Of a stretch of DNA of 64,000 nucleotides, positions 1-64,000 are shown in pieces. The stretch lies in contig AGIF02000001.1 of the NCBI GenBank assembly GCA_000227505.4, forward strand, positions 1,942,035 to 2,006,034, given 5' to 3'. The notes below the pieces were generated by a model. The model was not told the origin of the DNA, searched no databases, and saw only the letters and a program-made list of their open reading frames with translations. Within the stretch, counting starts at the first letter, position 1. Every line of letters starts with the position of its first letter. The stretch is from a gamma proteobacterium HIMB55. Lineage in GTDB: Bacteria; Pseudomonadota; Gammaproteobacteria; Pseudomonadales; Halieaceae. A program made the position numbers and the translations under genes.

Positions 1-1695
1 GGATACGCACTGAAGCGCAATGGTGAAAAAGACAACGAGCGCAAGACCTGATGTGGCGGTTAGACCCGATGCGGCTATTTGATCAGCCAGGGAGGCCGGA
101 TCTTCGTCGGCGCTTTCAATACCAAAAATGGTGCCTAGGGTTCCGACGAATACCTCGCGGGCTAGGAACGAGGCAATAATGGCTACGCCATATCGCCAAT
201 CGAGACCCAATGGCGAAAAGACAGGCTCAATAAATCGACCCAAGGTCGCAAGCCAGGAGGACGATAAATCCTCACCGCCGTTAGGAAAATATCCAAGAAA
301 CCAAACGATAACGGTGACCGCAAAAATAACGCTACCGGCCTTCTTGATGAAGTGAACAGCACGGTTGAGCGACTTGCTGATAATGGGCCGCAGCTCAGGT
401 AGGCGATAGGACGGAAGCTCAAGAATGAAGGCCTGATTCGATGAACTGGTATCGCCCATGCGGCTTACAAAGGCAGCAACAATGAGCGCGGTCATGATGC
501 CGAAGAAATAAATACCGGACATGGCCAATCCCTGCCAGCCGATGAGACCACCCAAAGCCGTTTCATTAGGTATCAAAATGGCAATTAACAAAGCGTAAAC
601 GGGCAACCTTGCAGAACAAGGCATAAGCGGGATCGCAACGTAAGTGAGTAACCGCTCCTGCCGAGAAGACATAGTTCGCGCTGCGTAGATCGCGGGAATT
701 GCGCAAGCAACGCCCGAAAGTAAGGGCACAAAGCTCTTACCCGACAGGCCAAAAAAACTCAGGGGACGGTGGCAAATCAAAGCCGCACGCGCAAGGTATC
801 CCGAGTCTTCCAAAGCACCCACAATCATCGTCAATATGAAAACCAACGGGGCGAATACCAAGAAAGCACCGAGACCACCAAAAATCGCATCACTCACAAA
901 ATCGGCAACAACGCCCTCGGGCATCACCGATGCAACTGCACTACCTATTGCAATAACGATCGACTCAACCCCGTCCATAAGAGGCGCGGCCCAAGTAAAT
1001 ATGGCCTGAAAGAACAGCGTCATAATCAGGAAAAACGCGACACCACCCGTGAAGGTCCCGAGGAGCCAATGGTCAAGTTGAGCTTGACGCCGAACCAACA
1101 AGTCACCCTTGGGGGCAAACCGGTCGGTAATCTGGTTGGCGGTGCCGCTGATTAATGCATCCGGCGTATCCGCCCAAGGCGCCAGATCGGGCCCTGGCCC
1201 CACAAACACAGCTTCCGCCTCAGCAAGGCCAGCACCGGTGCGAGCGCTCACCGGTAGTACAGGGACACCCAGTGCTTTGGATAGGCCTGGCACATCCATA
1301 TCAAGCCCGTCGCTCTCAATAACGTCCATCATGTTAAGGAGGACAACGAATGGCTTTCCTACTCGTGCGCATTCTCTCGCGACTTGGAGACAATAGGTGG
1401 CGCCCTTCTCTAGCCGCGTCGCATCCCAAACCATAGCCACCAGCGCTTGATCATCGCTGCGCAGCGCTGTCATGAGGGTATCGATGGCTACCTGTTCCTC
1501 ACCCGAGACTGGGTTGAGTGAGTAAGTTCCGGGAAAATCCCAAACCGTCACACTGGGGTCACTCTTCAACCCACCCGTGCCGACATCCACGGTAATGCCT
1601 GGATAGTTGGCCACTTTGTGGCTCAAGCCCGTGAGTTTATTGAACAGGGCACTCTTGCCCGAGTTAGGGGCACCCACCAAAAGAAGATTGGTCAT
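1..1695 (-). CDS. feoB: FeoB ferrous iron transporter, C-terminally cut by window edge
   Basis: FeoB moves Fe(II) across the inner membrane, controlled by a cytosolic N-terminal G domain. The frame stays open from the ATG to the left edge (565 codons), so the C-terminal part lies outside the window. The G domain begins at once with the P-loop GAPNSGKS (residues about 8-15), then the G3 motif in WDFPGTYS and a G4-like NMMD. Long hydrophobic segments follow from about residue 210, including the Gate motif GVACAIPAI and a second Gate-like region with FLAREVFVGTLG. The start overlaps the feoA stop in an ATGA, so the two are translationally coupled. No Fur box is visible in the short gap upstream of feoA. 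Confidence 0.95.
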   Translation of the reverse strand, partial: MTNLLLVGAPNSGKSALFNKLTGLSHKVANYPGITVDVGTGGLKSDPSVTVWDFPGTYSLNPVSGEEQVAIDTLMTALRSDDQALVAMVWDATRLEKGATYCLQVARECARVGKPFVVLLNMMDVIESDGLDMDVPGLSKALGVPVLPVSARTGAGLAEAEAVFVGPGPDLAPWADTPDALISGTANQITDRFAPKGDLLVRRQAQLDHWLLGTFTGGVAFFLIMTLFFQAIFTWAAPLMDGVESIVIAIGSAVASVMPEGVVADFVSDAIFGGLGAFLVFAPLVFILTMIVGALEDSGYLARAALICHRPLSFFGLSGKSFVPLLSGVACAIPAIYAARTMSSRQERLLTYVAIPLMPCSARLPVYALLIAILIPNETALGGLIGWQGLAMSGIYFFGIMTALIVAAFVSRMGDTSSSNQAFILELPSYRLPELRPIISKSLNRAVHFIKKAGSVIFAVTVIVWFLGYFPNGGEDLSSSWLATLGRFIEPVFSPLGLDWRYGVAIIASFLAREVFVGTLGTIFGIESADEDPASLADQIAASGLTATSGLALVVFFTIALQCVS

Positions 1696-1946
1696 GGGTT
1701 TGGCTCGATGGTTTTTACCCGCTCAGCGGTCCTGCGATCAAGACTATAGGTGGCTCCACCCACTGCGAACACACGGGGGGCGCCAAATCCGGGCGTTAAT
1801 AAACAGGACACGCGCTGCCCTTCACGAAAGCCAATGTCCATCAAACGTTGAGTCGCCGCGTCAAGCTCTCCGTTGATACCAGCAATAATCGCAGACTCGC
1901 CGGCTGGGAGCTCCCATAACGATGTTTGGTTAGCAGCGATCGACAT
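1692..1946 (-). CDS. feoA: FeoA, ferrous iron transport accessory protein
   Basis: This is a small cytoplasmic SH3-like protein of 84 residues, the usual size for FeoA, which supports FeoB-mediated Fe(II) uptake. The sequence shows the FeoA pattern: a short beta-rich N-terminus, then RLMDIGFREGQRV and a C-terminal strand near GGATYSLDRRTAERV. Its TGA overlaps the feoB ATG by four bases. Upstream, only 46 bp separate it from the greA stop, with no terminator visible. Transcription may therefore continue from carAB-greA, or start from a promoter inside greA; this is inferred from spacing only. Confidence 0.93.
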   Translation of the reverse strand: MSIAANQTSLWELPAGESAIIAGINGELDAATQRLMDIGFREGQRVSCLLTPGFGAPRVFAVGGATYSLDRRTAERVKTIEPNP

Positions 1947-1992
1947 GATTTCGTGGCGAGCAGATTTTACGGCTCTAAATGACGAGCAGCCG

Positions 1993-2469
1993 CTAAACGT
2001 GCCGCACCTTATCTATTTCGTAGAAGATATCGCCGCCAGGCGCCTTGACGACAACCTCGTCGCCCTCGGACTTGCCCACTAGGGCCCGTGCAATCGGCGA
2101 ACTTACAGAAATCATATTCTGCTTAACGTCAGCCTCGTCCTCACCGACGATACGGTACGAGACTTCCGAATCATCATCGCAATTGATGAGATCCACGGTC
2201 GCACCAAATAAAACGCGACCGGTGTGTGTCAGTGTCGTGATGTCGATCACCTGTGCATTGGAAAGCTTATATTCGAGCTCTTTAATGCGTCCCTCCGCGA
2301 AACTCTGCTGTTCACGCGCAGCGTGATACTCCGCGTTCTCTTTCAGGTCTCCGTGTTCACGGGCTTCAGCAATCGCTGCAACAATTCTAGGGCGATCGAC
2401 TTTCTTTAGTCGCTCTAGCTCTTCTCTCAGCGCAGCCTCACCGGCAACCGTCATTGGGACTTTATTCAT
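1993..2469 (-). CDS. greA: Transcription elongation factor GreA
   Basis: GreA binds the RNA polymerase secondary channel and stimulates cleavage of backtracked RNA. The 158-residue length equals that of E. coli GreA. The N-terminal coiled coil carries [20 protein letters not shown], which includes the acidic loop-tip residues of the D-x-x-E type that coordinate the catalytic metal. The C-terminal FKBP-like domain carries [10 protein letters not shown] and APGG. It overlaps the end of carB by eight bases and is evidently the third gene of carA-carB-greA, an arrangement common in Gammaproteobacteria. Confidence 0.97.
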
Positions 2470-5400
2470 TTGCCAAACTCACATGCAGATCTTGCAGTCT
2501 GCGAACTTGCCCATCGGGCTCGCATTCCATCGACATGCAGATCGCCTCCGCAGCCGCCAAGGTTGTAGTGTAGAACACCTGATGCTGTTCGGCACTCGAG
2601 CGAATAGACGCAGAGTCGAGAATGGCCGTGCGCCCTTCCGTCGTATTGATAATTAGTGACGCTTCATCGTTCTTGATCAAATCAACAATGTGCGGACGGC
2701 CCTCGGCAACTTTATTAACCGAGCGGACTTCCAAGCCAGCATCCTTCAACGCCTTAGCGGTGCCCTTAGTCGCCGCCAGCGTGAAACCAGAATCAACGAG
2801 CCGCTTGGCAACGTCGATTGCCGCTGGCTTATCCGCGTCTCTCACACTAAATAGTGCAAGCCCAGACGTGGGTGTCACATCACCTGCCCCCAACTGTGCC
2901 TTTGCAAATGCGTCGGCAAAGGTGGGGCCTGTTCCCATAACCTCACCCGTAGACTTCATTTCTGGGCCAAGAATGGGGTCAATACCCGGGAATTTATTAA
3001 ACGGCAGTACTGCTTCTTTCACGCTGTAGTAGTTGGGAACAACTTCTGCAGTGAATCCTTGCGACGCAAGTGACTGTCCCGCCATACAACGCGCAGCGAT
3101 CTTGGCTAGTGATATGCCAATCGCTTTCGAGACAAATGGCACCGTACGAGAAGCGCGTGGGTTAACCTCAATGACGTAAATCTGATCATCCTGCCACGCA
3201 AGCTGGACATTCATTAGACCTTTAACCTCAAGCGCAACCGCCATGGCTTTCACCATGTCGCGCATTTTGTCCTGTACCTCTGCAGGAAGGCTGTAAGGTG
3301 GGAGCGAACATGCGGAATCGCCAGAGTGAACGCCCGCCTGTTCGATGTGCTGCATGATCGATCCGATGACGACATGCTCGCCATCGGAAACAGCGTCGAT
3401 ATCCACCTCGATGGCGGCATTGAGGAACCGGTCGAGCAATACAGGGGAATCATCAGACACCTGAACCGCATCGCGCATGTAGCGCAGTAAGTCCTCTTCA
3501 CGGTAGACAATCTCCATGGCACGACCACCCAACACGTAGGAAGGGCGCACTACCAGTGGGTAGCCAATATTGCTAGCAGCAGCGACTGCTTCATCAACAC
3601 TGCGCACAGTGGTGTTCGCAGGCTGCAAGAGATCCAGTTCCTGAATCATCTTCTGGAACCGCTCGCGATCTTCGGCGCGATCGATTTGATCAGGGGTGGT
3701 ACCAATAATAGGTACACCGGCAGCCTCAAGCGCCCGGGCAAGTTTTAGCGGTGTCTGACCACCGAACTGCACGATGACACCCTTTGGCTTTTCCAGATCA
3801 ACAATTTCCAAAACGTCTTCGAGCGTTACCGGCTCGAAAAAGAGACGATCAGAGGTATCGTAGTCTGTAGAAACGGTTTCAGGGTTGCAGTTGACCATGA
3901 TGGTTTCGTAACCATCCTCAGCCATAGCCTGTGCCGCGTGCACACAGCAATAATCAAACTCGATGCCTTGCCCAATTCGGTTTGGTCCACCGCCCAGAAC
4001 AATGATCTTGTCGCGATCACTCGGCGCAGACTCGCACTCTTCCTCGTAGGTGGAATACATGTAGGCCGTTGCCGAGGAGAACTCTGCAGCACAGGTATCA
4101 ACTCGCTTGTAGACCGGCCGCAGACCCATGCTTTGGCGGTGCGCTCTCACCTCCGCCTCGGATGTCGCCATCACCGTGGCAATGCGCTTATCAGAGAAAC
4201 CCTTTCGCTTTAACTGCCGAAGTTCGGCGTGGCTGACCTCCGTGATCGCGCGCCCTGCAAGCGTACCCTCAAGCCGGACAATGTCCTCGATCTGAACAAG
4301 GAACCAAGGGTCTACACCCGAGTAGCCGTAAATTTCCTCTAGCTCAAAACCTGCGCGGAAAGCATCTGCCAGATACCAGATGCGCTCGGCACCCGGGTGA
4401 GTTAACTGCTTCACCAGCTCAGCACGCGAGTCCTCATCAGTGACCTGAAGCCTTGACTCAAATCCAGCCGAGCCAACCTCAAGACCGCGAAGTGCCTTCT
4501 GGACAGACTCCTGAAACGTGCGGCCGATCGCCATTACCTCACCAACAGACTTCATCTGAGTCGTCAGCTTCGCATCGGCAGTCGCAAACTTTTCAAAGGC
4601 AAATCGCGGTACCTTCGTAACTACGTAGTCGATAGAGGGCTCAAACGACGCCGGGGTCACACCACCAGTGATATCGTTAGCCAACTCGTCAAGCGTGTAG
4701 CCAACGGCGAGCTTTGCCGCCACCTTCGCAATGGGGAAGCCCGTCGCCTTGGATGCCAGTGCTGAAGATCGCGATACGCGCGGGTTCATCTCGATGACAA
4801 CAATGCGCCCGGTATCTGGGCATTGCCCGAATTGTACGTTCGAGCCACCGGTCTCCACACCAATCTCGCGAAGCACCGCTAGCGAGGCATTTCGCATCAA
4901 TTGATATTCTTTGTCAGTCAACGTTTGTGCAGGCGCGACCGTAATGGAGTCACCCGTGTGAACACCCATCGCGTCTAAGTTTTCGATCGAGCAAACAATG
5001 ATGCAGTTGTCATTCTTATCGCGGACAACTTCCATCTCGAACTCTTTCCAACCGATCAGCGACTCGTCGATCAGAAGTTCGTTGGTAGGTGATAACTCCA
5101 GGCCACGCTTACAAATTGTTTCGAACTCAACTCGGTTGTAGGCAATGCCGCCGCCGGAGCCGCCCATGGTGAAAGAGGGTCGGATGATGCATGGGAAGCC
5201 CATTCTGTCGAGAACGTCGAACGCCTCTTCTAACGAGTGAGCAATCTCGGCTCGCGGCGTGTCGAGTCCGATCTTTTTCATCGCAACATCGAACTTCTCA
5301 CGGTCCTCTGCCTTATCGATCGCCTCTTGCGTCGCACCAATCATCTCGACGCCGTACTTCTCGAGAACGCCCTCGGCATCCAACTTGAGCGCACAGTTAA

Positions 5401-5686
5401 GCGCTGTTTGTCCGCCCATGGTGGGCAGCAGAGCGCTTGGACGCTCTTTCTCAATAATCTTTGCGACCGTCTGCCACTCAACCGGCTCGATGTAGGTTGA
5501 ATCCGCCATCGCGGGATCGGTCATAATCGTCGCCGGATTGGAGTTCACCAAGATGACTCTATAGCCCTCTTCCCTGAGCGCTTTACACGCCTGAGCACCG
5601 GAATAATCGAACTCGCAGGCCTGGCCGATAACGATGGGACCCGCACCGAGAATCAGAATACTTTCTAAATCAGCTCTTCTTGGCAT
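2462..5686 (-). CDS. carB: Carbamoyl-phosphate synthase large subunit
   Basis: CarB makes carbamoyl phosphate from bicarbonate, ammonia (channelled from CarA) and two ATP, feeding pyrimidine and arginine synthesis. At 1074 residues it is full length. It contains two homologous ATP-grasp halves: the first with [15 protein letters not shown] and [12 protein letters not shown], the second with [17 protein letters not shown] and [14 protein letters not shown]-terminal MGS-like allosteric domain covers roughly the last 140 residues. Its ATG overlaps the carA stop by one base (TAATG), which implies coupled translation. argF at the right end of the window uses the product. Confidence 0.98.
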
Positions 5687-6852
5687 TAGGCGGCACCTCC
5701 CTGTTCACCTTCTGCTAAACCATCGCCATTAGTGCTGTCGCCTGCCATGGCTGCGATAAAGGCATCGAATAAATACTTAGCGTCATGAGGACCCGGGCTC
5801 GCCTCGGGGTGCCCTTGGAAACTATAGGCAGGCGTGTCCGTTCTTTTGATGCCCTGAACCGTACCGTCGAAAAGCGACCTATGCGTAACCGCCAACGTCT
5901 CTGGCAAATCACTATCAGAAACAGTAAATCCGTGGTTCTGGCTTGTGACCATCACAGTCTTGTTAGCCAAATCTTGTACGGGGTGGTTTGCGCCATGGTG
6001 GCCATGACTCATTTTCTCGGTCTTCGCACCGCTCGCCAGTGCCAAAATTTGATGCCCCAAACAGATGCCAAATAGCGGCTTGCCAGAGGCCATTACCTGT
6101 TGCGCCAGCTTAATCGCATAGTCACAAGGCTCAGGATCACCAGGACCATTGGATAAGAAGACGCCATCGGGCTTCAAGGCCATGACGGTCTCGAAATCGG
6201 TTTGCGCGGGAACCACTGTTACCCGACAACCCAAGTCCACCAAAATACGCAGAATGTTGCGCTTGACACCAAAGTCTAGTGCCACGACATGGAAGCGCGT
6301 TTCGGCCCGCTCGGGCGCCTCAACACCCAGCTGCCATGTAGGCTCAACCCACTCGTAACTGGTCTCAGTTGTCACCACCTTGGCCAAGTCCATTCCTTTC
6401 AGACCTGGGAATGCATTCGCTGCGGCAATCGCCTCTTCTGCAGCATCGCCTGTCAAAATACAGCCTGCCTGAGCGCCTTTCTCTCGAATAATTCGCGTTA
6501 ACTTACGCGTATCGATATCAGCGATACACACCGTGTTATTCGCAACCAAGTAATCACTGAGGTTTTGCTCAGAGCGGAAATTCGATGCGACCAAAGGTAG
6601 ATCGCGAATGATGAGGCCTGCAGCATGCACCGCATCCGACTCAGCATCAGCGGCGTTTGTGCCTGTATTACCAATATGAGGATAGGTGAGCGTTACAATC
6701 TGTTGAGCGTACGAGGGATCAGTCAACATCTCCTGATAACCGGTCATCGCCGTATTAAAAACAACCTCTCCCACAGTTTTACCGTCAGCGCCTACTGAAC
6801 GCCCGTGAAAAACTGTGCCGTCTGCAAGTGCCAAGACAGCAGGTTTGTCCAC
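5686..6852 (-). CDS. carA: Carbamoyl-phosphate synthase small (glutaminase) subunit
   Basis: CarA hydrolyses glutamine and passes ammonia to CarB. The N-terminal domain starts with [17 protein letters not shown]. The C-terminal class I glutamine amidotransferase domain shows the nucleophile elbow GICLGHQ (Cys at about residue 265) and the His/Glu of [11 protein letters not shown]. The chosen start is GTG, with GGAGG about ten bases upstream. The last 15 or so residues form a Gly/Asp/Glu-rich tail beyond the usual end of the domain. Unlike many relatives, dapB does not lie upstream; a divergent SDR gene does. Confidence 0.97.
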
Positions 6853-7122
6853 TCGAAATCCTCCAGAGAGTTGTTTTTATCCACCTCACCCGCGCCTTTG
6901 AGGCCTCTCTTTGCCTCTGTTTTCACTAAACGTCATGACGCCGGATGTGTTATTGTCTCGCGCACACGAAAAGGCGCCGGACTGACCAAAAAGCCGCCGA
7001 CCAATTCAAGAATGCGCTAAGACTCAATTGTACGTTTACGGTCGATTAGTGTCCACGAAAAAGGGCACGAGAGTCGTCCGTTTCATCGATAAAAAGTTAG
7101 ACGGCGACCGAGGGTGGAAGAA

Positions 7123-7947
7123 ATGACGCAAAAAGCAGAGACGGCAGTAATTACAGGTGCTGGTGATGGTATTGGTCGAGCCTTAGCAATTAACCTCAAT
7201 GCACGAGGCGTCAACCTCTACCTCTGTGATATCAGTCCCGAGCGGCTTGCTGAGACTGGGCAAATGCTGGACACCGGTAAAGGATCAGTTACCACGACGG
7301 TTGTCGACTGCGGTAGTCGAGAGGCTATTGAAGCCTGGGCACAGAGCATCGCTCGCGAAGTCACTACCATCGAGTTTTTATTCAACAATGCTGGCGTTGC
7401 CTATGCATCAGAGTTTCGCAGCGCAACATTGGATAATTTCGAATGGCTCATGAACATCAATTACTGGGGCGTCGTCTGGTCAACGAAAGCTTTTTTGCCG
7501 CTGCTGGAGGCTTCTCCTAACGGTCACTTGATCAATATCTCGTCCATCTTTGGGATGGTCGGCATTGCCACTCAGAGCGCCTATAACAGTGCCAAGTTTG
7601 CGGTAAGAGGATTTACTGAATCATTGCAGGCGGAGTACCGAGGCTCATCCCTCACCGTAACCTGCGTTCATCCCGGCGGAATCGCTACCAACATCGCGTT
7701 CCGTGCGCGCACTGACGGTGAGTCAGCCGACACCTCAGCTGAAGAACGTGATGCCTCCTTCCGCCAAGTTGCAAGAACCTCGCCCACCAAAGCGGCTGAA
7801 GTCATTATGAAAGGTACGCTGGCAGGACGTCGACGAGTCTTCATTGGCTGGGACGCGTGGTTCATGCAAATTCTGACTAAGTTTCTCCCCACCTCCTATC
7901 ACCTCGTAACAGCGAGAATGGCGTCGAGGAACGATGAGTCAAGCTGA
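7123..7947 (+). CDS. Short-chain dehydrogenase/reductase, classical type
   Basis: This is an NAD(P)-dependent oxidoreductase with a Rossmann fold and unknown substrate. Visible motifs are the cofactor-binding TGAGDGIG near the N-terminus, NNAG in the middle, the catalytic Ser in NISSIFG, and the catalytic YNSAK. I start at the ATG preceded by AGGG eight bases upstream, giving 274 residues. A GTG nine bases earlier is in frame but has no spaced ribosome site. The 3' end overlaps the following MFS gene by 14 bases, so the two form one transcription unit. The pairing could mean the enzyme acts on a compound moved by the transporter, but that is inference. Confidence 0.88.
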   Translation: MTQKAETAVITGAGDGIGRALAINLNARGVNLYLCDISPERLAETGQMLDTGKGSVTTTVVDCGSREAIEAWAQSIAREVTTIEFLFNNAGVAYASEFRSATLDNFEWLMNINYWGVVWSTKAFLPLLEASPNGHLINISSIFGMVGIATQSAYNSAKFAVRGFTESLQAEYRGSSLTVTCVHPGGIATNIAFRARTDGESADTSAEERDASFRQVARTSPTKAAEVIMKGTLAGRRRVFIGWDAWFMQILTKFLPTSYHLVTARMASRNDESS

Positions 7948-9169
7948 TACGAATCCATCATCAGCGCCTACTCGACTCAGCAGATCCTCTTTTTTCATTC
8001 TAATTACGGGCCTGCTGGCCAATGCTATTGGTCAGGCGTTTATCTTTGCAATTCTGCCCCCACTGGGTAGAGAAGTTGCGCTAAGCGAGGTGCAAACGAC
8101 CTCGATCATCTCGACCTCGGCGCTTGTTTTTACTTTTTGCTCTCCTTGGTGGGGAAGAAGATCGGATCAGATCGGACGCAAGATTATTATTGTGATTGGG
8201 CTGACCGGCTATGCAGTAGGCACCGTAATTTTCGCTGGTGTCTTTGCGCTTGGGATGAAAGGCATCTTATCTGGATGGACCCTTTACTTCGCCGCATTAT
8301 TCTTTCGGTGTATGCAGTCGTCGATTATGGCTGCTACGAGCCCTGGCGTTACCGCCTACGCTGCAGATCACAGTTCCCGCGCCTTTCGGACGCAGACCCT
8401 GGCTCGACTGGGCACGGCCAACAGCCTTGGAGTGATTATTGGCCCTGTGCTCGCCGGCTTACTCGCCGGATTAGGGCTTCTTTTCCCGCTTTATGTCGCG
8501 GCGCTATTTACATTTATCGCGGTATTTATCGTCTGGAAATATCTACCTGAGGGTGACACCTCTGGCATTACACGAAAACGCGCACCACGATTATCTTTTC
8601 TCGACTCAAGACTCCGAGTTTATCTCTTGAGCGCCATCGGAACCTTCACCGGCTTTTCTGCCATTCAGCAAACGCTCGGATTCCGCATTCAGGATAGTTT
8701 GTCACTCAGCGGCGTGGAGACAGCACAGTACACGGGCGCTGCGCTCATGGTTTCCGCCTTCTTCACACTCGCCCTGCAATTGACTATTGCACAGCGCTAC
8801 GCGGGCCCCGCATTGAACCTCGTTCGCATGGGCCTCGTTTGCAACCTAATCGCTGCAGGCTTTGTCGCATCGGCGCAGGGACTGACAGGATTGATCATTG
8901 GCATGGCGTTCATGGGCGCAGGTCTTGGCCTAATAGGTCCCGCGATCGCTGCAGGCGCATCACTCTCGGTAAGTCGAGACGAGCAAGGTGGCGCCGCAGG
9001 TCTTATTACTGCCTGCCCTGCCGCCGGTTTCGTTATCGGTCCAATCCTAGGCGGCGCGCTATATCAACAGGACCCTGCCTACCCACCGCTTTTTGCTGGC
9101 GTCATTACAGTGCTCGTTTTGACCTACGCACTTAAGTCACGCGCAGTCATGGCTGATATCGAAGACTGA
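7934..9169 (+). CDS. MFS transporter, drug/H+ antiporter-like
   Basis: This is a 411-residue inner-membrane carrier with twelve probable transmembrane helices. The loop between helices 2 and 3 holds the MFS motif A in the form WWGRRSDQIGRK. The second half has a weaker cognate pattern and a glycine-rich stretch near GMAFMGAGLGLIGPA. Overall it resembles the TetA/multidrug efflux branch. It starts inside the end of the SDR gene, which suggests translational coupling. The substrate cannot be told from the sequence. The next gene is convergent, across about 155 bp with no obvious terminator. Confidence 0.85.
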   Translation: MSQADTNPSSAPTRLSRSSFFILITGLLANAIGQAFIFAILPPLGREVALSEVQTTSIISTSALVFTFCSPWWGRRSDQIGRKIIIVIGLTGYAVGTVIFAGVFALGMKGILSGWTLYFAALFFRCMQSSIMAATSPGVTAYAADHSSRAFRTQTLARLGTANSLGVIIGPVLAGLLAGLGLLFPLYVAALFTFIAVFIVWKYLPEGDTSGITRKRAPRLSFLDSRLRVYLLSAIGTFTGFSAIQQTLGFRIQDSLSLSGVETAQYTGAALMVSAFFTLALQLTIAQRYAGPALNLVRMGLVCNLIAAGFVASAQGLTGLIIGMAFMGAGLGLIGPAIAAGASLSVSRDEQGGAAGLITACPAAGFVIGPILGGALYQQDPAYPPLFAGVITVLVLTYALKSRAVMADIED

Positions 9170-9324
9170 CGACAGACCTCAAGAACTCCATCCGAAAACG
9201 GATTTAAAGCTCCGATAGAAAATGCCACAAACGCTTACGGAGCAGGTATCGCCCTAGGTAATGAAGTTGAAAGCTATAAATGCGCAGGTGTGTCTGCTGC
9301 GAGACGACTTTTAAGGAGGGCGAA

Positions 9325-9774
9325 CTAAGAATCCAAAGGCGAGGGAAGCGCCTCGATCGCTCGACGAATGCCTGAGGGAATGACCGCTGACTTGTTGGCT
9401 TCGCGATCCACAAATGCGTGTGTAAATCGACCAGTCACACTGCTCAGCTCAGCACCCTGAGCAAACACACCGATTTCCCACGTCACAGATTTCTCACCCA
9501 TGCGAGCAGTACGCAGACCTAACTCAAGCTCCTGCGGATAGGCGAGTGGTGAGAAATAGTCAGCTGACGAGTTAACGACATACCCCACAACATTATCGTG
9601 ACCAGGGCGCATACCGCCCTCTTCAATGAGAAAGCGATTCACCACTGAGTCAAAGAATGCGTAGTAGGCAACGTTATTGATATGGCCGTAAATATCGTTA
9701 TCCGCCCAACGTGTGTTGAGGGAATAAAAAATGGCAAACCCATCGCGAGGTGCGGGAGCAGCGCGTTCGCTCAT
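9325..9774 (-). CDS. Acyl-CoA thioesterase, 4HBT/hot-dog family
   Basis: This hot-dog-fold enzyme probably hydrolyses acyl-CoA thioesters. The N-terminal half carries RWADNDIYGHINN, in which the Asp and the His-Ile-Asn-Asn match the 4-hydroxybenzoyl-CoA thioesterase/FadM-like active-site segment. I place the start at the ATG that overlaps the stop of the iron alcohol dehydrogenase in ATGA, giving 149 residues. A longer form beginning five codons upstream is possible. It is the last gene of the acyl-CoA operon and could recycle CoA from intermediates or products. Confidence 0.85.
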   Translation of the reverse strand: MSERAAPAPRDGFAIFYSLNTRWADNDIYGHINNVAYYAFFDSVVNRFLIEEGGMRPGHDNVVGYVVNSSADYFSPLAYPQELELGLRTARMGEKSVTWEIGVFAQGAELSSVTGRFTHAFVDREANKSAVIPSGIRRAIEALPSPLDS

Positions 9775-10919
9775 GCCCAACCACTCCAAGCTTCTTCGTA
9801 AAGCCGCAGCGCGGTCGCCTCATCAACCTCACGCGGATTATTAATCAACAACCGCTGCTGGAACATGGCATCTTTCGCCAACGTGGGAAGGTCCGCCTCG
9901 GGGATATTAGCCTGTGCCAAAGTAGCAGGGAGACCACTCTCATCGATCAGCGTCTTAAACCAATCAATCAACCCCTCAGCTGATTGCTCTGCTCCTGGAA
10001 TCACCCGAGCCAACTCTGCATAGAGCTCAGGACAGGCCTCTGCGTTGAAGCCGAGTACCGCAGGAAGCATCAGCGAATTACTCAGTCCGTGCGGGATGTG
10101 GTAGTGCCCACCAACGGGATATGCCAAGGCATGGACCGCGCCAACAGGCGCGTTAGCAAACGCTTGCCCGGCAAACATAGAGCCGAGCAGCATCGCCTCG
10201 CGCGCTGCGACATCTCCGGGAGATGCCAATACCTTACGAATATTTTCAGACAGCAATTTCAGTGCACGCAAGGCCAGCATGTCTGAAATGGGGTTCTTTT
10301 TAATTTTAGAGGTGTAGGCCTCTATCGCGTGGACCATGGCATCGATACCGGTCATCGCAGAAATGCTTGCGGGTAGCCCAAGTGTTAACGACGCGTCCAA
10401 AATCGCGACATCAGGAAGTAAAATGGGCGAACTGACACCAGCTTTTGTCGTTTCCCCCGTGGTAATAATGGCCACCGGAGTGACCTCTGAACCAGTACCC
10501 GCAGTCGTAGGCGCAAGAAACAGTGGTAGACGGCCACCGCTGACCATACCCACACCGTAGATCTCGGGTAGATCCTGCTTACCTTTGGCCAGCACTGATA
10601 CCACCTTTGCCACGTCCATAGAACTGCCACCGCCGACAGCGATGACCGAATCGCAGCTGCCCGCTTTGAAGGCATCCAGACAGGCATAGACCACTCGCTC
10701 AGAGGGGTCTGGTTCGATGCCATCGAAAACGATCACATCATCAGCACCTTGTTGCAGGGCTTCTATGGCAGGAGACACAACACCCAACTCGATGAGTTGG
10801 GCATCGGTTACAAAAAATGGCCTTGTCAGGCCACGTTCAGCTAAGAGCTCACTAAGTTGTAAGACCGCGCCAGATTGAACCAGCGTGGTCTTAACAGACT
10901 GAAAGGAGTAACCGTCCAT
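9771..10919 (-). CDS. Iron-containing alcohol dehydrogenase (group III)
   Basis: This NAD(P)-dependent alcohol dehydrogenase of the Fe-ADH family has 382 residues, a typical length. The dinucleotide-binding segment GGGSSMDVAK and the following TTAGTGSEVTPVA are canonical. Metal-binding histidines are visible in VHALAYPVGGHYHIPHG. It lies three bases after the quinone-oxidoreductase-like gene and overlaps the thioesterase start, so it belongs to the acyl-CoA operon. A role in turning an alcohol substrate or an aldehyde product into a form that can be activated to a CoA ester would fit, but the substrate is unknown. Confidence 0.88.
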   Translation of the reverse strand: MDGYSFQSVKTTLVQSGAVLQLSELLAERGLTRPFFVTDAQLIELGVVSPAIEALQQGADDVIVFDGIEPDPSERVVYACLDAFKAGSCDSVIAVGGGSSMDVAKVVSVLAKGKQDLPEIYGVGMVSGGRLPLFLAPTTAGTGSEVTPVAIITTGETTKAGVSSPILLPDVAILDASLTLGLPASISAMTGIDAMVHAIEAYTSKIKKNPISDMLALRALKLLSENIRKVLASPGDVAAREAMLLGSMFAGQAFANAPVGAVHALAYPVGGHYHIPHGLSNSLMLPAVLGFNAEACPELYAELARVIPGAEQSAEGLIDWFKTLIDESGLPATLAQANIPEADLPTLAKDAMFQQRLLINNPREVDEATALRLYEEAWSGWA

Positions 10920-10922
10920 CGA

Positions 10923-11903
10923 TCAGAAAGTGAAAATCACTTTACCTTTGGCGCGACGCTCCATCATGGCGGCGTAGCCTGCTTCGTAGTCCTCAATGGG
11001 GAAAACATCGGTAACCACTGGATTCAATTTACCGTTGTTAAACAAGCCCCAGAGCTCCTCTACATTTTGCTGCTGCTCCGCGGGCTCCTCACCGAGGAAA
11101 CGACCCCAGAAGACGCCAACGAGCGCACACCCCTTGAGTAGCGTGAGGTTCAACGGAATGCTGGGAATCGGACCCGACGCAAAACCGATCACAAGATAGC
11201 GTCCATTCCACGCCATGCTTCGCACTGCGGGTTCCGCAAAGTCACCACCAACGGGGTCGTAGACTACGTCAACGCCTTTGCCGCCAGTGATTTCTTTAAT
11301 GCGGTCTTTAATCGACTCTGTGCTGTAGTTGATCACTTCGTCAGCGCCCAATTGCTTACAGAGCTCCAACTTTTCGTCTGAGCTTGCCGCCGCAATGACT
11401 TTGGCACCCATGACTTTACCGAGTTCAACCGCCGTACTGCCTACACCGCCCGCAGCCCCCATAACCAACATGGTTTCGCCGGCTTTCAGTTGACCACGCT
11501 GCTTGAGGGCGTAATACGACGTGAAGTAGGTCATACCCACACCTGCAGCCGCCGTAAAATCTATACCATCAGGCTTTGGAAGCAGCGCATTTTCGTTGAC
11601 TACGGCTTCGCTCGCAAAACCGCCAACACCGCCTAATTGAATAACGCTGTCACCCACTGACCAACGCGTTACGGCTGAGCCGACTTCAGTGACGACACCC
11701 GCAGACTCGCCGCCTGGTACGAAGGGCATAGGCGGTTGCATTTGGTATTTCCCCTGAATGATCAGTACATCAGGAAAGTTAAGGCCAGCGGCTTTAACAT
11801 CCATGCGTACATCGTTAGGGCCCAGTTCGGGGGTCTCCCAATCAGTAACAAGGTTCAGCTTGTCTGGAAGACCATGCTCACTACATACAACCGCTTTTGC
11901 CAT
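10923..11903 (-). CDS. NADPH:quinone oxidoreductase-like MDR enzyme
   Basis: This is a zinc-independent medium-chain dehydrogenase/reductase. The N-terminal GroES-like domain includes FVPGGESAGVVTEVG; the nucleotide-binding domain has GAAGGVGSTAVELGK. The cysteine and histidine zinc ligands of true alcohol dehydrogenases are not evident, so enoyl/quinone reductase chemistry is more likely. The start is the ATG with GAGG upstream (MAKAVV), giving 326 residues. A longer in-frame extension would run back into the thiolase gene. It is one base after the thiolase stop, within the operon. A 2-enoyl-CoA or enone reductase role is inferred. Confidence 0.85.
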   Translation of the reverse strand: MAKAVVCSEHGLPDKLNLVTDWETPELGPNDVRMDVKAAGLNFPDVLIIQGKYQMQPPMPFVPGGESAGVVTEVGSAVTRWSVGDSVIQLGGVGGFASEAVVNENALLPKPDGIDFTAAAGVGMTYFTSYYALKQRGQLKAGETMLVMGAAGGVGSTAVELGKVMGAKVIAAASSDEKLELCKQLGADEVINYSTESIKDRIKEITGGKGVDVVYDPVGGDFAEPAVRSMAWNGRYLVIGFASGPIPSIPLNLTLLKGCALVGVFWGRFLGEEPAEQQQNVEELWGLFNNGKLNPVVTDVFPIEDYEAGYAAMMERRAKGKVIFTF

Positions 11904-11904
11904 C

Positions 11905-13083
11905 TTAGTAAACCTCGAATAGTCCAGCTGCACCCATACCGCCGCCGACACACATGGTGATTACGACGTATTTCACACCGCGACGCTTACCTTCGATTAA
12001 CGCGTGACCAATCATTCGCGATCCGCTCATACCGTAGGGGTGACCGATCGCAATCGCACCGCCATCGACGTTGAGCTTATCGTTGTCGATACCGAGCGTG
12101 TCTCGGCAGTAAAGCACCTGAACCGCAAACGCTTCGTTAAGTTCCCAGAGGCCAATATCGTTGACCGTCAGACCGTGTTGCTTCAGAAGCTTTGGCACAG
12201 CGAAAACAGGGCCAATGCCCATCTCATCAGGCTCACAACCTGCTACTGCCATACCACGGTAAGCACCGAGTGGCTCAAGACCTAAAGACGTCGCCATATC
12301 ACTGCTCATAACAACTTGGGCAGAGGCACCGTCAGACAGTTGCGATGCATTACCTGCCGTGATTGTTCCGCCTTCGATGACGGTACGAAGACCCTTTACA
12401 CCCTCGAGTGTCGATGGGCGAACACCCTCGTCCGCTGTGACCGTAACTTCAGCCGTAGACTGCTCACCGGTCTCTTTGTTGTAAACGATACGATCGCAAG
12501 TGACAGGCACGAGCTCCGCGTCATACCGTCCTGCCGCATAGGCCGCCGCAGTACGCTCTTGAGATTCAAATCCGTACTCGTCCATGGCATCGCGAGAGAT
12601 ACCGTAACGCGCCGCAACCACTTCAGCTGTTTGCAGCATGGGCATGTAAATGTCCTTGTGCATGCCAACCAACTCATTGTCGACCAGACGGTGGCCATTC
12701 ATATGCTCGTTCTGAACCAGCGAAATCGAGTCAAGGCCACCACCTACGACGACATCCATACCGTCGTACATGACTTGCTTGGCTGCTGTCGCAACGGCCA
12801 TGAGGCCTGATGAACACTGACGGTCAATTGTCATGCCAGAAACCGTGACAGGTAGACCTGCGCGCAATGCTGCGTTTCGACCAATGTTCATGCCCGATGT
12901 GCCTTGTGTGAGCGCTGCACCCATGATGCAGTCTTCAACACGATCAGCTTCAATACCGGCACGCTCTACTGCCGCACGAATGGCGTGTGCGCCCATGGTT
13001 GGTGCCTGCAAATTGTTAAACCCACCGCGATACGCTTTGCCGATCGGTGTACGTGCTGTTGATACGATTACTGCTTCTTTCAT
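11905..13083 (-). CDS. Acetyl-CoA acyltransferase (thiolase)
   Basis: This thiolase would cleave 3-ketoacyl-CoA with CoA, the last step of a beta-oxidation turn, or run in reverse. It shows the nucleophilic Cys in [10 protein letters not shown] (about residue 88), the His in [11 protein letters not shown] and the second catalytic Cys in MCVGGGMG near the end. The start is MKEAVIVS, preceded by GGGAGAAAAC, giving 392 residues; the reading frame is open seven codons further upstream. The neighbours supply the dehydrogenase, hydratase and hydroxyacyl dehydrogenase needed to make its substrate. Confidence 0.92.
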
Positions 13084-13178
13084 TGTTTTCTCCCTGTGCC
13101 CCATTAGGGCCTCTCAGCGATTTTTGTATTTTGTGGAAAGCCACCTTGCTGGCGTTGTTTCCGTTTTGAGTGAAATGC

Positions 13179-14096
13179 TTACTCGAGTGAAATTCCCTTG
13201 GCCTGTGCGGCCTTACCAAGAAACTTAAACGTCTGCTCAAAGCCAGCCTGCAACTGCTTTGGCTCGCTATTCGCAATAGCGTCCCAGTTGGCAGCGATAG
13301 CCTCAGGGGTTTGATCCGCGTCATCGAGATAAATACCGTCGGTCTCGACAATTTTTGCAACCGCGTAACCGCCGGCACCCGCAGCCAAAATCGTGCGGGT
13401 CGGTGCGTCTTTCGAAACAAGGTACAAAACAGCGGGCGTGACCGTCTCTGGGGTCATCAAGTCAAACGCCTTTTCCGGGATGAGACCTTCAGTCATTCGG
13501 GTTCCCGCAGTCGGTGCCAGTGCGTTGATCTTAACGTCGTTTTTGGCGCCTTCTTGCGCAAGGGTGTTCATCATGCCGATAACGCCCATTTTGGCCGCAC
13601 CGTAGTTGGTCTGGCCGAAGTTACCGTACAGACCGCTGGATGAGGTTGTTACGACTACGCGTCCGTAATTTTGCTCGCGCATGATGTCCCACACTGCCTT
13701 TGTGCAGTTCACACTACCCATCAGGTGCACATCGAGCACCAATTTAAAGTCCTCAAGCGAGCCTTTGCCGAAGCTCTTGTCACGCAAAATACCTGCGTTG
13801 TTTACGAGGATGTCGACTCGACCCCAGCGCTCCATGGTCTTTGCAACCATGTCCTGCACCTGCTCGAAGTCGGCAACATTCGCGCCGTGAGCCATTGCCT
13901 CGCCGCCGGCCGCCTCGATCTCAGCGACAACAGCTTGAGACGCAGCGCTACCGCCACCACTACCATCCACCGTGCCGCCCAAGTCATTGACTACTACTTT
14001 CGCACCACGTGCTGCTAGTTGAAGCGCGTGGCTCTTACCCAAGCCATTTCCCGCACCCGTAACGATCGCTACTTGACCGTCATATCGAATTGTCAT
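13179..14096 (-). CDS. SDR, (3R)-3-hydroxyacyl-CoA dehydrogenase (MFE-2 N-domain-like)
   Basis: The protein strongly resembles the dehydrogenase domain of peroxisomal multifunctional enzyme type 2 (HSD17B4). It has GAGNGLGKSHALQLA, then VVVNDLGGTVDGSGGG, NNAGILRDKSF, the catalytic Ser in TSSSGLYGNFGQ and the YGAAK motif. The family oxidises (R)-3-hydroxyacyl-CoA with NAD. The C-terminal 60 or so residues extend past the core SDR fold, as in MFE-2-like bacterial proteins, but there is no fused hydratase or SCP2 domain. The adjacent MaoC-type gene supplies the matching hydratase as a separate polypeptide. Confidence 0.88.
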   Translation of the reverse strand: MTIRYDGQVAIVTGAGNGLGKSHALQLAARGAKVVVNDLGGTVDGSGGGSAASQAVVAEIEAAGGEAMAHGANVADFEQVQDMVAKTMERWGRVDILVNNAGILRDKSFGKGSLEDFKLVLDVHLMGSVNCTKAVWDIMREQNYGRVVVTTSSSGLYGNFGQTNYGAAKMGVIGMMNTLAQEGAKNDVKINALAPTAGTRMTEGLIPEKAFDLMTPETVTPAVLYLVSKDAPTRTILAAGAGGYAVAKIVETDGIYLDDADQTPEAIAANWDAIANSEPKQLQAGFEQTFKFLGKAAQAKGISLE

Positions 14097-14122
14097 TCTT
14101 TCTATTCCCTACTAAAAGTGAC

Positions 14123-14587
14123 TTAACCAGTGAAAGACATACCCAACCACTCAGCGTAGAGCGCGGGTGTTTCCTCACCTTCAATTTCTACCGTTACGCC
14201 CGTTTTCACGAGGAAACGATTTGCGTCCTTACGGTCAACATCCAGAATCTCTGAATGTGCACGAATACGCTTTCCTGCGCGCACGGGTGCGATGAACCGT
14301 AGCTTGTCGATTCCGTAGTTCACACCCATTACCGTGCCCTTCACACCGACAGAGTTCTCTGAACTCAGCTTAGTGAGCAGTGACAGTGTCAGAAAGCCGT
14401 GCGCAATGGTGCCGCCGAACGGGGTTTTTGCCGCAGCCTCCTGGTCAATATGGATGAATTGATGGTCCTCAGTGCAGTCAGCGAACGTATCGATACGATC
14501 CTGATCGACTGTCATCCAATCGCTGGCAGGCAACTTCGTGCCTACCATATTTACCATTTCATCGGGTTCGACCCATGTAATCGCCAT
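14123..14587 (-). CDS. MaoC-family (R)-specific enoyl-CoA hydratase
   Basis: This hot-dog hydratase of the MaoC/NodN type has 154 residues. The catalytic segment is recognisable as DHQFIHIDQEAAAKTPFGG followed by IAHGFLTLSLL, giving the Asp and His pair of hydratase 2 enzymes. The family hydrates trans-2-enoyl-CoA to the (R)-3-hydroxy isomer, which matches the stereochemistry used by the SDR encoded just downstream. It sits between the acyl-CoA dehydrogenase and that SDR, with gaps of about 25-30 bp, so co-transcription is very likely. Confidence 0.88.
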   Translation of the reverse strand: MAITWVEPDEMVNMVGTKLPASDWMTVDQDRIDTFADCTEDHQFIHIDQEAAAKTPFGGTIAHGFLTLSLLTKLSSENSVGVKGTVMGVNYGIDKLRFIAPVRAGKRIRAHSEILDVDRKDANRFLVKTGVTVEIEGEETPALYAEWLGMSFTG

Positions 14588-14616
14588 GATGGAATTCCTC
14601 GCGTTTTATTTGTCGT

Positions 14617-15864
14617 TTAGCCGTCTCTGAACGTCGCGCCGGTATCTTCTACCGTGGTGTAACCCTTGAGCTCGTGACGACCTACCACCATACGGTGCAC
14701 CGCGTCAGGTCCGTCGGCCAGTCGCAGTGTGCGCTGACCCGCCCACATATTGGCCAGTGGCGTGTCGTTAGAGACACCAATACCACCGTGCATTTGGATC
14801 GCATCATCGATGACCTTCAATGCCATATTTGGCACAACGGTCTTAATCATAGAGATCCAAATACGCGCTTCTTTTGGATCGGTTGTATCCATCATCCAAG
14901 CTGTCTTGAGCGTCAAAAGGCGCGCTTGCTCAATGTTCATTCGAGCATCGGCAATGATGTCGATGTTGCCGCCTAGCTTTGAGAGTGGACGACCAAACGC
15001 GGTCCGGGTTGTTGCGCGCTTACAGAGCAAGTCCAGGGCTTTTTCCGCCGCGCCAATTGAACGCATGCAGTGGTGGATACGGCCTGGACCCAAGCGGCCC
15101 TGTGAAATTTCAAAACCGCGACCCGCGCCCAGAATCATGCACTCCTTGGGTACGCGAACATTGTTGAGCTTCACACGCATGTGGCCGTGCGGCGCATCAA
15201 CATTGTTAAACACAGTGAGCGGACGAACAATCTCAACCCCAGGAGTATCCATTGGCACGAGAATTTGAGACTGCTGGAGGTGCTTGGGTGCTGTTGGGTC
15301 AGTTTTGACCATACAGATCATGACCTTACAGCGGGGGTCGCCGGCACCACTGGTCCAGTGCTTTTCGCCGTTGATGACCCACTCGTCGCCCTCGAGCACA
15401 GCCGTAGTGCAGATGTTAGTGGCATCAGAAGAGGCTACATCCGGCTCGGTCATCCCGAAGCAAGAGCGGATCTCGCCGTTCATCAAAGGCTCGAGCCACT
15501 GCTTTTTTTGCGCTTCTGTGCCGTACTTGTGGATGACTTCCATGTTGCCGGTATCGGGCGCACTGCAGTTAAAGACCTCAGCACCGATATAAGAGCGACC
15601 CATCTCTTCTGCGAGGTAGGCGTACTCAACGGTATTTAGGCCGGTGCCGTTCTTGTCAGTCAGGAAGAAATTCCACAGGCCTTGCGATCGTGCTTTCGCT
15701 TTTAAACTTTCCAAGATCTCGGTTTGTCGATCGGTAAATTCCCAAGGCGACCCAATTTCGATCTGAGCCTTGTATTCCTCTTCAAGAGGAAGAACCTCGT
15801 CGTTAATAAAATTGCGAACGCTTTCGAGAATGGGCGCAACTTTTTCGGAGACACCTAAGTCCAT
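14617..15864 (-). CDS. Acyl-CoA dehydrogenase
   Basis: This FAD-dependent enzyme introduces the trans-2 double bond into acyl-CoA. Its 415 residues are typical of the ACAD family, closest in appearance to the ACAD10/11 type. Visible segments are the FAD/substrate-binding CFGMTEPDVASSDATN, the INGEKHWTSGAG region, and the C-terminal QMHGGIGVSNDTPLANMW with RLADGPDAVHR. It is the first gene of the seven-gene operon. The predicted promoter with two palindromes lies about 95-120 bp upstream of the start. Confidence 0.93.
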   Translation of the reverse strand: MDLGVSEKVAPILESVRNFINDEVLPLEEEYKAQIEIGSPWEFTDRQTEILESLKAKARSQGLWNFFLTDKNGTGLNTVEYAYLAEEMGRSYIGAEVFNCSAPDTGNMEVIHKYGTEAQKKQWLEPLMNGEIRSCFGMTEPDVASSDATNICTTAVLEGDEWVINGEKHWTSGAGDPRCKVMICMVKTDPTAPKHLQQSQILVPMDTPGVEIVRPLTVFNNVDAPHGHMRVKLNNVRVPKECMILGAGRGFEISQGRLGPGRIHHCMRSIGAAEKALDLLCKRATTRTAFGRPLSKLGGNIDIIADARMNIEQARLLTLKTAWMMDTTDPKEARIWISMIKTVVPNMALKVIDDAIQMHGGIGVSNDTPLANMWAGQRTLRLADGPDAVHRMVVGRHELKGYTTVEDTGATFRDG

Positions 15865-15943
15865 AACCTACCCCTTTTATGACGTTATGTGTGGCTTTTG
15901 AGTGAGTGGGCGACGAATGCATAAGTACTGCGATGGACGCCGC

Positions 15944-15957
15944 CAAATCGTGATTTG
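15944..15957. promoter_or_regulatory. Palindromic operator candidate 1 (CAAATC-GT-GATTTG)
   Basis: This is a perfect inverted repeat with 6-bp arms and a 2-bp centre. It directly abuts the second palindrome and covers the expected transcription start of the acyl-CoA operon. No regulator gene lies next to it. Confidence 0.5.
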
Positions 15958-15972
15958 AACATACAGTATGTT
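15958..15972. promoter_or_regulatory. Palindromic operator candidate 2 (AACATAC-A-GTATGTT)
   Basis: This is a perfect inverted repeat with 7-bp arms around a single central A, overlapping the predicted -10 element. Size and symmetry suit a TetR- or GntR-family repressor of fatty-acid genes, but it matches no consensus I can name with confidence. Confidence 0.55.
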
Positions 15973-15986
15973 TTTTTGACCGACAA
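15958..15986 (-). promoter_or_regulatory. Predicted sigma-70 promoter of the acyl-CoA operon
   Basis: On the minus strand a -35 TTGTCG (15981-15986) is followed by a 17-bp spacer and a -10 TATGTT (15958-15963). The -10 hexamer lies inside a perfect palindrome, so a repressor bound there would block RNA polymerase. The predicted leader to the acyl-CoA dehydrogenase start is about 85-90 nt. This is pattern matching only. Confidence 0.5.
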
Positions 15987-16020
15987 GAATGTTTTGGTCT
16001 CAAGGCGTCGCTTAGCGGTT

Positions 16021-16080
16021 GCGAATATCCACAAAAACGCAAAGAACAACATATTCGCCAGAACACCGAATAGCGTATTC
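16021..16080. promoter_or_regulatory. Inverted repeats upstream of the VOC gene
   Basis: GCGAATAT (16021-16028) and ATATTCGC (16051-16058) form a perfect 8-bp inverted repeat 22 bp apart. Just downstream, GAATA-GCG-TATTC (16068-16080) is a second perfect inverted repeat sharing the GAATA half-site. Together they could be operator half-sites for the divergent VOC gene. No clear -35/-10 pair was assigned for that gene. Confidence 0.35.
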
Positions 16081-16137
16081 TTTAGGCTGTGCCATTAACA
16101 TCAGTCGGCCACCGCAAGACCAAATTAAGGATTAAAC

Positions 16138-16557
16138 GTGAGCGCCAGACCTTTCCACCTTGCCCTGCCAACCGCCAAGCTGAAAGAAACCGAGATTTTT
16201 TACTGCGAAGTACTGGCTTGCAGTCTTGGGCGAACCAGTGATGAGTGGATCGATCTAAACCTTTATGGCCACCAATTAGTGTTTCACGTTACCGGCGCGG
16301 GGCCGTTGCCCGAGTCTTCTAATCCGGTCGATGCGCACAGCGTGCCCATCCCTCATTTCGGCGTTGTGCTAACACCGGATCAGCATCAAGAGCTGAGTAA
16401 CCGCATCATCGGCAAGGTGGAAATGATTATTGAGCCCTCAGTCCGATTTGAGGGCACACCAGGCGAGCAACGAACCGTATTTTTCAGAGATCCCAACGGC
16501 TACGCATTGGAGTTCAAGAGCTTCGCGAACGATGACGACCTGTTCGCCCCGTTTTAA
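16138..16557 (+). CDS. VOC (glyoxalase/dioxygenase superfamily) protein
   Basis: This is a 139-residue protein of the vicinal oxygen chelate fold. The N-terminal FHLALP puts a metal-ligand-type His near residue 7, and the C-terminal FFRDPNGYALEFKSF carries the usual Asp-Pro-Asn-Gly and terminal Glu ligand. The start is GTG with AAGGA eight bases upstream. It resembles glyoxalase-like proteins of unassigned function, and the substrate cannot be deduced. It is divergent from the acyl-CoA operon and convergent with the yebC-type gene. Confidence 0.82.
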   Translation: MSARPFHLALPTAKLKETEIFYCEVLACSLGRTSDEWIDLNLYGHQLVFHVTGAGPLPESSNPVDAHSVPIPHFGVVLTPDQHQELSNRIIGKVEMIIEPSVRFEGTPGEQRTVFFRDPNGYALEFKSFANDDDLFAPF

Positions 16558-16621
16558 CCACGAGCTGTGACGTCCTTGCTTTTAGGCGAGAGATATAAGC
16601 GGAAAAACCTACGTCGCGACA

Positions 16622-17335
16622 TCAATATTTCGCGTCGTGATAGATGTTCTGTACGTCTTCACATTTATTGAGTAAGTCGAGCAATTTTTCAAACTGCTCG
16701 AGGTCTTCACCAGAAATCGGCGTCTCCCCTTTCGGGACAAACTGAATCTCATCGACCTCAAAATCGATATTTTCGAACTCATCGGTGAGTGCATTACGTG
16801 CCTTGGCAAACTCTGTGTTTGGCGCCATGACCGTCACCATGTCGTCCTCGCATTCCACCTCAAGGACATCAACGTCAGCCATGACTAAACAATCCAATAC
16901 CGCTTCCTCGTCACCCTTGAACACAAAAACAGCAGCGTGTTCGAACATGTGGGCAACGGTACCAGGTGAGCCAAACTTCCCTTTTCCTTTGGTAAACGCT
17001 GGGCGCACTTCACCGATGGTTCGGTTCGCATTGTCAGTCAAGCAGTCAACCAAAAGCATGGTTCCGCCCGGCCCAAACCCTTCGTAACGCGCTATCTGAA
17101 AGTCCTCCCCGACGCCCGAGCTCGCCTTATCGATGGCCTTTTCGATAACGTGCGATGGGACCTGATCCTTTTTCGCGCGGTCGATCAAAGAGCGCAGCGA
17201 CAGGTTTGCCGAGGGGTCAGTACCGCCACCTTTAGCCGCCATGTAAATCTCACGGCTGTATCGCGAATAGACCGCTGTCTTCATTGCAGCCGTTTTCGCC
17301 ATTGATTCTTTGCGGTTCTGGTAGGCGCGCCCCAT
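16622..17335 (-). CDS. YebC/PmpR-family regulator/translation factor
   Basis: This belongs to the YebC/YeeN family, historically called DNA-binding regulators and lately linked to translation of difficult motifs such as polyproline. It begins [19 protein letters not shown], the family N-terminus, and has the RYEGFGPGG motif and an acidic C-terminal domain. The start chosen has GAGG nine bases upstream and gives 237 residues. The frame remains open upstream but loses family similarity. In many relatives a yebC copy sits between aspS and ruvC; here that position is empty and this gene stands alone. The MGRAYQNRK start suggests the YeeN-like subtype. Confidence 0.9.
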
Positions 17336-17500
17336 GCCTAGCTCCTCTGGGTTGAAAGCCTGTAGTTTAAACCAGAACCCTCGGCAATGCGGAGGGCTTT
17401 CATAGGTAATAGATTCCTCGTCAAACACATTTTTAAGCAGGAACAGGTTCGAGCTACACTCGCTGACCTAATAACTTCTCTAAGGCAACTCCGCGCCCTT

Positions 17501-18709
17501 ATGAAAAAAAGAATAAAAGGCTTTGGCCCCGGCGCAATGATCGCCGCCGCTTTTATCGGACCTGGCACCGTCACGACCGCGACGCTTGCCGGCGGCAACT
17601 TCGGCTTTACGCTGCTGTGGGCTATCGCTTTTTCAACCGTTGCGACGCTGACACTGCAAGAGATGACTGCGCGATTGGGCTCGGTTGCACAGGTTGGCCT
17701 CGGCGAGGCGATTGCGACGCGAACATCAAGCACTGTCTTTCGCTGGCCCGCAGCGCTGCTCGTCATTGCCGCTATCGTCATTGGTAACGCCGCCTACGAG
17801 GCAGGAAATATCACAGGCGCTGGCGCAGGACTTCCAAGCTGGACCGTTAGCTCGCTTAACGCCTGGCCCTTGGTCATCGGCGCGGTGGCGTTTCTCGTGC
17901 TCAACCGTCAGGGGTCTCAATTTCTAGAGCAAACATTGGGTCTATTGGTCGTCGCCATGGCGCTTGTTTTTGTAGGCACTGCGCTGATTTTGCAACCAAG
18001 TATTGGCGATGTTCTGCGGGGCCTGTTTATCCCAACGCTACCCGAAAACGCGGGGCTTATTGTGCTCGGCATCATTGGCACAACGGTTGTCCCCTACAAC
18101 CTGTACCTGCACGCATCGGTTATAAAGCGCCACAGCAAACAAGGCATGACGCTCGCTGACGCGAGACGGGATATTCAGCTGTCTGTTGTCGGAGGAGGCG
18201 TCATCACGCTCTGCATTGCGGTGACAGCAGCCGCGGTGCTGCACGGCGGACAAAGCCCAACATCCTCCTTCACTCAGTTAGCGCCAACGCTCGCACCGCT
18301 ACTCGGGCAAACGAGTTTTGCCGTTCTGGGGCTTGGCTTTTTTGCCGCGGGCTTATCCTCAGCAATCACGGCACCACTCGCAGCGGCGTATGCGGTTACC
18401 GAGGTGCTCAGTCTTGACGCTGATAAGCGCGATCGCGTCTTTAAATGGACGTGGCGGCTCGTTCTGGTATTTGGGGTGGTCGTGGCCTCGTTGAGCCTAA
18501 AGCCCATCGAGCTCATTGTTTTCGCGCAATTCACCAACGGCCTGCTTCTTCCCATCACTGCCGCGTTCATCCTCTGGATAGCCAATGATTCAGAACTCCT
18601 TGGGCAACATCGCAATACGCTCGCGAATAATGCGATCGGATTTTTTGTGCTGGCGGTCACTTGCGGTTTGGGGTTGAGGGGCATCCTGCTGGCGAGCGGA
18701 TGGCTGTAG
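17501..18709 (+). CDS. NRAMP/SLC11-family transporter, atypical metal site
   Basis: This integral membrane protein has about eleven hydrophobic helices and the overall NRAMP pattern. The helix-1 motif reads IGPGTVTTATLAGGNFG, where canonical transporters have D-P-G-N. Helix 6 reads VVPYNLYLHAS, where canonical proteins have M-P-H-N. The Asp and Met ligands of the transition-metal site are thus Gly and Val, and Asn becomes Thr. I start at MKKRIKGFGPG (402 residues), matching family N-termini; an in-frame ATG 38 codons earlier exists, and the ribosome site is weak for both. It is divergent from the yebC-type gene. Its substrate may not be Mn(II)/Fe(II). Confidence 0.85.
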   Translation: MKKRIKGFGPGAMIAAAFIGPGTVTTATLAGGNFGFTLLWAIAFSTVATLTLQEMTARLGSVAQVGLGEAIATRTSSTVFRWPAALLVIAAIVIGNAAYEAGNITGAGAGLPSWTVSSLNAWPLVIGAVAFLVLNRQGSQFLEQTLGLLVVAMALVFVGTALILQPSIGDVLRGLFIPTLPENAGLIVLGIIGTTVVPYNLYLHASVIKRHSKQGMTLADARRDIQLSVVGGGVITLCIAVTAAAVLHGGQSPTSSFTQLAPTLAPLLGQTSFAVLGLGFFAAGLSSAITAPLAAAYAVTEVLSLDADKRDRVFKWTWRLVLVFGVVVASLSLKPIELIVFAQFTNGLLLPITAAFILWIANDSELLGQHRNTLANNAIGFFVLAVTCGLGLRGILLASGWL

Positions 18710-18788
18710 TACTGAAGCAGTACTGAAGTAGTACGGAAACAGTAGCACCCGGAGAAAAGTAGCACCTAGAGAATAGTGCCGAGAAATT
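18708..18788. repeat. Degenerate short tandem repeats after the NRAMP gene
   Basis: Starting in the stop codon, 11-bp units AGTACTGAAGC, AGTACTGAAGT and AGTACGGAAAC follow one another. Two 17-bp units come next, beginning AGTAGCACC and ending GAGAAA/GAGAAT, then a partial unit AGTGCCGAGAAA. No coding role is seen. The rest of the gap up to pxpA shows nothing recognisable. Confidence 0.6.
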
Positions 18789-18935
18789 CGTCCCGAGCGA
18801 TATTTAAGCTGACTTGCTAAGTCGCATCGAAGAGGAAGAGATGTCATCAAAGAACGTTCAAAAAATCAGGTTCGACAACCGAGCCCTTATAAGACAAGCC
18901 CGAATAATGTAAATATCGGCACAACACGCATCGAT

Positions 18936-19733
18936 ATGATCAACACCAATATGAGCACCATTGATATAAATTGCGATATGGGCGAGTGGGAGGCAGAAGC
19001 CGAGCGTCGGCAGCTCTCTCCCTCAAGCGCCGAATCAGATCTGGCTTTGATGCCATTTATAAGCAGTTGCTCGATCGCCTGCGGGGGCCATATCGGTGAT
19101 GAGCACTCCATGAGAACCACGGTTCGCAACGCACTCCAGAACGGGCTTCGGGTCGGTGCTCATCCGGCCTATCCAGACAAAGGGAACTTTGGGCGTCTTA
19201 GCCTCGACCTTCCATTGGCCGATTTAACAGCAGCCCTTTTCTCACAGATCTCAACCCTTCAAGGAATAGTGGCGCAAGAAGGTGGGCAGCTTGCCTTTGT
19301 GAAACCTCACGGCGCGCTCTATAACGATATGGTGAGGAATGCCGCGCTTGCCGATAAAGTTATAGATACCATCAAGCGTATCGACCCAAGTCTTCCGCTG
19401 ATGGGACTGGCAGGTAGCGATTTAGACAAAAGGTGCGCAGCGAGAGGCATATCGTTTATTGCAGAGGCCTTTGCTGACCGGCGCTACAGCGATGACGGTG
19501 AGCTAACTTCTCGTAGCATTCCCGGTTCAGTGATCGAAGATCCGCAAGCAGCAGCGGATCAAATCCTATCGCTTATCAAGCAAGGATCCATTCCCGCCAT
19601 TACGGGAAAAGTCATCCCGCTTAAGGCGAGCACACTCTGTGTTCACAGCGATACACGAGGAGCGCTGGATCACATTAAAGCCATCAATACATTACTTAAA
19701 CAAAACAATGTCGAGGTAGGTGTTTCACCGTGA
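18936..19733 (+). CDS. pxpA: 5-oxoprolinase subunit PxpA (LamB/YcsF)
   Basis: PxpA with PxpB and PxpC forms the bacterial ATP-dependent 5-oxoprolinase, which opens pyroglutamate to glutamate in the cytoplasm. The 265-residue LamB/YcsF protein shows DINCDMGE at the start, SCSIACGGHIGDEHSM, GAHPAYPDKGNFGR and KPHGALYNDM, all hallmarks of the family. The first ATG and one five codons later are both possible starts; neither has a convincing ribosome site. It overlaps pxpB by four bases (GTGA). The operon recovers glutamate and nitrogen from pyroglutamate. Confidence 0.95.
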   Translation: MINTNMSTIDINCDMGEWEAEAERRQLSPSSAESDLALMPFISSCSIACGGHIGDEHSMRTTVRNALQNGLRVGAHPAYPDKGNFGRLSLDLPLADLTAALFSQISTLQGIVAQEGGQLAFVKPHGALYNDMVRNAALADKVIDTIKRIDPSLPLMGLAGSDLDKRCAARGISFIAEAFADRRYSDDGELTSRSIPGSVIEDPQAAADQILSLIKQGSIPAITGKVIPLKASTLCVHSDTRGALDHIKAINTLLKQNNVEVGVSP

Positions 19734-20494
19734 ACAGCGCTACCGTCTCAACAAAACCGCTCGATCGCAAAATCCAGCCCTACGGGGAAACAGGATTACT
19801 CGTGCAGTTTGATGAGACGGACGACGCAGCTGCCAGCGATGCAGTTACAGCACTCAATCAACAATTACTAAACTTAAACCTGCGCGGTATTGAAAGCACA
19901 ACACCGAGTTACATCAGTCTCTTAATCATCTTTGATCCCTCTGTGATGCCCGGCAACCGGCTAGCGTCGATTCTCACCGATTTACTCGAATGTACTGGCG
20001 TGCAACTGCTGTCTGAAAGTTCGGGGTTAAGAACCACAGCTTGGCGCTTGCCCACCCTATTTGTTGGTGAGCGCGACGAAGACGCGATAGCTCTAGAGAA
20101 TGAACTTGAGCTGTCTTGGGACCAAGTCGTCGAGACTTTTTGCGAGGTCTCATACAGAGTCAGTGCCCTAGGGTTTCTCCCCGGCTTTACCTATCTGGGA
20201 GGTCTGCCCGCAGAGCTCCATTGCCGTCGACTTGCAACACCCAGAGTAAGGATACCCTCATCCTCCGTCGCTATTGCTGGGCAGCAAGCGGGCATCTACC
20301 CCATGGATTCACCGGGAGGGTGGCGGATACTCGGTCGGCTGCCTTTCACTATTTTTGATCAGACCAATAAATCACCAGCACTGTTTTCACCGAACGATCG
20401 GATCACCTTTGAGCCAATATCAGAATCACATTTTGGCGAGCTGGCGCAAAAAGCTGACAAGGGCGCACTCAACCTCGACAGGTTCAAGCAATGA
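19730..20494 (+). CDS. pxpB: 5-oxoprolinase subunit PxpB (KipI-like)
   Basis: This is the KipI/AHS1-family subunit of 5-oxoprolinase. It has 254 residues, with the family segments ALGFLPGFTYLGGLP, TPRVRIPSSSVAIAGQQAGIY and SPGGWRILGRLP in the C-terminal half. It starts at a GTG overlapping the pxpA stop and ends overlapping the pxpC ATG (ATGA), so all three subunits are translationally coupled. The older name for this family is allophanate hydrolase subunit 1-like; the gene trio makes the 5-oxoprolinase assignment firm. Confidence 0.94.
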   Translation: MNSATVSTKPLDRKIQPYGETGLLVQFDETDDAAASDAVTALNQQLLNLNLRGIESTTPSYISLLIIFDPSVMPGNRLASILTDLLECTGVQLLSESSGLRTTAWRLPTLFVGERDEDAIALENELELSWDQVVETFCEVSYRVSALGFLPGFTYLGGLPAELHCRRLATPRVRIPSSSVAIAGQQAGIYPMDSPGGWRILGRLPFTIFDQTNKSPALFSPNDRITFEPISESHFGELAQKADKGALNLDRFKQ

Positions 20495-21381
20495 TCATAA
20501 GCTTCGTAACGAGTGGGCTCAGAACAACAACGCAAGACCTAGGGCGTCGCGGGTATACACACCTCGGCATCCCTGTGGGCGGCGTACTCGACACCCCCGC
20601 GATGCGATACGCCAATCAGCTGGTAGGTAATCCAATCAATACACCCGTGCTTGAGATCACACTAAGCGGACCGCAACTCGTCTGTGAACAAGCAGGCTCG
20701 ATTGCGCTGACGGGTGCCAACTTTGGCATCCACATAAATGGAGAGGAAAAGCCCAGTAACGCTCGGATAGTCCTTGCCGCCGGTGACACGATAAGTTTTT
20801 CCAACCCTCAAAAAGGTTGTCGCGGGTATCTTGCAGTTGAGGGCGATTGGCAGGTTAAGCGATGGCTTGGCAGTGCCAGTGCACTTCGTGTCGGTAGCCA
20901 GGAACTCCTACCCAATGCCGTGTGGAAAGCAGGCGACCACCTCGTGACACGCGAGAGGCGAGTGAAGCCGTGGTCCTCTCTGGCGCTCCAGCCCGGTCCG
21001 CCGTCGACTCAAATAAATGTTTACAAAGGGCCCGAATTTAACTGGCTGACTGACGAGGCGCAGGAGGCTTTACTCAGCACTCCGATAAAGATTTGCGAAC
21101 CCTCAAATCGAGTAGGACTGCGGACAGACACAACGTTGGCGCTTCAAGAAAAACACAAAAACACGGAGATGCTCTCATCCGGCGTGATGCCCGGTACTGT
21201 GCAGCTTACTTCCAGTGGCGAGACCATTATTCTGCTTGCTGACGGACAAACCATTGGCGGCTATCCACGAGTACTTCAGTGCAGCCACTCATCGCTCAGA
21301 TCACTCGGTCAACTCAGAGCGGGAGACACGTTTTCGTTGAGACTGATCAGTCAAAATGGTACGGACGCCGATCTCTACTAA
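20491..21381 (+). CDS. pxpC: 5-oxoprolinase subunit PxpC (KipA-like)
   Basis: This is the KipA/AHS2-family subunit of 5-oxoprolinase. Characteristic segments are TTQDLGRRGYTHLGIPVGG at the N-terminus, ANQLVGN, and the C-terminal SGVMPGTVQLTSSGETIILL with DGQTIGGYPR. The length of 296 residues is slightly short of many homologues but lacks no visible block. It is the last gene of the operon. The next gene is convergent across 32 bp with no clear terminator. Confidence 0.94.
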   Translation: MIISFVTSGLRTTTQDLGRRGYTHLGIPVGGVLDTPAMRYANQLVGNPINTPVLEITLSGPQLVCEQAGSIALTGANFGIHINGEEKPSNARIVLAAGDTISFSNPQKGCRGYLAVEGDWQVKRWLGSASALRVGSQELLPNAVWKAGDHLVTRERRVKPWSSLALQPGPPSTQINVYKGPEFNWLTDEAQEALLSTPIKICEPSNRVGLRTDTTLALQEKHKNTEMLSSGVMPGTVQLTSSGETIILLADGQTIGGYPRVLQCSHSSLRSLGQLRAGDTFSLRLISQNGTDADLY

Positions 21382-21413
21382 AAGGGATAGCGATTTCTTT
21401 GTATAGCGCCGCG

Positions 21414-21812
21414 TCACTTTGGCTCTTTTCGAGCCCGCGCACGTTCATAAGGCTTTTTGCTCGCCGAGCCAGACAAAGGTCGGAAGCTCAAACCGGATGA
21501 TGCGTTCTGTTGTGCCTCTATACCGGTCGTTGATGAGGCGCTCGAAACAGCTTCCCCTCGGTTCCCAACAGAGCTCATCGACTGCCTAGACAACACTTTG
21601 AAACAGGCGGACATTGCTGCCATTCCAGCCATCTTTTCAACGTCATCTGACCACCAAGCCTTGGCGCCGACGCGCATTTCACTCACCGTTTGACTCACGA
21701 TCACTGAACAATCGGTCGTCGCGGCACTCTCCGAGGAGCCTGCTTCAGCAGAGGCCTCGACCGAAGCCATAACCAGCATTAACGGCACTGAAAAAGACGA
21801 AAAGCGTTTCAT
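21414..21812 (-). CDS. Small secreted protein of unknown function
   Basis: I do not recognise this 132-residue protein. It begins with a credible Sec signal peptide: MKRFSS, a hydrophobic core and likely cleavage after VEASA. The mature part has an early Cys in TTDCSV and another in MSACFKV, which could form a disulfide, then a Ser/Ala-rich stretch and a basic tail (ERARARKEPK). AAGGTG lies about eight bases upstream of the ATG, which supports translation on this strand rather than the shorter opposing frame. It is convergent with pxpC and divergent from the TorF-like porin. Confidence 0.6.
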   Translation of the reverse strand: MKRFSSFSVPLMLVMASVEASAEAGSSESAATTDCSVIVSQTVSEMRVGAKAWWSDDVEKMAGMAAMSACFKVLSRQSMSSVGNRGEAVSSASSTTGIEAQQNASSGLSFRPLSGSASKKPYERARARKEPK

Positions 21813-21868
21813 TTACCCACACCTTAGAAAACTTGCTTCTATTAATTACGACTCGGCCTTGGGAGAGA

Positions 21869-21883
21869 TCACATGTCATGTGA
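21869..21883. promoter_or_regulatory. Perfect palindrome TCACATG-T-CATGTGA
   Basis: A 7-bp-arm perfect inverted repeat with a 1-bp centre, between the small secreted-protein gene and the NtrC-type site. The symmetry suggests a repressor or activator dimer site. Which of the two divergent genes it serves is unclear. Confidence 0.4.
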
Positions 21884-21936
21884 CTCTTGTTCTCCAAAAG
21901 CCAGACTCTCCACATCGCCCCGAAATGGACTTCTAG

Positions 21937-21953
21937 TGCACCACCATGGTGCA
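21937..21953 (+). promoter_or_regulatory. NtrC (NRI) binding site upstream of the porin
   Basis: The 17 bp TGCACC-ACCAT-GGTGCA match the NtrC enhancer consensus TGCACC-N5-GGTGCA exactly. They lie about 100 bp upstream of the sigma-54 -24/-12 element, a normal enhancer distance. Only one such site is seen in this gap. Confidence 0.75.
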
Positions 21954-22038
21954 AAGATCGAGAAGCCATGCTGGAAACTGCTACGCAAATTGGTCGTAAA
22001 TCTCAATAAATCCATTAAAAACAATTACTTAAAATTTT

Positions 22039-22054
22039 TGGCCCGCTTGTTGCA
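22039..22054 (+). promoter_or_regulatory. Sigma-54 promoter of the TorF-like porin gene
   Basis: TGGCCCG-CTTG-TTGCA fits the -24/-12 consensus TGGCACG-N4-TTGCW with one difference, keeping the essential GG and GC at the right spacing. The expected transcription start is near 22065, leaving a leader of about 75 nt. Together with the upstream NtrC site it predicts induction under nitrogen limitation. Confidence 0.75.
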
Positions 22055-22140
22055 AAAGCAGGAACGACCACGTCCACAGCGCTTACCAAAAAGTTCGGAA
22101 GGCGCACTGGTCCCCAATATCGTTACTACTAGGAGTAAAC

Positions 22141-22875
22141 ATGAAGACAACTTTTTCCCGAACTAAGAAAGCCGCGATCGCGATTCCTGCAGCATTGATC
22201 TGCGCTATGGCATCAACCGCGAATGCTGGCGAGTGGTCTGCAAACGCATCTATGACCAGCAACTACATTTGGCGTGGCCTGACTCAGACTGAAAACGAAG
22301 CTGCTGTTCAGGGTGGCATCGATTACGCAGCGGACAACGGCTTCTACATCGGCACATGGGCATCGAACGTGAACTACGGCGCAGGTGACGTGTACTCATA
22401 CGAGCATGACGTCTACGCAGGCTACGCGTTCAGCACGGGCGACATCAGCTGGGATGTAGGCTACCTCTACTACAACTACGACAGCGAAGCGGAATTCGAC
22501 TTTGGTGAAGTGTACGTGGGCATGGGAATTGGGGACTTCAGTGTCCAGTACAATCTACTCGCCAATACAGAAGCTGACGAGGGTGAAGGCCAAGACTTCG
22601 GCTTTGGCGAAGCCTACTACCTATCACTCGACTACGGGTTTGAGTTAAGCAATGGCGTGGGCGTTGGTCTACACATCGGACATCACGACGGTGATTTTGC
22701 CGAAGCGTTCAACGGTAACGCCAGTGGATACACTGACTACAACGTATCCTTCAGCAAGGACGGCTTTACGTTCATGATCTCGGACACCAACGTAAAAGGT
22801 GGTGCAGCCGAGGGTGGCTATGACAACGACAGCGTTAAGTTCGTTGTTTCTTATGCAGTCGATATTGCGATGTAA
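22141..22875 (+). CDS. TorF-family putative outer-membrane porin
   Basis: This 244-residue protein has a clear Sec signal peptide ending TANAG. It consists of alternating amphipathic beta strands rich in Tyr, Trp, Gly and Asp, with the family opening SMTSNYIWRGLTQTENEAAVQGG. It matches the TorF-type beta-barrel family (TIGR02001-like). A good ribosome site (AGGAG) precedes the ATG. The mature protein is very acidic, as in marine outer-membrane proteins. Regulation appears to be sigma-54/NtrC dependent, so it may admit a nitrogenous solute. The gene ends at a strong bidirectional terminator. Confidence 0.85.
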   Translation: MKTTFSRTKKAAIAIPAALICAMASTANAGEWSANASMTSNYIWRGLTQTENEAAVQGGIDYAADNGFYIGTWASNVNYGAGDVYSYEHDVYAGYAFSTGDISWDVGYLYYNYDSEAEFDFGEVYVGMGIGDFSVQYNLLANTEADEGEGQDFGFGEAYYLSLDYGFELSNGVGVGLHIGHHDGDFAEAFNGNASGYTDYNVSFSKDGFTFMISDTNVKGGAAEGGYDNDSVKFVVSYAVDIAM

Positions 22876-22917
22876 GAAATCGAGCTTTCGAACTCGCACT
22901 GAGATGTACAGTGCATA

Positions 22918-22945
22918 AAAAAAGCGCTCTTCGGAGCGCTTTTTT
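22918..22945. terminator. Bidirectional rho-independent terminator
   Basis: The hairpin AAAAAAGCGCTC-TTCG-GAGCGCTTTTTT is perfect, with a UUCG tetraloop and A/T tracts on both sides. It can end both the porin transcript (plus) and the convergent DUF3604 transcript (minus). Confidence 0.93.
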
Positions 22946-22998
22946 ATTTCTATGACCACCCGCTAAAACAGCATGCAGTTAACGTCCTTGAGCGAAAT

Positions 22999-25206
22999 TC
23001 AGCCCTCAGCAGGTATGATGTTGATCGGCGAAGACCATGCGCGCTCTTGAAGCGTTTTAGCCAAGTCAGGTCTTGGGTCTACGCCTGCTCGGATAGCATC
23101 CCAGGTCGACCAACGACAGGTGGGGTTTTCAATCACACGCGCGTAATAAAAGGCGCGAACCGTAGAATCAAACTCAGGGTCCGACCAAAGCGCTGAGAGC
23201 TGAGCCGCGCCCGTCTCTGGGTTAATTGCGCAGGTAGTGATATCCACCCTAGCACCGTTGTCAGGGCAACGATTCGTCTCGAGATTAACCGCCGCACCAC
23301 CAGCGCACGCGACGTCTATCACTTCCTCGTGTGTCTCGCCCTCTGCATCCACCCAGCCTTTAATAACCTGCAAGCGCTGCAAAGGCGCACTCGACGGATC
23401 AGCAGAGGCCATGACGAGGAAATTAGGCGCGCGTGCATCGTCAGTGGATAGTTCGATATCGCTCCCCATGGTGACACCTCGCTCGTAGGCTTGGTCAATA
23501 CCATCGGCAGCATCCAGCATGCTTGCATCGAGTTCAGCACCACCGAAGAAGCGCACTTTTATCCGTGGCCCTGAGGTTGCAAACACCTCTTTTCGGCGGA
23601 AAGCCTCATAGAGTGAGTCTCGGGTATTTTCTTCAGCCCAAGCCGCCGCGAGACCAGAAGCGCCAAACGTCGGGGTCGCGCCGTTTATGTAGACCTCACC
23701 ATTCACCTTCGAATAAGCAGCGCCACCTCGTGGTGATGGATTAGTGATTGCGAGAACACGACTGCCCCAGTAAAAGGTTTGCGCGTCCAAGCCTGTATAG
23801 GGAATAGATCCTCGCTGAACCGCCTCACTTGATAACAGACCGAGCTTGGAAACGTAGTTATCCTCCTCGATTGCCGCAGCGCCCGAGTGAGTATCGCTGG
23901 AGCCAATAAAGCCAAACTTATAGGGATTGGTAATACCTGACTGCTCTAGACTAAGTCCGTTGAGCAGCGCCTCGCGCACATAGGAGCCATTCACAGCACT
24001 CAGTGCGTTTGTGGCGACGCGGTAAGGCATGATCTCAAAACCTGCAAATTCATCTCGGTTTGAGAGCAATGGGTGCGTTTCTGATGTGCCCTTTACCTGC
24101 GTTATCTCGACCACAGGTTCGTTTCGCATCCGCTGTTCTGCGTAAGCGTCGTCGAGTGGATTACCCGCCCAATCTTCAAGCTTAAACATTTGGCCGTTTG
24201 AGCCATTCGAGTTGTGAGGAATGGACATGCTTTCAACACCCATGTCGCGAAGCTCATCCATCCAATCCCACAAATCCTCTGGATTTACCGAATGAAATCG
24301 CGAGAAAGGCTCACGCGGTAGTTTGTCGCTGCCCTTGAAAATGACGTTGCGATGCAAGTTGCCCATGTCGAGCGTCGATGCTGTGTATTCATAGGCAACA
24401 AAGGTCGTGAAGTCACCGGGATCGTTAAACTCCTCGGCCGCATCGATAATGTCTTCCCATGCCGACCGGATAACCCCTAATACCTCGTCGCGATCGATTT
24501 CGCCGGAGCGAACACCGGCTACGGCACTTGGCAAAAAACCGGCGAAGGTGCCGAGACGGCGCATCATGCTAACGAAATCAGTATCGTAATTATCGGCATC
24601 GTTCAGGCCGTGATACGGCGATGCAAAATCATTCTTAGAAAACTCGGTTACAGTTTCCGCGGATGCCTTGGCCAACCCCAAGAACATGGCGTGATCCGTT
24701 ACAGCATAAAAATCCAAGGGGCGAGATAGTTGCATATCGAAGCCACCGGGATTGGTAATGGCTTCGCCTTTCGCAAATCGATACGCATCGTACGGTGTTG
24801 CTTGAGTCCCCATGGCATATCCATCAAACGAGTATTCGGTGTGAACATGAAGATCACCGTAATAAGGTGATCTTTGCCCTGGAGACATGGCAGAGACTGA
24901 CTCGTCCGGACCATCATTACTGGCACTCACATCACTTGCACCACCGGTACGATCGAGCAAAACGGTATCTGGCTCAAAGACACTGGCCGACCAGTTACCG
25001 TCGGGATCTTGCTCGACGAGTAGCTTGTCTATTTCAGCAGTGCTCTCAATAACGCTTGGATCATTGTGCACATCGGCCATGGCACTGAAGGATTCACTCG
25101 ACTGCTCGACAGGCTCACCGCCGCAGGCGCTCAATAAACTCAAACATCCAACCGCTACAACAAGGTAACCAAAAGCGCTGATCTTCGATTGCGTGCTCGG
25201 TAACAT
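22999..25206 (-). CDS. DUF3604 lipoprotein
   Basis: This 735-residue protein has a lipoprotein signal with lipobox LLSAC, so it is probably anchored in the periplasm or outer membrane. The body matches the DUF3604 family: YYGDLHVHTEYSFDGYAMG and VTDHAMFLG resemble the His-rich metal-binding segments of PHP-type phosphoesterases. Further His/Asp clusters lie at SIPHNSNGSNG and GSSDTHSG. Members are common in marine bacteria and enzymatically undefined. AAGGTG precedes the start. Only 113 bp separate it from the PNPOx-like gene upstream on the same strand, but a promoter candidate fits in that gap. Confidence 0.85.
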   Translation of the reverse strand: MLPSTQSKISAFGYLVVAVGCLSLLSACGGEPVEQSSESFSAMADVHNDPSVIESTAEIDKLLVEQDPDGNWSASVFEPDTVLLDRTGGASDVSASNDGPDESVSAMSPGQRSPYYGDLHVHTEYSFDGYAMGTQATPYDAYRFAKGEAITNPGGFDMQLSRPLDFYAVTDHAMFLGLAKASAETVTEFSKNDFASPYHGLNDADNYDTDFVSMMRRLGTFAGFLPSAVAGVRSGEIDRDEVLGVIRSAWEDIIDAAEEFNDPGDFTTFVAYEYTASTLDMGNLHRNVIFKGSDKLPREPFSRFHSVNPEDLWDWMDELRDMGVESMSIPHNSNGSNGQMFKLEDWAGNPLDDAYAEQRMRNEPVVEITQVKGTSETHPLLSNRDEFAGFEIMPYRVATNALSAVNGSYVREALLNGLSLEQSGITNPYKFGFIGSSDTHSGAAAIEEDNYVSKLGLLSSEAVQRGSIPYTGLDAQTFYWGSRVLAITNPSPRGGAAYSKVNGEVYINGATPTFGASGLAAAWAEENTRDSLYEAFRRKEVFATSGPRIKVRFFGGAELDASMLDAADGIDQAYERGVTMGSDIELSTDDARAPNFLVMASADPSSAPLQRLQVIKGWVDAEGETHEEVIDVACAGGAAVNLETNRCPDNGARVDITTCAINPETGAAQLSALWSDPEFDSTVRAFYYARVIENPTCRWSTWDAIRAGVDPRPDLAKTLQERAWSSPINIIPAEG

Positions 25207-25227
25207 GGCGAAAACACCTTTTAGATA

Positions 25228-25256
25228 TCATTATTCTTGCCGGTAGCATAAAACAA
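25228..25256 (-). promoter_or_regulatory. Promoter candidate for the DUF3604 gene
   Basis: On the minus strand, TTGTTT (25251-25256), a 17-bp spacer and TAATGA (25228-25233) make a plausible sigma-70 promoter just upstream of the DUF3604 start. The match is moderate. Confidence 0.35.
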
Positions 25257-25319
25257 AAGCGTCGAGAGGCCACCAATACTTCGAAACTGCGTGTCACTCT
25301 CAAACCGAGCGCTGCTGGA

Positions 25320-25880
25320 CTAAGGGTTCAGAGCTTGCTCCGTCCAACCGGCATCACCGAGCTCACTGCGTGTGCGCGTTTGCTGCTTCGCTAAGACAAG
25401 ATGATCGACGGAGTGTGGCTCAAAAACGATTACCGCGAACGTATCAGGGGGTGTTGCCGTGACACCGGGAGCTTCGCCAGTTCCCTCTGGCACCCCAGGT
25501 GTTATCCAAAAGAACTGTTCCTTCGCTGCTTCGGATAATGCAGACCAAATCCTCTCGCGCTTGTCGAGAGCGTCCTGCGACTCATCAGCTGCTGTATAAA
25601 TTTTGCTGTCACAGCCAAGTCGGTACTGCTCTCGGGTGTGGGTAAAATACCAACCAATCTCAACGCGCGAACACGATGCCAGCTCGCTTATTTTTTGGCT
25701 GCGTGTATCGGTGATAATTGAGAGCGATAAATCATCATCAGAAAATCCACGAAAAACCACCATGCGCACTCGCGGCGTACCGTCTCCTGCGACCGTCGCC
25801 AATTGAAAGTAACGGTTGTGCGCATCGCGCTTGTTTTTTGCGATCGATTTTTTTAACCGTTCATGCCAAGCAGGTTTCAT
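25320..25880 (-). CDS. PNPOx-like flavin-binding protein (Alr4036 family)
   Basis: This 186-residue protein resembles the Alr4036-type group related to pyridoxamine 5'-phosphate oxidase, which binds FMN in a split barrel. Visible features are FQLATVAGDGTPRVRMVVFRG near the N-terminus and SQKISELASCSRVEIGWYF, the strand pair that holds FMN in this fold. The C-terminal part differs from PdxH, so true PNP oxidase activity is doubtful. The start is MKPAWHER; an in-frame upstream extension of twelve codons lacks family similarity. Confidence 0.78.
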   Translation of the reverse strand: MKPAWHERLKKSIAKNKRDAHNRYFQLATVAGDGTPRVRMVVFRGFSDDDLSLSIITDTRSQKISELASCSRVEIGWYFTHTREQYRLGCDSKIYTAADESQDALDKRERIWSALSEAAKEQFFWITPGVPEGTGEAPGVTATPPDTFAVIVFEPHSVDHLVLAKQQTRTRSELGDAGWTEQALNP

Positions 25881-25996
25881 GTTTTCAAGCCTTGAACTGT
25901 TTCTGACAGGCCCCACGGAGAATAACGTCTGATAGGACCGTAAACGTAGAACGCAAAATACCTGATAATCTTCCTAACAAGCTGTTGTTGAGAAAA

Positions 25997-27442
25997 ATGA
26001 AGATGCAAAAGATTGGTCAAAGCCTTGCCCTACTGGCAATAGGCCTTAGCTCATCATCCTATGCGGACTTCGATTACTTCGAGAGTAATCGACAGATGAT
26101 TCGTAATGGTGTGCAAGCGGTACTCAGCTGTAACGGCCTTTTCACCTCGAACCGCAGCATCGATCAAGTTTTTCAAAATGAACTCGCCTACCTTGGCGAT
26201 CGCGTGATTGGGGACGCAAGTGGCGGAAACTATTCGGTTAATACAACCAATAAATGGGTAGGGGTAGGTGGCGACAACGACGGTGAGCGCATCCATGCCA
26301 TTTTTCGAGAGGGCATTGGCTGCATCGTGACCCCACCAAGCTGGGACTTAGCCAATAACGGTTCGCTGCCGACGATAGACTTGAGCTATCGAACCCCTTC
26401 CAGCCAGTTGCCTTGGCCAATGGGCGATGTCGTCCAAAGCAAACCCTTACCCCGGGACATCGACACAGCTGCGCTCCGCAAAGCAGAGCAATGGGCTTTT
26501 GAACGCGAGACGCCGGAGCAAAATACAGTCAGTCTTTTAGTCGTTCACAAAGGCAATATTATTCTTGAGCGCTACGCTGATGGCTTTGATCGCACAACCC
26601 GCACGCGGACCTGGTCTACTGCTAAGAGCATCGCAGCAACGCTTATCGGAATGAAAGTCGACGCGGGTGAGTTATCGCTAGACGCACCACTCGGTTTTAA
26701 TTGGCGACCTGAGGTGACAGCTACTGAGTTTGACCCACGAAACAGGGTCACTCTGCGTCATGCCTTGCACATGAGTTCAGGTCTCTACCCAGTCGACAGC
26801 TTTGGTATGGAGTACGCAACCGGCTCTGGCCTTGCTTATTGGGCGGGTGCCAGCTCGACCAAAGGCATGCGAAATCGTGGCCTTATCCGCGAGCCCGGAA
26901 CCTTTTGGGATTACGAGAATTACGACACATTACTCGCTGTTTACGCCTTGAAGCGGACATTCAAAACAGACGCGGACTACCTTCGTTACCCCCATACGGC
27001 GTTGTTCGAGCCTTTGGGTATGACCAGCACCTTGCCATCTACTGATCGATTCGGTGATTTTATTTTTTCATCACAGGTCTATACCAATGCGCGCGACCTC
27101 GCCCGCTTCGGTATGCTCTATCTTCAAAACGGTATCTGGCAAGGTAAGCGCTTACTATCAGAAGACTGGATAGAGTTTGTGAGGACGCCTGCTCCCGCAT
27201 CTGACGTGCGTGGATATGACTACGGTGGGCAATGGTGGCTGGTGCCCGACAACAGGAAAGGCGAGGTCCCGGCAGATGCTTACAGCACGGCCGGAAATCG
27301 AGGCCAATATGTGATTGTTGTGCCCAGCCATGATCTCGTTATTGTTCGGCGTGGTCTGGACTACGGTAAGCAAGGCTTTAATCGATGGGACCTTCTGCGC
27401 GAGGTGCTTAAAGCATTTCCAAAGGTAAAGTTGGACGATTAA
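25997..27442 (+). CDS. Secreted serine hydrolase, beta-lactamase/PBP fold
   Basis: This is an exported protein of about 481 residues, with a signal peptide ending SSYADF. The first 130 residues of the mature part are an uncharacterised region with Cys in VLSCNGLF and GIGCIV. The remainder is a class C beta-lactamase-like domain: the S-x-x-K nucleophile STAKS (Ser near residue 207), a YENY tyrosine motif, and TAGNRGQ where a K/H-x-G motif is expected. It probably acts as an esterase or peptidase on an unknown substrate. Start codons at 25997 and 26003 are both possible. It is convergent with the DUF1501 gene, eight bases apart. Confidence 0.82.
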   Translation: MKMQKIGQSLALLAIGLSSSSYADFDYFESNRQMIRNGVQAVLSCNGLFTSNRSIDQVFQNELAYLGDRVIGDASGGNYSVNTTNKWVGVGGDNDGERIHAIFREGIGCIVTPPSWDLANNGSLPTIDLSYRTPSSQLPWPMGDVVQSKPLPRDIDTAALRKAEQWAFERETPEQNTVSLLVVHKGNIILERYADGFDRTTRTRTWSTAKSIAATLIGMKVDAGELSLDAPLGFNWRPEVTATEFDPRNRVTLRHALHMSSGLYPVDSFGMEYATGSGLAYWAGASSTKGMRNRGLIREPGTFWDYENYDTLLAVYALKRTFKTDADYLRYPHTALFEPLGMTSTLPSTDRFGDFIFSSQVYTNARDLARFGMLYLQNGIWQGKRLLSEDWIEFVRTPAPASDVRGYDYGGQWWLVPDNRKGEVPADAYSTAGNRGQYVIVVPSHDLVIVRRGLDYGKQGFNRWDLLREVLKAFPKVKLDD

Positions 27443-27450
27443 CGCGTTTA

Positions 27451-28836
27451 CTAAATCTGCATGAAACCAACGTCAGCAGAATTAAAATTGACGAGCGAAG
27501 GGAAGGTATCGGCAATTTGCGACGGACTGAGTCCATACCAACTCGCTAGCGTTGCAGCATACTGATCGATGGATGTTGTCGGGATCATCCGACCTTGCCC
27601 AACATCATCGTTACTGCCAATCGCAAGCTCAGGCATCGTGCCGAAAATGCGACCACCCATGACGCCGTCACCTATCACCATCTGATGGCTACCCCATCCA
27701 TGGTCGGTTCCATCCCCGTTGCTCGTCAATGTCCGTCCGAACTCGCTGGCGGTAAAGGTGGTGACCTTATCTGAGACACCCAACTCAACCGTGGCCTCAT
27801 AAAACGACGACAGGGCGTGATTTAGCTCGCGCATCAATACAGGGTAACGGCCCGCCTGATTCCCGTGAGTATCGTAGTCGCCGATACCTACATAAAAAAT
27901 TTGACGACTCATACCGAGGGTCTCGCGCGCTGCAATAAGCCGCGCAACCATGCTCATCCGGTCTGCAAGTTGGCTACCACTTTGAAAGTATGTTTGCGGT
28001 CCGGGCGTATTTTCCAAGGCAGACCGGAGCTCTACACCCAGGTCAATCGATCGGCGCTGCGTCTTCGCAAACTCGGTCGCAAATAAGTGTGTTTGAGGCT
28101 GTGCGAGAAGTGCATCATAAGCCCGATTTCTGTTAACGGACCACGCATCTGGGTTTCCCGGTTGCAAGGACCAGTACTCATTTACACCGCCCGCCCCGAG
28201 CGCATAAGGCGCAGTCATACCACCCGCCTGTAGGGTATTCGCGCCACTCAAAGTGATGTTCATGGCGAGGTTAGGGTTTGCATTCGCATCCATCATGACG
28301 TCGGCAATGCGGCTAGCCCAGCCCTGTCGCTCCTGCGTGGCTTGCAAGCTCATCACAAAATTTTGCTGATCATTATGCGAAAACAGCTGCGGTGGCAGTT
28401 CCACGCGCTTGTTCACATAGTCTGATTGCAGTGTCGGCTCAATCAGCGTCCCAACATTACCAATCAGCGACAGCTTACCCGCGTCAAAAAGTGACTTCAG
28501 CCCAGTGAGTTCAGGATGAAGACCATAGTCGGCGGGCAAGCTATTTGCAGGATTTAATGCCAGCAGATCCTCCCTCGCCGTTGCAAGGCTGCGCCGCGTC
28601 TCTGAGTAGGTGTTGTACTCGCTCTGTGAGCGAGGGACTAACATGTTAAACGCGTCATTCCCTCCGTAGAGGAACACGCAAACAAGCGCTCGGTAGTCAT
28701 CCGTCCCACCCACCTGTGCATGCGCAAGATTGAATTGCGTTGATAAGGCGGAGAAGCTCGAGGAACCCAGTGCCGCGAGGGCTGATTGCTTGATAAATGC
28801 TCGCCGGCGCAGTGACTTGTCTTTTGAATACACCAT
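27451..28836 (-). CDS. DUF1501 protein with Tat signal
   Basis: The protein begins with a twin-arginine-type signal (SLRRRAFIKQSALAALG), so it is probably exported folded. The 461 residues match the DUF1501 family: ALVCVFLYGGNDAFNMLVP, LFSHNDQQNFVMS, VGIGDYDTHGNQAGRYP and SEFGRTLTSNGDGTDHGWG. These His/Asp-rich segments resemble the metal sites of alkaline-phosphatase/sulfatase-fold enzymes. AGGGAG sits eight bases before the chosen ATG. It follows the DUF1800 gene by 11 bp. The two families are repeatedly found as a pair with unknown function. Confidence 0.88.
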   Translation of the reverse strand: MVYSKDKSLRRRAFIKQSALAALGSSSFSALSTQFNLAHAQVGGTDDYRALVCVFLYGGNDAFNMLVPRSQSEYNTYSETRRSLATAREDLLALNPANSLPADYGLHPELTGLKSLFDAGKLSLIGNVGTLIEPTLQSDYVNKRVELPPQLFSHNDQQNFVMSLQATQERQGWASRIADVMMDANANPNLAMNITLSGANTLQAGGMTAPYALGAGGVNEYWSLQPGNPDAWSVNRNRAYDALLAQPQTHLFATEFAKTQRRSIDLGVELRSALENTPGPQTYFQSGSQLADRMSMVARLIAARETLGMSRQIFYVGIGDYDTHGNQAGRYPVLMRELNHALSSFYEATVELGVSDKVTTFTASEFGRTLTSNGDGTDHGWGSHQMVIGDGVMGGRIFGTMPELAIGSNDDVGQGRMIPTTSIDQYAATLASWYGLSPSQIADTFPSLVNFNSADVGFMQI

Positions 28837-28847
28837 CACTCTACTCC

Positions 28848-30683
28848 CTAACGCTGAACCGCAAATTCGGGCGACATCCATAATAAGTAGGTCGCCTCTG
28901 CCACTCTATAGAGTCGTTCCTGCGCTTGTTCAGCATCGAACGGCTCAATGTGTTCTAACAAAACATCCCGCATCCCATCACTCATTTGACCGCTGAGCAT
29001 CAGCACATCGAGATGATTAACGAGGTCACCTGCGTCACGAGCCATTTCAATCTCGTCGTCGAATCGCGCGAATAAACACCCAACGCCTGACTCGAAACTA
29101 AGATTCTCCTCACATCTCTCGCGCAAGAAACCATAGGAATTAAAAATGATAGACCCACCCCAGTTAGAGGCAGCTGTAATGTCTTTCTCCGTCAAAATCT
29201 GAAATTCAGGCGCATCAAGTTCAGCCCCGCCAAATACGTTGGCGGGTGAGTAGTCAGGACGGTAAAAATTGAAGACCGACGGCGCACCATAAGGCCGCTG
29301 ACCGTAATCATAGCCAGGCCAGAAAAAACGAATCGTCTCCGCGACTGCGGAGCCGTCCTCTGTGAGTGGTTGGTCCGCCAGCACGTTAAAAGCGCGCATT
29401 AACGATGTAAATTTCAACACCGGTTCTTTTAATTTGCCAAACTGATCGTCCGAACCAAAATCGGCGCCACGAGCTTCTGAATCGAGAAGAATCGCCCTGA
29501 CAACCGCCTCGAGGTCGCCTTTAACACCCTGACCATTATCATTAAAGACACTACTCACACGACGGACATAAGCAGGCGAAGGGTTGCTTGTAACCAATCG
29601 CTGAATCAGTTGCTTGCTAATGAAAGGCGCCACATTTGAGTGGGCAAAAACGTTATCCAGCGCCGCATCCAAGTCCTGCTCGGCAGTCATGCCCGCTGGA
29701 AGTACTTCGTTATTCAGCAGCGTTTTTGACTCGGTGTCATGGTATTCCGGGAACGCTTTCATAGGGTCAGTTGTACTTGCGACACCCCATCCATTCCAAT
29801 ACCAATAGGGCGCATTGGCATACATCCACCCCGTAAATACGCTGGCGAACCCCTTAATCGTAGCTTGATCATAGGTCGGGATAGGATTACCCGCATCGTC
29901 ACGCGCGACCGTGCCGTCATCGTTTAACTCAACCAACCCGATGGTAAAGAGCTGCATTAACTCACGCGCGTAGTTCTCATCGGGTCGGATGTTACGGTCG
30001 GTATCGGTCTTCTCGTTACGCACTGTGCTCAGGTACTCGCCCATCATGGGGTTCAACGTGACCGCTTTTAACAGGTCGCGGTAATTCCCGAAGGCATGCT
30101 CAGCGAGCATGTCGTGATAATTCATGATTCCGCGTGCATCGTTGAAGAGTGAATCAGACAAATCAGAAATCACAAAAATCTGACTGAGCGCAAAAGCCAC
30201 TCGTTGTCGTAGCTGGTCCTCGCCATAGACAAAGGTCTCCCAAAGTACGTCACTGACAAGCATGCGCTTTTGCCATTCGATATCGAGGTCGGACTTATCT
30301 AAGGGGTCCAAGTCGGAATCCCGCATGTGCGCATCGAGACGGCGAAGGGCCTCTGACTGCGGTACTGATATCTGTGCATCAATCCAGGCGGCAAAATCAG
30401 CTTCATCCTCGTAAAGCGCTAAAACCTCTGCTTCTGTGGGACCAAAAGTTGCCTGCGTCAGGAAACGCGCTACATCTGTTGCTACAGGATCAGCCACCAA
30501 ATCCCGCAACTCAGGAGGCTCAGCTGAAGGCGGCGGTGTTTGTGTGCCGCCGGATGAGCTCCCGCCACCGCCAGTAGAGCCACTGTTCGCTGAAGGAAAC
30601 GATGGTCCACCCGAACCACCACCCCCACAAGCTGTTAGTGTCGCTAAGATAAGAACGACAAGAAAATTCTGTATCTTCACCAT
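28848..30683 (-). CDS. DUF1800 lipoprotein
   Basis: This is a 611-residue lipoprotein: its signal ends LATLTAC, followed by a Gly/Ser/Pro-rich low-complexity linker of about 50 residues. The DUF1800 domain follows, with VARFLTQATFGPTEAEV, LRQRVAFALSQIFVIS, NYARELMQLFTIGLVELN and GVKGDLEAVVRAILLDSEAR. The function of DUF1800 is not established. The start has GGGGG upstream. Because it is directly upstream of the DUF1501 gene, the pair is likely one operon and may act together at the cell envelope. Confidence 0.87.
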   Translation of the reverse strand: MVKIQNFLVVLILATLTACGGGGSGGPSFPSANSGSTGGGGSSSGGTQTPPPSAEPPELRDLVADPVATDVARFLTQATFGPTEAEVLALYEDEADFAAWIDAQISVPQSEALRRLDAHMRDSDLDPLDKSDLDIEWQKRMLVSDVLWETFVYGEDQLRQRVAFALSQIFVISDLSDSLFNDARGIMNYHDMLAEHAFGNYRDLLKAVTLNPMMGEYLSTVRNEKTDTDRNIRPDENYARELMQLFTIGLVELNDDGTVARDDAGNPIPTYDQATIKGFASVFTGWMYANAPYWYWNGWGVASTTDPMKAFPEYHDTESKTLLNNEVLPAGMTAEQDLDAALDNVFAHSNVAPFISKQLIQRLVTSNPSPAYVRRVSSVFNDNGQGVKGDLEAVVRAILLDSEARGADFGSDDQFGKLKEPVLKFTSLMRAFNVLADQPLTEDGSAVAETIRFFWPGYDYGQRPYGAPSVFNFYRPDYSPANVFGGAELDAPEFQILTEKDITAASNWGGSIIFNSYGFLRERCEENLSFESGVGCLFARFDDEIEMARDAGDLVNHLDVLMLSGQMSDGMRDVLLEHIEPFDAEQAQERLYRVAEATYLLWMSPEFAVQR

Positions 30684-30896
30684 GAATCCCCCGCACGGAT
30701 ATGCAGAATGAAGCCTAACGATACTGCAGAAGATAACAAGCACCCAAAGCTTCAATTATCCCCGCCACAGTCCGGAAAAAGCCCGGGAACAGTTCAGCAA
30801 AAGTCCAGCAAACGAACAACTTATACCCACCCAGCGGGTCGAAATTGCGGGCTGACTCGATCATCCTGCGCGGTGACGCATACCCCGGATTTCTGA

Positions 30897-31094
30897 ATGC
30901 CACGCCGAACTTACGAGCGCGACGGACAAACCATTGAATCAGTGGACGACGTTGACGAGCTTGTCACTGATAAAAGGGCAGGTTGGCGCGCCAACGCGGC
31001 AAAAGCACGACGGCGCCAACGACGTTACAAAAAGCGGTTAACTAACGAAATCCTTCACAGTGATTACTTAGGGCAATCCGCAGAAGAAGATTAG
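30897..31094 (+). CDS. Small basic protein of unknown function
   Basis: This is a 65-residue frame with no family I recognise. An acidic stretch (ESVDDVDELV) is followed by an arginine/lysine-rich helix (AKARRRQRRYKKRL) and an acidic end, a layout that could bind nucleic acid. The ribosome site is weak. Its stop overlaps the convergent thiolase stop by four bases. The upstream gap to the DUF1800 gene (about 210 bp) shows no clear promoter. It is more likely real than not, because the composition differs from a random antisense frame and it lies in otherwise empty DNA. Confidence 0.5.
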   Translation: MPRRTYERDGQTIESVDDVDELVTDKRAGWRANAAKARRRQRRYKKRLTNEILHSDYLGQSAEED

Positions 31095-32290
31095 TCGCAG
31101 CGCCTCAGTAGTAAGGCACTGCCACTTCCGGCAGCCCCGCTTGCCGCAACGACGGCGAGTTCCCCGTTGGATCGATACAACTCTTCAATTGCAGTACCCA
31201 CCATAATGGCCCCAGTCGCGCCCATGGGGTGGCCCAGGGCAATGCAACCTCCATTGACGTTCACTTTATCAAGCGAAAGATCGAGCTCCCGCGTCAATTT
31301 AACAATGGTTGCCGCAAAGGCTTCGTGAATCTCAAACACATCGACATCAGCCGTTGAAAGTCCGTTGCGACGCATAATCTCAGCGGTGGCTGTGACACAC
31401 CCACTGACAACCTCAAGCGGTTCAGCACCGCAGGTCACCGAATCAATAATCTCCACTTTAGGGAAAACTGAAAGTCGACCTTGCATGGACTCGTCACCAA
31501 CCAACAGAACCGCCGCTGCGTCACACATAGCAGGAGAATTTGCTGCAGTGTGAACATGCGAAATGGCTCCTAAACTCCCAAACGCGGCGAGTTGAACATC
31601 GTCAGACCCCGCCGCACCGAGCTCCGCAAAAGCTAATGGCATATCCGCCAAGCGCTCTCGCGTAAGCGATGTACGAATGCACTCATCCTCGGTGATCCCA
31701 CCCTGAGAGGTGTTAATCGGGACGATCGAGGAAAATCGTTTCTCACGCTGAGCTGCCAACGCACGTTGATGGCTTAAGAAAGCAACCTCATCGCAATCTT
31801 CTCGGGTCGCGCCGACACGAGTGGCAATAAGGTCAGCACCGGCGCCCATCAACAACACATGATGCTCAACGCCAAATTTATGATCGGCGAATACGCGCGC
31901 TCCGTCGGCTAACAGAGGCACCCGCGACATCATCTCGACACCTCCGGCTATGAGTGCGGGAGACTGCCCGACATTCACTTTCAAAGCAGCGAGCGAAACA
32001 GCATCGATACTCGACGAACAAAAGCGGTTAACCGTCATTCCGGCAATGCTGGAGGGCCAGCCCGCCAAAAGCGCAGAGGTTTTTGCAACATTTGCTGCCT
32101 GCTCACCGTATTGCGTCACGCAGCCGAGGATGACTTCATACACTAGGCCTGGGTCTAGGCCGGTACGTTCAGCAATTGAATGATGTAGCTGAGCGAGAAG
32201 CGCTGTGGGTGTTAGCTCGTGAAGGCCACCCGAGGCTTTGGCTTTTGTACGAGGGCTGCGGATTGCGTCATAGATGAACGCTCTTTTCAC
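31091..32290 (-). CDS. Thiolase family protein lacking the C-terminal catalytic Cys
   Basis: This 399-residue protein has a thiolase fold. The nucleophilic Cys is present in NRFCSSSIDAVS and the His in NGGCIALGHPMGATGA, but the usual C-x-GGG-x-G near the end is replaced by VVAASGAAGSGSALLL. The second catalytic Cys of degradative or biosynthetic thiolases therefore appears lost. It overlaps the upstream thiolase gene by four bases, so the two may form a hetero-oligomer or act in sequence. A reduced, altered or scaffold role is possible. Confidence 0.85.
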   Translation of the reverse strand: MKRAFIYDAIRSPRTKAKASGGLHELTPTALLAQLHHSIAERTGLDPGLVYEVILGCVTQYGEQAANVAKTSALLAGWPSSIAGMTVNRFCSSSIDAVSLAALKVNVGQSPALIAGGVEMMSRVPLLADGARVFADHKFGVEHHVLLMGAGADLIATRVGATREDCDEVAFLSHQRALAAQREKRFSSIVPINTSQGGITEDECIRTSLTRERLADMPLAFAELGAAGSDDVQLAAFGSLGAISHVHTAANSPAMCDAAAVLLVGDESMQGRLSVFPKVEIIDSVTCGAEPLEVVSGCVTATAEIMRRNGLSTADVDVFEIHEAFAATIVKLTRELDLSLDKVNVNGGCIALGHPMGATGAIMVGTAIEELYRSNGELAVVAASGAAGSGSALLLRRCD

Positions 32291-33522
32291 TGCCCGACGC
32301 CTACCACCAAACTCGCGCAGGTTGTTGTACTGCCACCCATATTGAAGGTAATGAGATTCTCGGCGCCTTTTATCTGGTAGTCACCAGCCTTCCCAGAAAC
32401 CTGCTTAGCGCAATCAAGTGCCATTCGAACACCCGTTGCTCCCACTGGATGTCCAAGTCCAATCAATCCACCGCTCGGGTTTATCGGGAAATCACCATCA
32501 AGCGCGATACGCCCTTCCTCGATCGCCTTCCAGCTTTCACCTGGCGCGGTTAAGCCCGAATGATCAATCGCCATATACTCGGTGACAGTGAAACAATCGT
32601 GAGTTTCCAGACCATCGACGGCGGTAATTGACTCCATGCCTGCACGATCGAGCGCGTCGCTCATGGTTTTTGCTGCATGCGGGAAGATAATCCCACTGCC
32701 TCGTGAGCTTTCCAATTTGGTATCCAGTGAGATTGGGGCGGAGCGATGTCCCCAGCCTTTAATGCGTGGAATATCCGATAGCTTTAGACCCTGTTTCTCA
32801 GCATGGGCCCTCGCAACATCCTCGTTTGCCAAAATAATGCAGGCAGCACCGTCGGTTATTTGGCCGCAGTCGAGCTTACGGACGCGCCCTTCGATAACCG
32901 GGTTCAACATTTCATCGGAGTCAAAACTCCCTTCAGCAAACTGCCATCCGCGGGTTTGAGCATTGGGGTTTAACTTCGCGTTAGCAAAATTGATCTCGGC
33001 TATTCGGGTAAGGTGCTCATCGCGAATACCGTGTCGCATATCGTATTCGCGCGTGATCAGGTCAAACATGAAGGGCCAAGGGAAATCGCATGTCCGTGCT
33101 TCGTGACCCTTCCAGGTTGCTGCGCCCAAATACTCGGCACCTGTCTTGCCATCGACGTTACGCATGAGCTCAAGGCCCAACACACAAGCCGTGTTGTAGT
33201 GCCCCGCTTCGATATCTCGCATGGCACCCAAAATGGCCATCGAACCCGAAGCGCACGCGGCTTCATGTCGAGATGTGGGAAGCATGGCAAGTTCAGGGTA
33301 AACCTGCCCGAAGAAACCACCTATCAACCCCTGCCCTGCGAATAAATCCGCCACAAAGTTTCCGACATGACCTACTTCGATTTGGGCGGGCTCTATCGCG
33401 GCATCCGCTACAGCATCGCGAAGGACCTCGGTGAACATGTTGTAGACCTCGAGATCTTCGCGGGCCCAGTTGCGAGAGAAGTCAGTTTGGCTACCACCGA
33501 GTATGTAAACGCCCGTGCTCAT
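32287..33522 (-). CDS. SCP-x-type thiolase
   Basis: This is a 411-residue thiolase of the non-canonical SCP-x/lipid-transfer type, a group that acts on branched or sterol side-chain 3-ketoacyl-CoAs in other bacteria. It has the nucleophile in HEAACASGSMAILGA, the His in NPSGGLIGLGHPVGATG and a C-terminal FNMGGSTTTCASLVVG that places a Cys near the active site. AAGGA precedes the ATG. It is co-transcribed with the atypical thiolase downstream and lies 75 bp after an MDR dehydrogenase gene. The substrate is not known. Confidence 0.86.
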   Translation of the reverse strand: MSTGVYILGGSQTDFSRNWAREDLEVYNMFTEVLRDAVADAAIEPAQIEVGHVGNFVADLFAGQGLIGGFFGQVYPELAMLPTSRHEAACASGSMAILGAMRDIEAGHYNTACVLGLELMRNVDGKTGAEYLGAATWKGHEARTCDFPWPFMFDLITREYDMRHGIRDEHLTRIAEINFANAKLNPNAQTRGWQFAEGSFDSDEMLNPVIEGRVRKLDCGQITDGAACIILANEDVARAHAEKQGLKLSDIPRIKGWGHRSAPISLDTKLESSRGSGIIFPHAAKTMSDALDRAGMESITAVDGLETHDCFTVTEYMAIDHSGLTAPGESWKAIEEGRIALDGDFPINPSGGLIGLGHPVGATGVRMALDCAKQVSGKAGDYQIKGAENLITFNMGGSTTTCASLVVGVGQ

Positions 33523-33597
33523 TTTTATATCCTTGGGTTGCGCCTAATTTTGCCACTTTACCCAGAGACCGAGTACGATGCGAATTTAATGAGGTAG

Positions 33598-34623
33598 TCA
33601 GAACTCGAGGCAGATCTTCCCAAAGTGCTGACCCGTCTCCTGGTAGCGGAATGCGTCGGCTAACCCCTCTAGGGGGAAAATTTTATCCACGATCGGCTTC
33701 ATGCCGGAGGCGTCTATGGCGCGAACCATATCCTCCTGCTGTGCACGTGTTCCCACGGTAATACCCGTAATGCGAAGCTGCGATGCAAAGATTGCCGCAA
33801 CAGGTACTTCGCCAGTGAATCCTGCGACCACGCCAATGAGTGCAATATGGCCACCCATTCGTGTCGCCATGATCGACTGTGTGAGTGTTCCGGCGCCGCC
33901 AATTTCAATGACATGATCGACACCAAGGCCACCAGTCAACTTTCGTGCTTCAACGCCCCAATCTGGCGTCTCTTTGTAGTTGATAACGTGATCAGCACCC
34001 ATTGCTTTGAGGCGCTCAAGTTTTTCGTTGGAAGATGATGTGGCAATGACTGTTGCGCCGGCAGCCTTTGCAAACTGAAGTGCAAAGATAGAAACACCTC
34101 CGGTGCCCTGCACGAGAACCGTATCACCCTGCTTAACTTGTCCTTCGACAATCAAGCCTCTCCATGCAGTAAGTCCCGCACAGACTAAGGTCGCAGCTTC
34201 AGGGTGCGTGTATCCCTGAGGCGCCTTAGTAAAAGACGTAGCAGGCTTCACAACATACTCTGCAGCAAACCCATCGATAGTGTCGCCTGGAACGGCAGCC
34301 ATACTGCCTCCCGCCACGCCACTGAACCGAGCATCGGGATCACCCGATAACCAATCTGGGAAAAACGTACTGATGACGTGGTCACCCACACGAAACTCGG
34401 TGACACCTTCTCCTACTTCAATCACTTCGCCCGATCCATCTGACATCAGTACTAGGCCCTCGGAATGCCGCTGCATCCCGCGGGCGACCAAGTAATCGTG
34501 GTAATTGAGTGAGCTCGCGTGAACACGCACTAATATGTCACCGGCCCCGGGAGAGGGAATTTCGCGTTCTTCCTCGGTGATGTGGTCGAAGCCCATCGGC
34601 GCTTGAAGTGTCATGACACGCAT
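33598..34623 (-). CDS. MDR-family alcohol dehydrogenase/quinone reductase
   Basis: This is a 341-residue medium-chain dehydrogenase. The GroES-like domain carries LNYHDYLVARGM and LVLMSDGSGEVIEVGEGV; the Rossmann domain has VLVQGTGGVSIFALQFAKA. The catalytic Cys that starts the zinc site in classical alcohol dehydrogenases is replaced by Asn-Tyr-His-Asp, so a zinc-free reductase is likely. AAGGAGA precedes the ATG. It is first in a likely three-gene unit with the two thiolases. Confidence 0.84.
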   Translation of the reverse strand: MRVMTLQAPMGFDHITEEEREIPSPGAGDILVRVHASSLNYHDYLVARGMQRHSEGLVLMSDGSGEVIEVGEGVTEFRVGDHVISTFFPDWLSGDPDARFSGVAGGSMAAVPGDTIDGFAAEYVVKPATSFTKAPQGYTHPEAATLVCAGLTAWRGLIVEGQVKQGDTVLVQGTGGVSIFALQFAKAAGATVIATSSSNEKLERLKAMGADHVINYKETPDWGVEARKLTGGLGVDHVIEIGGAGTLTQSIMATRMGGHIALIGVVAGFTGEVPVAAIFASQLRITGITVGTRAQQEDMVRAIDASGMKPIVDKIFPLEGLADAFRYQETGQHFGKICLEF

Positions 34624-34805
34624 CAGTTTGTCTCCTTATCGAGAATAAGTTCCAACTCGTCCGTTGATTGGTGAACTCAAGCATAGCGTGTAATGCACGT
34701 GATTGGCTGATGAAAAGGGGACGCGCCCGATAGCATCGCTGAGGTGGTCACCTCAACAAGGGTTCTGTTTTAGATTAAAGCCAAGCGAGCGTGGTATTTC
34801 TCATG

Positions 34806-34824
34806 ATGGTGGGCCGTGATGGAT
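34806..34824. repeat. Direct repeat copy of the tRNA-Lys 3' end (distal copy)
   Basis: The 19 bp ATGGTGGGCCGTGATGGAT are identical to 34996-35014, which is the 3' end of tRNA-Lys including CCA. The copies are exactly 190 bp apart. No other part of a tRNA is present here. Such duplications usually mark attachment sites of an integrated or lost element, or a decayed tandem tRNA. Confidence 0.85.
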
Positions 34825-34960
34825 AGTCCACTGGGCGGTTGCCTCCCGCCCACTGACCGCTGCGCGGCGCTTTCGCTTCGCTCCAGCGACCAAATTGCGC
34901 CCTAGGCACAATTTGTCGAACCAGAGTAAAGAACCAACCCACTCACGCATAACGCACAAA
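34825..34960. other. Hairpin-rich spacer between tRNA 3'-end repeats
   Basis: There is no coding potential here. Three inverted repeats follow one another: GGGCGG/CCGCCC (34833-34851), CGCTG/CAGCG (34858-34888), and CAAATTG/CAATTTG (34891-34915), the last extended by three inner pairs. The rest of the gap (34624-34805) holds the upstream region of the MDR gene without a confident promoter. Confidence 0.5.
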
Positions 34961-34961
34961 T

Positions 34962-34986
34962 AAAAAAGCCCACCTAAAGGCGGGCT
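34962..34986 (-). terminator. Terminator of tRNA-Lys
   Basis: Read on the minus strand, AGCCCGCC-TTTA-GGTGGGCT forms an 8-bp stem with one G-U pair, followed by a run of T. It lies 10 bp past the CCA end of the tRNA gene. Confidence 0.85.
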
Positions 34987-34995
34987 GTTTTATTT

Positions 34996-35014
34996 ATGGT
35001 GGGCCGTGATGGAT
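34996..35014. repeat. Direct repeat copy of the tRNA-Lys 3' end (gene copy)
   Basis: This is the resident copy of the 19-bp repeat. It covers the CCA end, the acceptor strand and part of the T arm of tRNA-Lys, the region most often used as an attachment site by tyrosine recombinases. Confidence 0.85.
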
Positions 35015-35071
35015 TCGAACCATCGACCAATTGGTTAAAAGCCAACTGCTCTACCGCTGAGCTAACGGCCC
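34997..35071 (-). tRNA. tRNA-Lys (UUU)
   Basis: The minus strand folds as a complete cloverleaf. The acceptor stem is GGGCCGT/ACGGCCC with an encoded CCA. The D arm carries AGCTCAGCGGTAGAGCA. The anticodon stem TTGG/CCAA encloses the loop CTTTTAA, giving anticodon TTT, and the T arm carries GGTTCGAATCC. It closely resembles gammaproteobacterial tRNA-Lys. It follows the tol-pal-cpoB cluster on the same strand, a common position for tRNA genes. Confidence 0.97.
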
Positions 35072-35168
35072 GAAAACTGTGTCGAGAGGGCGCGAATCTT
35101 ACGGCTTACGAACAAAAAAGCAAGCCCTGAAAATTACCGAAGCCGTCGCGACGACGACCTAAATAGCG

Positions 35169-35993
35169 TTATTGCCTATCGATGAAATCTTGCGCCAACT
35201 GCGCCGCAGGATGGCCATCGGCACCGTATTCGGCAATCACCCGATCAAGATACTCCCGGGAGCGCTCTTCGTTACCTTTCAGCGCATGAACACGGCCCAA
35301 TTTATACAAGGCATCAGGCACTTTGCGGTCGTTGGGATATTGATCCAATAAGACTTGGAAGTTTTGTCTTGCTGCCTCGGGATCAACCGGCTCAACAACA
35401 AGATATAACTCTCCCAACCAGTAATGTGCATTGGGTGCAAAACGACCAAATGGAAATTCGCTCAGAAATGCGTCGAAGGCCGTTAACGCCTCACTGAATT
35501 GACGCTCTCTAACCAAGCCGTAAGCCGCCTGATAGGCTTCCTGCTCACCCATCTCAGGTGCTACTGGTGCCTCTTGCGGCTGCTCACCATTGGCTGTCAC
35601 GACGGGATCACTGGGTGCGGACGAATCACCAGTGGTCTCTCCAGTACCCGCTGACGCCATCATCGCCAAGCGACGATCTACCTCCACATAGCGCTCGAGC
35701 GATTGATCCTGCAAGCGGGTTAATAGACCGGCCTGCTCCTCGACAAGGCCGTTGAGCCTGCGAATCTCCTCCTCGAGTTGCTGAACCCGAAGTGCGAGCG
35801 ATCGGGCATCCGTACCAGCCGTCGGCAGTGGTTCTGGAAGAACAGGTACCCCGGATGTGTCAGCTTGCGCGTACGGGACGATGCTGGAGGGTTGATCAGC
35901 GGGCTGAACGACGAAGTCTTGCGCCGTCGCTGCACCTGCAAAAATAAAAAAGCCGGCGACTAGCACCGGCTTTGCAAAACGTTGAGCGATCAT
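35169..35993 (-). CDS. cpoB: CpoB (YbgF), Tol-Pal/PBP1B coordinator
   Basis: CpoB is a periplasmic protein that links Tol-Pal activity to PBP1B during division. The 274-residue protein has a Sec signal peptide (cleavage near ATAQD). A coiled coil with RVQQLEEEIRRLNGLVEEQ follows, then a Pro/Glu/Ser-rich linker and C-terminal TPR repeats (YQAAYGLVRERQFSEALTAF, ANAHYWLGELYLV-type units). It starts six bases after the pal stop, so it belongs to the tol-pal operon. The tRNA-Lys gene follows downstream. Confidence 0.93.
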   Translation of the reverse strand: MIAQRFAKPVLVAGFFIFAGAATAQDFVVQPADQPSSIVPYAQADTSGVPVLPEPLPTAGTDARSLALRVQQLEEEIRRLNGLVEEQAGLLTRLQDQSLERYVEVDRRLAMMASAGTGETTGDSSAPSDPVVTANGEQPQEAPVAPEMGEQEAYQAAYGLVRERQFSEALTAFDAFLSEFPFGRFAPNAHYWLGELYLVVEPVDPEAARQNFQVLLDQYPNDRKVPDALYKLGRVHALKGNEERSREYLDRVIAEYGADGHPAAQLAQDFIDRQ

Positions 35994-35999
35994 AAAGCC

Positions 36000-36566
36000 T
36001 TACTTGATCTCCACACGGCGGTTCTTGCTCCAGCTAGACTCACCCGAGCCGTAAGCAACTGGATTTTCTTCGCCGTAGCTGATTGTTTCAATTCGGTAGC
36101 CGGGAACGCCGCTTGCAACCATGTAATCGCGAACAGCGTTGGCACGACGCTCACCCAGGGCGAGGTTGTACTCACGCGTACCGCGCTCATCCGTGTGGCC
36201 TTCTAAACGTACGTTGCCACCGTCAGCCATCATCAATGCAACATGGGCATCGATTGCAGCACGCGCGTCATCGCTCAAGGACGAGCTATCGTAGTCAAAG
36301 TAGAAAACACTGCCGACCGCAGAAGCCGCATCCATCAAGCGACGCTTCTCCTCACGCTTCTCTGCCATCATCATGGCTTTTTGCTTTTCAGCTGCGCGCT
36401 GTTCTGCTGCTGCCGCCTCTGCCGCTGCCGCTTGCTCCGCAGCCGCACGCTCTGCCGCAGCCTGCGCCGCAGCCTCTTCTTTTGCTGCGTTGCTTGAGCA
36501 CGCGCTCACCAAAGCAGCCATCAAAACAACTGCAGCAGCTTTCCCCAAAGTATTTTTCGTTGTCAT
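36000..36566 (-). CDS. pal: Peptidoglycan-associated lipoprotein Pal
   Basis: Pal is an outer-membrane lipoprotein that binds peptidoglycan and TolB. The signal ends in the lipobox LVSAC. The C-terminal OmpA-like domain carries VRLEGHTDERGTREYNLALG and ERRANAVRDYM. Between them, about 50 residues are almost entirely Ala, Glu, Gln and Lys, predicting a long helix that is longer than in E. coli Pal. The start is the ATG at MTTKNT (188 residues); an upstream in-frame ATG adds six codons. The 88 bp before it contain TTCAAC-N18-TACATT, a possible separate promoter. Confidence 0.94.
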   Translation of the reverse strand: MTTKNTLGKAAAVVLMAALVSACSSNAAKEEAAAQAAAERAAAEQAAAAEAAAAEQRAAEKQKAMMMAEKREEKRRLMDAASAVGSVFYFDYDSSSLSDDARAAIDAHVALMMADGGNVRLEGHTDERGTREYNLALGERRANAVRDYMVASGVPGYRIETISYGEENPVAYGSGESSWSKNRRVEIK

Positions 36567-36654
36567 GGCGTGTTTCCTACACAAAGTCTGGTTTTGTACT
36601 GCCTATAATGTAGCGCATATATGTCCATTTGTTGAACAGATCTGACGTTTTTTC

Positions 36655-37947
36655 TTACCAACTAAACAACATTGGCGACCACGCGGGCTCCTGCACGCTG
36701 CCGGACCGCGCTGGGAGGCTAAATTTGACGCCCCCGTCCACTGCCACCGCACCCAAAACACTACGTTCTCCACGCTTTGTCGCATAGATAACCAACGACC
36801 CGTTGGGCGCTATGCTGGGGCTTTCATCGAGCGAGGTTTCGGTGAGCACTGTCATGCGCTCCGTAATCAAATCGAAAACAGCCACATGAAAACGCCCGTC
36901 TCGCTGATGAACCAACGCCACATTACGCCCATCCTCGGCAACGCGTGCGCGAGCGTTGTATCGACCTTCAAATGTTACTCGCTCAACTTTGCCGGTTGCC
37001 AAGGTATACCGATAAATCTGAGGGCGACCACCTCGATCAGACGTGAAGAGCAACGATTTACCGTCCGGCATCCACGTCGGTTCCGTATCAATCGCATAGT
37101 GTCTTGTAAGCCTCGTCAGTTGTTTCGTTTCAAGGTCGAGCAAGTAAATATCGGGACTGCCGTCTTTGGACAATACCAACGCCATTGATTTGCCGTCGGG
37201 TGACCAGACTGGCGAGTTGTTCAAGCCTCGGAAATTAGTCAGCTGCTCGCGAGCGCCTGTTGCCAGCACCTGACGATAAATCGCCGGTCGCGAGGACTCG
37301 AAGGATACGTAGGCAACTTCTTTTCCGTCAGGCGACCAGCTCGGTGCAAGAATCGGATCACGCCCCTCGAGTAACACAATAGGGCGCTGACCGTCAGAGT
37401 CAGCCACAGTGAGGCGATAAAAATCTTTGCCCTCGGGATTTCGTGTCACCGATACGTAAATCAATCGCGTCGCAAAGGCACCTTGGATACCGGTCAGTTT
37501 CTCGTAAATTGCATCCGCCACCCGGTGAGCAACCATTCGAGCCTCGTACTCGGGGCCCGTCACCTGGGATGAGAAAAGTTCAATCCCCCGCTCTACGTCA
37601 TATAGCGCAAACTCAACTCGGAGCTGCACACCTTTACTCACTCGCCCTATAACGAGATATCGCGCGGCAATCGCTCGCCAGTCACGGTAGAAAATATCTT
37701 CGGCACGCGTAGGCAAACTCAACATGTCCCGGCGACTGACCGGACTGAACTGGCCGCTTCGAGCGAGATCAGAGTCAATAATTTGCGCGAAGTCCTCAGG
37801 TGCTGCACCGAGACCGTCCCAGGCGAACGGCGCGACCGCGATCGAGGTGGGGTTATCAATTCCGCGCGTCACCTGAATTTCCAGCTGCGCTATCGAGGCG
37901 GAGCTAAAGAGAAGCCCACAAACCGTAAGCAAAACACGCAAGAACAT
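36655..37947 (-). CDS. tolB: TolB, periplasmic Tol-Pal protein
   Basis: TolB is a periplasmic beta-propeller that binds Pal and TolA and takes part in outer-membrane invagination. The 430-residue protein has a signal peptide (cleavage near SIAQLE). An N-terminal alpha/beta domain includes IDSDLARSGQFSPV, followed by propeller repeats with the WSPDGK signature (SWSPDGKEVAYVS, VWSPDGKSMALV, WMPDGKSLLFTS). The ATG used here has GAGG upstream and lies two bases past the tolA stop; an in-frame TTG two codons earlier is less likely. Confidence 0.96.
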   Translation of the reverse strand: MFLRVLLTVCGLLFSSASIAQLEIQVTRGIDNPTSIAVAPFAWDGLGAAPEDFAQIIDSDLARSGQFSPVSRRDMLSLPTRAEDIFYRDWRAIAARYLVIGRVSKGVQLRVEFALYDVERGIELFSSQVTGPEYEARMVAHRVADAIYEKLTGIQGAFATRLIYVSVTRNPEGKDFYRLTVADSDGQRPIVLLEGRDPILAPSWSPDGKEVAYVSFESSRPAIYRQVLATGAREQLTNFRGLNNSPVWSPDGKSMALVLSKDGSPDIYLLDLETKQLTRLTRHYAIDTEPTWMPDGKSLLFTSDRGGRPQIYRYTLATGKVERVTFEGRYNARARVAEDGRNVALVHQRDGRFHVAVFDLITERMTVLTETSLDESPSIAPNGSLVIYATKRGERSVLGAVAVDGGVKFSLPARSGSVQEPAWSPMLFSW

Positions 37948-37949
37948 AC

Positions 37950-38678
37950 TCAATACCTCAAATCTTCAGGACGGAATCGCAATGGGAACCGGCGAAAGTA
38001 TCGCTCGAAATCAGAAATTGACAAGACTGCCACCTCTGGAAACTGACCAACACGCTCCACCGCCGCAATGGCACTTCTGTCGAAGGCGCTACTGCCGCTG
38101 CTCGTCGAAACATTGATTCCCACCACTTCTCCGGTTGGAACCAGGCTTATCGTAAGCAAGGCCTCCATACCGTTTCTGGCAGAGGGTGGCCGCCGCCAAT
38201 TCTGTGTAATTCGCGCCTGCATCAGAGCGGCGACCTGTTGAACCTCATCAAACTCATCGTTGGTCTCGGAACGTTCAGCTTGTGGGAGTTCCTCCAACCC
38301 CGCCATCAACTCTTTTTGCAGGTCCGCGAGTTTTTGTGCCTGAGTGTTCTCTGCAGCGGGCTCAGGCTGAGGACTTTCAGGCTCGAGTGGTTTTGGCTCA
38401 GCGGGCGTGGGAGGAGGAACAGGATTTGGTGTGGGTTGAGGTTTTGGTTTAGCTTTTGGTTTTGGCTTTGGTTTTTTCTTGGGCTTGCTCTTAGATTTAG
38501 GCGCCGTTTTTTTTGGCGCGTTAAGCGACACCAAAGAAGCTTGCACTACTTGTGGCTTTGCGATGACCGTGGCCTCACCCGTGTTCCATTCCCCTTCTAT
38601 CGCCACAAGAAAAACAACGTGCACTAGGACAGCAACAAAGAGGGGGACGGCAATAATTAAGGCGCGATCCGAGTTCAC
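37950..38678 (-). CDS. tolA: TolA with short Pro/Lys-rich linker
   Basis: TolA spans the periplasm and connects TolQR to TolB and Pal. The 242-residue protein has one N-terminal membrane helix and a C-terminal TonB-like domain containing QNWRRPPSARNGMEALLTISL. The middle domain is a Lys-Pro repeat region (KPKKKPKPKPKAKPKPQP) followed by Pro/Glu segments, instead of the long Ala/Lys helix of E. coli TolA, and the protein is much shorter. This makes it look like TonB, but its place in tolQRAB fixes the identity. The start is GTG, overlapping the tolR stop by one base. Confidence 0.92.
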   Translation of the reverse strand: MNSDRALIIAVPLFVAVLVHVVFLVAIEGEWNTGEATVIAKPQVVQASLVSLNAPKKTAPKSKSKPKKKPKPKPKAKPKPQPTPNPVPPPTPAEPKPLEPESPQPEPAAENTQAQKLADLQKELMAGLEELPQAERSETNDEFDEVQQVAALMQARITQNWRRPPSARNGMEALLTISLVPTGEVVGINVSTSSGSSAFDRSAIAAVERVGQFPEVAVLSISDFERYFRRFPLRFRPEDLRY

Positions 38679-39094
38679 TACTTTCTCGCCGGTGCCTCGG
38701 TTACCAAGCCAACCGAAGGTGCACCAGCAGCCTGTAACTCAGACATCAAAGAAACCACGTCACCGTAGGGGACAGCAGCATCACCCCAGACCATCACCGC
38801 TTTGTCTGGGTTGCGCTTGAGTACCGTCGCAACGCGTTGTCTAACCGTTTCGATACTCAATGCCTGGTCGTCGCTCGCACCCAAATTGAGATAAAGGTTT
38901 GCGTCAGCGTCAATGGAAACGATAAGAGGCTCTGCATCACTGTCAGAGACAGGCGTTGAGTTTGCTTTGGGTAAATCCACCTCAACCCCTTGCATTAGTA
39001 GCGGTGCCGTCGCCATAAAAATAACGAGCAAAACCAACATCACGTCGATGTAAGGAACAACGTTGATTTCTGCAACGGCGCGGCGTGGTCTCAC
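38678..39094 (-). CDS. tolR: TolR
   Basis: TolR is an ExbD-family inner-membrane protein that with TolQ converts the proton gradient into motion of TolA. It has 138 residues. The single helix near the N-terminus follows EINVVPYIDVMLVLLVIFM, where the Asp is the proton-carrying residue. The periplasmic domain includes ADANLYLNLG and the C-terminal WGDAAVPYGDVVSLMSELQ. The start is GTG, overlapping the tolQ stop (GTGA). Confidence 0.95.
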   Translation of the reverse strand: MRPRRAVAEINVVPYIDVMLVLLVIFMATAPLLMQGVEVDLPKANSTPVSDSDAEPLIVSIDADANLYLNLGASDDQALSIETVRQRVATVLKRNPDKAVMVWGDAAVPYGDVVSLMSELQAAGAPSVGLVTEAPARK

Positions 39095-39831
39095 AGCGAG
39101 CTCCCACCTCTAGCACCCGTCTCTCGACTACCCTCTCGCCCACCTTGCTGAGCATAGCTCTGTCGCTGTAACAAACCAGAGAACTCATCGACAAACGCGT
39201 CGTAGCGGTTGAGCAGCGCATCAACGCGAGCTGCAAATCGGTTGTAGGCCAACACCGCGGGTATAGCGGCAAAAAGACCCATCGCTGTTGCAATCAGTGC
39301 TTCTGAGATACCGGGCGCCACTGCTGCAAGCGTCGCTTGTGAACTTGTAGCAAGCCCTCTGAAGGAGTGCATGATCCCCCAAACAGTACCAAAGAGCCCA
39401 ATATATGGGCTGGTGGAGCCAACAGAAGCGAGGAAAGGTAGGTTGTGCTCTAACCGGTCACTCTCGCGATTCAGTGCTACACGCATAGCCCGTCGAGAGC
39501 CCTCAACGATTGCCTGAGCATCCATGTTGGGCTGGCGCGACAGCTTAGAAAACTCTTTAAAACCGGCCCGAAAAAGTGCTTCACCACCTGTGATATCCGT
39601 CCCCTCTTCGATGGCGTTTGACCCCTCGCGATAGAGCTGTGCCAAGTCCATCCCCGACCAGAATCGATCTTCAAAATCGAGCAGTTCCGCATCGGCGCGC
39701 TGCAAAATAATGACGCGCTGCACAATCATGAACCAAGAGGTTACGGAGGCAGCCACTAAAATGGCCATCACGAGCTTTACCGTGAAGCTCGCGCCCATAA
39801 TCAACTCAATTACACTCAGTTCATCTGTCAT
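39091..39831 (-). CDS. tolQ: TolQ
   Basis: TolQ is a MotA/ExbB-family proton-channel subunit with three membrane helices. The 246-residue protein contains the long cytoplasmic loop after helix 1 and the conserved helix-2/3 block with SVGSTSPYIGLFGTVWGIMH and ALIATAMGLFAAIPAVLAYN. Thr and Ala residues lining the TolR Asp are in place. The tail is Gly/Arg/Glu-rich. It overlaps the ybgC end by 11 bases, so ybgC-tolQRAB are translated from one message. Confidence 0.96.
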   Translation of the reverse strand: MTDELSVIELIMGASFTVKLVMAILVAASVTSWFMIVQRVIILQRADAELLDFEDRFWSGMDLAQLYREGSNAIEEGTDITGGEALFRAGFKEFSKLSRQPNMDAQAIVEGSRRAMRVALNRESDRLEHNLPFLASVGSTSPYIGLFGTVWGIMHSFRGLATSSQATLAAVAPGISEALIATAMGLFAAIPAVLAYNRFAARVDALLNRYDAFVDEFSGLLQRQSYAQQGGREGSRETGARGGSSL

Positions 39832-40249
39832 CCGTTACCTCGCTGGGATTAATCGCCTCTTTCAACGCACTACGTAACGCTAGAGGCATCCGCTTTGGTC
39901 GCCCTGTCTGCCCGTCAGTAAGCGCAGCAGTCACCTTACCTCGAGCGAGTATTTCACTCCCTCGTAATACATCCTGCTCAAATACAATTGACGCCCCTCC
40001 AGCGTCGATTACCGTCGCGCGCGCAACGATTTCATCATCGAGCTTCGCTGGCAACAGGTAGTCGATAGATGCTGACGTCACCACAAAGACCGAGCCATCC
40101 TCCATTACCGCCGTTTTATCGACACCCATGGAGCGAATTAGTTCGGTTCGCGCACGCTCAAAATACTTAAGGTAATTGACGTAGTAGACAATCCCCCCCG
40201 CGTCGGTATCTTCGATATAAACGCGAATAGGCAGCTTGTGCTCAAGCAC
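39821..40249 (-). CDS. ybgC: YbgC acyl-CoA thioesterase of the Tol-Pal operon
   Basis: YbgC is a hot-dog thioesterase acting on short acyl-CoA or acyl carriers and is usually the first gene of the tol-pal operon. The 142-residue protein has the catalytic [20 protein letters not shown] segment with its Asp. It starts at a GTG inside the end of ruvB (eight-base overlap) and runs into tolQ. Its role in Tol-Pal function is unclear in all species. Confidence 0.93.
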
Positions 40250-41324
40250 CTCTCTCGTCTCCGTCGCCGCCTAGATCAAGTGACAGATTCTCCGAGCGCG
40301 CTGTTGATGGCTCGCTTGACGCGGGTACAGGCAGAGCAAAGTGTCGATAGGCAGCATTCGTTGCCACGCGACCGCGGGGGGTTCGAACAATAAGTCCCTG
40401 CTGAATCAGGTAAGGCTCGATGACGTCCTCGAGGGTGCCACGCTCCTCGGATAAAGCGGCCGCTAAGCTATCGATCCCAACCGGTCCACCCTCAAATTTT
40501 TCAATGAGGGCCAATAAAAAACGCCGATCGAGGTGATCGAAGCCTTGGTCATCAACGCTGAGCATATCCAGCGCCTGCTCCGCCATTTGCTGTGTGATAA
40601 CACCATCGCCTTTCACTTGTGCGTAGTCACGCACTCGTCGCATCAGTCGATTAGCGATTCGAGGCGTCCCTCTGGAACGCTTGGCGATTTCCAGTGCCCC
40701 TGCATCGTCAGCTTCGACACCTAAAATCGCAGAGGCGCGCGTCACGATGTGCTTTAAATCGCCAACCTCATAAAACTCGAGTCGCTGAACGATACCAAAG
40801 CGATCTCGAAGTGGTGACGTCAGAAGACCCGCTCGAGTGGTTGCACCCACCAGAGTAAACGGCGGCAAATCCAGCTTAATAGAGCGTGCCGCGGGTCCCT
40901 CGCCAATCATGATATCCAGCTGAAAATCCTCCATAGCCGGATATAAAATCTCCTCAACATAAGGACTCAGACGGTGGATTTCATCGATAAATAAAACGTC
41001 GTTGGGCTCGAGATTTGTCATGATGGCAGCGATGTCGCCAGCCTTTTCCAGCACTGGGCCACTCGTTGTCTTCAGCTGAACACCCATTTCGTTCGCGACA
41101 ATACTTGCGAGCGTTGTCTTTCCGAGGCCGGGGGGGCCAAAAATCAAGGTGTGATCGAGAGGCTCGCCGCGACCCTTTGCTGCGGATAGGAAGATCTCCA
41201 TCTGCTCCTTAACAGCCGTCTGCCCAATATAATCATCCAAGGTTTGCGGACGGACTGCACGGTCGAGCGCGGTCTCGCGATTGTCGACGGTATCACCCGC
41301 TACTAGTCGATCTGTCTCTATCAC
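40242..41324 (-). CDS. ruvB: Holliday junction helicase motor RuvB
   Basis: RuvB is the AAA+ motor that drives branch migration with RuvA. The 360-residue protein has Walker [10 protein letters not shown], Walker B in [10 protein letters not shown], sensor 1 [10 protein letters not shown], the arginine finger region in PLRDRFG, and a C-terminal winged-helix domain with [19 protein letters not shown] short C-terminal tail rich in Ser/Glu/Asp extends past the domain. It lies 27 bp after ruvA. Confidence 0.97.
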
Positions 41325-41351
41325 TGTGACTTCCTCGCCAAATCCGTCTTT

Positions 41352-41960
41352 TTATCGCATAGCTGATTGCAAAGCGGCACGAATTAAACCTTCGCTGGAA
41401 TCGGTGTCGTCAGACTCGACCGCAGAAATGAGGCGAGACGCCTCCGTGGGCTTGTAGCCAAGCGCCACCAGCGCCTGTTCCGCTTCACCACGAATATCAG
41501 ACGTCACCATCGAGGTCGAGGTAGCTGCGCTTTGCGCCGGCAACACATCGGACAGCCACTGTCCCGCTTTATCACGCATCTCAACAAGCAGACGTTCCCC
41601 TGTCTTTTTGCCAACACCTGGCAGTGCAACAAGGGCATTGACGTCGTTGCGGTTGAGGCAATCGGCGAACTGCTCAGTATCCATACCAGACAGTATAGCG
41701 AGCGCCAACTTCGGCCCAACACCGTTGACTTTTATGAGGTCTCTGAACAGGCGACGATCGATCTCTCGAACAAAGCCATAAAGTTGTTGCGCGTCTTCCC
41801 TGACCACAAAATGTGTCAACAAAATCGATTCTTCACCAACACCAGGCAATTGGTAGATAGTGGTCATTGGAACCCTGACCTCATAACCAACACCGCCAAC
41901 GTCGATGATTACCTCAGGCGCTTGCTTAGCGATAATCGTGCCGCGTAATCGTTCGATCAT
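41352..41960 (-). CDS. ruvA: Holliday junction DNA-binding protein RuvA
   Basis: RuvA forms the tetramer that holds the four-way junction. The 202-residue protein shows the OB-fold start MIERLRGTIIAK, the tandem helix-hairpin-helix motifs (VNGVGPKLALAILSG and LPGVGKKTGERLLVEM), and the C-terminal three-helix domain that contacts RuvB (ALVALGYKPTEASRLI). It lies between ruvC and ruvB with short gaps, in the standard order. Confidence 0.97.
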   Translation of the reverse strand: MIERLRGTIIAKQAPEVIIDVGGVGYEVRVPMTTIYQLPGVGEESILLTHFVVREDAQQLYGFVREIDRRLFRDLIKVNGVGPKLALAILSGMDTEQFADCLNRNDVNALVALPGVGKKTGERLLVEMRDKAGQWLSDVLPAQSAATSTSMVTSDIRGEAEQALVALGYKPTEASRLISAVESDDTDSSEGLIRAALQSAMR

Positions 41961-41982
41961 ATGCTTTAAAACCCTTTTTAAA

Positions 41983-42501
41983 CTACTTCAGCCGCCGCAT
42001 CGCAAACGCTTGAGCGCCCGTGGCTCGCCGCACCGCCTCACCACTAATATGACAAAGCGCCGCAGCGAGTGCGTCGCTCGCGTCCTCGCCAGGTGTCGCA
42101 GGCAGTCGCAATAAACGCGTCACCATATGCTGTACCTGCTCCTTCGTCGCACCGCCGGTGCCGACAACCGCTTGCTTAATTTGCCGCGTAGCGTACTCGT
42201 GCACCTCAAGATCCCGAGTAGCGCAGATCACCATCGCCGCACCCCGAGCCTGCCCCAACTTCAAGGCAGAGCCTGCACTCTTACTCATAAAGACTTCTTC
42301 AATAGCGGCGAGCGTCGGTGAGAATTCGTCAATGATCTCGTGCAGCGACTCAGCCAACACCTTCAAACGAATTGCGAGCGGTTCTTCGACGGGCAGCTTT
42401 ATCACACCGCTACTGACGTAACGATTCCCTGTCTCCGTCGCTTCAACGAGACCGAATCCCGTTTTACGTGATCCGGGATCGATACCAAGAATGACTGTCA
42501 C
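41983..42501 (-). CDS. ruvC: Holliday junction resolvase RuvC
   Basis: RuvC cuts Holliday junctions symmetrically. The 172-residue protein has the RNase-H-like acidic residues: Asp in ILGIDPGSRKTGFG, Glu in LAAIEEVFM, and two Asp in GEDASDALAAALCH. The start is GTG. It lies 65 bp after aspS. No yebC is present between aspS and ruvC, unlike in many relatives. Confidence 0.97.
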   Translation of the reverse strand: MTVILGIDPGSRKTGFGLVEATETGNRYVSSGVIKLPVEEPLAIRLKVLAESLHEIIDEFSPTLAAIEEVFMSKSAGSALKLGQARGAAMVICATRDLEVHEYATRQIKQAVVGTGGATKEQVQHMVTRLLRLPATPGEDASDALAAALCHISGEAVRRATGAQAFAMRRLK

Positions 42502-42566
42502 CGATGATCTCCGCTCATAGCCCGATTGTGCGGCAAACGGGCAATGGAGTCATGTTACGACGACAA

Positions 42567-44339
42567 TTACTTTTCGGGGGTGCGCAAACGTATGCTGAGT
42601 TCGCGAAGTTGCTGCTCTGATACTTCTCCCGGCGCATCGGTCATCACGCATTGCGCAGACTGCGTCTTAGGGAAAGCAATCACATCGCGGATAGATTGAC
42701 CATCGACCATGAGCATGACGAGACGATCGAGACCAAACGCAAGTCCACCGTGAGGTGGCGCACCGTGCTTGAGTGCAGCGAGCAAGAACCCAAACTTCGC
42801 GTCAGCTTCCTCGGCAGAGATACCCAGCACATCAAAGACCGCTTTTTGCATGTCTTGACGGTGAATACGAATAGAACCACCGCCGATCTCGCTACCATTG
42901 AGCACCATGTCGTAGGCACGCGAAAGCGCTTTTTCAGGCGCAGCAGCTAGCGTTTCAACGTCACAGGACGGCGCAGTGAAGGGATGGTGAATTGCGGTTA
43001 AACCACCATCACCCGTCTCTTCGAACATGGGGAAATCAACAACCCAAAGCGGCGCCCAACCTTCGCCGACCAAGCCCATCATCTCGGCCACTTTGAGTCG
43101 CAGCGCACCCAAGGCGTCGTTAACGACTTGGCGCTTGTCGGCACCGAAGAAGACGATATCGCCGTCCTCCAGCGCGAGGCGCTCGACCAGCTGGCTAACC
43201 GTTGCCTCTGGCATGAACTTCAGAATCGGGGACTGAAGACCTTCAACGCCCGCTGCCTTGTCGTTCACTTTGATCCACGCCAACCCGCGCGCACCGTAAT
43301 TGCCGACGTACTTGGTGAAATCGTCAATTTCTTTGCGGCTGATCTTCGCGCCACCTGGTACACGGAGCGCCGCGACACGACCCTTTTCATCGTTTGCCGG
43401 CCCAGAGAACACCTTGAACTCGACGTCTTTCATCAAATCGTCGATAGAGACAAGTTCGAGGTCGATGCGCAGGTCTGGTTTATCAGACCCAAATCGCTCC
43501 ATCGCTTCGTGCCAGGTCATCTGTGGAAAATCACCGAGCTCAACGTCCAAGTGCTGCTTAAACAGTGTTTGCACCATGCCCTCAGTGAGCGTCATCACTT
43601 CAGCCTCGTCCGTGAACGACAGCTCTATATCGATCTGAGTGAATTCTGGCTGGCGATCAGCGCGCAAGTCCTCATCGCGGAAACATCGAGCGATCTGGTA
43701 GTAACGATCGAAACCAGAGACCATCAACAGCTGCTTGAAGAGCTGCGGAGACTGCGGCAGCGCAAAGAATTTTGATGCGTTGGTTCGACTCGGCACCAAA
43801 TAGTCTCGCGCGCCCTCAGGAGTCGCCCGTGTTAGCACGGGGGTCTCGATGTCGAGAAAACCCGCTGACTCAAGGTAGGTTCTGATCGTCGATGTAATCT
43901 GCGAACGGCTTATCAAATTGCGCTGCATCGACTCTCTTCGAAGATCCATAAAGCGGTATCGGAGACGAACGTCCTCGCCCACTGTCTGATGTGCATCGAG
44001 AGGAAAGGGAGGAGGAGCCGCTTCATTGAGAATGACAAGCTCTTTTCCCAAAATTTCGATGTGCCCTGTGGCCATCGCCGGATTAATCGTTTCTGGGGAA
44101 CGGTCTCGAATGCGTCCCGTTATTTGTAAAACGTACTCGCTGCGTACTTTATCTGCGAGCTCAAAGTATTCCTTAGTATCAGGATCGAAAACCACCTGGA
44201 CAATGCCATCTCGGTCACGCATGTCGAGGAAGATAACCCCACCGTGATCTCGACGTCGGTCTACCCAGCCACAAATGGTGACCGTCTCTCCAACAGAAAC
44301 GTCCTTAGTTGCACCGCAATAATGTGTTCGCATGCTCAT
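42567..44339 (-). CDS. aspS: Aspartyl-tRNA synthetase
   Basis: This class II synthetase charges tRNA-Asp. At 590 residues it is the bacterial type. The N-terminal OB-fold anticodon-binding domain has [20 protein letters not shown], and the catalytic core has motif 2 ([20 protein letters not shown]) and motif 3 ([13 protein letters not shown]). The bacterial GAD insertion lies at about residues 290-420. It follows fmdB by 23 bp. Whether it is discriminating or also charges Asn cannot be told here. Confidence 0.98.
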
Positions 44340-44362
44340 TCTCTGATTTACTTCCTGGCGTC

Positions 44363-44647
44363 CTAGTCCGCCGAGCTACTTTTCGCGCTGGACGCACTGG
44401 ATGACGCACTCGAGCTGCCGGAATCGGATCCGCTTCCCGAGTCATTTGCAAGGTTCTTTTTAGCACCGGTTTTAAAGTCGGTTTCATACCAACCCGATCC
44501 GGCCAGCCTGAAAGCAGGCGCCGACACCTTCTTCTTCAAAGACTTAGCGCCGCACTCCGGACAGTCGGTCAGTGGGGCATCTGATATTTTCTGCAGTGCC
44601 TCATGCGCGTTACCGCAGGCACCACATACGTATTCGTAAATTGGCAT
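44363..44647 (-). CDS. FmdB-family zinc ribbon protein
   Basis: This is a 94-residue protein with a single zinc ribbon: [12 protein letters not shown] followed by [14 protein letters not shown], i.e. two C-x-x-C pairs. The last 30 residues are almost purely Ser, Ala, Gly, Asp and Lys, a disordered tail. FmdB-like proteins are thought to be regulators, but the function is unproven. It starts the fmdB-aspS-ruv block and is divergent from proS. Confidence 0.9.
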
Positions 44648-44875
44648 GCGAAGGTCTCTAAAATCGAACGAGTTAGCTGAGTTCTCGACAGCGCGCGCAA
44701 GCCTACACTAATCGGCGGCTGAGGTTAATGGGAATACTGGGCCTGTATCGAATTCAGACCACAATACTGTGGTGATTTTGAATACCGAGCGGATGTCACT
44801 CCACCGGGAAATCGGGTTGTGACGAATCGGCATATCGCCGCAGCTGGGAACTATAACAAGATGTTGTTTGATACA

Positions 44876-44908
44876 CTCCCCGCCACCATAGCCTCGATGG
44901 CTGGGGAG
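44876..44908 (+). promoter_or_regulatory. Stem-loop in the proS leader
   Basis: CTCCCC (44876-44881) pairs with GGGGAG (44903-44908), and an inner AGCC-TCGAT-GGCT stem sits at 44890-44902, with a bulge on the left arm. It ends about 24 bp before the proS start. It could modulate proS expression; no T-box or known riboswitch is recognised. The rest of the fmdB-proS gap has no confident promoter. Confidence 0.35.
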
Positions 44909-44931
44909 ACGTCTTTAACAAGGTTTACGCA

Positions 44932-46641
44932 ATGCGATTTTCACGATTTCCAATCTCAACCACCAAAGAAACACCTGCCGACGCCGAAGTAATTAGCCAC
45001 CAGTTGATGCTTCGTGCCGGGCTTATAAAGCGTATTGCTGCCGGGATTTACACTTGGATGCCGCTTGGTCTCAAAGTAGTGCGCAACGTCGAGCGGGTTG
45101 TTCGCGAAGAAATGGAAAACGCGGGTGCCGTTGAGCTATCCATGCCCGTGGTTCAGCCTGCTGAACTGTGGGAAGAGTCTGGTCGTTGGGAGCAATACGG
45201 CCCCGAACTTTGCCGACTCAAGGACCGACATGACCGCGACTTCTGCCTGGGTCCCACGCATGAGGAGGTGATCACCGACCTCGCAAAGACCGAGATCAAA
45301 AGCTACAAGCGACTCCCTGTGAACTTCTTTCAGATTCAGACCAAATTCCGAGATGAAATCAGGCCCCGGTTTGGTGTCATGCGTTCACGCGAATTTGTAA
45401 TGAAGGACGCCTATTCATTCCACGAGAACCAAGCATCGCTAGAAGAAACTTATTGGCGAATGCACGAAGCCTACTCCACGATCTTCGATCGATTAGGGCT
45501 CGACTACCGGCCCGTGGAAGCCGACACAGGGTCGATAGGCGGCAGTCACTCTCACGAATTTCATATGCTTGCCGATTCGGGCGAGGATGACATTGCCTTC
45601 TCAACTGAAAGCGATTTTGCGGCGAATGTTGAACTCGCCGAAGGTTTGATGCCCGCTGCGATTGAAGCGGAGGCTGCTGCGATTGAAATCTTCGACACAC
45701 CAAATGCAAAAACGATCGATGCGCTCGAGAAGCATTACGACGTTCCGGCAGCGAGTTCTATCAAGACATTGTTTGTTGAGGATGCAGAGGGGGCTCTTGT
45801 CGCGCTCGTTTTGCGCGGTGATCACCAACTCAACGAAATCAAGGCTGAAAAAATTGCTGGCATGAGCCAGCCATTGCGCATGGCGCAAGAGACAGCCGTG
45901 AAAAATGCGACGGGAGCTTCGTTCGGATCGCTTGGCCCCGTTGGCTTGGAGACCCGAGTCGTTGTGGATCGCGCAGCGTCAGTTCTTATCAATTTCGTTT
46001 GTGGCGCCAACGAGGACGACAAGCACTTTAGAAATGTGAACTGGGGTAGAGATGTCGAAAACTTCGAGGTAGCTGATCTACGCACTGTCTTAGCTGGCGA
46101 CCCAAGTCCCTGTGGCAAAGGTGTATTGGAAATTAAACGTGGCATCGAAGTGGGGCACATTTTCCAGCTGGGTACCAAGTATTCGGAAGCGATGAGTGCC
46201 AATGTTCTTGATCAGAATGGAAAGTCAGTACCTATGACCATGGGCTGCTATGGTATTGGTATCACGCGTATTGTAGCCGCCGCCATTGAGCAGAACCACG
46301 ACGACAACGGCATCATCTGGCCAAGCGCCATGGCGCCTTTTTCAGTTGTGCTTATTCCACTTGGCATGGATAAGTCGGAATTAGTGGCAACAGCCGCTGA
46401 GACAATGTACTCAGATTTGAAAGCGGCCGGCATCAACGTCGCGATGGATGATCGAAAAGAGCGCCCTGGCGTTAAGTTTGCCGATTGCGAGCTTATGGGC
46501 ATTCCTCTGCGCGTTACCATTGGCGAGCGATCGCTCAATGAGGGTGTGGTCGAAGTGCAGGGGCGACGCGATAGCGAGGCAACCAATGTTGCCGTTGAAT
46601 CTGCTATCGCCTTCGTAGCTGAGGCTGTATCTAACGGCTAA
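44932..46641 (+). CDS. proS: Prolyl-tRNA synthetase (bacterial type)
   Basis: ProRS charges tRNA-Pro. The 569-residue protein is the long bacterial form with an INS editing domain between motifs 2 and 3 (about residues 225-400). Motif 1/2 segments are visible as [20 protein letters not shown] and [20 protein letters not shown], followed by the C-terminal anticodon domain ([10 protein letters not shown] onward). AAGG lies upstream of the ATG. It is a monocistronic-looking gene, divergent from fmdB. Confidence 0.98.
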
Positions 46642-46688
46642 TGACAAGCATCGAAATCACGTCATGAGCTTGTGACGAAGTTGGCAAT

Positions 46689-46730
46689 CACTGAGACATT
46701 GGTTGACCCTAGGTGACAAAGATCTCAGTG
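46689..46730 (+). promoter_or_regulatory. Inverted repeat upstream of the LuxR-type gene
   Basis: CACTGAGA (46689-46696) and TCTCAGTG (46723-46730) form a perfect 8-bp inverted repeat with a 26-bp spacer, 27 bp before the start codon. It may be an operator, a leader hairpin or a weak proS terminator. There is no T tract. Confidence 0.35.
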
Positions 46731-46757
46731 TGAAGCTGCAACCAGAGGAGGACTCAC

Positions 46758-47594
46758 GTGAACGGTAATGCTTTTCAGCGCTGGAATAGCGATCTGGCAA
46801 ACGTCATTGCACACGTAGGCGACTCGATCTTCTTTCAGCAGGTTTTTGCAGCCATAGAAGCACAAGTGCCTGTGGCATATCCGCAAGCATGGCTCTACCA
46901 CAAGGATCTCCCCCCGCAGCTGCTCGACCATAAAATCCCAAAAGATGCCTACGGCTCGCAGGTCGATGAGTACTTAGAAGGCCCTTATCGCGAGGACCCG
47001 TTTTTCAAAATATCGCTCAGCGCACCCCGCAATAACTGCTATCGCCTTTCGCGGCTGGTCACCGGCGACTTTGAGCAAAGCAGTTACCATCGCGATTATT
47101 ACGCGAGCACAGGCACCGTCGACGAGGCGATTATTGTCACACGCCTTGCCGATGGTAGCGTTATCAATATCAGCTTGATGCGCCTGGAAAATCAGGGTGA
47201 ATTCAGTGAAGAGGAATACAACTGGCTTTACAGTGTTAGTCAGTGTCTTGCTGAGCTGATTGACTTACACACCCGCCGCGAAGAGTTTGTCGAGAGCAAC
47301 CTCTTGCAACCGGGAGTTGATCACCACATCCAGCAGGGCTACGAGAGCTTTGGAGCCAGTTACGTCAGCGAACGAGAGCAAGAGGTATTGGAGCTACTGC
47401 TTCGCGGTTATGGGGCCGACACAAGTGCCGAAAAACTCGATATTTCACTCGAGACGGTGCGGCGCCATCGCAAGTCCATCTATAAAAAGCTTGATGTAAA
47501 CAGTCAGGCAGATTTATTCGCGCTGTTCATCAACGTCATACCTTACGTCGCGAAAGCGAAAGGCGACGATCCACTCAAGGCATACATGGGCTAA
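46758..47594 (+). CDS. LuxR-family transcriptional regulator (solo)
   Basis: The C-terminal 65 residues are a clear LuxR/GerE-type helix-turn-helix: YVSEREQEVLELLLRGYGAD followed by LDISLETVRRHRKSIYKKL. The N-terminal 200 residues are a putative sensor domain that lacks the Trp/Tyr/Asp pattern of acyl-homoserine-lactone receptors, so the ligand is unknown. The GTG start has GAGGAGG upstream. It precedes a PuuA-like glutamine synthetase-family gene by 97 bp on the same strand, which suggests it controls that gene and perhaps senses an amine. No luxI gene is present. Confidence 0.87.
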   Translation: MNGNAFQRWNSDLANVIAHVGDSIFFQQVFAAIEAQVPVAYPQAWLYHKDLPPQLLDHKIPKDAYGSQVDEYLEGPYREDPFFKISLSAPRNNCYRLSRLVTGDFEQSSYHRDYYASTGTVDEAIIVTRLADGSVINISLMRLENQGEFSEEEYNWLYSVSQCLAELIDLHTRREEFVESNLLQPGVDHHIQQGYESFGASYVSEREQEVLELLLRGYGADTSAEKLDISLETVRRHRKSIYKKLDVNSQADLFALFINVIPYVAKAKGDDPLKAYMG

Positions 47595-47691
47595 CGATTA
47601 CCCAGCTAAGGTAACCCCTGCCCCACCTTGGGCATTGTCGTGAAAACGTCCACCCTTCACTGTTCGCTCTGATCAAAAACGAGCGCTATTT

Positions 47692-49032
47692 GTGTACACC
47701 ACGCGACAATTCCTAAACGCTTACCCCGACATCACGATGGTCGAGGCACTGATAACGGACTGCAACGGGATCGCCCGCGGTAAGTGGCTGCCTGTTCAAA
47801 AGCTTTCCACCATCGAAAAACAGGGGCTTAAGCTTCCCAAGTCAGCACTGGGGCTTGATGTGTGGGGACGGGATATCCCCGAACTTGCGCACGCAAATGG
47901 TGACATTGACGGCTATTGCCACTTAGTTGAAGGGTCTCTGAGACCCTTGCTCACCGAGCGGGGCGTCGATCAGGCGCAGGTCATATTGACCATGTCAGAT
48001 AAAGACGGCTCAGCCTTCATGGGCGACCCGAGACAAGTACTCAACGCATTAGTTGGCAGATTCACCGAGAAATCGCTCAAGCCCTGCATGGCGGTTGAGC
48101 TCGAATTTAGCTTACTACCGCGGCCCGAGACCAATGATTCAGTCGGCAGCGCATTGCGTGACCAAAATAGCTTAGGCGGCAACCTCTATGCGCTCAGCGA
48201 GCTCGATTATCACGCACCTCTTTTGGAGGCATTGCGGGTAGCGTTCGAAACGCAGGATTTGCCCTACGAAGGGATTATCAAAGAGTCTGCGCCCAGTCAG
48301 TTCGAAATTAATGTGGCGCACAGTGATGACGTGATGCTGTTGGCCGATCAAGTTATTCGCATGCAACGTACCATCCGAGCCGTGGCTGCACGACATGGCT
48401 TCATCGCGAGTTTTATGCCGAAGCCCATCGACGATGAAGCAGGTAATGGGCTTCACGTTCATTGCAGCCTCCTTGAGGAGAATGGCGTCAACGTATTTGA
48501 TAATGGCGAGGAAAGCGGCTCTGACCTGCTTCAGTATGCAGTCGCCGGCTGCTTGGAATTACTCCCTGCGTCGATGTTGTTATTCGCGCCCAGTTTCAAC
48601 GCCTACCGCCGCTTTCAGCCGGGCAACCACGCACCGACAGAAGCAACTTGGGGCTATGACAACAGGACGACCGCGCTCAGAATTCCAGAGAGCCCCGCGG
48701 CAGCACGCAGGATTGAACACCGTGTGGCGGGTGCGGACGCTAACCCGTATCTCGTTCTTGCGGCCGTACTCGCAGGCATCTGGCATGGCATCGAAAACAA
48801 GCTTACCCCGCCGTCAGCTATTGAGGGGAATGCATGGGATCAAGACATCGAGGCGCCCAAACTCGCCACAACAATGGATCAAGCGATCGACGTTTTCCGC
48901 AACGAAAACCAACTAGCGGACTATCTGAGCGAGGAATTTAAAACCCTCTTCCTGGCGACCAAGCAGCAAGAGTGGAATGAGTTTTCCAAGCGAGTCACTG
49001 AATTTGAACTGGAAACTTATTTGCGAATGTAG
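47692..49032 (+). CDS. Glutamine synthetase-family enzyme (PuuA-like)
   Basis: This 446-residue protein of the GS fold resembles gamma-glutamylputrescine synthetase and related gamma-glutamyl-amine ligases rather than GlnA. Segments seen are VELEFSLLPRP, PSQFEINVAHSDDV, NGLHVHCSLLEENG, NAYRRFQPGNHAPTEATWGYDNR and RIEHRVAGADANPYLVLAA. The GlnA adenylylation loop motif is not evident. The start is GTG. No puuBCDE partners are adjacent, so the amine substrate and pathway are open. Confidence 0.87.
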   Translation: MYTTRQFLNAYPDITMVEALITDCNGIARGKWLPVQKLSTIEKQGLKLPKSALGLDVWGRDIPELAHANGDIDGYCHLVEGSLRPLLTERGVDQAQVILTMSDKDGSAFMGDPRQVLNALVGRFTEKSLKPCMAVELEFSLLPRPETNDSVGSALRDQNSLGGNLYALSELDYHAPLLEALRVAFETQDLPYEGIIKESAPSQFEINVAHSDDVMLLADQVIRMQRTIRAVAARHGFIASFMPKPIDDEAGNGLHVHCSLLEENGVNVFDNGEESGSDLLQYAVAGCLELLPASMLLFAPSFNAYRRFQPGNHAPTEATWGYDNRTTALRIPESPAAARRIEHRVAGADANPYLVLAAVLAGIWHGIENKLTPPSAIEGNAWDQDIEAPKLATTMDQAIDVFRNENQLADYLSEEFKTLFLATKQQEWNEFSKRVTEFELETYLRM

Positions 49033-49067
49033 TTTGCTTTGCGCCTTCTACATGTAAGGACAAAGCC

Positions 49068-49547
49068 ATGCCAAGCGTATATGACTTCTCAGCCACATTA
49101 GCCAACGGCGATGAAACATCACTAGCCGACTTCAAAGGCCAAGTACTCCTGGTCGTAAACACCGCATCAAAGTGCGGGTTCACCCCGCAATATGAAGGTC
49201 TTGAGAAACTCTATACCGAGCACAAGGATGCAGGCTTTTCAGTCCTAGCGTTCCCCTGCAATCAATTCGGCTCACAAGAGCCTGGTAGCACTGAGGAAAT
49301 CGTTGAGTTTTGCGAAACTCGGTTCAGCACTAGCTTTCCTCTTTTTGAAAAAATCGAAGTGAATGGCGATGGCGCACACCCGCTCTATAAGCATCTGAAG
49401 TCAGAGATTAAGGGCATCATGGGGACTGAGCGTATTAAATGGAATTTCACTAAGTTTTTGATCAATCGCGACGGTGAGGTAGTAGCTCGATTTGGTTCGC
49501 AGAAAAAGCCAGCTGATATCGAAAAAGAAGTTAAGGCCTTACTCTGA
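49068..49547 (+). CDS. Glutathione peroxidase family protein
   Basis: This 159-residue thiol peroxidase reduces hydroperoxides, probably using thioredoxin or glutathione. The catalytic tetrad is visible: Cys in NTASKCGFTPQY (about residue 37), Gln in FPCNQFGSQEPG, Trp in IKWNFTKFLI and the nearby Asn. The active residue is Cys, not selenocysteine. No signal peptide is seen, so it is cytoplasmic. It lies 35 bp after the GS-like gene and may share its transcript. Confidence 0.94.
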   Translation: MPSVYDFSATLANGDETSLADFKGQVLLVVNTASKCGFTPQYEGLEKLYTEHKDAGFSVLAFPCNQFGSQEPGSTEEIVEFCETRFSTSFPLFEKIEVNGDGAHPLYKHLKSEIKGIMGTERIKWNFTKFLINRDGEVVARFGSQKKPADIEKEVKALL

Positions 49548-49615
49548 ACTCGCGAAAACGATAGACGCCGACTTAGGCCCAGTGTCCACAGAAGGGCGGG
49601 CGCCGCTCGCATGCC

Positions 49616-49634
49616 TCACGCTTGCGTGACTTTT
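49616..49634 (+). terminator. Weak terminator candidate after the glutathione peroxidase gene
   Basis: TCACG-CTTG-CGTGA is a short hairpin followed by CTTTT, between the convergent peroxidase and prfC genes. The short stem makes it uncertain. Confidence 0.35.
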
Positions 49635-49664
49635 AAACAGGGCAGGTGGTGCTGATTTTGGGCA

Positions 49665-51242
49665 TCAATGCTCGCGCGTTTCCCTGAAGCTGATATCTGG
49701 CCAGCGCTCTTGCATGAGATTCAAGTTCACGCGGGTTGGCGCTAAGTAAGTGAGGTATCCGCCACCGTCTTCCGACAAATGATCAGACGCTTTTTTGCGA
49801 AATTCTTCTAACTTGCGAGGATCTTCCGCATCCAGCCACCGGGCGGTGTAAATGCTGACCGGCTCGTAGATTGCGTCGACCTTGTACTCGTCCTTCAATC
49901 GGTGTGCCACGACATCAAACTGCAACTGACCCACCGCACCCACGATCAAGTCGGTGGAGTTGAGTGGAGAGAATACCTGTGTCGACCCCTCCTCCGATAA
50001 TTGCTGAAGACCCTTCTGCAAGGCTTTCATCTTCATAGGGTCGGACAGGCGAATCTTGCGGAAAAGTTCGGGCGCAAAGTGTGGGATACCCGTGAATTGG
50101 AGCGCCTCGCCGGAGGTGAATGTATCCCCTATTTGAATGGTGCCATGGTTGTGCAGACCGATAATGTCACCCGCCACTGCTGACTCTACCAACTCGCGCT
50201 CTCCGGCTTTAAACGAGACCGCATCAGCAATGCGAATATCTTTCTCGATGCGCACATGGCGCATCTTCATGCCCTTCTCATACCGACCGGAACAAACACG
50301 CACAAAGGCAATGCGATCTCTGTGCTTGGGATCCATGTTCGCCTGGATTTTGAAAACAAACCCAGAAAACGCAACTTCGGTAGGTGACACATCGCGTGAC
50401 TGTGTTGTCCGATGTTGGGGTTTCGGCGCCCATTCAACAAAATCATCGAGCATTTCGCGAACGCCGAAATTACCAAGTGCCGTTCCAAAAAAGACGGGTG
50501 TTTGTTGCCCGGCAAGATAGCGGTCCTTGTCAAACTCATGACTAGCGCCTCGGACCAGTTCGATTTCATCGCAAAAATCGTCGTACTCATCATCGAGGAG
50601 CGCCCGTGCTTCATCCGAATCCAGCCCCTGAATTCGCTTATCGGGCGGCAATACCTGCCCGTTCCCCTGTTCAAAACAATGAATGGTATCGGTGTAGAGG
50701 TTATAAACGCCCTTGAAGAACTTCCCCATTCCAATTGGCCAATTGATGGGCGCCGCCTCAATTTTTAATACGTCCTCAATTTCATCAAGAAGCTCGATGG
50801 CATCGCGAATATCACGATCCAACTTGTTCACAAAGCCAATGATCGGGGTATCGCGCAATCGACAGACGTTCATCAACTTAATGGTTCGATCTTCCACGCC
50901 CTTCGCGCCATCAACCACCATGAGCGCTGAGTCGACCGCAGTCAGTGTGCGATACGTATCCTCAGAGAAATCCTCGTGCCCCGGGGTATCTAAAAGATTG
51001 ACCGTGCGCTCTTTGTAGGGAAACTGCATGACCGACGAGGTGACGGAGATACCGCGCTCTTGCTCCATGGCCATCCAGTCAGATGTAGCGTGAGGACCGC
51101 GCTTTCCCTTAACGGAACCCGCGACCTGAATAGCGGAACCAAGCAACAACAGCTTCTCGGTAATCGTAGTCTTACCCGCATCTGGGTGCGAGATAATGGC
51201 GAAAGTTCGACGCGCATTAATGGCGTTTGCGGTGTCTGACAT
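49665..51242 (-). CDS. prfC: Peptide chain release factor 3
   Basis: RF3 is the GTPase that removes RF1/RF2 from the ribosome after peptide release. The 525-residue protein has the G1 motif [10 protein letters not shown]3 [17 protein letters not shown]4 NKLDRD and the RF3-typical [19 protein letters not shown] switch region. GAGGAG precedes the ATG. It follows lipB by about 50 bp on the same strand, in the place where lipA is often found. Confidence 0.97.
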
Positions 51243-51291
51243 GGCTCCTCCGTTGGCGCGTCGGATTATGCCAGCTTCAGACTAGGAGTGT

Positions 51292-51903
51292 TCAGCGCAG
51301 AGGGAGTTTTGACTGTAAATGCTTCACTAACTGGCCTGCAGCCTGAGCCTGCCCCGGACAGTTGTCACCCAAAAGACGCGCGAGGGAGGTCACTTGAAGC
51401 CCCGCATAGCCACAGGGGTTAATGCGACCGAAGTGTTCCAAATCCGGATCTATGTTCAGCGAGAGCCCGTGATAACTACAACCGCGACTGATCTTCAGTC
51501 CAAGCGCTGCGATTTTCTCACCGTCGACATACACACCCGGCGCTTTGGGGTCGGCCACTGCCTGAATATCCAGCGCCGAAAGATAATCAATGATTGCCGT
51601 CTCAATTGCCGTCACAAGGTCACGCACTCCAAGTTTTGCTCGGCGAATATCGCACAACACGTAGATTACGATTTGGCCCGGCCCGTGATAGGTCACCTGA
51701 CCGCCGCGATCCGTTTGAATAACCTCGATATCACCGGGAGCGAGCAGGTGCTCTGCCTTTCCCGCTATGCCCTGCGTAAAAACAGGCGGATGTTCGAGCA
51801 CCCAGAGCTCGTCAGGTGTATCGGCACCTCGAGCTTTGGTGAACGCCTTCATAGCATCAACTGTCGTGAGATAGGGTACTTGCCCTAATTCCCTGACATG
51901 CAT
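51292..51903 (-). CDS. lipB: Octanoyl-(ACP) protein transferase LipB
   Basis: LipB moves octanoyl groups from acyl carrier protein to lipoyl domains, the first step of lipoate synthesis. Seen are [18 protein letters not shown], the catalytic Lys in [14 protein letters not shown] and the catalytic Cys in NPCGYAG. I use the ATG at MHVRELG (203 residues), four bases after the ybeD stop; longer in-frame starts would lie inside ybeD. lipA is not adjacent in this window. Confidence 0.93.
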
Positions 51904-51907
51904 GCGA

Positions 51908-52177
51908 TCAAATAACCATGGACACGCGGCCCGACGCGACGAGCTCGGCATGCAGAGCTGAGAGCTGATCTTCACCCGTGGCAATGATGGTGAACGTTAT
52001 CGAGTCAAATGTGCCCGATCGGCTACTCTTGGTCACGATATCGGCGTCGGTCAATTCCGGCGCGTGACGCTCGACAATTGTGCGAATCGCCGAGGCATAG
52101 TCAGGCGTGGCTCGCCCAACCACTTTAACCGGATAGCTACAGGGAAATTCAATTTTGGGGGCTTCGGGCTCGGTCAC
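51908..52177 (-). CDS. ybeD: YbeD/DUF493 family protein
   Basis: This small cytoplasmic protein of the YbeD family (89 residues) has an ACT-like fold, placed between dacA and lipB as in E. coli. Typical segments are [26 protein letters not shown] and the C-terminal [12 protein letters not shown]. The function is unknown; the position suggests a link to lipoate metabolism or its control. The start is GTG. It lies three bases after dacA. Confidence 0.9.
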
Positions 52178-52180
52178 GTC

Positions 52181-53341
52181 TCAGCCTACAAGATTTTGAA
52201 ACCAGAGAATCAATGCATCGATAAGGCGCTTGAAGAAGCCTCCGCTTTCAACGTCATCGAGCACCAAAAGGGGGGTTTCGAGAAGCACTTCACCATCGCG
52301 CTTCACGGTCACAAGACCGATCTCGTCGCCACGCAAGAGCGGCGCCTCTAGCTGCTCGTTAACGCTAACCTCGATGGTTGCCTCAGTGCGCTCACGCGGC
52401 ACCGTCAAAACAACGGACTCGAGCACACCGCCGTGAACCGTTTCTTTAGTGCCTTTCCATACCTTGGGCTCTGCCAAGGTTACCTCGGCAGAGAGCGGTC
52501 GTAGATTTTGGAAAAAGCGGAATCCGTAATTGAGCAAACTCGCATTTTCCGAAGTTCGGGTCCGTCGCGTGGCACTTCCGAGCACTACCGACACCAAGCG
52601 CATATCATCTCGCTTTGCGGAGGCGACGAGGCCATAGCCCGCCTCACTGGTATAGCCCGTTTTTAAGCCATCCACGGTGCTATCAGTTCTTAATAATCCG
52701 TTGCGGTTGTATTGCTTTATACCGTTATAGGTAAAGCTCTTTTCTTTATATATTTTGTAGTGCTCTGGGTGGTTATTAATGAGTGCAACCGAGAGCTTAG
52801 CGAGATCTCTCGCCGTCGTTCGATGCTCTGGATGCGGCAGCCCATGGGGATTTCGATAGGTCGTATTATCCAGGCCAAGATCTGCAGCGATTTGGTTCAT
52901 GACATCGACAAAGCTCGATTCTGTCCCCGCCAGATGTTCTGCCACGGCAACCGAGGCATCATTGCCCGAGGAGATCACAACACCGCGCTCAAGGTCTCCT
53001 AAACTCACAGGCTTTCCCGGCTCGATCCACATCAAGGAAGACCCCTGAAACGTTGGGTTTTGTGACCATGCATTGCGGCTGACTGTAATGATATCGTCCA
53101 GCGATGCACGGCCTGAATCGACTTCTTCCGCCAACACATATGAGGTCATGATCTTTGTCAGGCTAGCGGGAGGTAGTGAGAGATCTCCTTGATAGTCAAC
53201 AAGTACCTGCCCCGTCGTTGCGTCGATCAAGAAATACGCATCGGCCGGAAGTTTCGGCGCTGGGGGAACCGCGGCGATGACTGAGCTATTTAACCCAATG
53301 CAACACAGAACTAATAACCGCCCCAAACGACTCAACCGCAT
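52181..53341 (-). CDS. dacA: D-alanyl-D-alanine carboxypeptidase (PBP5/6 family)
   Basis: DacA trims the terminal D-Ala of peptidoglycan stem peptides in the periplasm. After a signal peptide (cleavage near SVIAAVPP), the S-x-x-K motif is in PASLTKIMTSYVL, the S-x-N in VISSGNDASVAVAEH and K-T-G in LKTGYTSEAGYGL. A C-terminal amphipathic helix (GGFFKRLIDALILWFQNLVG) serves as membrane anchor. I choose the ATG preceded by AAGGTAGGG (386 residues); an ATG six codons upstream is the alternative. Confidence 0.95.
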   Translation of the reverse strand: MRLSRLGRLLVLCCIGLNSSVIAAVPPAPKLPADAYFLIDATTGQVLVDYQGDLSLPPASLTKIMTSYVLAEEVDSGRASLDDIITVSRNAWSQNPTFQGSSLMWIEPGKPVSLGDLERGVVISSGNDASVAVAEHLAGTESSFVDVMNQIAADLGLDNTTYRNPHGLPHPEHRTTARDLAKLSVALINNHPEHYKIYKEKSFTYNGIKQYNRNGLLRTDSTVDGLKTGYTSEAGYGLVASAKRDDMRLVSVVLGSATRRTRTSENASLLNYGFRFFQNLRPLSAEVTLAEPKVWKGTKETVHGGVLESVVLTVPRERTEATIEVSVNEQLEAPLLRGDEIGLVTVKRDGEVLLETPLLVLDDVESGGFFKRLIDALILWFQNLVG

Positions 53342-53408
53342 CACTTTCCCTACCTTCATAAACGCACCATATTGCGGCGCTAGTGTATCAATTCAAGGAG
53401 ACAATAGC

Positions 53409-54194
53409 TCAAGGCAATCGTTGCCCTTCTGGAAATCCATTGTCACGTAGCTGCATCTGGATACGGTCGAGTTGTTTGGTGCTGTCTGCACCCTCAACTG
53501 GCCCCAATCGCACCCTGTAAACTGTTCTTTGGTCCGAAGATAATACTTCGGAGACATCGACCGGTATCGCAGACCCCACCAACTCTCTCACCGCTTCAGC
53601 CAGCCCCTCAGCCGAGCTCCTTTGTTCGTAAGCGCCTAATTGCAATTGCCGGTAAATCGTAGGCTCAGTAGTTCGCCAGTCATCCGTCCCAGATACATCA
53701 ATGTACTCAAGACGAACACGCGTGGTGCCCTGATCCGCAAACCCCAGGCGAACCGCCACCCCGTAAGATACGTCAATCAATCTGTCATCAACGAACGGTC
53801 CTCGATCATTTACCCGAACAATCATCGATGAATTGTTTTCTAGATTGGTCACTCGCACGAAGCTCGGAAGCGGCAGCGATTTGTGAGCGGCGGTCGCCTT
53901 GTAAACATCAAACACCTCGCCGTTTGAGGTGAGCCTGCCTTGGAACTTCATGCCATACCATGAGGCAATGCCCTCCTCGCTGTAGCCTTTAGCAGAGGGC
54001 ATCACAGTGTATTGTCTCCCAAAAACACTGTAGGGGCTCTTATTACCCATTCGCGACACAGGGTCAGCCGAGGGCACCGCCTCGATGACAGCCGCTGGAG
54101 ATACCGGCGGCGGCTCGTAATCCACAGCACTGGGCTTGGTGCCTGTGCAACCCGCAAGGATCGCAAGTCCTAGAATTGCCCCGAGGAGCCTCAC
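53409..54194 (-). CDS. rlpA: Septal ring lytic transglycosylase RlpA
   Basis: RlpA is an outer-membrane lipoprotein that cleaves denuded glycan strands at the septum. Features are the lipobox ILAGC, the double-psi beta-barrel with EGIASWYGMKFQGRLTSNGE and VRVNDRGPFVDDRLID (catalytic Asp), and a C-terminal SPOR domain starting about YRQLQLGAYEQ. The start is GTG, overlapping the mltB stop (GTGA). It lies between mltB and dacA, the usual order. Confidence 0.94.
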   Translation of the reverse strand: MRLLGAILGLAILAGCTGTKPSAVDYEPPPVSPAAVIEAVPSADPVSRMGNKSPYSVFGRQYTVMPSAKGYSEEGIASWYGMKFQGRLTSNGEVFDVYKATAAHKSLPLPSFVRVTNLENNSSMIVRVNDRGPFVDDRLIDVSYGVAVRLGFADQGTTRVRLEYIDVSGTDDWRTTEPTIYRQLQLGAYEQRSSAEGLAEAVRELVGSAIPVDVSEVLSSDQRTVYRVRLGPVEGADSTKQLDRIQMQLRDNGFPEGQRLP

Positions 54195-55171
54195 AGCATT
54201 TGTGCTCTCAGGTCTTGGCTCAACTGATAAACGGCCATTGCATACATGGCGCTGTGGTTGTAGCGAGTGATGACATAAAAGTTATGCAGCCCCAGCCAGT
54301 ATTCATCGCCAGCTTTACCTTCGAATTTTATAGGTGTGGCTTTTGCGCTCGTTGGAACGTTATCGCGCGAGGTCAAACCCAAGGTTGAGAGTTGCGCAAT
54401 TGTCTTCTTTGGTTTCAAGCCACCCTCGAATACGGATGCGTCACCGTTGAAGTCAGCGGCAGCTATAACGTCGCCACCCGGCCGCCAGCCGTGTGCGACG
54501 AAATAGTTGGCCACACTCATCACCGCATCGTTAGGATTCGTCCAAATATCGATAACACCATCACCCTCAAAATCTTTGGCATACGCGGTGTAGCTCGAGG
54601 GCATAAACTGCCCTAGCCCCATGGCACCAGCATAGGATCCCTTCATGTCAGTCAGTGGCAGTCCAGACTCGTAAGCCAGTGCTAAAAACACCTCTAACTC
54701 TTTTGTAAAGAAGGGAGATCTTCTGGGGTAATCAAACGCTAGCGTAGTCAACGCATCGATCACTCGATATCCACCAGTAATCCTTCCGTAATAGGTTTCC
54801 ACACCAATAATGGCGACGATGATCTCCGATGGAACCCCTGTCTCAGCGCTAACACGATCTAGCGCATCACGATTCTCGCGCCAAAATTTGATGCCTTCCC
54901 GAGTTCGGCGCTCAGTAAGAAAAATATCCTGATATTCGGACCAGGGCTTACTCTTCTCAGCAGGGCGAGAAATCGCTTTTAGGATACTCTGTTGCTTCGT
55001 GGCCTCAGACAAGGCGCCTTCGAGCCAGTCGCGATCAACGCCTTTTGCCGCAACACGCTCGATTAATGCTGCGGCATTTGGATGGTCACGGTAATCTGCG
55101 CTCGCGCCCAGCGAACCGAACAAAAACACACAAGTAACTGCACCCCTAAACCAGCTGTTCTTCGTTTGCAC
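54191..55171 (-). CDS. mltB: Lytic murein transglycosylase B
   Basis: MltB cleaves glycan strands of peptidoglycan, leaving 1,6-anhydro ends. The catalytic Glu is in AIIGVETYYGRITGGYRVID, and the family block AGAMGLGQFMPSSYTAYAKD follows, with an EF-hand-like DFEGDGVIDIW. I start at the GTG with AGAGG eight bases upstream (326 residues, signal peptide ending LGASA). A longer GTG start eight codons earlier has no ribosome site. There is no lipobox, so it may be soluble in the periplasm rather than a lipoprotein. Confidence 0.92.
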   Translation of the reverse strand: MQTKNSWFRGAVTCVFLFGSLGASADYRDHPNAAALIERVAAKGVDRDWLEGALSEATKQQSILKAISRPAEKSKPWSEYQDIFLTERRTREGIKFWRENRDALDRVSAETGVPSEIIVAIIGVETYYGRITGGYRVIDALTTLAFDYPRRSPFFTKELEVFLALAYESGLPLTDMKGSYAGAMGLGQFMPSSYTAYAKDFEGDGVIDIWTNPNDAVMSVANYFVAHGWRPGGDVIAAADFNGDASVFEGGLKPKKTIAQLSTLGLTSRDNVPTSAKATPIKFEGKAGDEYWLGLHNFYVITRYNHSAMYAMAVYQLSQDLRAQML

Positions 55172-55295
55172 TCGTAATCCTCTGTATATCGTCACTTACA
55201 TCTCTCGATTTACTACTGCCTCACCGGCAGCTTCTTAACAACAAATAAGCTAAAGACCTATTAGTCGAGTCATATCTAGCCTGAAATCAAACGCC

Positions 55296-56444
55296 TCATC
55301 GCATTGCCCGAGTAACCGGCTTTTCCGTCGCAATGGCCATCAACAGGCCGAAGGCCACCATCATAGAGACCATCGCTGTTCCGCCGTAACTCACCATTGG
55401 CAGCGGGACCCCCACTACAGGTAAGAGTCCTGAAACCATACCAAGGTTCACTACGAGACCAAAAAAGAAGGTGGTAATGAGCGCGCCTGCTAGCAGACGC
55501 GCAAAACTGGACTGGGCGCGCCACGTGATAACTAGACCACGAAGAAGAATCGCCGCATAAAAGACAAAGAGCAGGCTCACGCCCCGAAAGCCAAATTCCT
55601 CTGCAAGAACTGCGATTATAAAATCAGTGTGACCCTCTGGGAGGAAGTCCAACTGAGCCTGACTCCCTTGAGTCCAACCAAGCCCCTCCCAACCTCCGGA
55701 GCCGATTGCGGTCTTTGATTGAATGATGTTCCACCCAGCTCCCAAACGATCGGACTCAGGGTTGAACAGTGTCAAGATACGTTGCTTTTGATAGTCCTTG
55801 AGCACAAATACCCACGCTGGCCAAATCGATACCAGCGCAGCGAAGATAAGCGACAGAATGTAGCGCCATTGAATACCTGCCATGTAAATGACGGCGAGGC
55901 CGCTGCTCGCGACGAGTAAAGAGGTACCCAGGTCGGGCTGCTGCAAAATGAGAAATGAGGGTACTGCCACCATCATCGCTGCAATGAGTAATGACTTTGA
56001 GGTTGGGGGCAGGGCCTTCTTCGAAAGCCACCATGCGATCGCTAGAGGCATTGCCACTTTCATAATTTCCGAGGGCTGGAAACGAATAAAACCAAGACTC
56101 AACCAACGTTGAGCACCCTTCGCACCGACGCCAAAAAAAGCAACGCCAACCAGCAACACCAAACCCAGAGCAAACACATAGGGAGATACAATCTTCAAGG
56201 TCTCCAGTCGCAGCTGAGCGGTTATCAACAAAACTGCAAATGCAATGAATAGATTACGGATTTGTGCGGTCATCATCGGCTCTGACTGACCACTGGCGCT
56301 GTAAAGAACAACGAGACCGGCCACACTTAGAAGCACCAGCGGAATGAAGAGCCAGAGATCAATATGCAGCAGCCTTAAAAAGGCGATACGCGCTCCAAGA
56401 TCTCGCGATGACACCTGGGACACACGTTCAAAGTCATGACTCAT
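55296..56444 (-). CDS. rodA: RodA, SEDS glycosyltransferase of the elongasome
   Basis: RodA polymerises glycan during lateral wall growth together with PBP2. The 382-residue membrane protein has about ten helices, with SEDS motifs KGAQRWLSLGFIRFQPSEIMK and the C-terminal VNLGMVSGLLPVVGVPLPMVSYGG. It overlaps mrdA by 11 bases, so the pair is translationally coupled, as expected for a stoichiometric complex. Confidence 0.97.
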   Translation of the reverse strand: MSHDFERVSQVSSRDLGARIAFLRLLHIDLWLFIPLVLLSVAGLVVLYSASGQSEPMMTAQIRNLFIAFAVLLITAQLRLETLKIVSPYVFALGLVLLVGVAFFGVGAKGAQRWLSLGFIRFQPSEIMKVAMPLAIAWWLSKKALPPTSKSLLIAAMMVAVPSFLILQQPDLGTSLLVASSGLAVIYMAGIQWRYILSLIFAALVSIWPAWVFVLKDYQKQRILTLFNPESDRLGAGWNIIQSKTAIGSGGWEGLGWTQGSQAQLDFLPEGHTDFIIAVLAEEFGFRGVSLLFVFYAAILLRGLVITWRAQSSFARLLAGALITTFFFGLVVNLGMVSGLLPVVGVPLPMVSYGGTAMVSMMVAFGLLMAIATEKPVTRAMR

Positions 56445-58278
56445 GGCGTGTCATCCAATAGTCCAGCATGGAGCGGGCAACCGGGTATGCCGAGCTACCT
56501 CCACCACTGTTTTCCGTAAGTATCGCGATCGCTATTTTGGGAGCCTCGACGGGTGCAAAAGCGATAAACCAACCGTGATTGCGTTGATATTCAGAGAGAC
56601 TTTCTTCGTCATAGGTGGCGTCCTGAGCAATTCCTACGACCTGAGCCGTCCCTGTCTTACCGGCAACTGTGTAATTCAGACCTCGTCGCATCCCGGCTGC
56701 TGTGCCCCTCGGTGCAAACACGGTGTCTACCATCCCAGCAAATACTTCATCCCAATATTCGGATGGCGCCGATACCGACAGTAAAGGCTCTGGAGTAACC
56801 ACCTCTCCCGCAACTGATGCAACTAGCTGCGGCTTGTAGGCCGTTCCGCGCATTGCCAGTGCACTTGTGGCAACAGCTAGCTGAAGCGGTGTTGCTAGCA
56901 TGTAACCTTGTCCAATCCCGACGATGAGCGTCTCACCCCCGTACCAGCTACTGCCAATAGCTTCTCGCTTCCACTCGGCCGAGGGTAATATCCCACGCTT
57001 CTCGCTGGGTAGGTCGATTCCTGTGAGCGACCCGATACCAAAGTCGTAAAGCGACGCGGACAATGCGTCGATACCTAGACGATTTGCAAGCTCGTAGAAA
57101 TAGACATCACAAGATTGAGCAATGGAGTCTCGTAGGTTCATGAACTCCGAATGCCCAGTGCCGCGGATACGTAAAATCCAGTCCCGATAACGCCGATCAT
57201 CGCCGGGCAACGTGTAGTAACCAGGGTCGGCAATTAGCGTCTCAATATCGATGACACCTCGGTTTAAGCCTGCGAGGCCAAGCATAGGTTTGACGGTAGA
57301 GGCCGGCGGATACTGACCTTGAATCACCCGGTTGAGCAAAGGCGCATCGCGCGAATCTCGCAGGAGCGCATAGTCACCAAAACTGATGCCGTTCACAAAT
57401 TTATTGGGGTCATAGCCAGGGTTCGAGTAGGCGGCAAGGACCCCGCCCGAGAGCGTGTCGACAGCGACGACCGCGCCTCTCATGTCACCCAGTGCCTCTG
57501 CTGCAATACGCTGCAACTCAGCATCTAGGTGAAGCTTCAACTCAGCGCCGGGCGTTGGCTCAATTCGATCGACAACCCGCAAGTCAACGCCGCGAGCATT
57601 GGTTTCAATTTGACTAACACCGAGTTCGCCGCGCAACAAAGGCTCGTAATAGGCCTCGAGTCCGACTTTGCCTATGTGGGTAATGCCGCGGTACCACTCA
57701 GTATCAGCGGGCGCAATGTCATCCTTTCCAATACGCCCAACATAGCCGATGGCATGGCCGAGCAGTGCGCCTTCAGGGTAGTTGCGAGTCAACTCAGTGA
57801 GTATCGACATACCCTCGAAGCGATGTTTGTTCACTGCAAGCATTGCTCGCTCGGATTCACTCAAACGGTACTTCAGAGGTACCGGGCTGAGCGGCCTCGT
57901 TCGCCTCCGAGTCTCCGAAAAAAGCGCAATGTCATCCTCACTGAGATCGAGCAACTCGGTCAGCTCGACCAGCGTCTCTTCGAGATTTGAAATGCGTTCG
58001 GGGGTTAACGCCAGAGTGAAGGAAGGCAAGTTCTCTGCCAGTAGTCGCCCCTCACGATCGACAATGACGCCACGTGTGGGAGCAACCGCTCGAACGGCAA
58101 TGCGGTTTCTATCGGACTGCGCTCGAAAGGTTTCGTTCTGAACAATCTGGAGATAAAAATAGCGGTAGAGGAGCCCTACCATAACCACAAGCATAAGGGT
58201 CGCCAGCACCACAACACGCGCCTGCGTCAGGCGCGTTTCGCGCGCCCAGTCTTGCATTTGATTCAGCTGGCGTGCCAT
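56434..58278 (-). CDS. mrdA: Penicillin-binding protein 2
   Basis: PBP2 is the class B transpeptidase of cell elongation. The 614-residue protein has one N-terminal membrane helix and the dimerisation/pedestal region (AVAPTRGVIVDREGRLLAEN). The transpeptidase domain has S-x-x-K in YPPASTVKPM, S-x-N-type SCDVYF and K-T-G in VAGKTGTAQVVG. The order rlmH-mrdA-rodA is conserved in Gammaproteobacteria. It starts 46 bp after rlmH. Confidence 0.97.
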   Translation of the reverse strand: MARQLNQMQDWARETRLTQARVVVLATLMLVVMVGLLYRYFYLQIVQNETFRAQSDRNRIAVRAVAPTRGVIVDREGRLLAENLPSFTLALTPERISNLEETLVELTELLDLSEDDIALFSETRRRTRPLSPVPLKYRLSESERAMLAVNKHRFEGMSILTELTRNYPEGALLGHAIGYVGRIGKDDIAPADTEWYRGITHIGKVGLEAYYEPLLRGELGVSQIETNARGVDLRVVDRIEPTPGAELKLHLDAELQRIAAEALGDMRGAVVAVDTLSGGVLAAYSNPGYDPNKFVNGISFGDYALLRDSRDAPLLNRVIQGQYPPASTVKPMLGLAGLNRGVIDIETLIADPGYYTLPGDDRRYRDWILRIRGTGHSEFMNLRDSIAQSCDVYFYELANRLGIDALSASLYDFGIGSLTGIDLPSEKRGILPSAEWKREAIGSSWYGGETLIVGIGQGYMLATPLQLAVATSALAMRGTAYKPQLVASVAGEVVTPEPLLSVSAPSEYWDEVFAGMVDTVFAPRGTAAGMRRGLNYTVAGKTGTAQVVGIAQDATYDEESLSEYQRNHGWFIAFAPVEAPKIAIAILTENSGGGSSAYPVARSMLDYWMTRHES

Positions 58279-58324
58279 CTCGCGTCAACCCTCTCCCCAC
58301 GCGGAGCTTACCGTAATTAACAAC

Positions 58325-58786
58325 TCAAGCGCGATGGTAAGGATGCCCTGCGTTAATTGACCACGCCCTATAAAGTTGCTCCGCCAGAATTACCCGAACG
58401 AGAGGGTGAGGAAGCGTGATGCGCCCTAGAGACCATTTCGCCGCAGCCCTAGCCTTGAGTTGCGGGTGTATACCGTCTGGTCCGCCGATAACAAACGCCA
58501 CCTTGGTCCCTAGGTCTTGCCAAGCCTCTATGAACTCCGCGATTGCCTCTGTTGATAAGACTTTCCCGTCGACGTCCAGAACAACAATGATCTCCTGGTC
58601 TTTCAAGCGGCGCTCGATCGCCTGATATTCATCCAGCATACGACTCTCAGCCGTATCTCTTGAACGCTTGGAAGCAGGGATCTCGCACCACTCAACGGGC
58701 AGGTCACGAGGCATGCGTTTTGCGTATTCGTCGACACCGCGACTCACCCAATCAGGCATCCGTGTGCCGACGGTGAGCACTCGCAT
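58325..58786 (-). CDS. rlmH: 23S rRNA pseudouridine-1915 N3-methyltransferase RlmH
   Basis: RlmH is a SPOUT methyltransferase that modifies pseudouridine 1915 in helix 69 of 23S rRNA. The 153-residue length matches the family. The knotted SAM site is in AFVIGGPDGIHPQL, and the C-terminal block ITLPHPLVRVILAEQLYRAW ends with AGHPYHRA. It lies two bases after rsfS. Confidence 0.97.
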   Translation of the reverse strand: MRVLTVGTRMPDWVSRGVDEYAKRMPRDLPVEWCEIPASKRSRDTAESRMLDEYQAIERRLKDQEIIVVLDVDGKVLSTEAIAEFIEAWQDLGTKVAFVIGGPDGIHPQLKARAAAKWSLGRITLPHPLVRVILAEQLYRAWSINAGHPYHRA

Positions 58787-58788
58787 AC

Positions 58789-59163
58789 TTAATTCCAGAC
58801 GTCTGCGTGCGCTTCATCCATGGGTACAGGCTCTTCTTCACCAGACCACAAGCGCTCGAGATCATAGAAGCTTCGTGCCGCTGGCTGCATAACATGAACC
58901 ACAACATCGCCGAGATCGACGAGCACCCAATCTGCCGCGTTTTCACCCTCAACACCAATAGGAGGCAAGCCCGCTTCTTTGGCCTTGATAACGACATTGT
59001 CGGCAAGCGACTTCACATGGCGTGAGGAGTTCCCGCTGGCGATAACCAAATAGTCCATGACGGAGCTTATGCCGCGCACATCCAAAATTTTTGGATCGAC
59101 AGCTTTCAGGTCTTCGAGTGCATCGACCACGAGGTTGGTCATTGGGGTGCTAGGTTGAGTCAA
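58789..59163 (-). CDS. rsfS: Ribosomal silencing factor RsfS
   Basis: RsfS binds uL14 and blocks subunit joining when nutrients are scarce. The 124-residue protein has family segments [54 protein letters not shown] and [10 protein letters not shown]. It lies between nadD and rlmH, in the usual order, and is 21 bp downstream of nadD. Confidence 0.97.
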
Positions 59164-59184
59164 AAAGAGCCTCTTGGAGTGAAG

Positions 59185-59835
59185 TTAGCGGTATAGCTGA
59201 TGGTGGTTAATATACTCTATTACTGTGTCTGGGATCACCTGCTCAAGTCCCTTGTTACTATTCGAACCCTCGCGCAACTCGGTTGATGAAATGTCCACCA
59301 AGGAACACTCGACGCGGGCTATACCACCACAAGCCATTGCATTAATCGTATCGAGATCAACCTCTGTCTCCCTATACCACGCTGCGACCTCCTCTGCAGG
59401 CAGGGGAAATTGTCCAGGTCTTTTAGTCACAACGAGGTTTGCATAGGCGGTTAGATCTCGCCACTGGCGCCAACGATGCAGTGTTGGCAAACAATCGTCG
59501 CCGATGACGAAATAGAGGCACGCCCCGTTTCCAAACTCTTCACGCAGCTCCGAGAGACTATCGACCGTGAAGGATGGCCCCGCTCTATCGATCTCTCTAC
59601 AGTCCAGCGCTAACTCCGGAAATGCCTCGAGCGCCCTATTGAGCATCGCCACTCGATGGCTGGCGGTCACCGAGTGTTGTTCCTTGAGGGGCGATTGTGC
59701 GGCGGGCATGAGAAACATGTGATCAAGACGAAGACGGTGCTTGACGTCTCGAGCTACGCGCAAGTGACCGTAATGCACGGGGTTGAAACTTCCCCCCATG
59801 ACGCCAATGCGTGGCTCAGACTCGGATATGACCAT
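59185..59835 (-). CDS. nadD: Nicotinate-mononucleotide adenylyltransferase
   Basis: NadD makes deamido-NAD from nicotinate mononucleotide and ATP. The 216-residue protein shows the nucleotidyltransferase motif [15 protein letters not shown] (H-x-G-H), the substrate loop [11 protein letters not shown] and the C-terminal [10 protein letters not shown]. The ATG used is directly preceded by an in-frame GTG, so the exact start is open by one codon. It overlaps the proA end by about 20 bases. Confidence 0.95.
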
Positions 59836-61084
59836 CACCCAGAACTACATATTTTTGACTGGTCAATCCTTCGAGACCAACAGGGCCCCGAGCATGAAGT
59901 TTGTCGGTGGAGATACCAATTTCGGCGCCCAACCCGTATTCAAATCCGTCAGCGAAGCGCGTCGAGGCATTGACCATAACGGAACTGGAGTCCACTGCCC
60001 GGAGGAAATGCATCGCAGTCTGATGACAATTCGTGACAATGCCGTCGGTGTGGCCGGATCCGTGCTGACTAATATGGGAAATCGCCTCTTCAACACCGTC
60101 GACAACTTTGATCGCCAGAACAGGCGCCAGGTATTCTTCATCCCAATCACTAGCCAAAGCAGAGGAACAGTTGTCGCCAAGAATCTCTGTCGTCTTGTCG
60201 CATCCGCGTAACTCAACCCCTTTTGCCAAGAGTGGTTCCGCAATCGCCGGCAACATGGCGCTCACAACCCCGTCAACCAGCAATGTCTCCATTGTGTTGC
60301 AGGTGCCGTATCGGTGAGTCTTTGCATTTAAGGACAGCGCAACAGCCATCTGAGGATCAGCGTCTGCATGAATGTAGAGATGACAAACACCGTCCAAGTG
60401 TTTTAGCACGGGCACCCTAGCCTCGCGCGCTACGCGCTCGATCAAACCCTTGCCGCCTCGGGGCACAATCATGTCTACCACACCCTCGAGACGTACCATG
60501 ACAGAAACGGCGCTTCGGTCCGTCGTATCGACAACTTGAACTGCGTCCTCGGGCAAGTCCGCCGCCCTCAAACCTCTTTTAATGCATTCAGACAATACGA
60601 GGTTAGAGCGGATCGCCTCTGAACCGCCCCGAAGCATGACCGCGTTACCAGACTTAAGACAGAGACTTGCTGCATCGATCGTTACGTTCGGACGGGACTC
60701 ATAAATAATGCCAATTAAGCCCAGCGGGACACGCATTTTTCCAACCTGGATGCCCGACTCCATGGACTTAAGGCCCTCGATACCTCCGATGGGATCCGAC
60801 AAAGACCGCACTGTCTTGAGTGCGTCTAGCATTCCATCGATGCGATCGTCATTGAGTTCAAGTCGGTCAACAAGCGCAGCGTCGAGCCCCGCCTCTTTAG
60901 CAGCGGCCAAGTCTATAGCGTTAGCCTCAAGCAGTGCTGTGCGCGTCTCCTGTACAGCATCGGCAATCGCTGCCAACGCCGCGTTTCGCTGCGACACGGG
61001 CGCGTTAGCGATCATCGGGCATGCAGCCTTTGCAGATTTTGCGAGTGCTCCAATGCGCTGCTCTACCGTCACTTCCTGAGTCAC
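59816..61084 (-). CDS. proA: Glutamate-5-semialdehyde dehydrogenase
   Basis: ProA reduces gamma-glutamyl phosphate to the semialdehyde in proline synthesis. The 422-residue protein has the aldehyde-dehydrogenase fold with the nucleophile in [12 protein letters not shown] and segments [20 protein letters not shown] and [21 protein letters not shown]. Two GTG codons four codons apart are equally good starts, because the ribosome-site/start segment is tandemly duplicated. proB is not in the window. It is first in the proA-nadD-rsfS-rlmH run and divergent from bfd. Confidence 0.96.
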
Positions 61085-61093
61085 TTCCTGAGT
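61070..61093 (-). repeat. 12-bp tandem duplication at the proA start
   Basis: The minus strand reads ACTCAGGAAGTG twice in a row, giving two copies of CAGGAA plus GTG. The duplication adds four codons, or offers two equivalent initiation sites for proA. Confidence 0.85.
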
Positions 61094-61139
61094 CCCTAGA
61101 CGAAAAACGAGAAGTATACGCTAGACTGAGGATTTGTTG

Positions 61140-61168
61140 TTGACAATGGTTCTCATTAGCATTACGTT
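61140..61168 (+). promoter_or_regulatory. Predicted bfd promoter
   Basis: TTGACA (61140-61145), a 17-bp spacer and TACGTT (61163-61168) precede bfd. The expected transcription start is at or within a base or two of the bfd ATG (61175), and no ribosome site is visible, so the mRNA may be leaderless. Confidence 0.5.
61142..61160 (+). promoter_or_regulatory. Fur box upstream of bfd
   Basis: GACAATGGTTCTCATTAGC matches the 19-bp Fur consensus GATAATGATAATCATTATC at 14 positions. It overlaps the -35 and spacer of the predicted promoter, so Fe-Fur would repress bfd when iron is plentiful. Confidence 0.7.
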
Positions 61169-61174
61169 TCTCGT

Positions 61175-61372
61175 ATGTATGTATGTATCTGCAAAGGCGT
61201 CACCGACCGAGCTATTAAAGAACAAGTAGCGGCAGGCGCGCGCTCACTAGCCGATGTCAGTCGTGCCACTGGCTGCTCCACGCAGTGTGGTAAGTGCTCG
61301 TGCTTTGCTGAGTCGCTAGTTAGCGAAGCGATGAACCGTGGTGTACAAATCCAAGCAGCTCGACAGGGTTGA
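61175..61372 (+). CDS. bfd: Bacterioferritin-associated ferredoxin
   Basis: Bfd carries a [2Fe-2S] cluster and donates electrons to bacterioferritin to release stored iron. The 65-residue protein has the cluster ligands MYVCICKGV (C-x-C) and STQCGKCSC (C-x-x-C) in the BFD fold. A Fur box covers its promoter, which fits release of stored iron during starvation. The bfr gene follows 136 bp downstream with its own -10 element. Confidence 0.95.
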   Translation: MYVCICKGVTDRAIKEQVAAGARSLADVSRATGCSTQCGKCSCFAESLVSEAMNRGVQIQAARQG

Positions 61373-61398
61373 CCGCAAACCTAAACGCGACTGCGTTT

Positions 61399-61417
61399 GC
61401 GAATCGTTTTCATTTTC
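61399..61417 (+). promoter_or_regulatory. Fur-box-like site upstream of bfr
   Basis: GCGAATCGTTTTCATTTTC agrees with the Fur consensus at 12 of 19 positions. It lies about 50 bp upstream of the bfr -10 element. The match is weaker than that of bfd. Confidence 0.35.
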
Positions 61418-61444
61418 TTTTCTATAAAAATCAATAACTTATGC

Positions 61445-61473
61445 TTTTTTAAGCTGTCTTCCTAGGCTATAAT
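61445..61473 (+). promoter_or_regulatory. Predicted bfr promoter
   Basis: A perfect TATAAT (61468-61473) sits 17 bp after a T-rich -35 (61445-61450). The transcription start would be near 61480, giving a leader of about 30 nt. Confidence 0.5.
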
Positions 61474-61508
61474 CTGGCTTGTATTATGGACAGACTAGGA
61501 CTTCAGGC

Positions 61509-61997
61509 ATGAAAGGCAATTCAGACGTTATTCGTCATCTCAACAAAATTCTGTACAACGAGCTTGTTGCCATCAATCAGTACTTTTTGCACGCAAAAAT
61601 GTACAAGGATATGGGGCTTGTTGAGCTGGCCGAGCACGAGTACCACGAATCCATCGACGAAATGAAGCATGCAGATGAGCTTGTCGAGCGTATTCTATTT
61701 CTCGAGGGCATTCCTAACTTACAGGACCTTGGAAAACTGAGGATTGGTGAGACGCCGCGTGAAATGCTCGAGTGCGACCTTCAGCTGGAGCACGTAGCAC
61801 ACGACGATCTCAAGGCAACGGTGAAATGCTGTGAAGATGTGGGAGACTACGTCTCGCGCGACTTGGCCAAGCGCATCCTAGACGCAGAAGAAGAGCACAT
61901 CGATTGGCTCGAAACGCAGCTTTCGCTGATGGACCGCGTCGGTGAGCAGAACTACCTGCAAACCGCAATGAAGACGGTTAAGCCTAGCGAGAGTTGA
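61509..61997 (+). CDS. bfr: Bacterioferritin
   Basis: Bfr is a 24-mer haem-containing iron store. The 162-residue protein has the ferroxidase ligands in [15 protein letters not shown] (Glu), [13 protein letters not shown] (Glu/His) and [13 protein letters not shown] (Glu/His). The Met in IDEMKHAD corresponds to the Met52 haem ligand of E. coli. I start at MKGNSD, which matches homologues and has AGGA upstream; an upstream TTG in frame adds ten residues without similarity. Together with bfd it forms an iron storage and release pair. Confidence 0.96.
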
Positions 61998-62006
61998 TAC
62001 CGCAAA

Positions 62007-62031
62007 GGCTCCGAACTCAAGCGTCGGAGCC
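62007..62031. terminator. Hairpin between bfr and grxD
   Basis: GGCTCCGA and TCGGAGCC form a perfect 8-bp stem with a 9-base loop, overlapping the last codons of grxD. On the minus strand it is followed only by TTTG, so it is at best a weak terminator for grxD. Confidence 0.4.
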
Positions 62032-62340
62032 GCCCTCTCCCACAACGATCTCTTTTAACTCGCCCGTTGCATCCATATCGCAAACGATATCGCAGCCGCC
62101 GATGAGCTCACCGTCCACCCACAATTGCGGGAATGTGGGCCAGTTACCATAGGCGGGGAGATTTGCTCGGATCTCTGGGTTACTCAACACGTCGACGTAG
62201 GCAAATTTTTGGCCACAGCCCATCAGCGCCTGAACAGTTCTCGCAGAAAATCCACATTGAGGCTGATTTGGGGAACCTTTCATGTACAGAATCACTCGAT
62301 TGCTCTCGATCTGATCCTTAATGGTCTCCATAATGTCCAT
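62017..62340 (-). CDS. grxD: Monothiol glutaredoxin GrxD
   Basis: GrxD is a CGFS-type glutaredoxin that carries [2Fe-2S] clusters in Fe-S assembly and iron sensing. The 107-residue protein shows MKGSPNQPQCGFSARTVQAL with the single-Cys active site, then NWPTFPQLWVDGELIGGCDI for glutathione binding. It is convergent with bfr and divergent from argD. It fits the surrounding iron and Fe-S genes. Confidence 0.96.
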   Translation of the reverse strand: MDIMETIKDQIESNRVILYMKGSPNQPQCGFSARTVQALMGCGQKFAYVDVLSNPEIRANLPAYGNWPTFPQLWVDGELIGGCDIVCDMDATGELKEIVVGEGGSDA

Positions 62341-62436
62341 TTACGCTCTCCGCGATGTGAGTAGTGGTTTGTTGTGGCTAATAGCTTACCAGAAACTCAC
62401 GCATCATCGAGAGTAAAACCAACTCAGGATCCTGAC

Positions 62437-63612
62437 ATGTCTGCCATTATGTCTACCTACGGTCGTCTCCCTGTTGCTTTTGCATCGGGCGCGGGCGCAG
62501 AACTGTTCGACCAAAAAGGTCAGGCGTTTCTTGACGCACTGTCAGGTATCGCGGTGACTAACCTCGGACACTGCCACCCGAATATCACCAGAGCGATAAC
62601 CGAGCAGGCTGAAACGCTCCTCCACACATCAAACCTTTATGGGATCTCACAACAAGAACGACTCGCCACCGAGCTGACGCAACTGACCGGCATGAAGAAA
62701 GTTTTCTTCTGTAATTCAGGGGCTGAGGCCAACGAGACAGCGATCAAAGTTGCACGACGCCACGGTGCCAACCAAGGCATCAAAGAGCCAAAGATAGTGG
62801 TAATGGAGGGTGCATTCCACGGCAGAACAATGGGCGCCTTGTCCGCAACGGGAAGTGCGACAATTCAAGAGGCGTTCAAACCGCTACTGCCCGGCTTCAT
62901 TCGGATTGGAAGAAACGATATTGAGGGCCTGGAAAATATTGCCAAGCAGCACAGTGATGTCGTCGCGATTCACCTAGAACCCATTCAAGGTGAGAGCGGA
63001 ATTTGGCCGATGGAGCTTGAGTTCCTCCAGCGCGCTCGAGAGCTCTGCGATCAACACAACTGGCTGCTCAGCTTTGATGAAGTGCAATCGGGCAATGGAC
63101 GTTGTGGCGCTCTGTACGTTTTCCAACGTTTAGGGGTTGCACCAGACGTACTGGCGACAGCGAAAGGTCTGGGCAACGGCCTTCCTATCGGCGCCTGTAT
63201 GACCAATGATCGAGCAGGTGACCTATTAATAGCCGGCGATCACGGAACAACTTATGGTGGAAACCCTATCTGTTGCGCCGCGGCGAGCGCCGTGGTGAAC
63301 ACATTGAGTGCTGAGCAACTGTGGGACAAAGCTGACATTGTGCGGGGATGGATTCTCGAGGGAATGCGCAGCCACTTAAACGACTCGGCGCTCATTAAAG
63401 AAGTGCGAGGCCAGGGCCTCATGATTGGTATCGAGCCCACCGTCCCAACTGGTGACATTGTGCGCATGGCGCTCGACAGACGCCTGCTATTGAACGTGGC
63501 AGGTGGTAATACAATACGCCTACTCCCGCCGCTCGTGATGAATGAACCGCAGGCAAAGTCAGTGGGCGAGCGCGTAGCCGATATCTTGAATGAGCTGGTT
63601 AAAACCCTCTGA
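62437..63612 (+). CDS. argD: Acetylornithine aminotransferase family protein
   Basis: ArgD is a PLP-dependent class III aminotransferase that makes N-acetylornithine in arginine synthesis and often also acts in lysine synthesis. Seen are FFCNSGAEANETAIKVAR, EGAFHGRTMGALSATGS, SFDEVQSGNGRCG and the PLP-binding Lys in TAKGLGNGLPIGAC. I start at the ATG of MSAIMSTYGRLP, preceded by AGGA (391 residues, typical). A GTG 21 codons upstream gives a longer form with no similarity. argF follows after 21 bp. Confidence 0.92.
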   Translation: MSAIMSTYGRLPVAFASGAGAELFDQKGQAFLDALSGIAVTNLGHCHPNITRAITEQAETLLHTSNLYGISQQERLATELTQLTGMKKVFFCNSGAEANETAIKVARRHGANQGIKEPKIVVMEGAFHGRTMGALSATGSATIQEAFKPLLPGFIRIGRNDIEGLENIAKQHSDVVAIHLEPIQGESGIWPMELEFLQRARELCDQHNWLLSFDEVQSGNGRCGALYVFQRLGVAPDVLATAKGLGNGLPIGACMTNDRAGDLLIAGDHGTTYGGNPICCAAASAVVNTLSAEQLWDKADIVRGWILEGMRSHLNDSALIKEVRGQGLMIGIEPTVPTGDIVRMALDRRLLLNVAGGNTIRLLPPLVMNEPQAKSVGERVADILNELVKTL

Positions 63613-63633
63613 TATAAACATGGAGCTCTATTG

Positions 63634-64000
63634 ATGAGTCATACCCGCCACTTTCTGACATTGAATGATTTAAACCGCGACGAGTTGCTAGCGCTTTTAA
63701 AACGTGCGTCCGAGCTAAAGCAACTTCAGCGAGGCGGTATCGCGCACGATTCTTTAAAAGGAAAAGTGATGGCGATGATTTTCGCGAAATCATCGACTAG
63801 AACCCGCGTGTCGTTCGAAGCGGGAATGACGCAGCTAGGCGGCAGCGCTATGTTTCTCTCGTCCGCCGATACGCAAATGGGTCGTGGCGAGCCAATCAGC
63901 GACACAGCTCGTGTAATCTCATCGATGGTCGATATCGTCATGATTCGCACTTTTGCTCACGCAGACGTCGAGCTTTTCGCTGAGAACTCAAGTGTGCCCG
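63634..64000 (+). CDS. argF: Ornithine carbamoyltransferase, cut by right edge
   Basis: This enzyme joins ornithine and carbamoyl phosphate (made by carAB) to give citrulline. About 122 codons are present. The carbamoyl-phosphate-binding motif is visible as [13 protein letters not shown], preceded by the usual N-terminus [17 protein letters not shown] and followed by [24 protein letters not shown] lies upstream of the ATG. It forms an argD-argF unit, and the C-terminal two thirds lie outside the window. Confidence 0.95.

Follow-up and report, generated by a model that had tools for sequence, protein, structure and literature searches.

A TorF-family porin gene preceded by predicted NtrC and sigma-54 elements

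The window (the whole stretch of DNA that was analysed, 64,000 nucleotides long) carries at 22141-22875, on the forward strand, a gene encoding a TorF-family porin of 244 aa, which matches the profiles TIGR02001 (8.4e-44, 149.9 bits, cut-off 47.15) and PF09694 (1.8e-25, 90.7 bits, cut-off 24) and is the one TorF match in the source genome. Its N-terminus is signal-peptide-like as judged by eye, and the AlphaFold2 model of the protein, made with 62 sequences (pLDDT 81.5), has 12 strands, the first two of which flank a family-invariant Y-x-x-R-G-x-x-Q stretch. A search of PDB sequences gave no match below E 0.09. Among PDB folds, the best match of the model was KdgM, with a TM of 0.79 by target and 0.56 by query, and the Foldseek E-values were 3e-5 for KdgM (4fqe), 9e-5 for Tsx (1tlw) and 6e-4 for NanC (2wjq). 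The model thus predicts an outer-membrane barrel. KdgM, NanC and Tsx, which are 12-stranded small porins, resemble it in fold and number of strands, although they are titled for, or known to take, sugars or nucleosides. Downstream of the gene there is an intrinsic terminator-like hairpin (22918-22945, forward strand, 12-pair stem with a T tail), therefore the porin is probably a one-gene transcript; in the whole stretch three such terminator-like sites were seen and 2.0 were expected. Divergent from the porin, on the reverse strand at 21414-21812, lies a gene for a companion protein of 132 aa, probably secreted, judging its N-terminus by eye.

Upstream of the porin gene we found a predicted NtrC-binding dyad or enhancer site, TGCACCACCATGGTGCA (21937-21953, forward strand), which reads TGCACC-ACCAT-GGTGCA and has no mismatch to the pattern. 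It is followed, after a gap of 85 bases up to the TGG, by a -24/-12 promoter element for sigma-54, TTGGCCCGCTTGTTGCA (22038-22054, forward strand), which faces the porin and has the form TTGGCCCG-N4-TTGCA. The sigma-54 consensus is YTGGCACG-N4-TTGCW, from which the porin element departs by one base (C for A), and its GG-N10-GC core occupies 22040-22053, with GG and GC 10 bases apart. Transcription of the porin would be expected to start near 22065, and a search of 21300-23050 for sigma-70-type sites, of which 1.5 would be expected, found none. The original prediction had described an exact NtrC dyad and a sigma-54 element one base from consensus and oriented towards the porin, and both descriptions were borne out.

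Taken one by one, these elements are not enriched in the window, where shuffles predicted 13.4 sigma-54 patterns and 2.8 NtrC dyads at up to two mismatches and 12 and 2, respectively, were seen. Therefore, single-window statistics are no proof of function, and conservation across relatives is decisive for the dyad and the promoter. In the genome of 2,736,988 bases, a genome-wide dyad search detected a single exact copy of the porin dyad, besides six dyads with one mismatch (L003-L008), five of which lie within mechanically called open reading frames (ORFs) of at least 100 aa, the other (L004) overlapping the start of such an ORF. A strict composite pattern, consisting of GCAC-N7-GTGC, then 84-114 bases and then TGGCNNGN5TGC, matched the source genome once, at this porin, and its reversed-pattern control not at all. 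The pattern is thus specific but not sensitive, as it overlooks the promoters of glnA and glnK in the same genome. When applied to 140 family genomes, it had 102 matches, spread over 72 genomes, compared with 10 for the control, and 22 of these places (in 21 genomes) are at most 400 bases upstream of a TorF gene.

The nitrogen-response machinery and a homologous operon in Herbaspirillum

The regulators on which the predicted control depends are both encoded in the source genome: rpoN was recognized by the sigma-54 profile TIGR02395 above its cut-off, and ntrBC by TIGR01818 (705.8 bits) and NF008293 (307.7 bits), also above their cut-offs. The genome's own glnA and glnK-amtB are each preceded by two dyads and a sigma-54 element, weak in the case of glnK-amtB, in a layout similar to that of the porin. 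At the locus of a second ammonium transporter (L122) no dyad was found at up to three mismatches. The glnK-amtB genes lie about 86 kb from the porin and have no porin before them. Between the glnK promoter and glnK there is an ORF of 28 codons (L121:3886-3972, reverse strand) that begins 83 bases beyond the first base of the weak sigma-54 element, close to the position at which the TorF gene begins in relatives of the genus (88 bases in several of them); this ORF is possibly a leader or a relic.

The nlmA-glnK-amtB operon of Herbaspirillum seropedicae is reported to be NtrC-dependent, an amtB::lacZ fusion being 21-fold higher when nitrogen was limiting (PMC3023670). We located Herbaspirillum loci with a primer from that paper, and among the best 80 of 92 stretches the nlmA locus occurred in at least ten records titled Herbaspirillum, none of them titled H. 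seropedicae. In the H. huttiense record, the one that was scanned out of the ten, the ORF before glnK matches TIGR02001 (8.2e-49), and therefore the Herbaspirillum NlmA is a TorF protein. A sigma-54 element with up to two mismatches and a dyad in the same layout precede the ORF in eight of the ten records; in the remaining two, the ORF had been given a start too far upstream in one and the upstream stretch was absent in the other. The Herbaspirillum operon is thus similar to our locus in its TorF protein (H. huttiense) and in having a sigma-54 element and, about 100 bases upstream, an NtrC-like dyad arranged in the same order. Nitrogen control is likewise common to both, although in the window porin it is predicted from sequence elements, whereas for H. 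seropedicae it is reported (PMC3023670). In contrast to the window porin, which seems to be transcribed singly, is followed by a terminator and has a divergent partner, nlmA precedes glnK-amtB. Among the matches listed for open-licence PMC papers, only PMC3023670 and PMC5955497 were relevant to the TorF/NlmA nitrogen question; the excerpts of PMC5491218, PMC5648810 and PMC8674442 name neither NlmA nor TorF, and no match to TorF could be made for the porins of the Burkholderia NtrC regulon in the excerpt of PMC5491218.

The genome encodes seven strong AAA matches of the bEBP type (E <=1e-49) and the dyads vary among relatives, so that another regulator or another bEBP-type protein could be imagined at the porin dyad instead of NtrC. 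We consider this unlikely, given that the same type of dyad stands before the genome's own glnA and glnK-amtB, as well as before the Herbaspirillum nlmA-glnK-amtB, an operon reported as NtrC-dependent in H. seropedicae (PMC3023670). On this view, NtrC would bind the porin dyad and the gene would be induced under nitrogen limitation.

Conservation of the composite promoter upstream of TorF genes

Conservation of both elements upstream of orthologues was evaluated by comparing the neighbourhoods of 83 TorF genes in 81 genomes of the family. These comprised 36 close orthologues (60-100% identity), which are all those found among the 140 family genomes, and 47 distant TorFs (31-44% identity) from 45 loci picked to cover genera, the distant kind being present in 88 genomes. 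A simple heuristic placed the starts of the TorF genes, and control ORFs were taken from their first start codon. The relaxed composite required a dyad YGCAC-N7-GTGCR with at most two mismatches, a rule chosen after inspection of the genome's own glnA and glnK sites and of relatives, located 55-145 bases before a sigma-54 element with GG and GC fixed and at most three mismatches, all within 400 bases upstream. This composite was detected upstream of 76 of the 83 TorF genes (33 of the 36 close and 43 of the 47 distant), versus only one of 617 control ORFs from the same loci at a mismatch sum of up to 4 and three at a sum of up to 5.

The composite is missing in the close orthologues L101, L103 and L104, all of one genus, whose fourth locus (L102) has a weak sigma-54 element only; because of this, NtrC/sigma-54 control may have been lost in that genus. 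Among the distant TorFs it is missing in L161 and L166 and, where a locus has two copies (L170 and L186), before one copy of the pair, and several close relatives have a degenerate dyad.

The TorF of Shewanella oneidensis (SO4694) is annotated as a porin of the TMAO reductase system (PMC5955497). Both this protein and the window porin belong to the profile family TIGR02001/PF09694, by NCBIfam naming, and are predicted barrels; the window porin differs in having a nitrogen-response promoter. This annotation, together with the loss of the sigma-54 consensus in one genus of the window clade, could suggest a channel turned into a general or TMAO-type porin, with the nitrogen promoter as an inherited relic. 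Such a history is improbable, considering that 33 of the 36 close orthologues keep the composite and that the promoter has changed less than the sequence around it: in an alignment of the window with eight near relatives, 12 of 17 columns of the sigma-54 element and 8 of 17 of the dyad are invariant, versus 33 of 286 in the remainder.

Taken together, the regulators present in the genome, the similar layout at its own glnA and glnK, the conserved composite and the homologous operon reported to be NtrC-dependent (PMC3023670) lend the proposed NtrC/sigma-54 control of the porin strong support at the level of sequence.

The neighbouring pxpABC genes

About 760 bases separate the end of pxpC from the porin on the same strand, an order common to the window and two relatives (L080 and L081), and it could be supposed that the porin takes up 5-oxoproline or peptides jointly with the adjoining pxpABC. 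This is highly improbable, since pxpABC adjoins the porin in only 3 of the 36 close orthologues, with no pxpABC match in the other 33 (although the upstream sequence is truncated in two, L079 and L100), and a divergent ORF separates pxpABC from the porin. In addition, no dyad with up to two mismatches was found near pxpABC among the dyads listed, and the genome scan gave no composite there. With this order restricted to the window and two relatives and no dyad or composite listed at pxpABC, the idea of a pyroglutamate or peptide substrate put forward in the original prediction is unsupported, and pxpABC was rejected as the functional partner of the porin.

A gene for an Nramp-family transporter lies directly before pxpABC on the same strand (17387-18709 of the window) and is retained in L080 and L081, the two relatives with pxpABC; this transporter is a candidate for serving the 5-oxoprolinase operon.

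A separate TorF clade uncoupled from glnK-amtB

TorF is present in 124 of the 140 family genomes. Among the distant TorFs, 46 of 47 lie directly before glnK and the remaining one before amtB, and none of the 36 members of the close-orthologue clade is directly before glnK. The two TorF kinds were never found together in one of the 140 genomes (the two TorF matches of G102 seem to be parts of one gene divided between contig ends). Of the 57 genomes in the genus of the window, many of them incomplete, 27 have the window kind and 23 the distant kind, and in 7 none was found. In four loci of one genus (L108, L110, L112 and L113) the lone porin and glnK-amtB are divergent and about 3 kb apart, possibly an intermediate arrangement.

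In a quick tree, which has many long branches and from which rows shorter than 200 aa and class rows longer than 300 aa were excluded, the class rows being trimmed to their last 245 residues, the window porin clade forms one side of a fully supported branch. It joins, with a support of 97, 12 glnK-linked and 3 unlinked TorFs of other families, and 45 distant copies of the family stand apart from it (99); two further distant copies, L165 and L166, are placed on a very long branch. With the clade grouping with glnK-linked TorFs of other families in this quick tree, the view of the window porin as a local relocation of an operon copy was unsupported. A C-terminal aromatic residue was also considered as a mark separating the two TorF clades and was rejected, since the last residue is usually M or L in both.

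Across the wider class, the TorF family is represented in 204 of 377 genomes. Of 68 class loci, drawn non-randomly from the higher-scoring matches, 42 have TorF before glnK, 1 before amtB and 25 before neither. The composite was detected in 43 of these loci, comprising 32 of the 42 glnK-linked (two of the 10 lacking it have only 118-130 upstream bases), none of the single amtB-linked and 11 of the 25 unlinked.

Some TorF loci have further peculiarities. L170 and L186 show the order torF-glnK-amtB-torF-glnK in the same direction, with the composite before one torF only in each, and in G127 two TorF genes in the same direction flank glnK-amtB; these arrangements look like duplications of the torF-glnK unit. 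In one family of the class (L197, L216, L218 and L220) TorF occurs as a protein of about 465 aa that carries two TorF stretches in its chain, and no glnK was seen directly after this double gene.

The divergent companion protein

The companion is found in 35 of the 36 loci of close orthologues, the 36th locus ending at a contig end, and in L105 it starts about 1.35 kb from the porin. It was found beside none of the 47 distant TorF genes. In the family it is present in 36 of 140 genomes, exactly the 36 with the porin clade (Fisher 3e-34, with relatedness ignored). Outside the family, matches were detected in 3 of 376 other genomes of the class. One of them (G159, locus L349), from another family, has the companion divergent beside a TorF that groups with the window clade, with a weaker composite, and those in G298 and G190 are weak and have no adjoining TorF. 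A protein weakly related to the hairpin domain of the companion is encoded at L350:4697-5071 (reverse strand), with no TorF beside it, and the same locus has an ORF that by eye resembles an ammonium transporter (L350:8410-9807, forward strand).

Two cysteines and a C-terminal K-P-Y-(E/Q)-R, which reads KPYER in the window protein, are among the invariant residues of the companion, and its AlphaFold2 model has a confident helical hairpin (residues 35-53 and 56-83) followed by a region of low confidence. With 27 members, nothing below E 0.013 was found in Pfam, searches of NCBIfam and of PDB sequences gave no credible match, and no PDB fold was matched at E <=0.001. No sigma-54 promoter facing the companion was detected within three mismatches, except in L110 and L112, both of one genus. 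Judging from these comparisons, the companion is an undescribed constant partner of the uncoupled porin clade, and we regard it as the new element at this locus.

A proposed role in the nitrogen response

The explanation that we favour, and hold to be quite probable, is that the general nitrogen response includes this porin as an outer-membrane channel of the TorF/NlmA type, controlled by NtrC and sigma-54, uncoupled from glnK-amtB and paired with the divergent companion. When nitrogen is short, phosphorylated NtrC would bind the dyad at 21937-21953 and activate the sigma-54 polymerase at 22038-22054, leading to expression of the porin. As for the substrate of the channel, we infer a small nitrogenous solute, to which the porin would open the outer membrane and which would then be imported by nitrogen-regulated inner-membrane systems. 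AmtB is the usual genetic partner of this type of porin, the TorF gene standing first in a torF-glnK-amtB row in nearly all distant family members that were compared. In the window lineage the other TorF clade stands alone under its own predicted NtrC/sigma-54 promoter, paired with a small, divergently encoded and probably secreted protein. From its sequence elements, the control of the porin is of a known kind, NtrC/sigma-54 acting on an NlmA/TorF porin, found here as an uncoupled variant.

More tentatively, and with some doubt, it is possible to suppose that the porin and the companion depend on each other as the two parts of a device for uptake across the outer membrane in the nitrogen response. 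In it the companion, a disulfide-tied helical hairpin with a disordered tether and an invariant C-terminal KPY(E/Q)R tail, would dock where the barrel opens to the periplasm and gate it, anchor it or pass on the substrate. In these lineages such a device would replace the porin of the torF-glnK-amtB row, and, if this is true, the combination of a small porin and its own soluble partner, controlled by NtrC, would be new.

An NtrC/sigma-54 promoter on TorF in many families would make outer-membrane passage under nitrogen starvation testable in a culturable strain, and the constant partner gene reduces the list to two genes to be deleted and co-purified.
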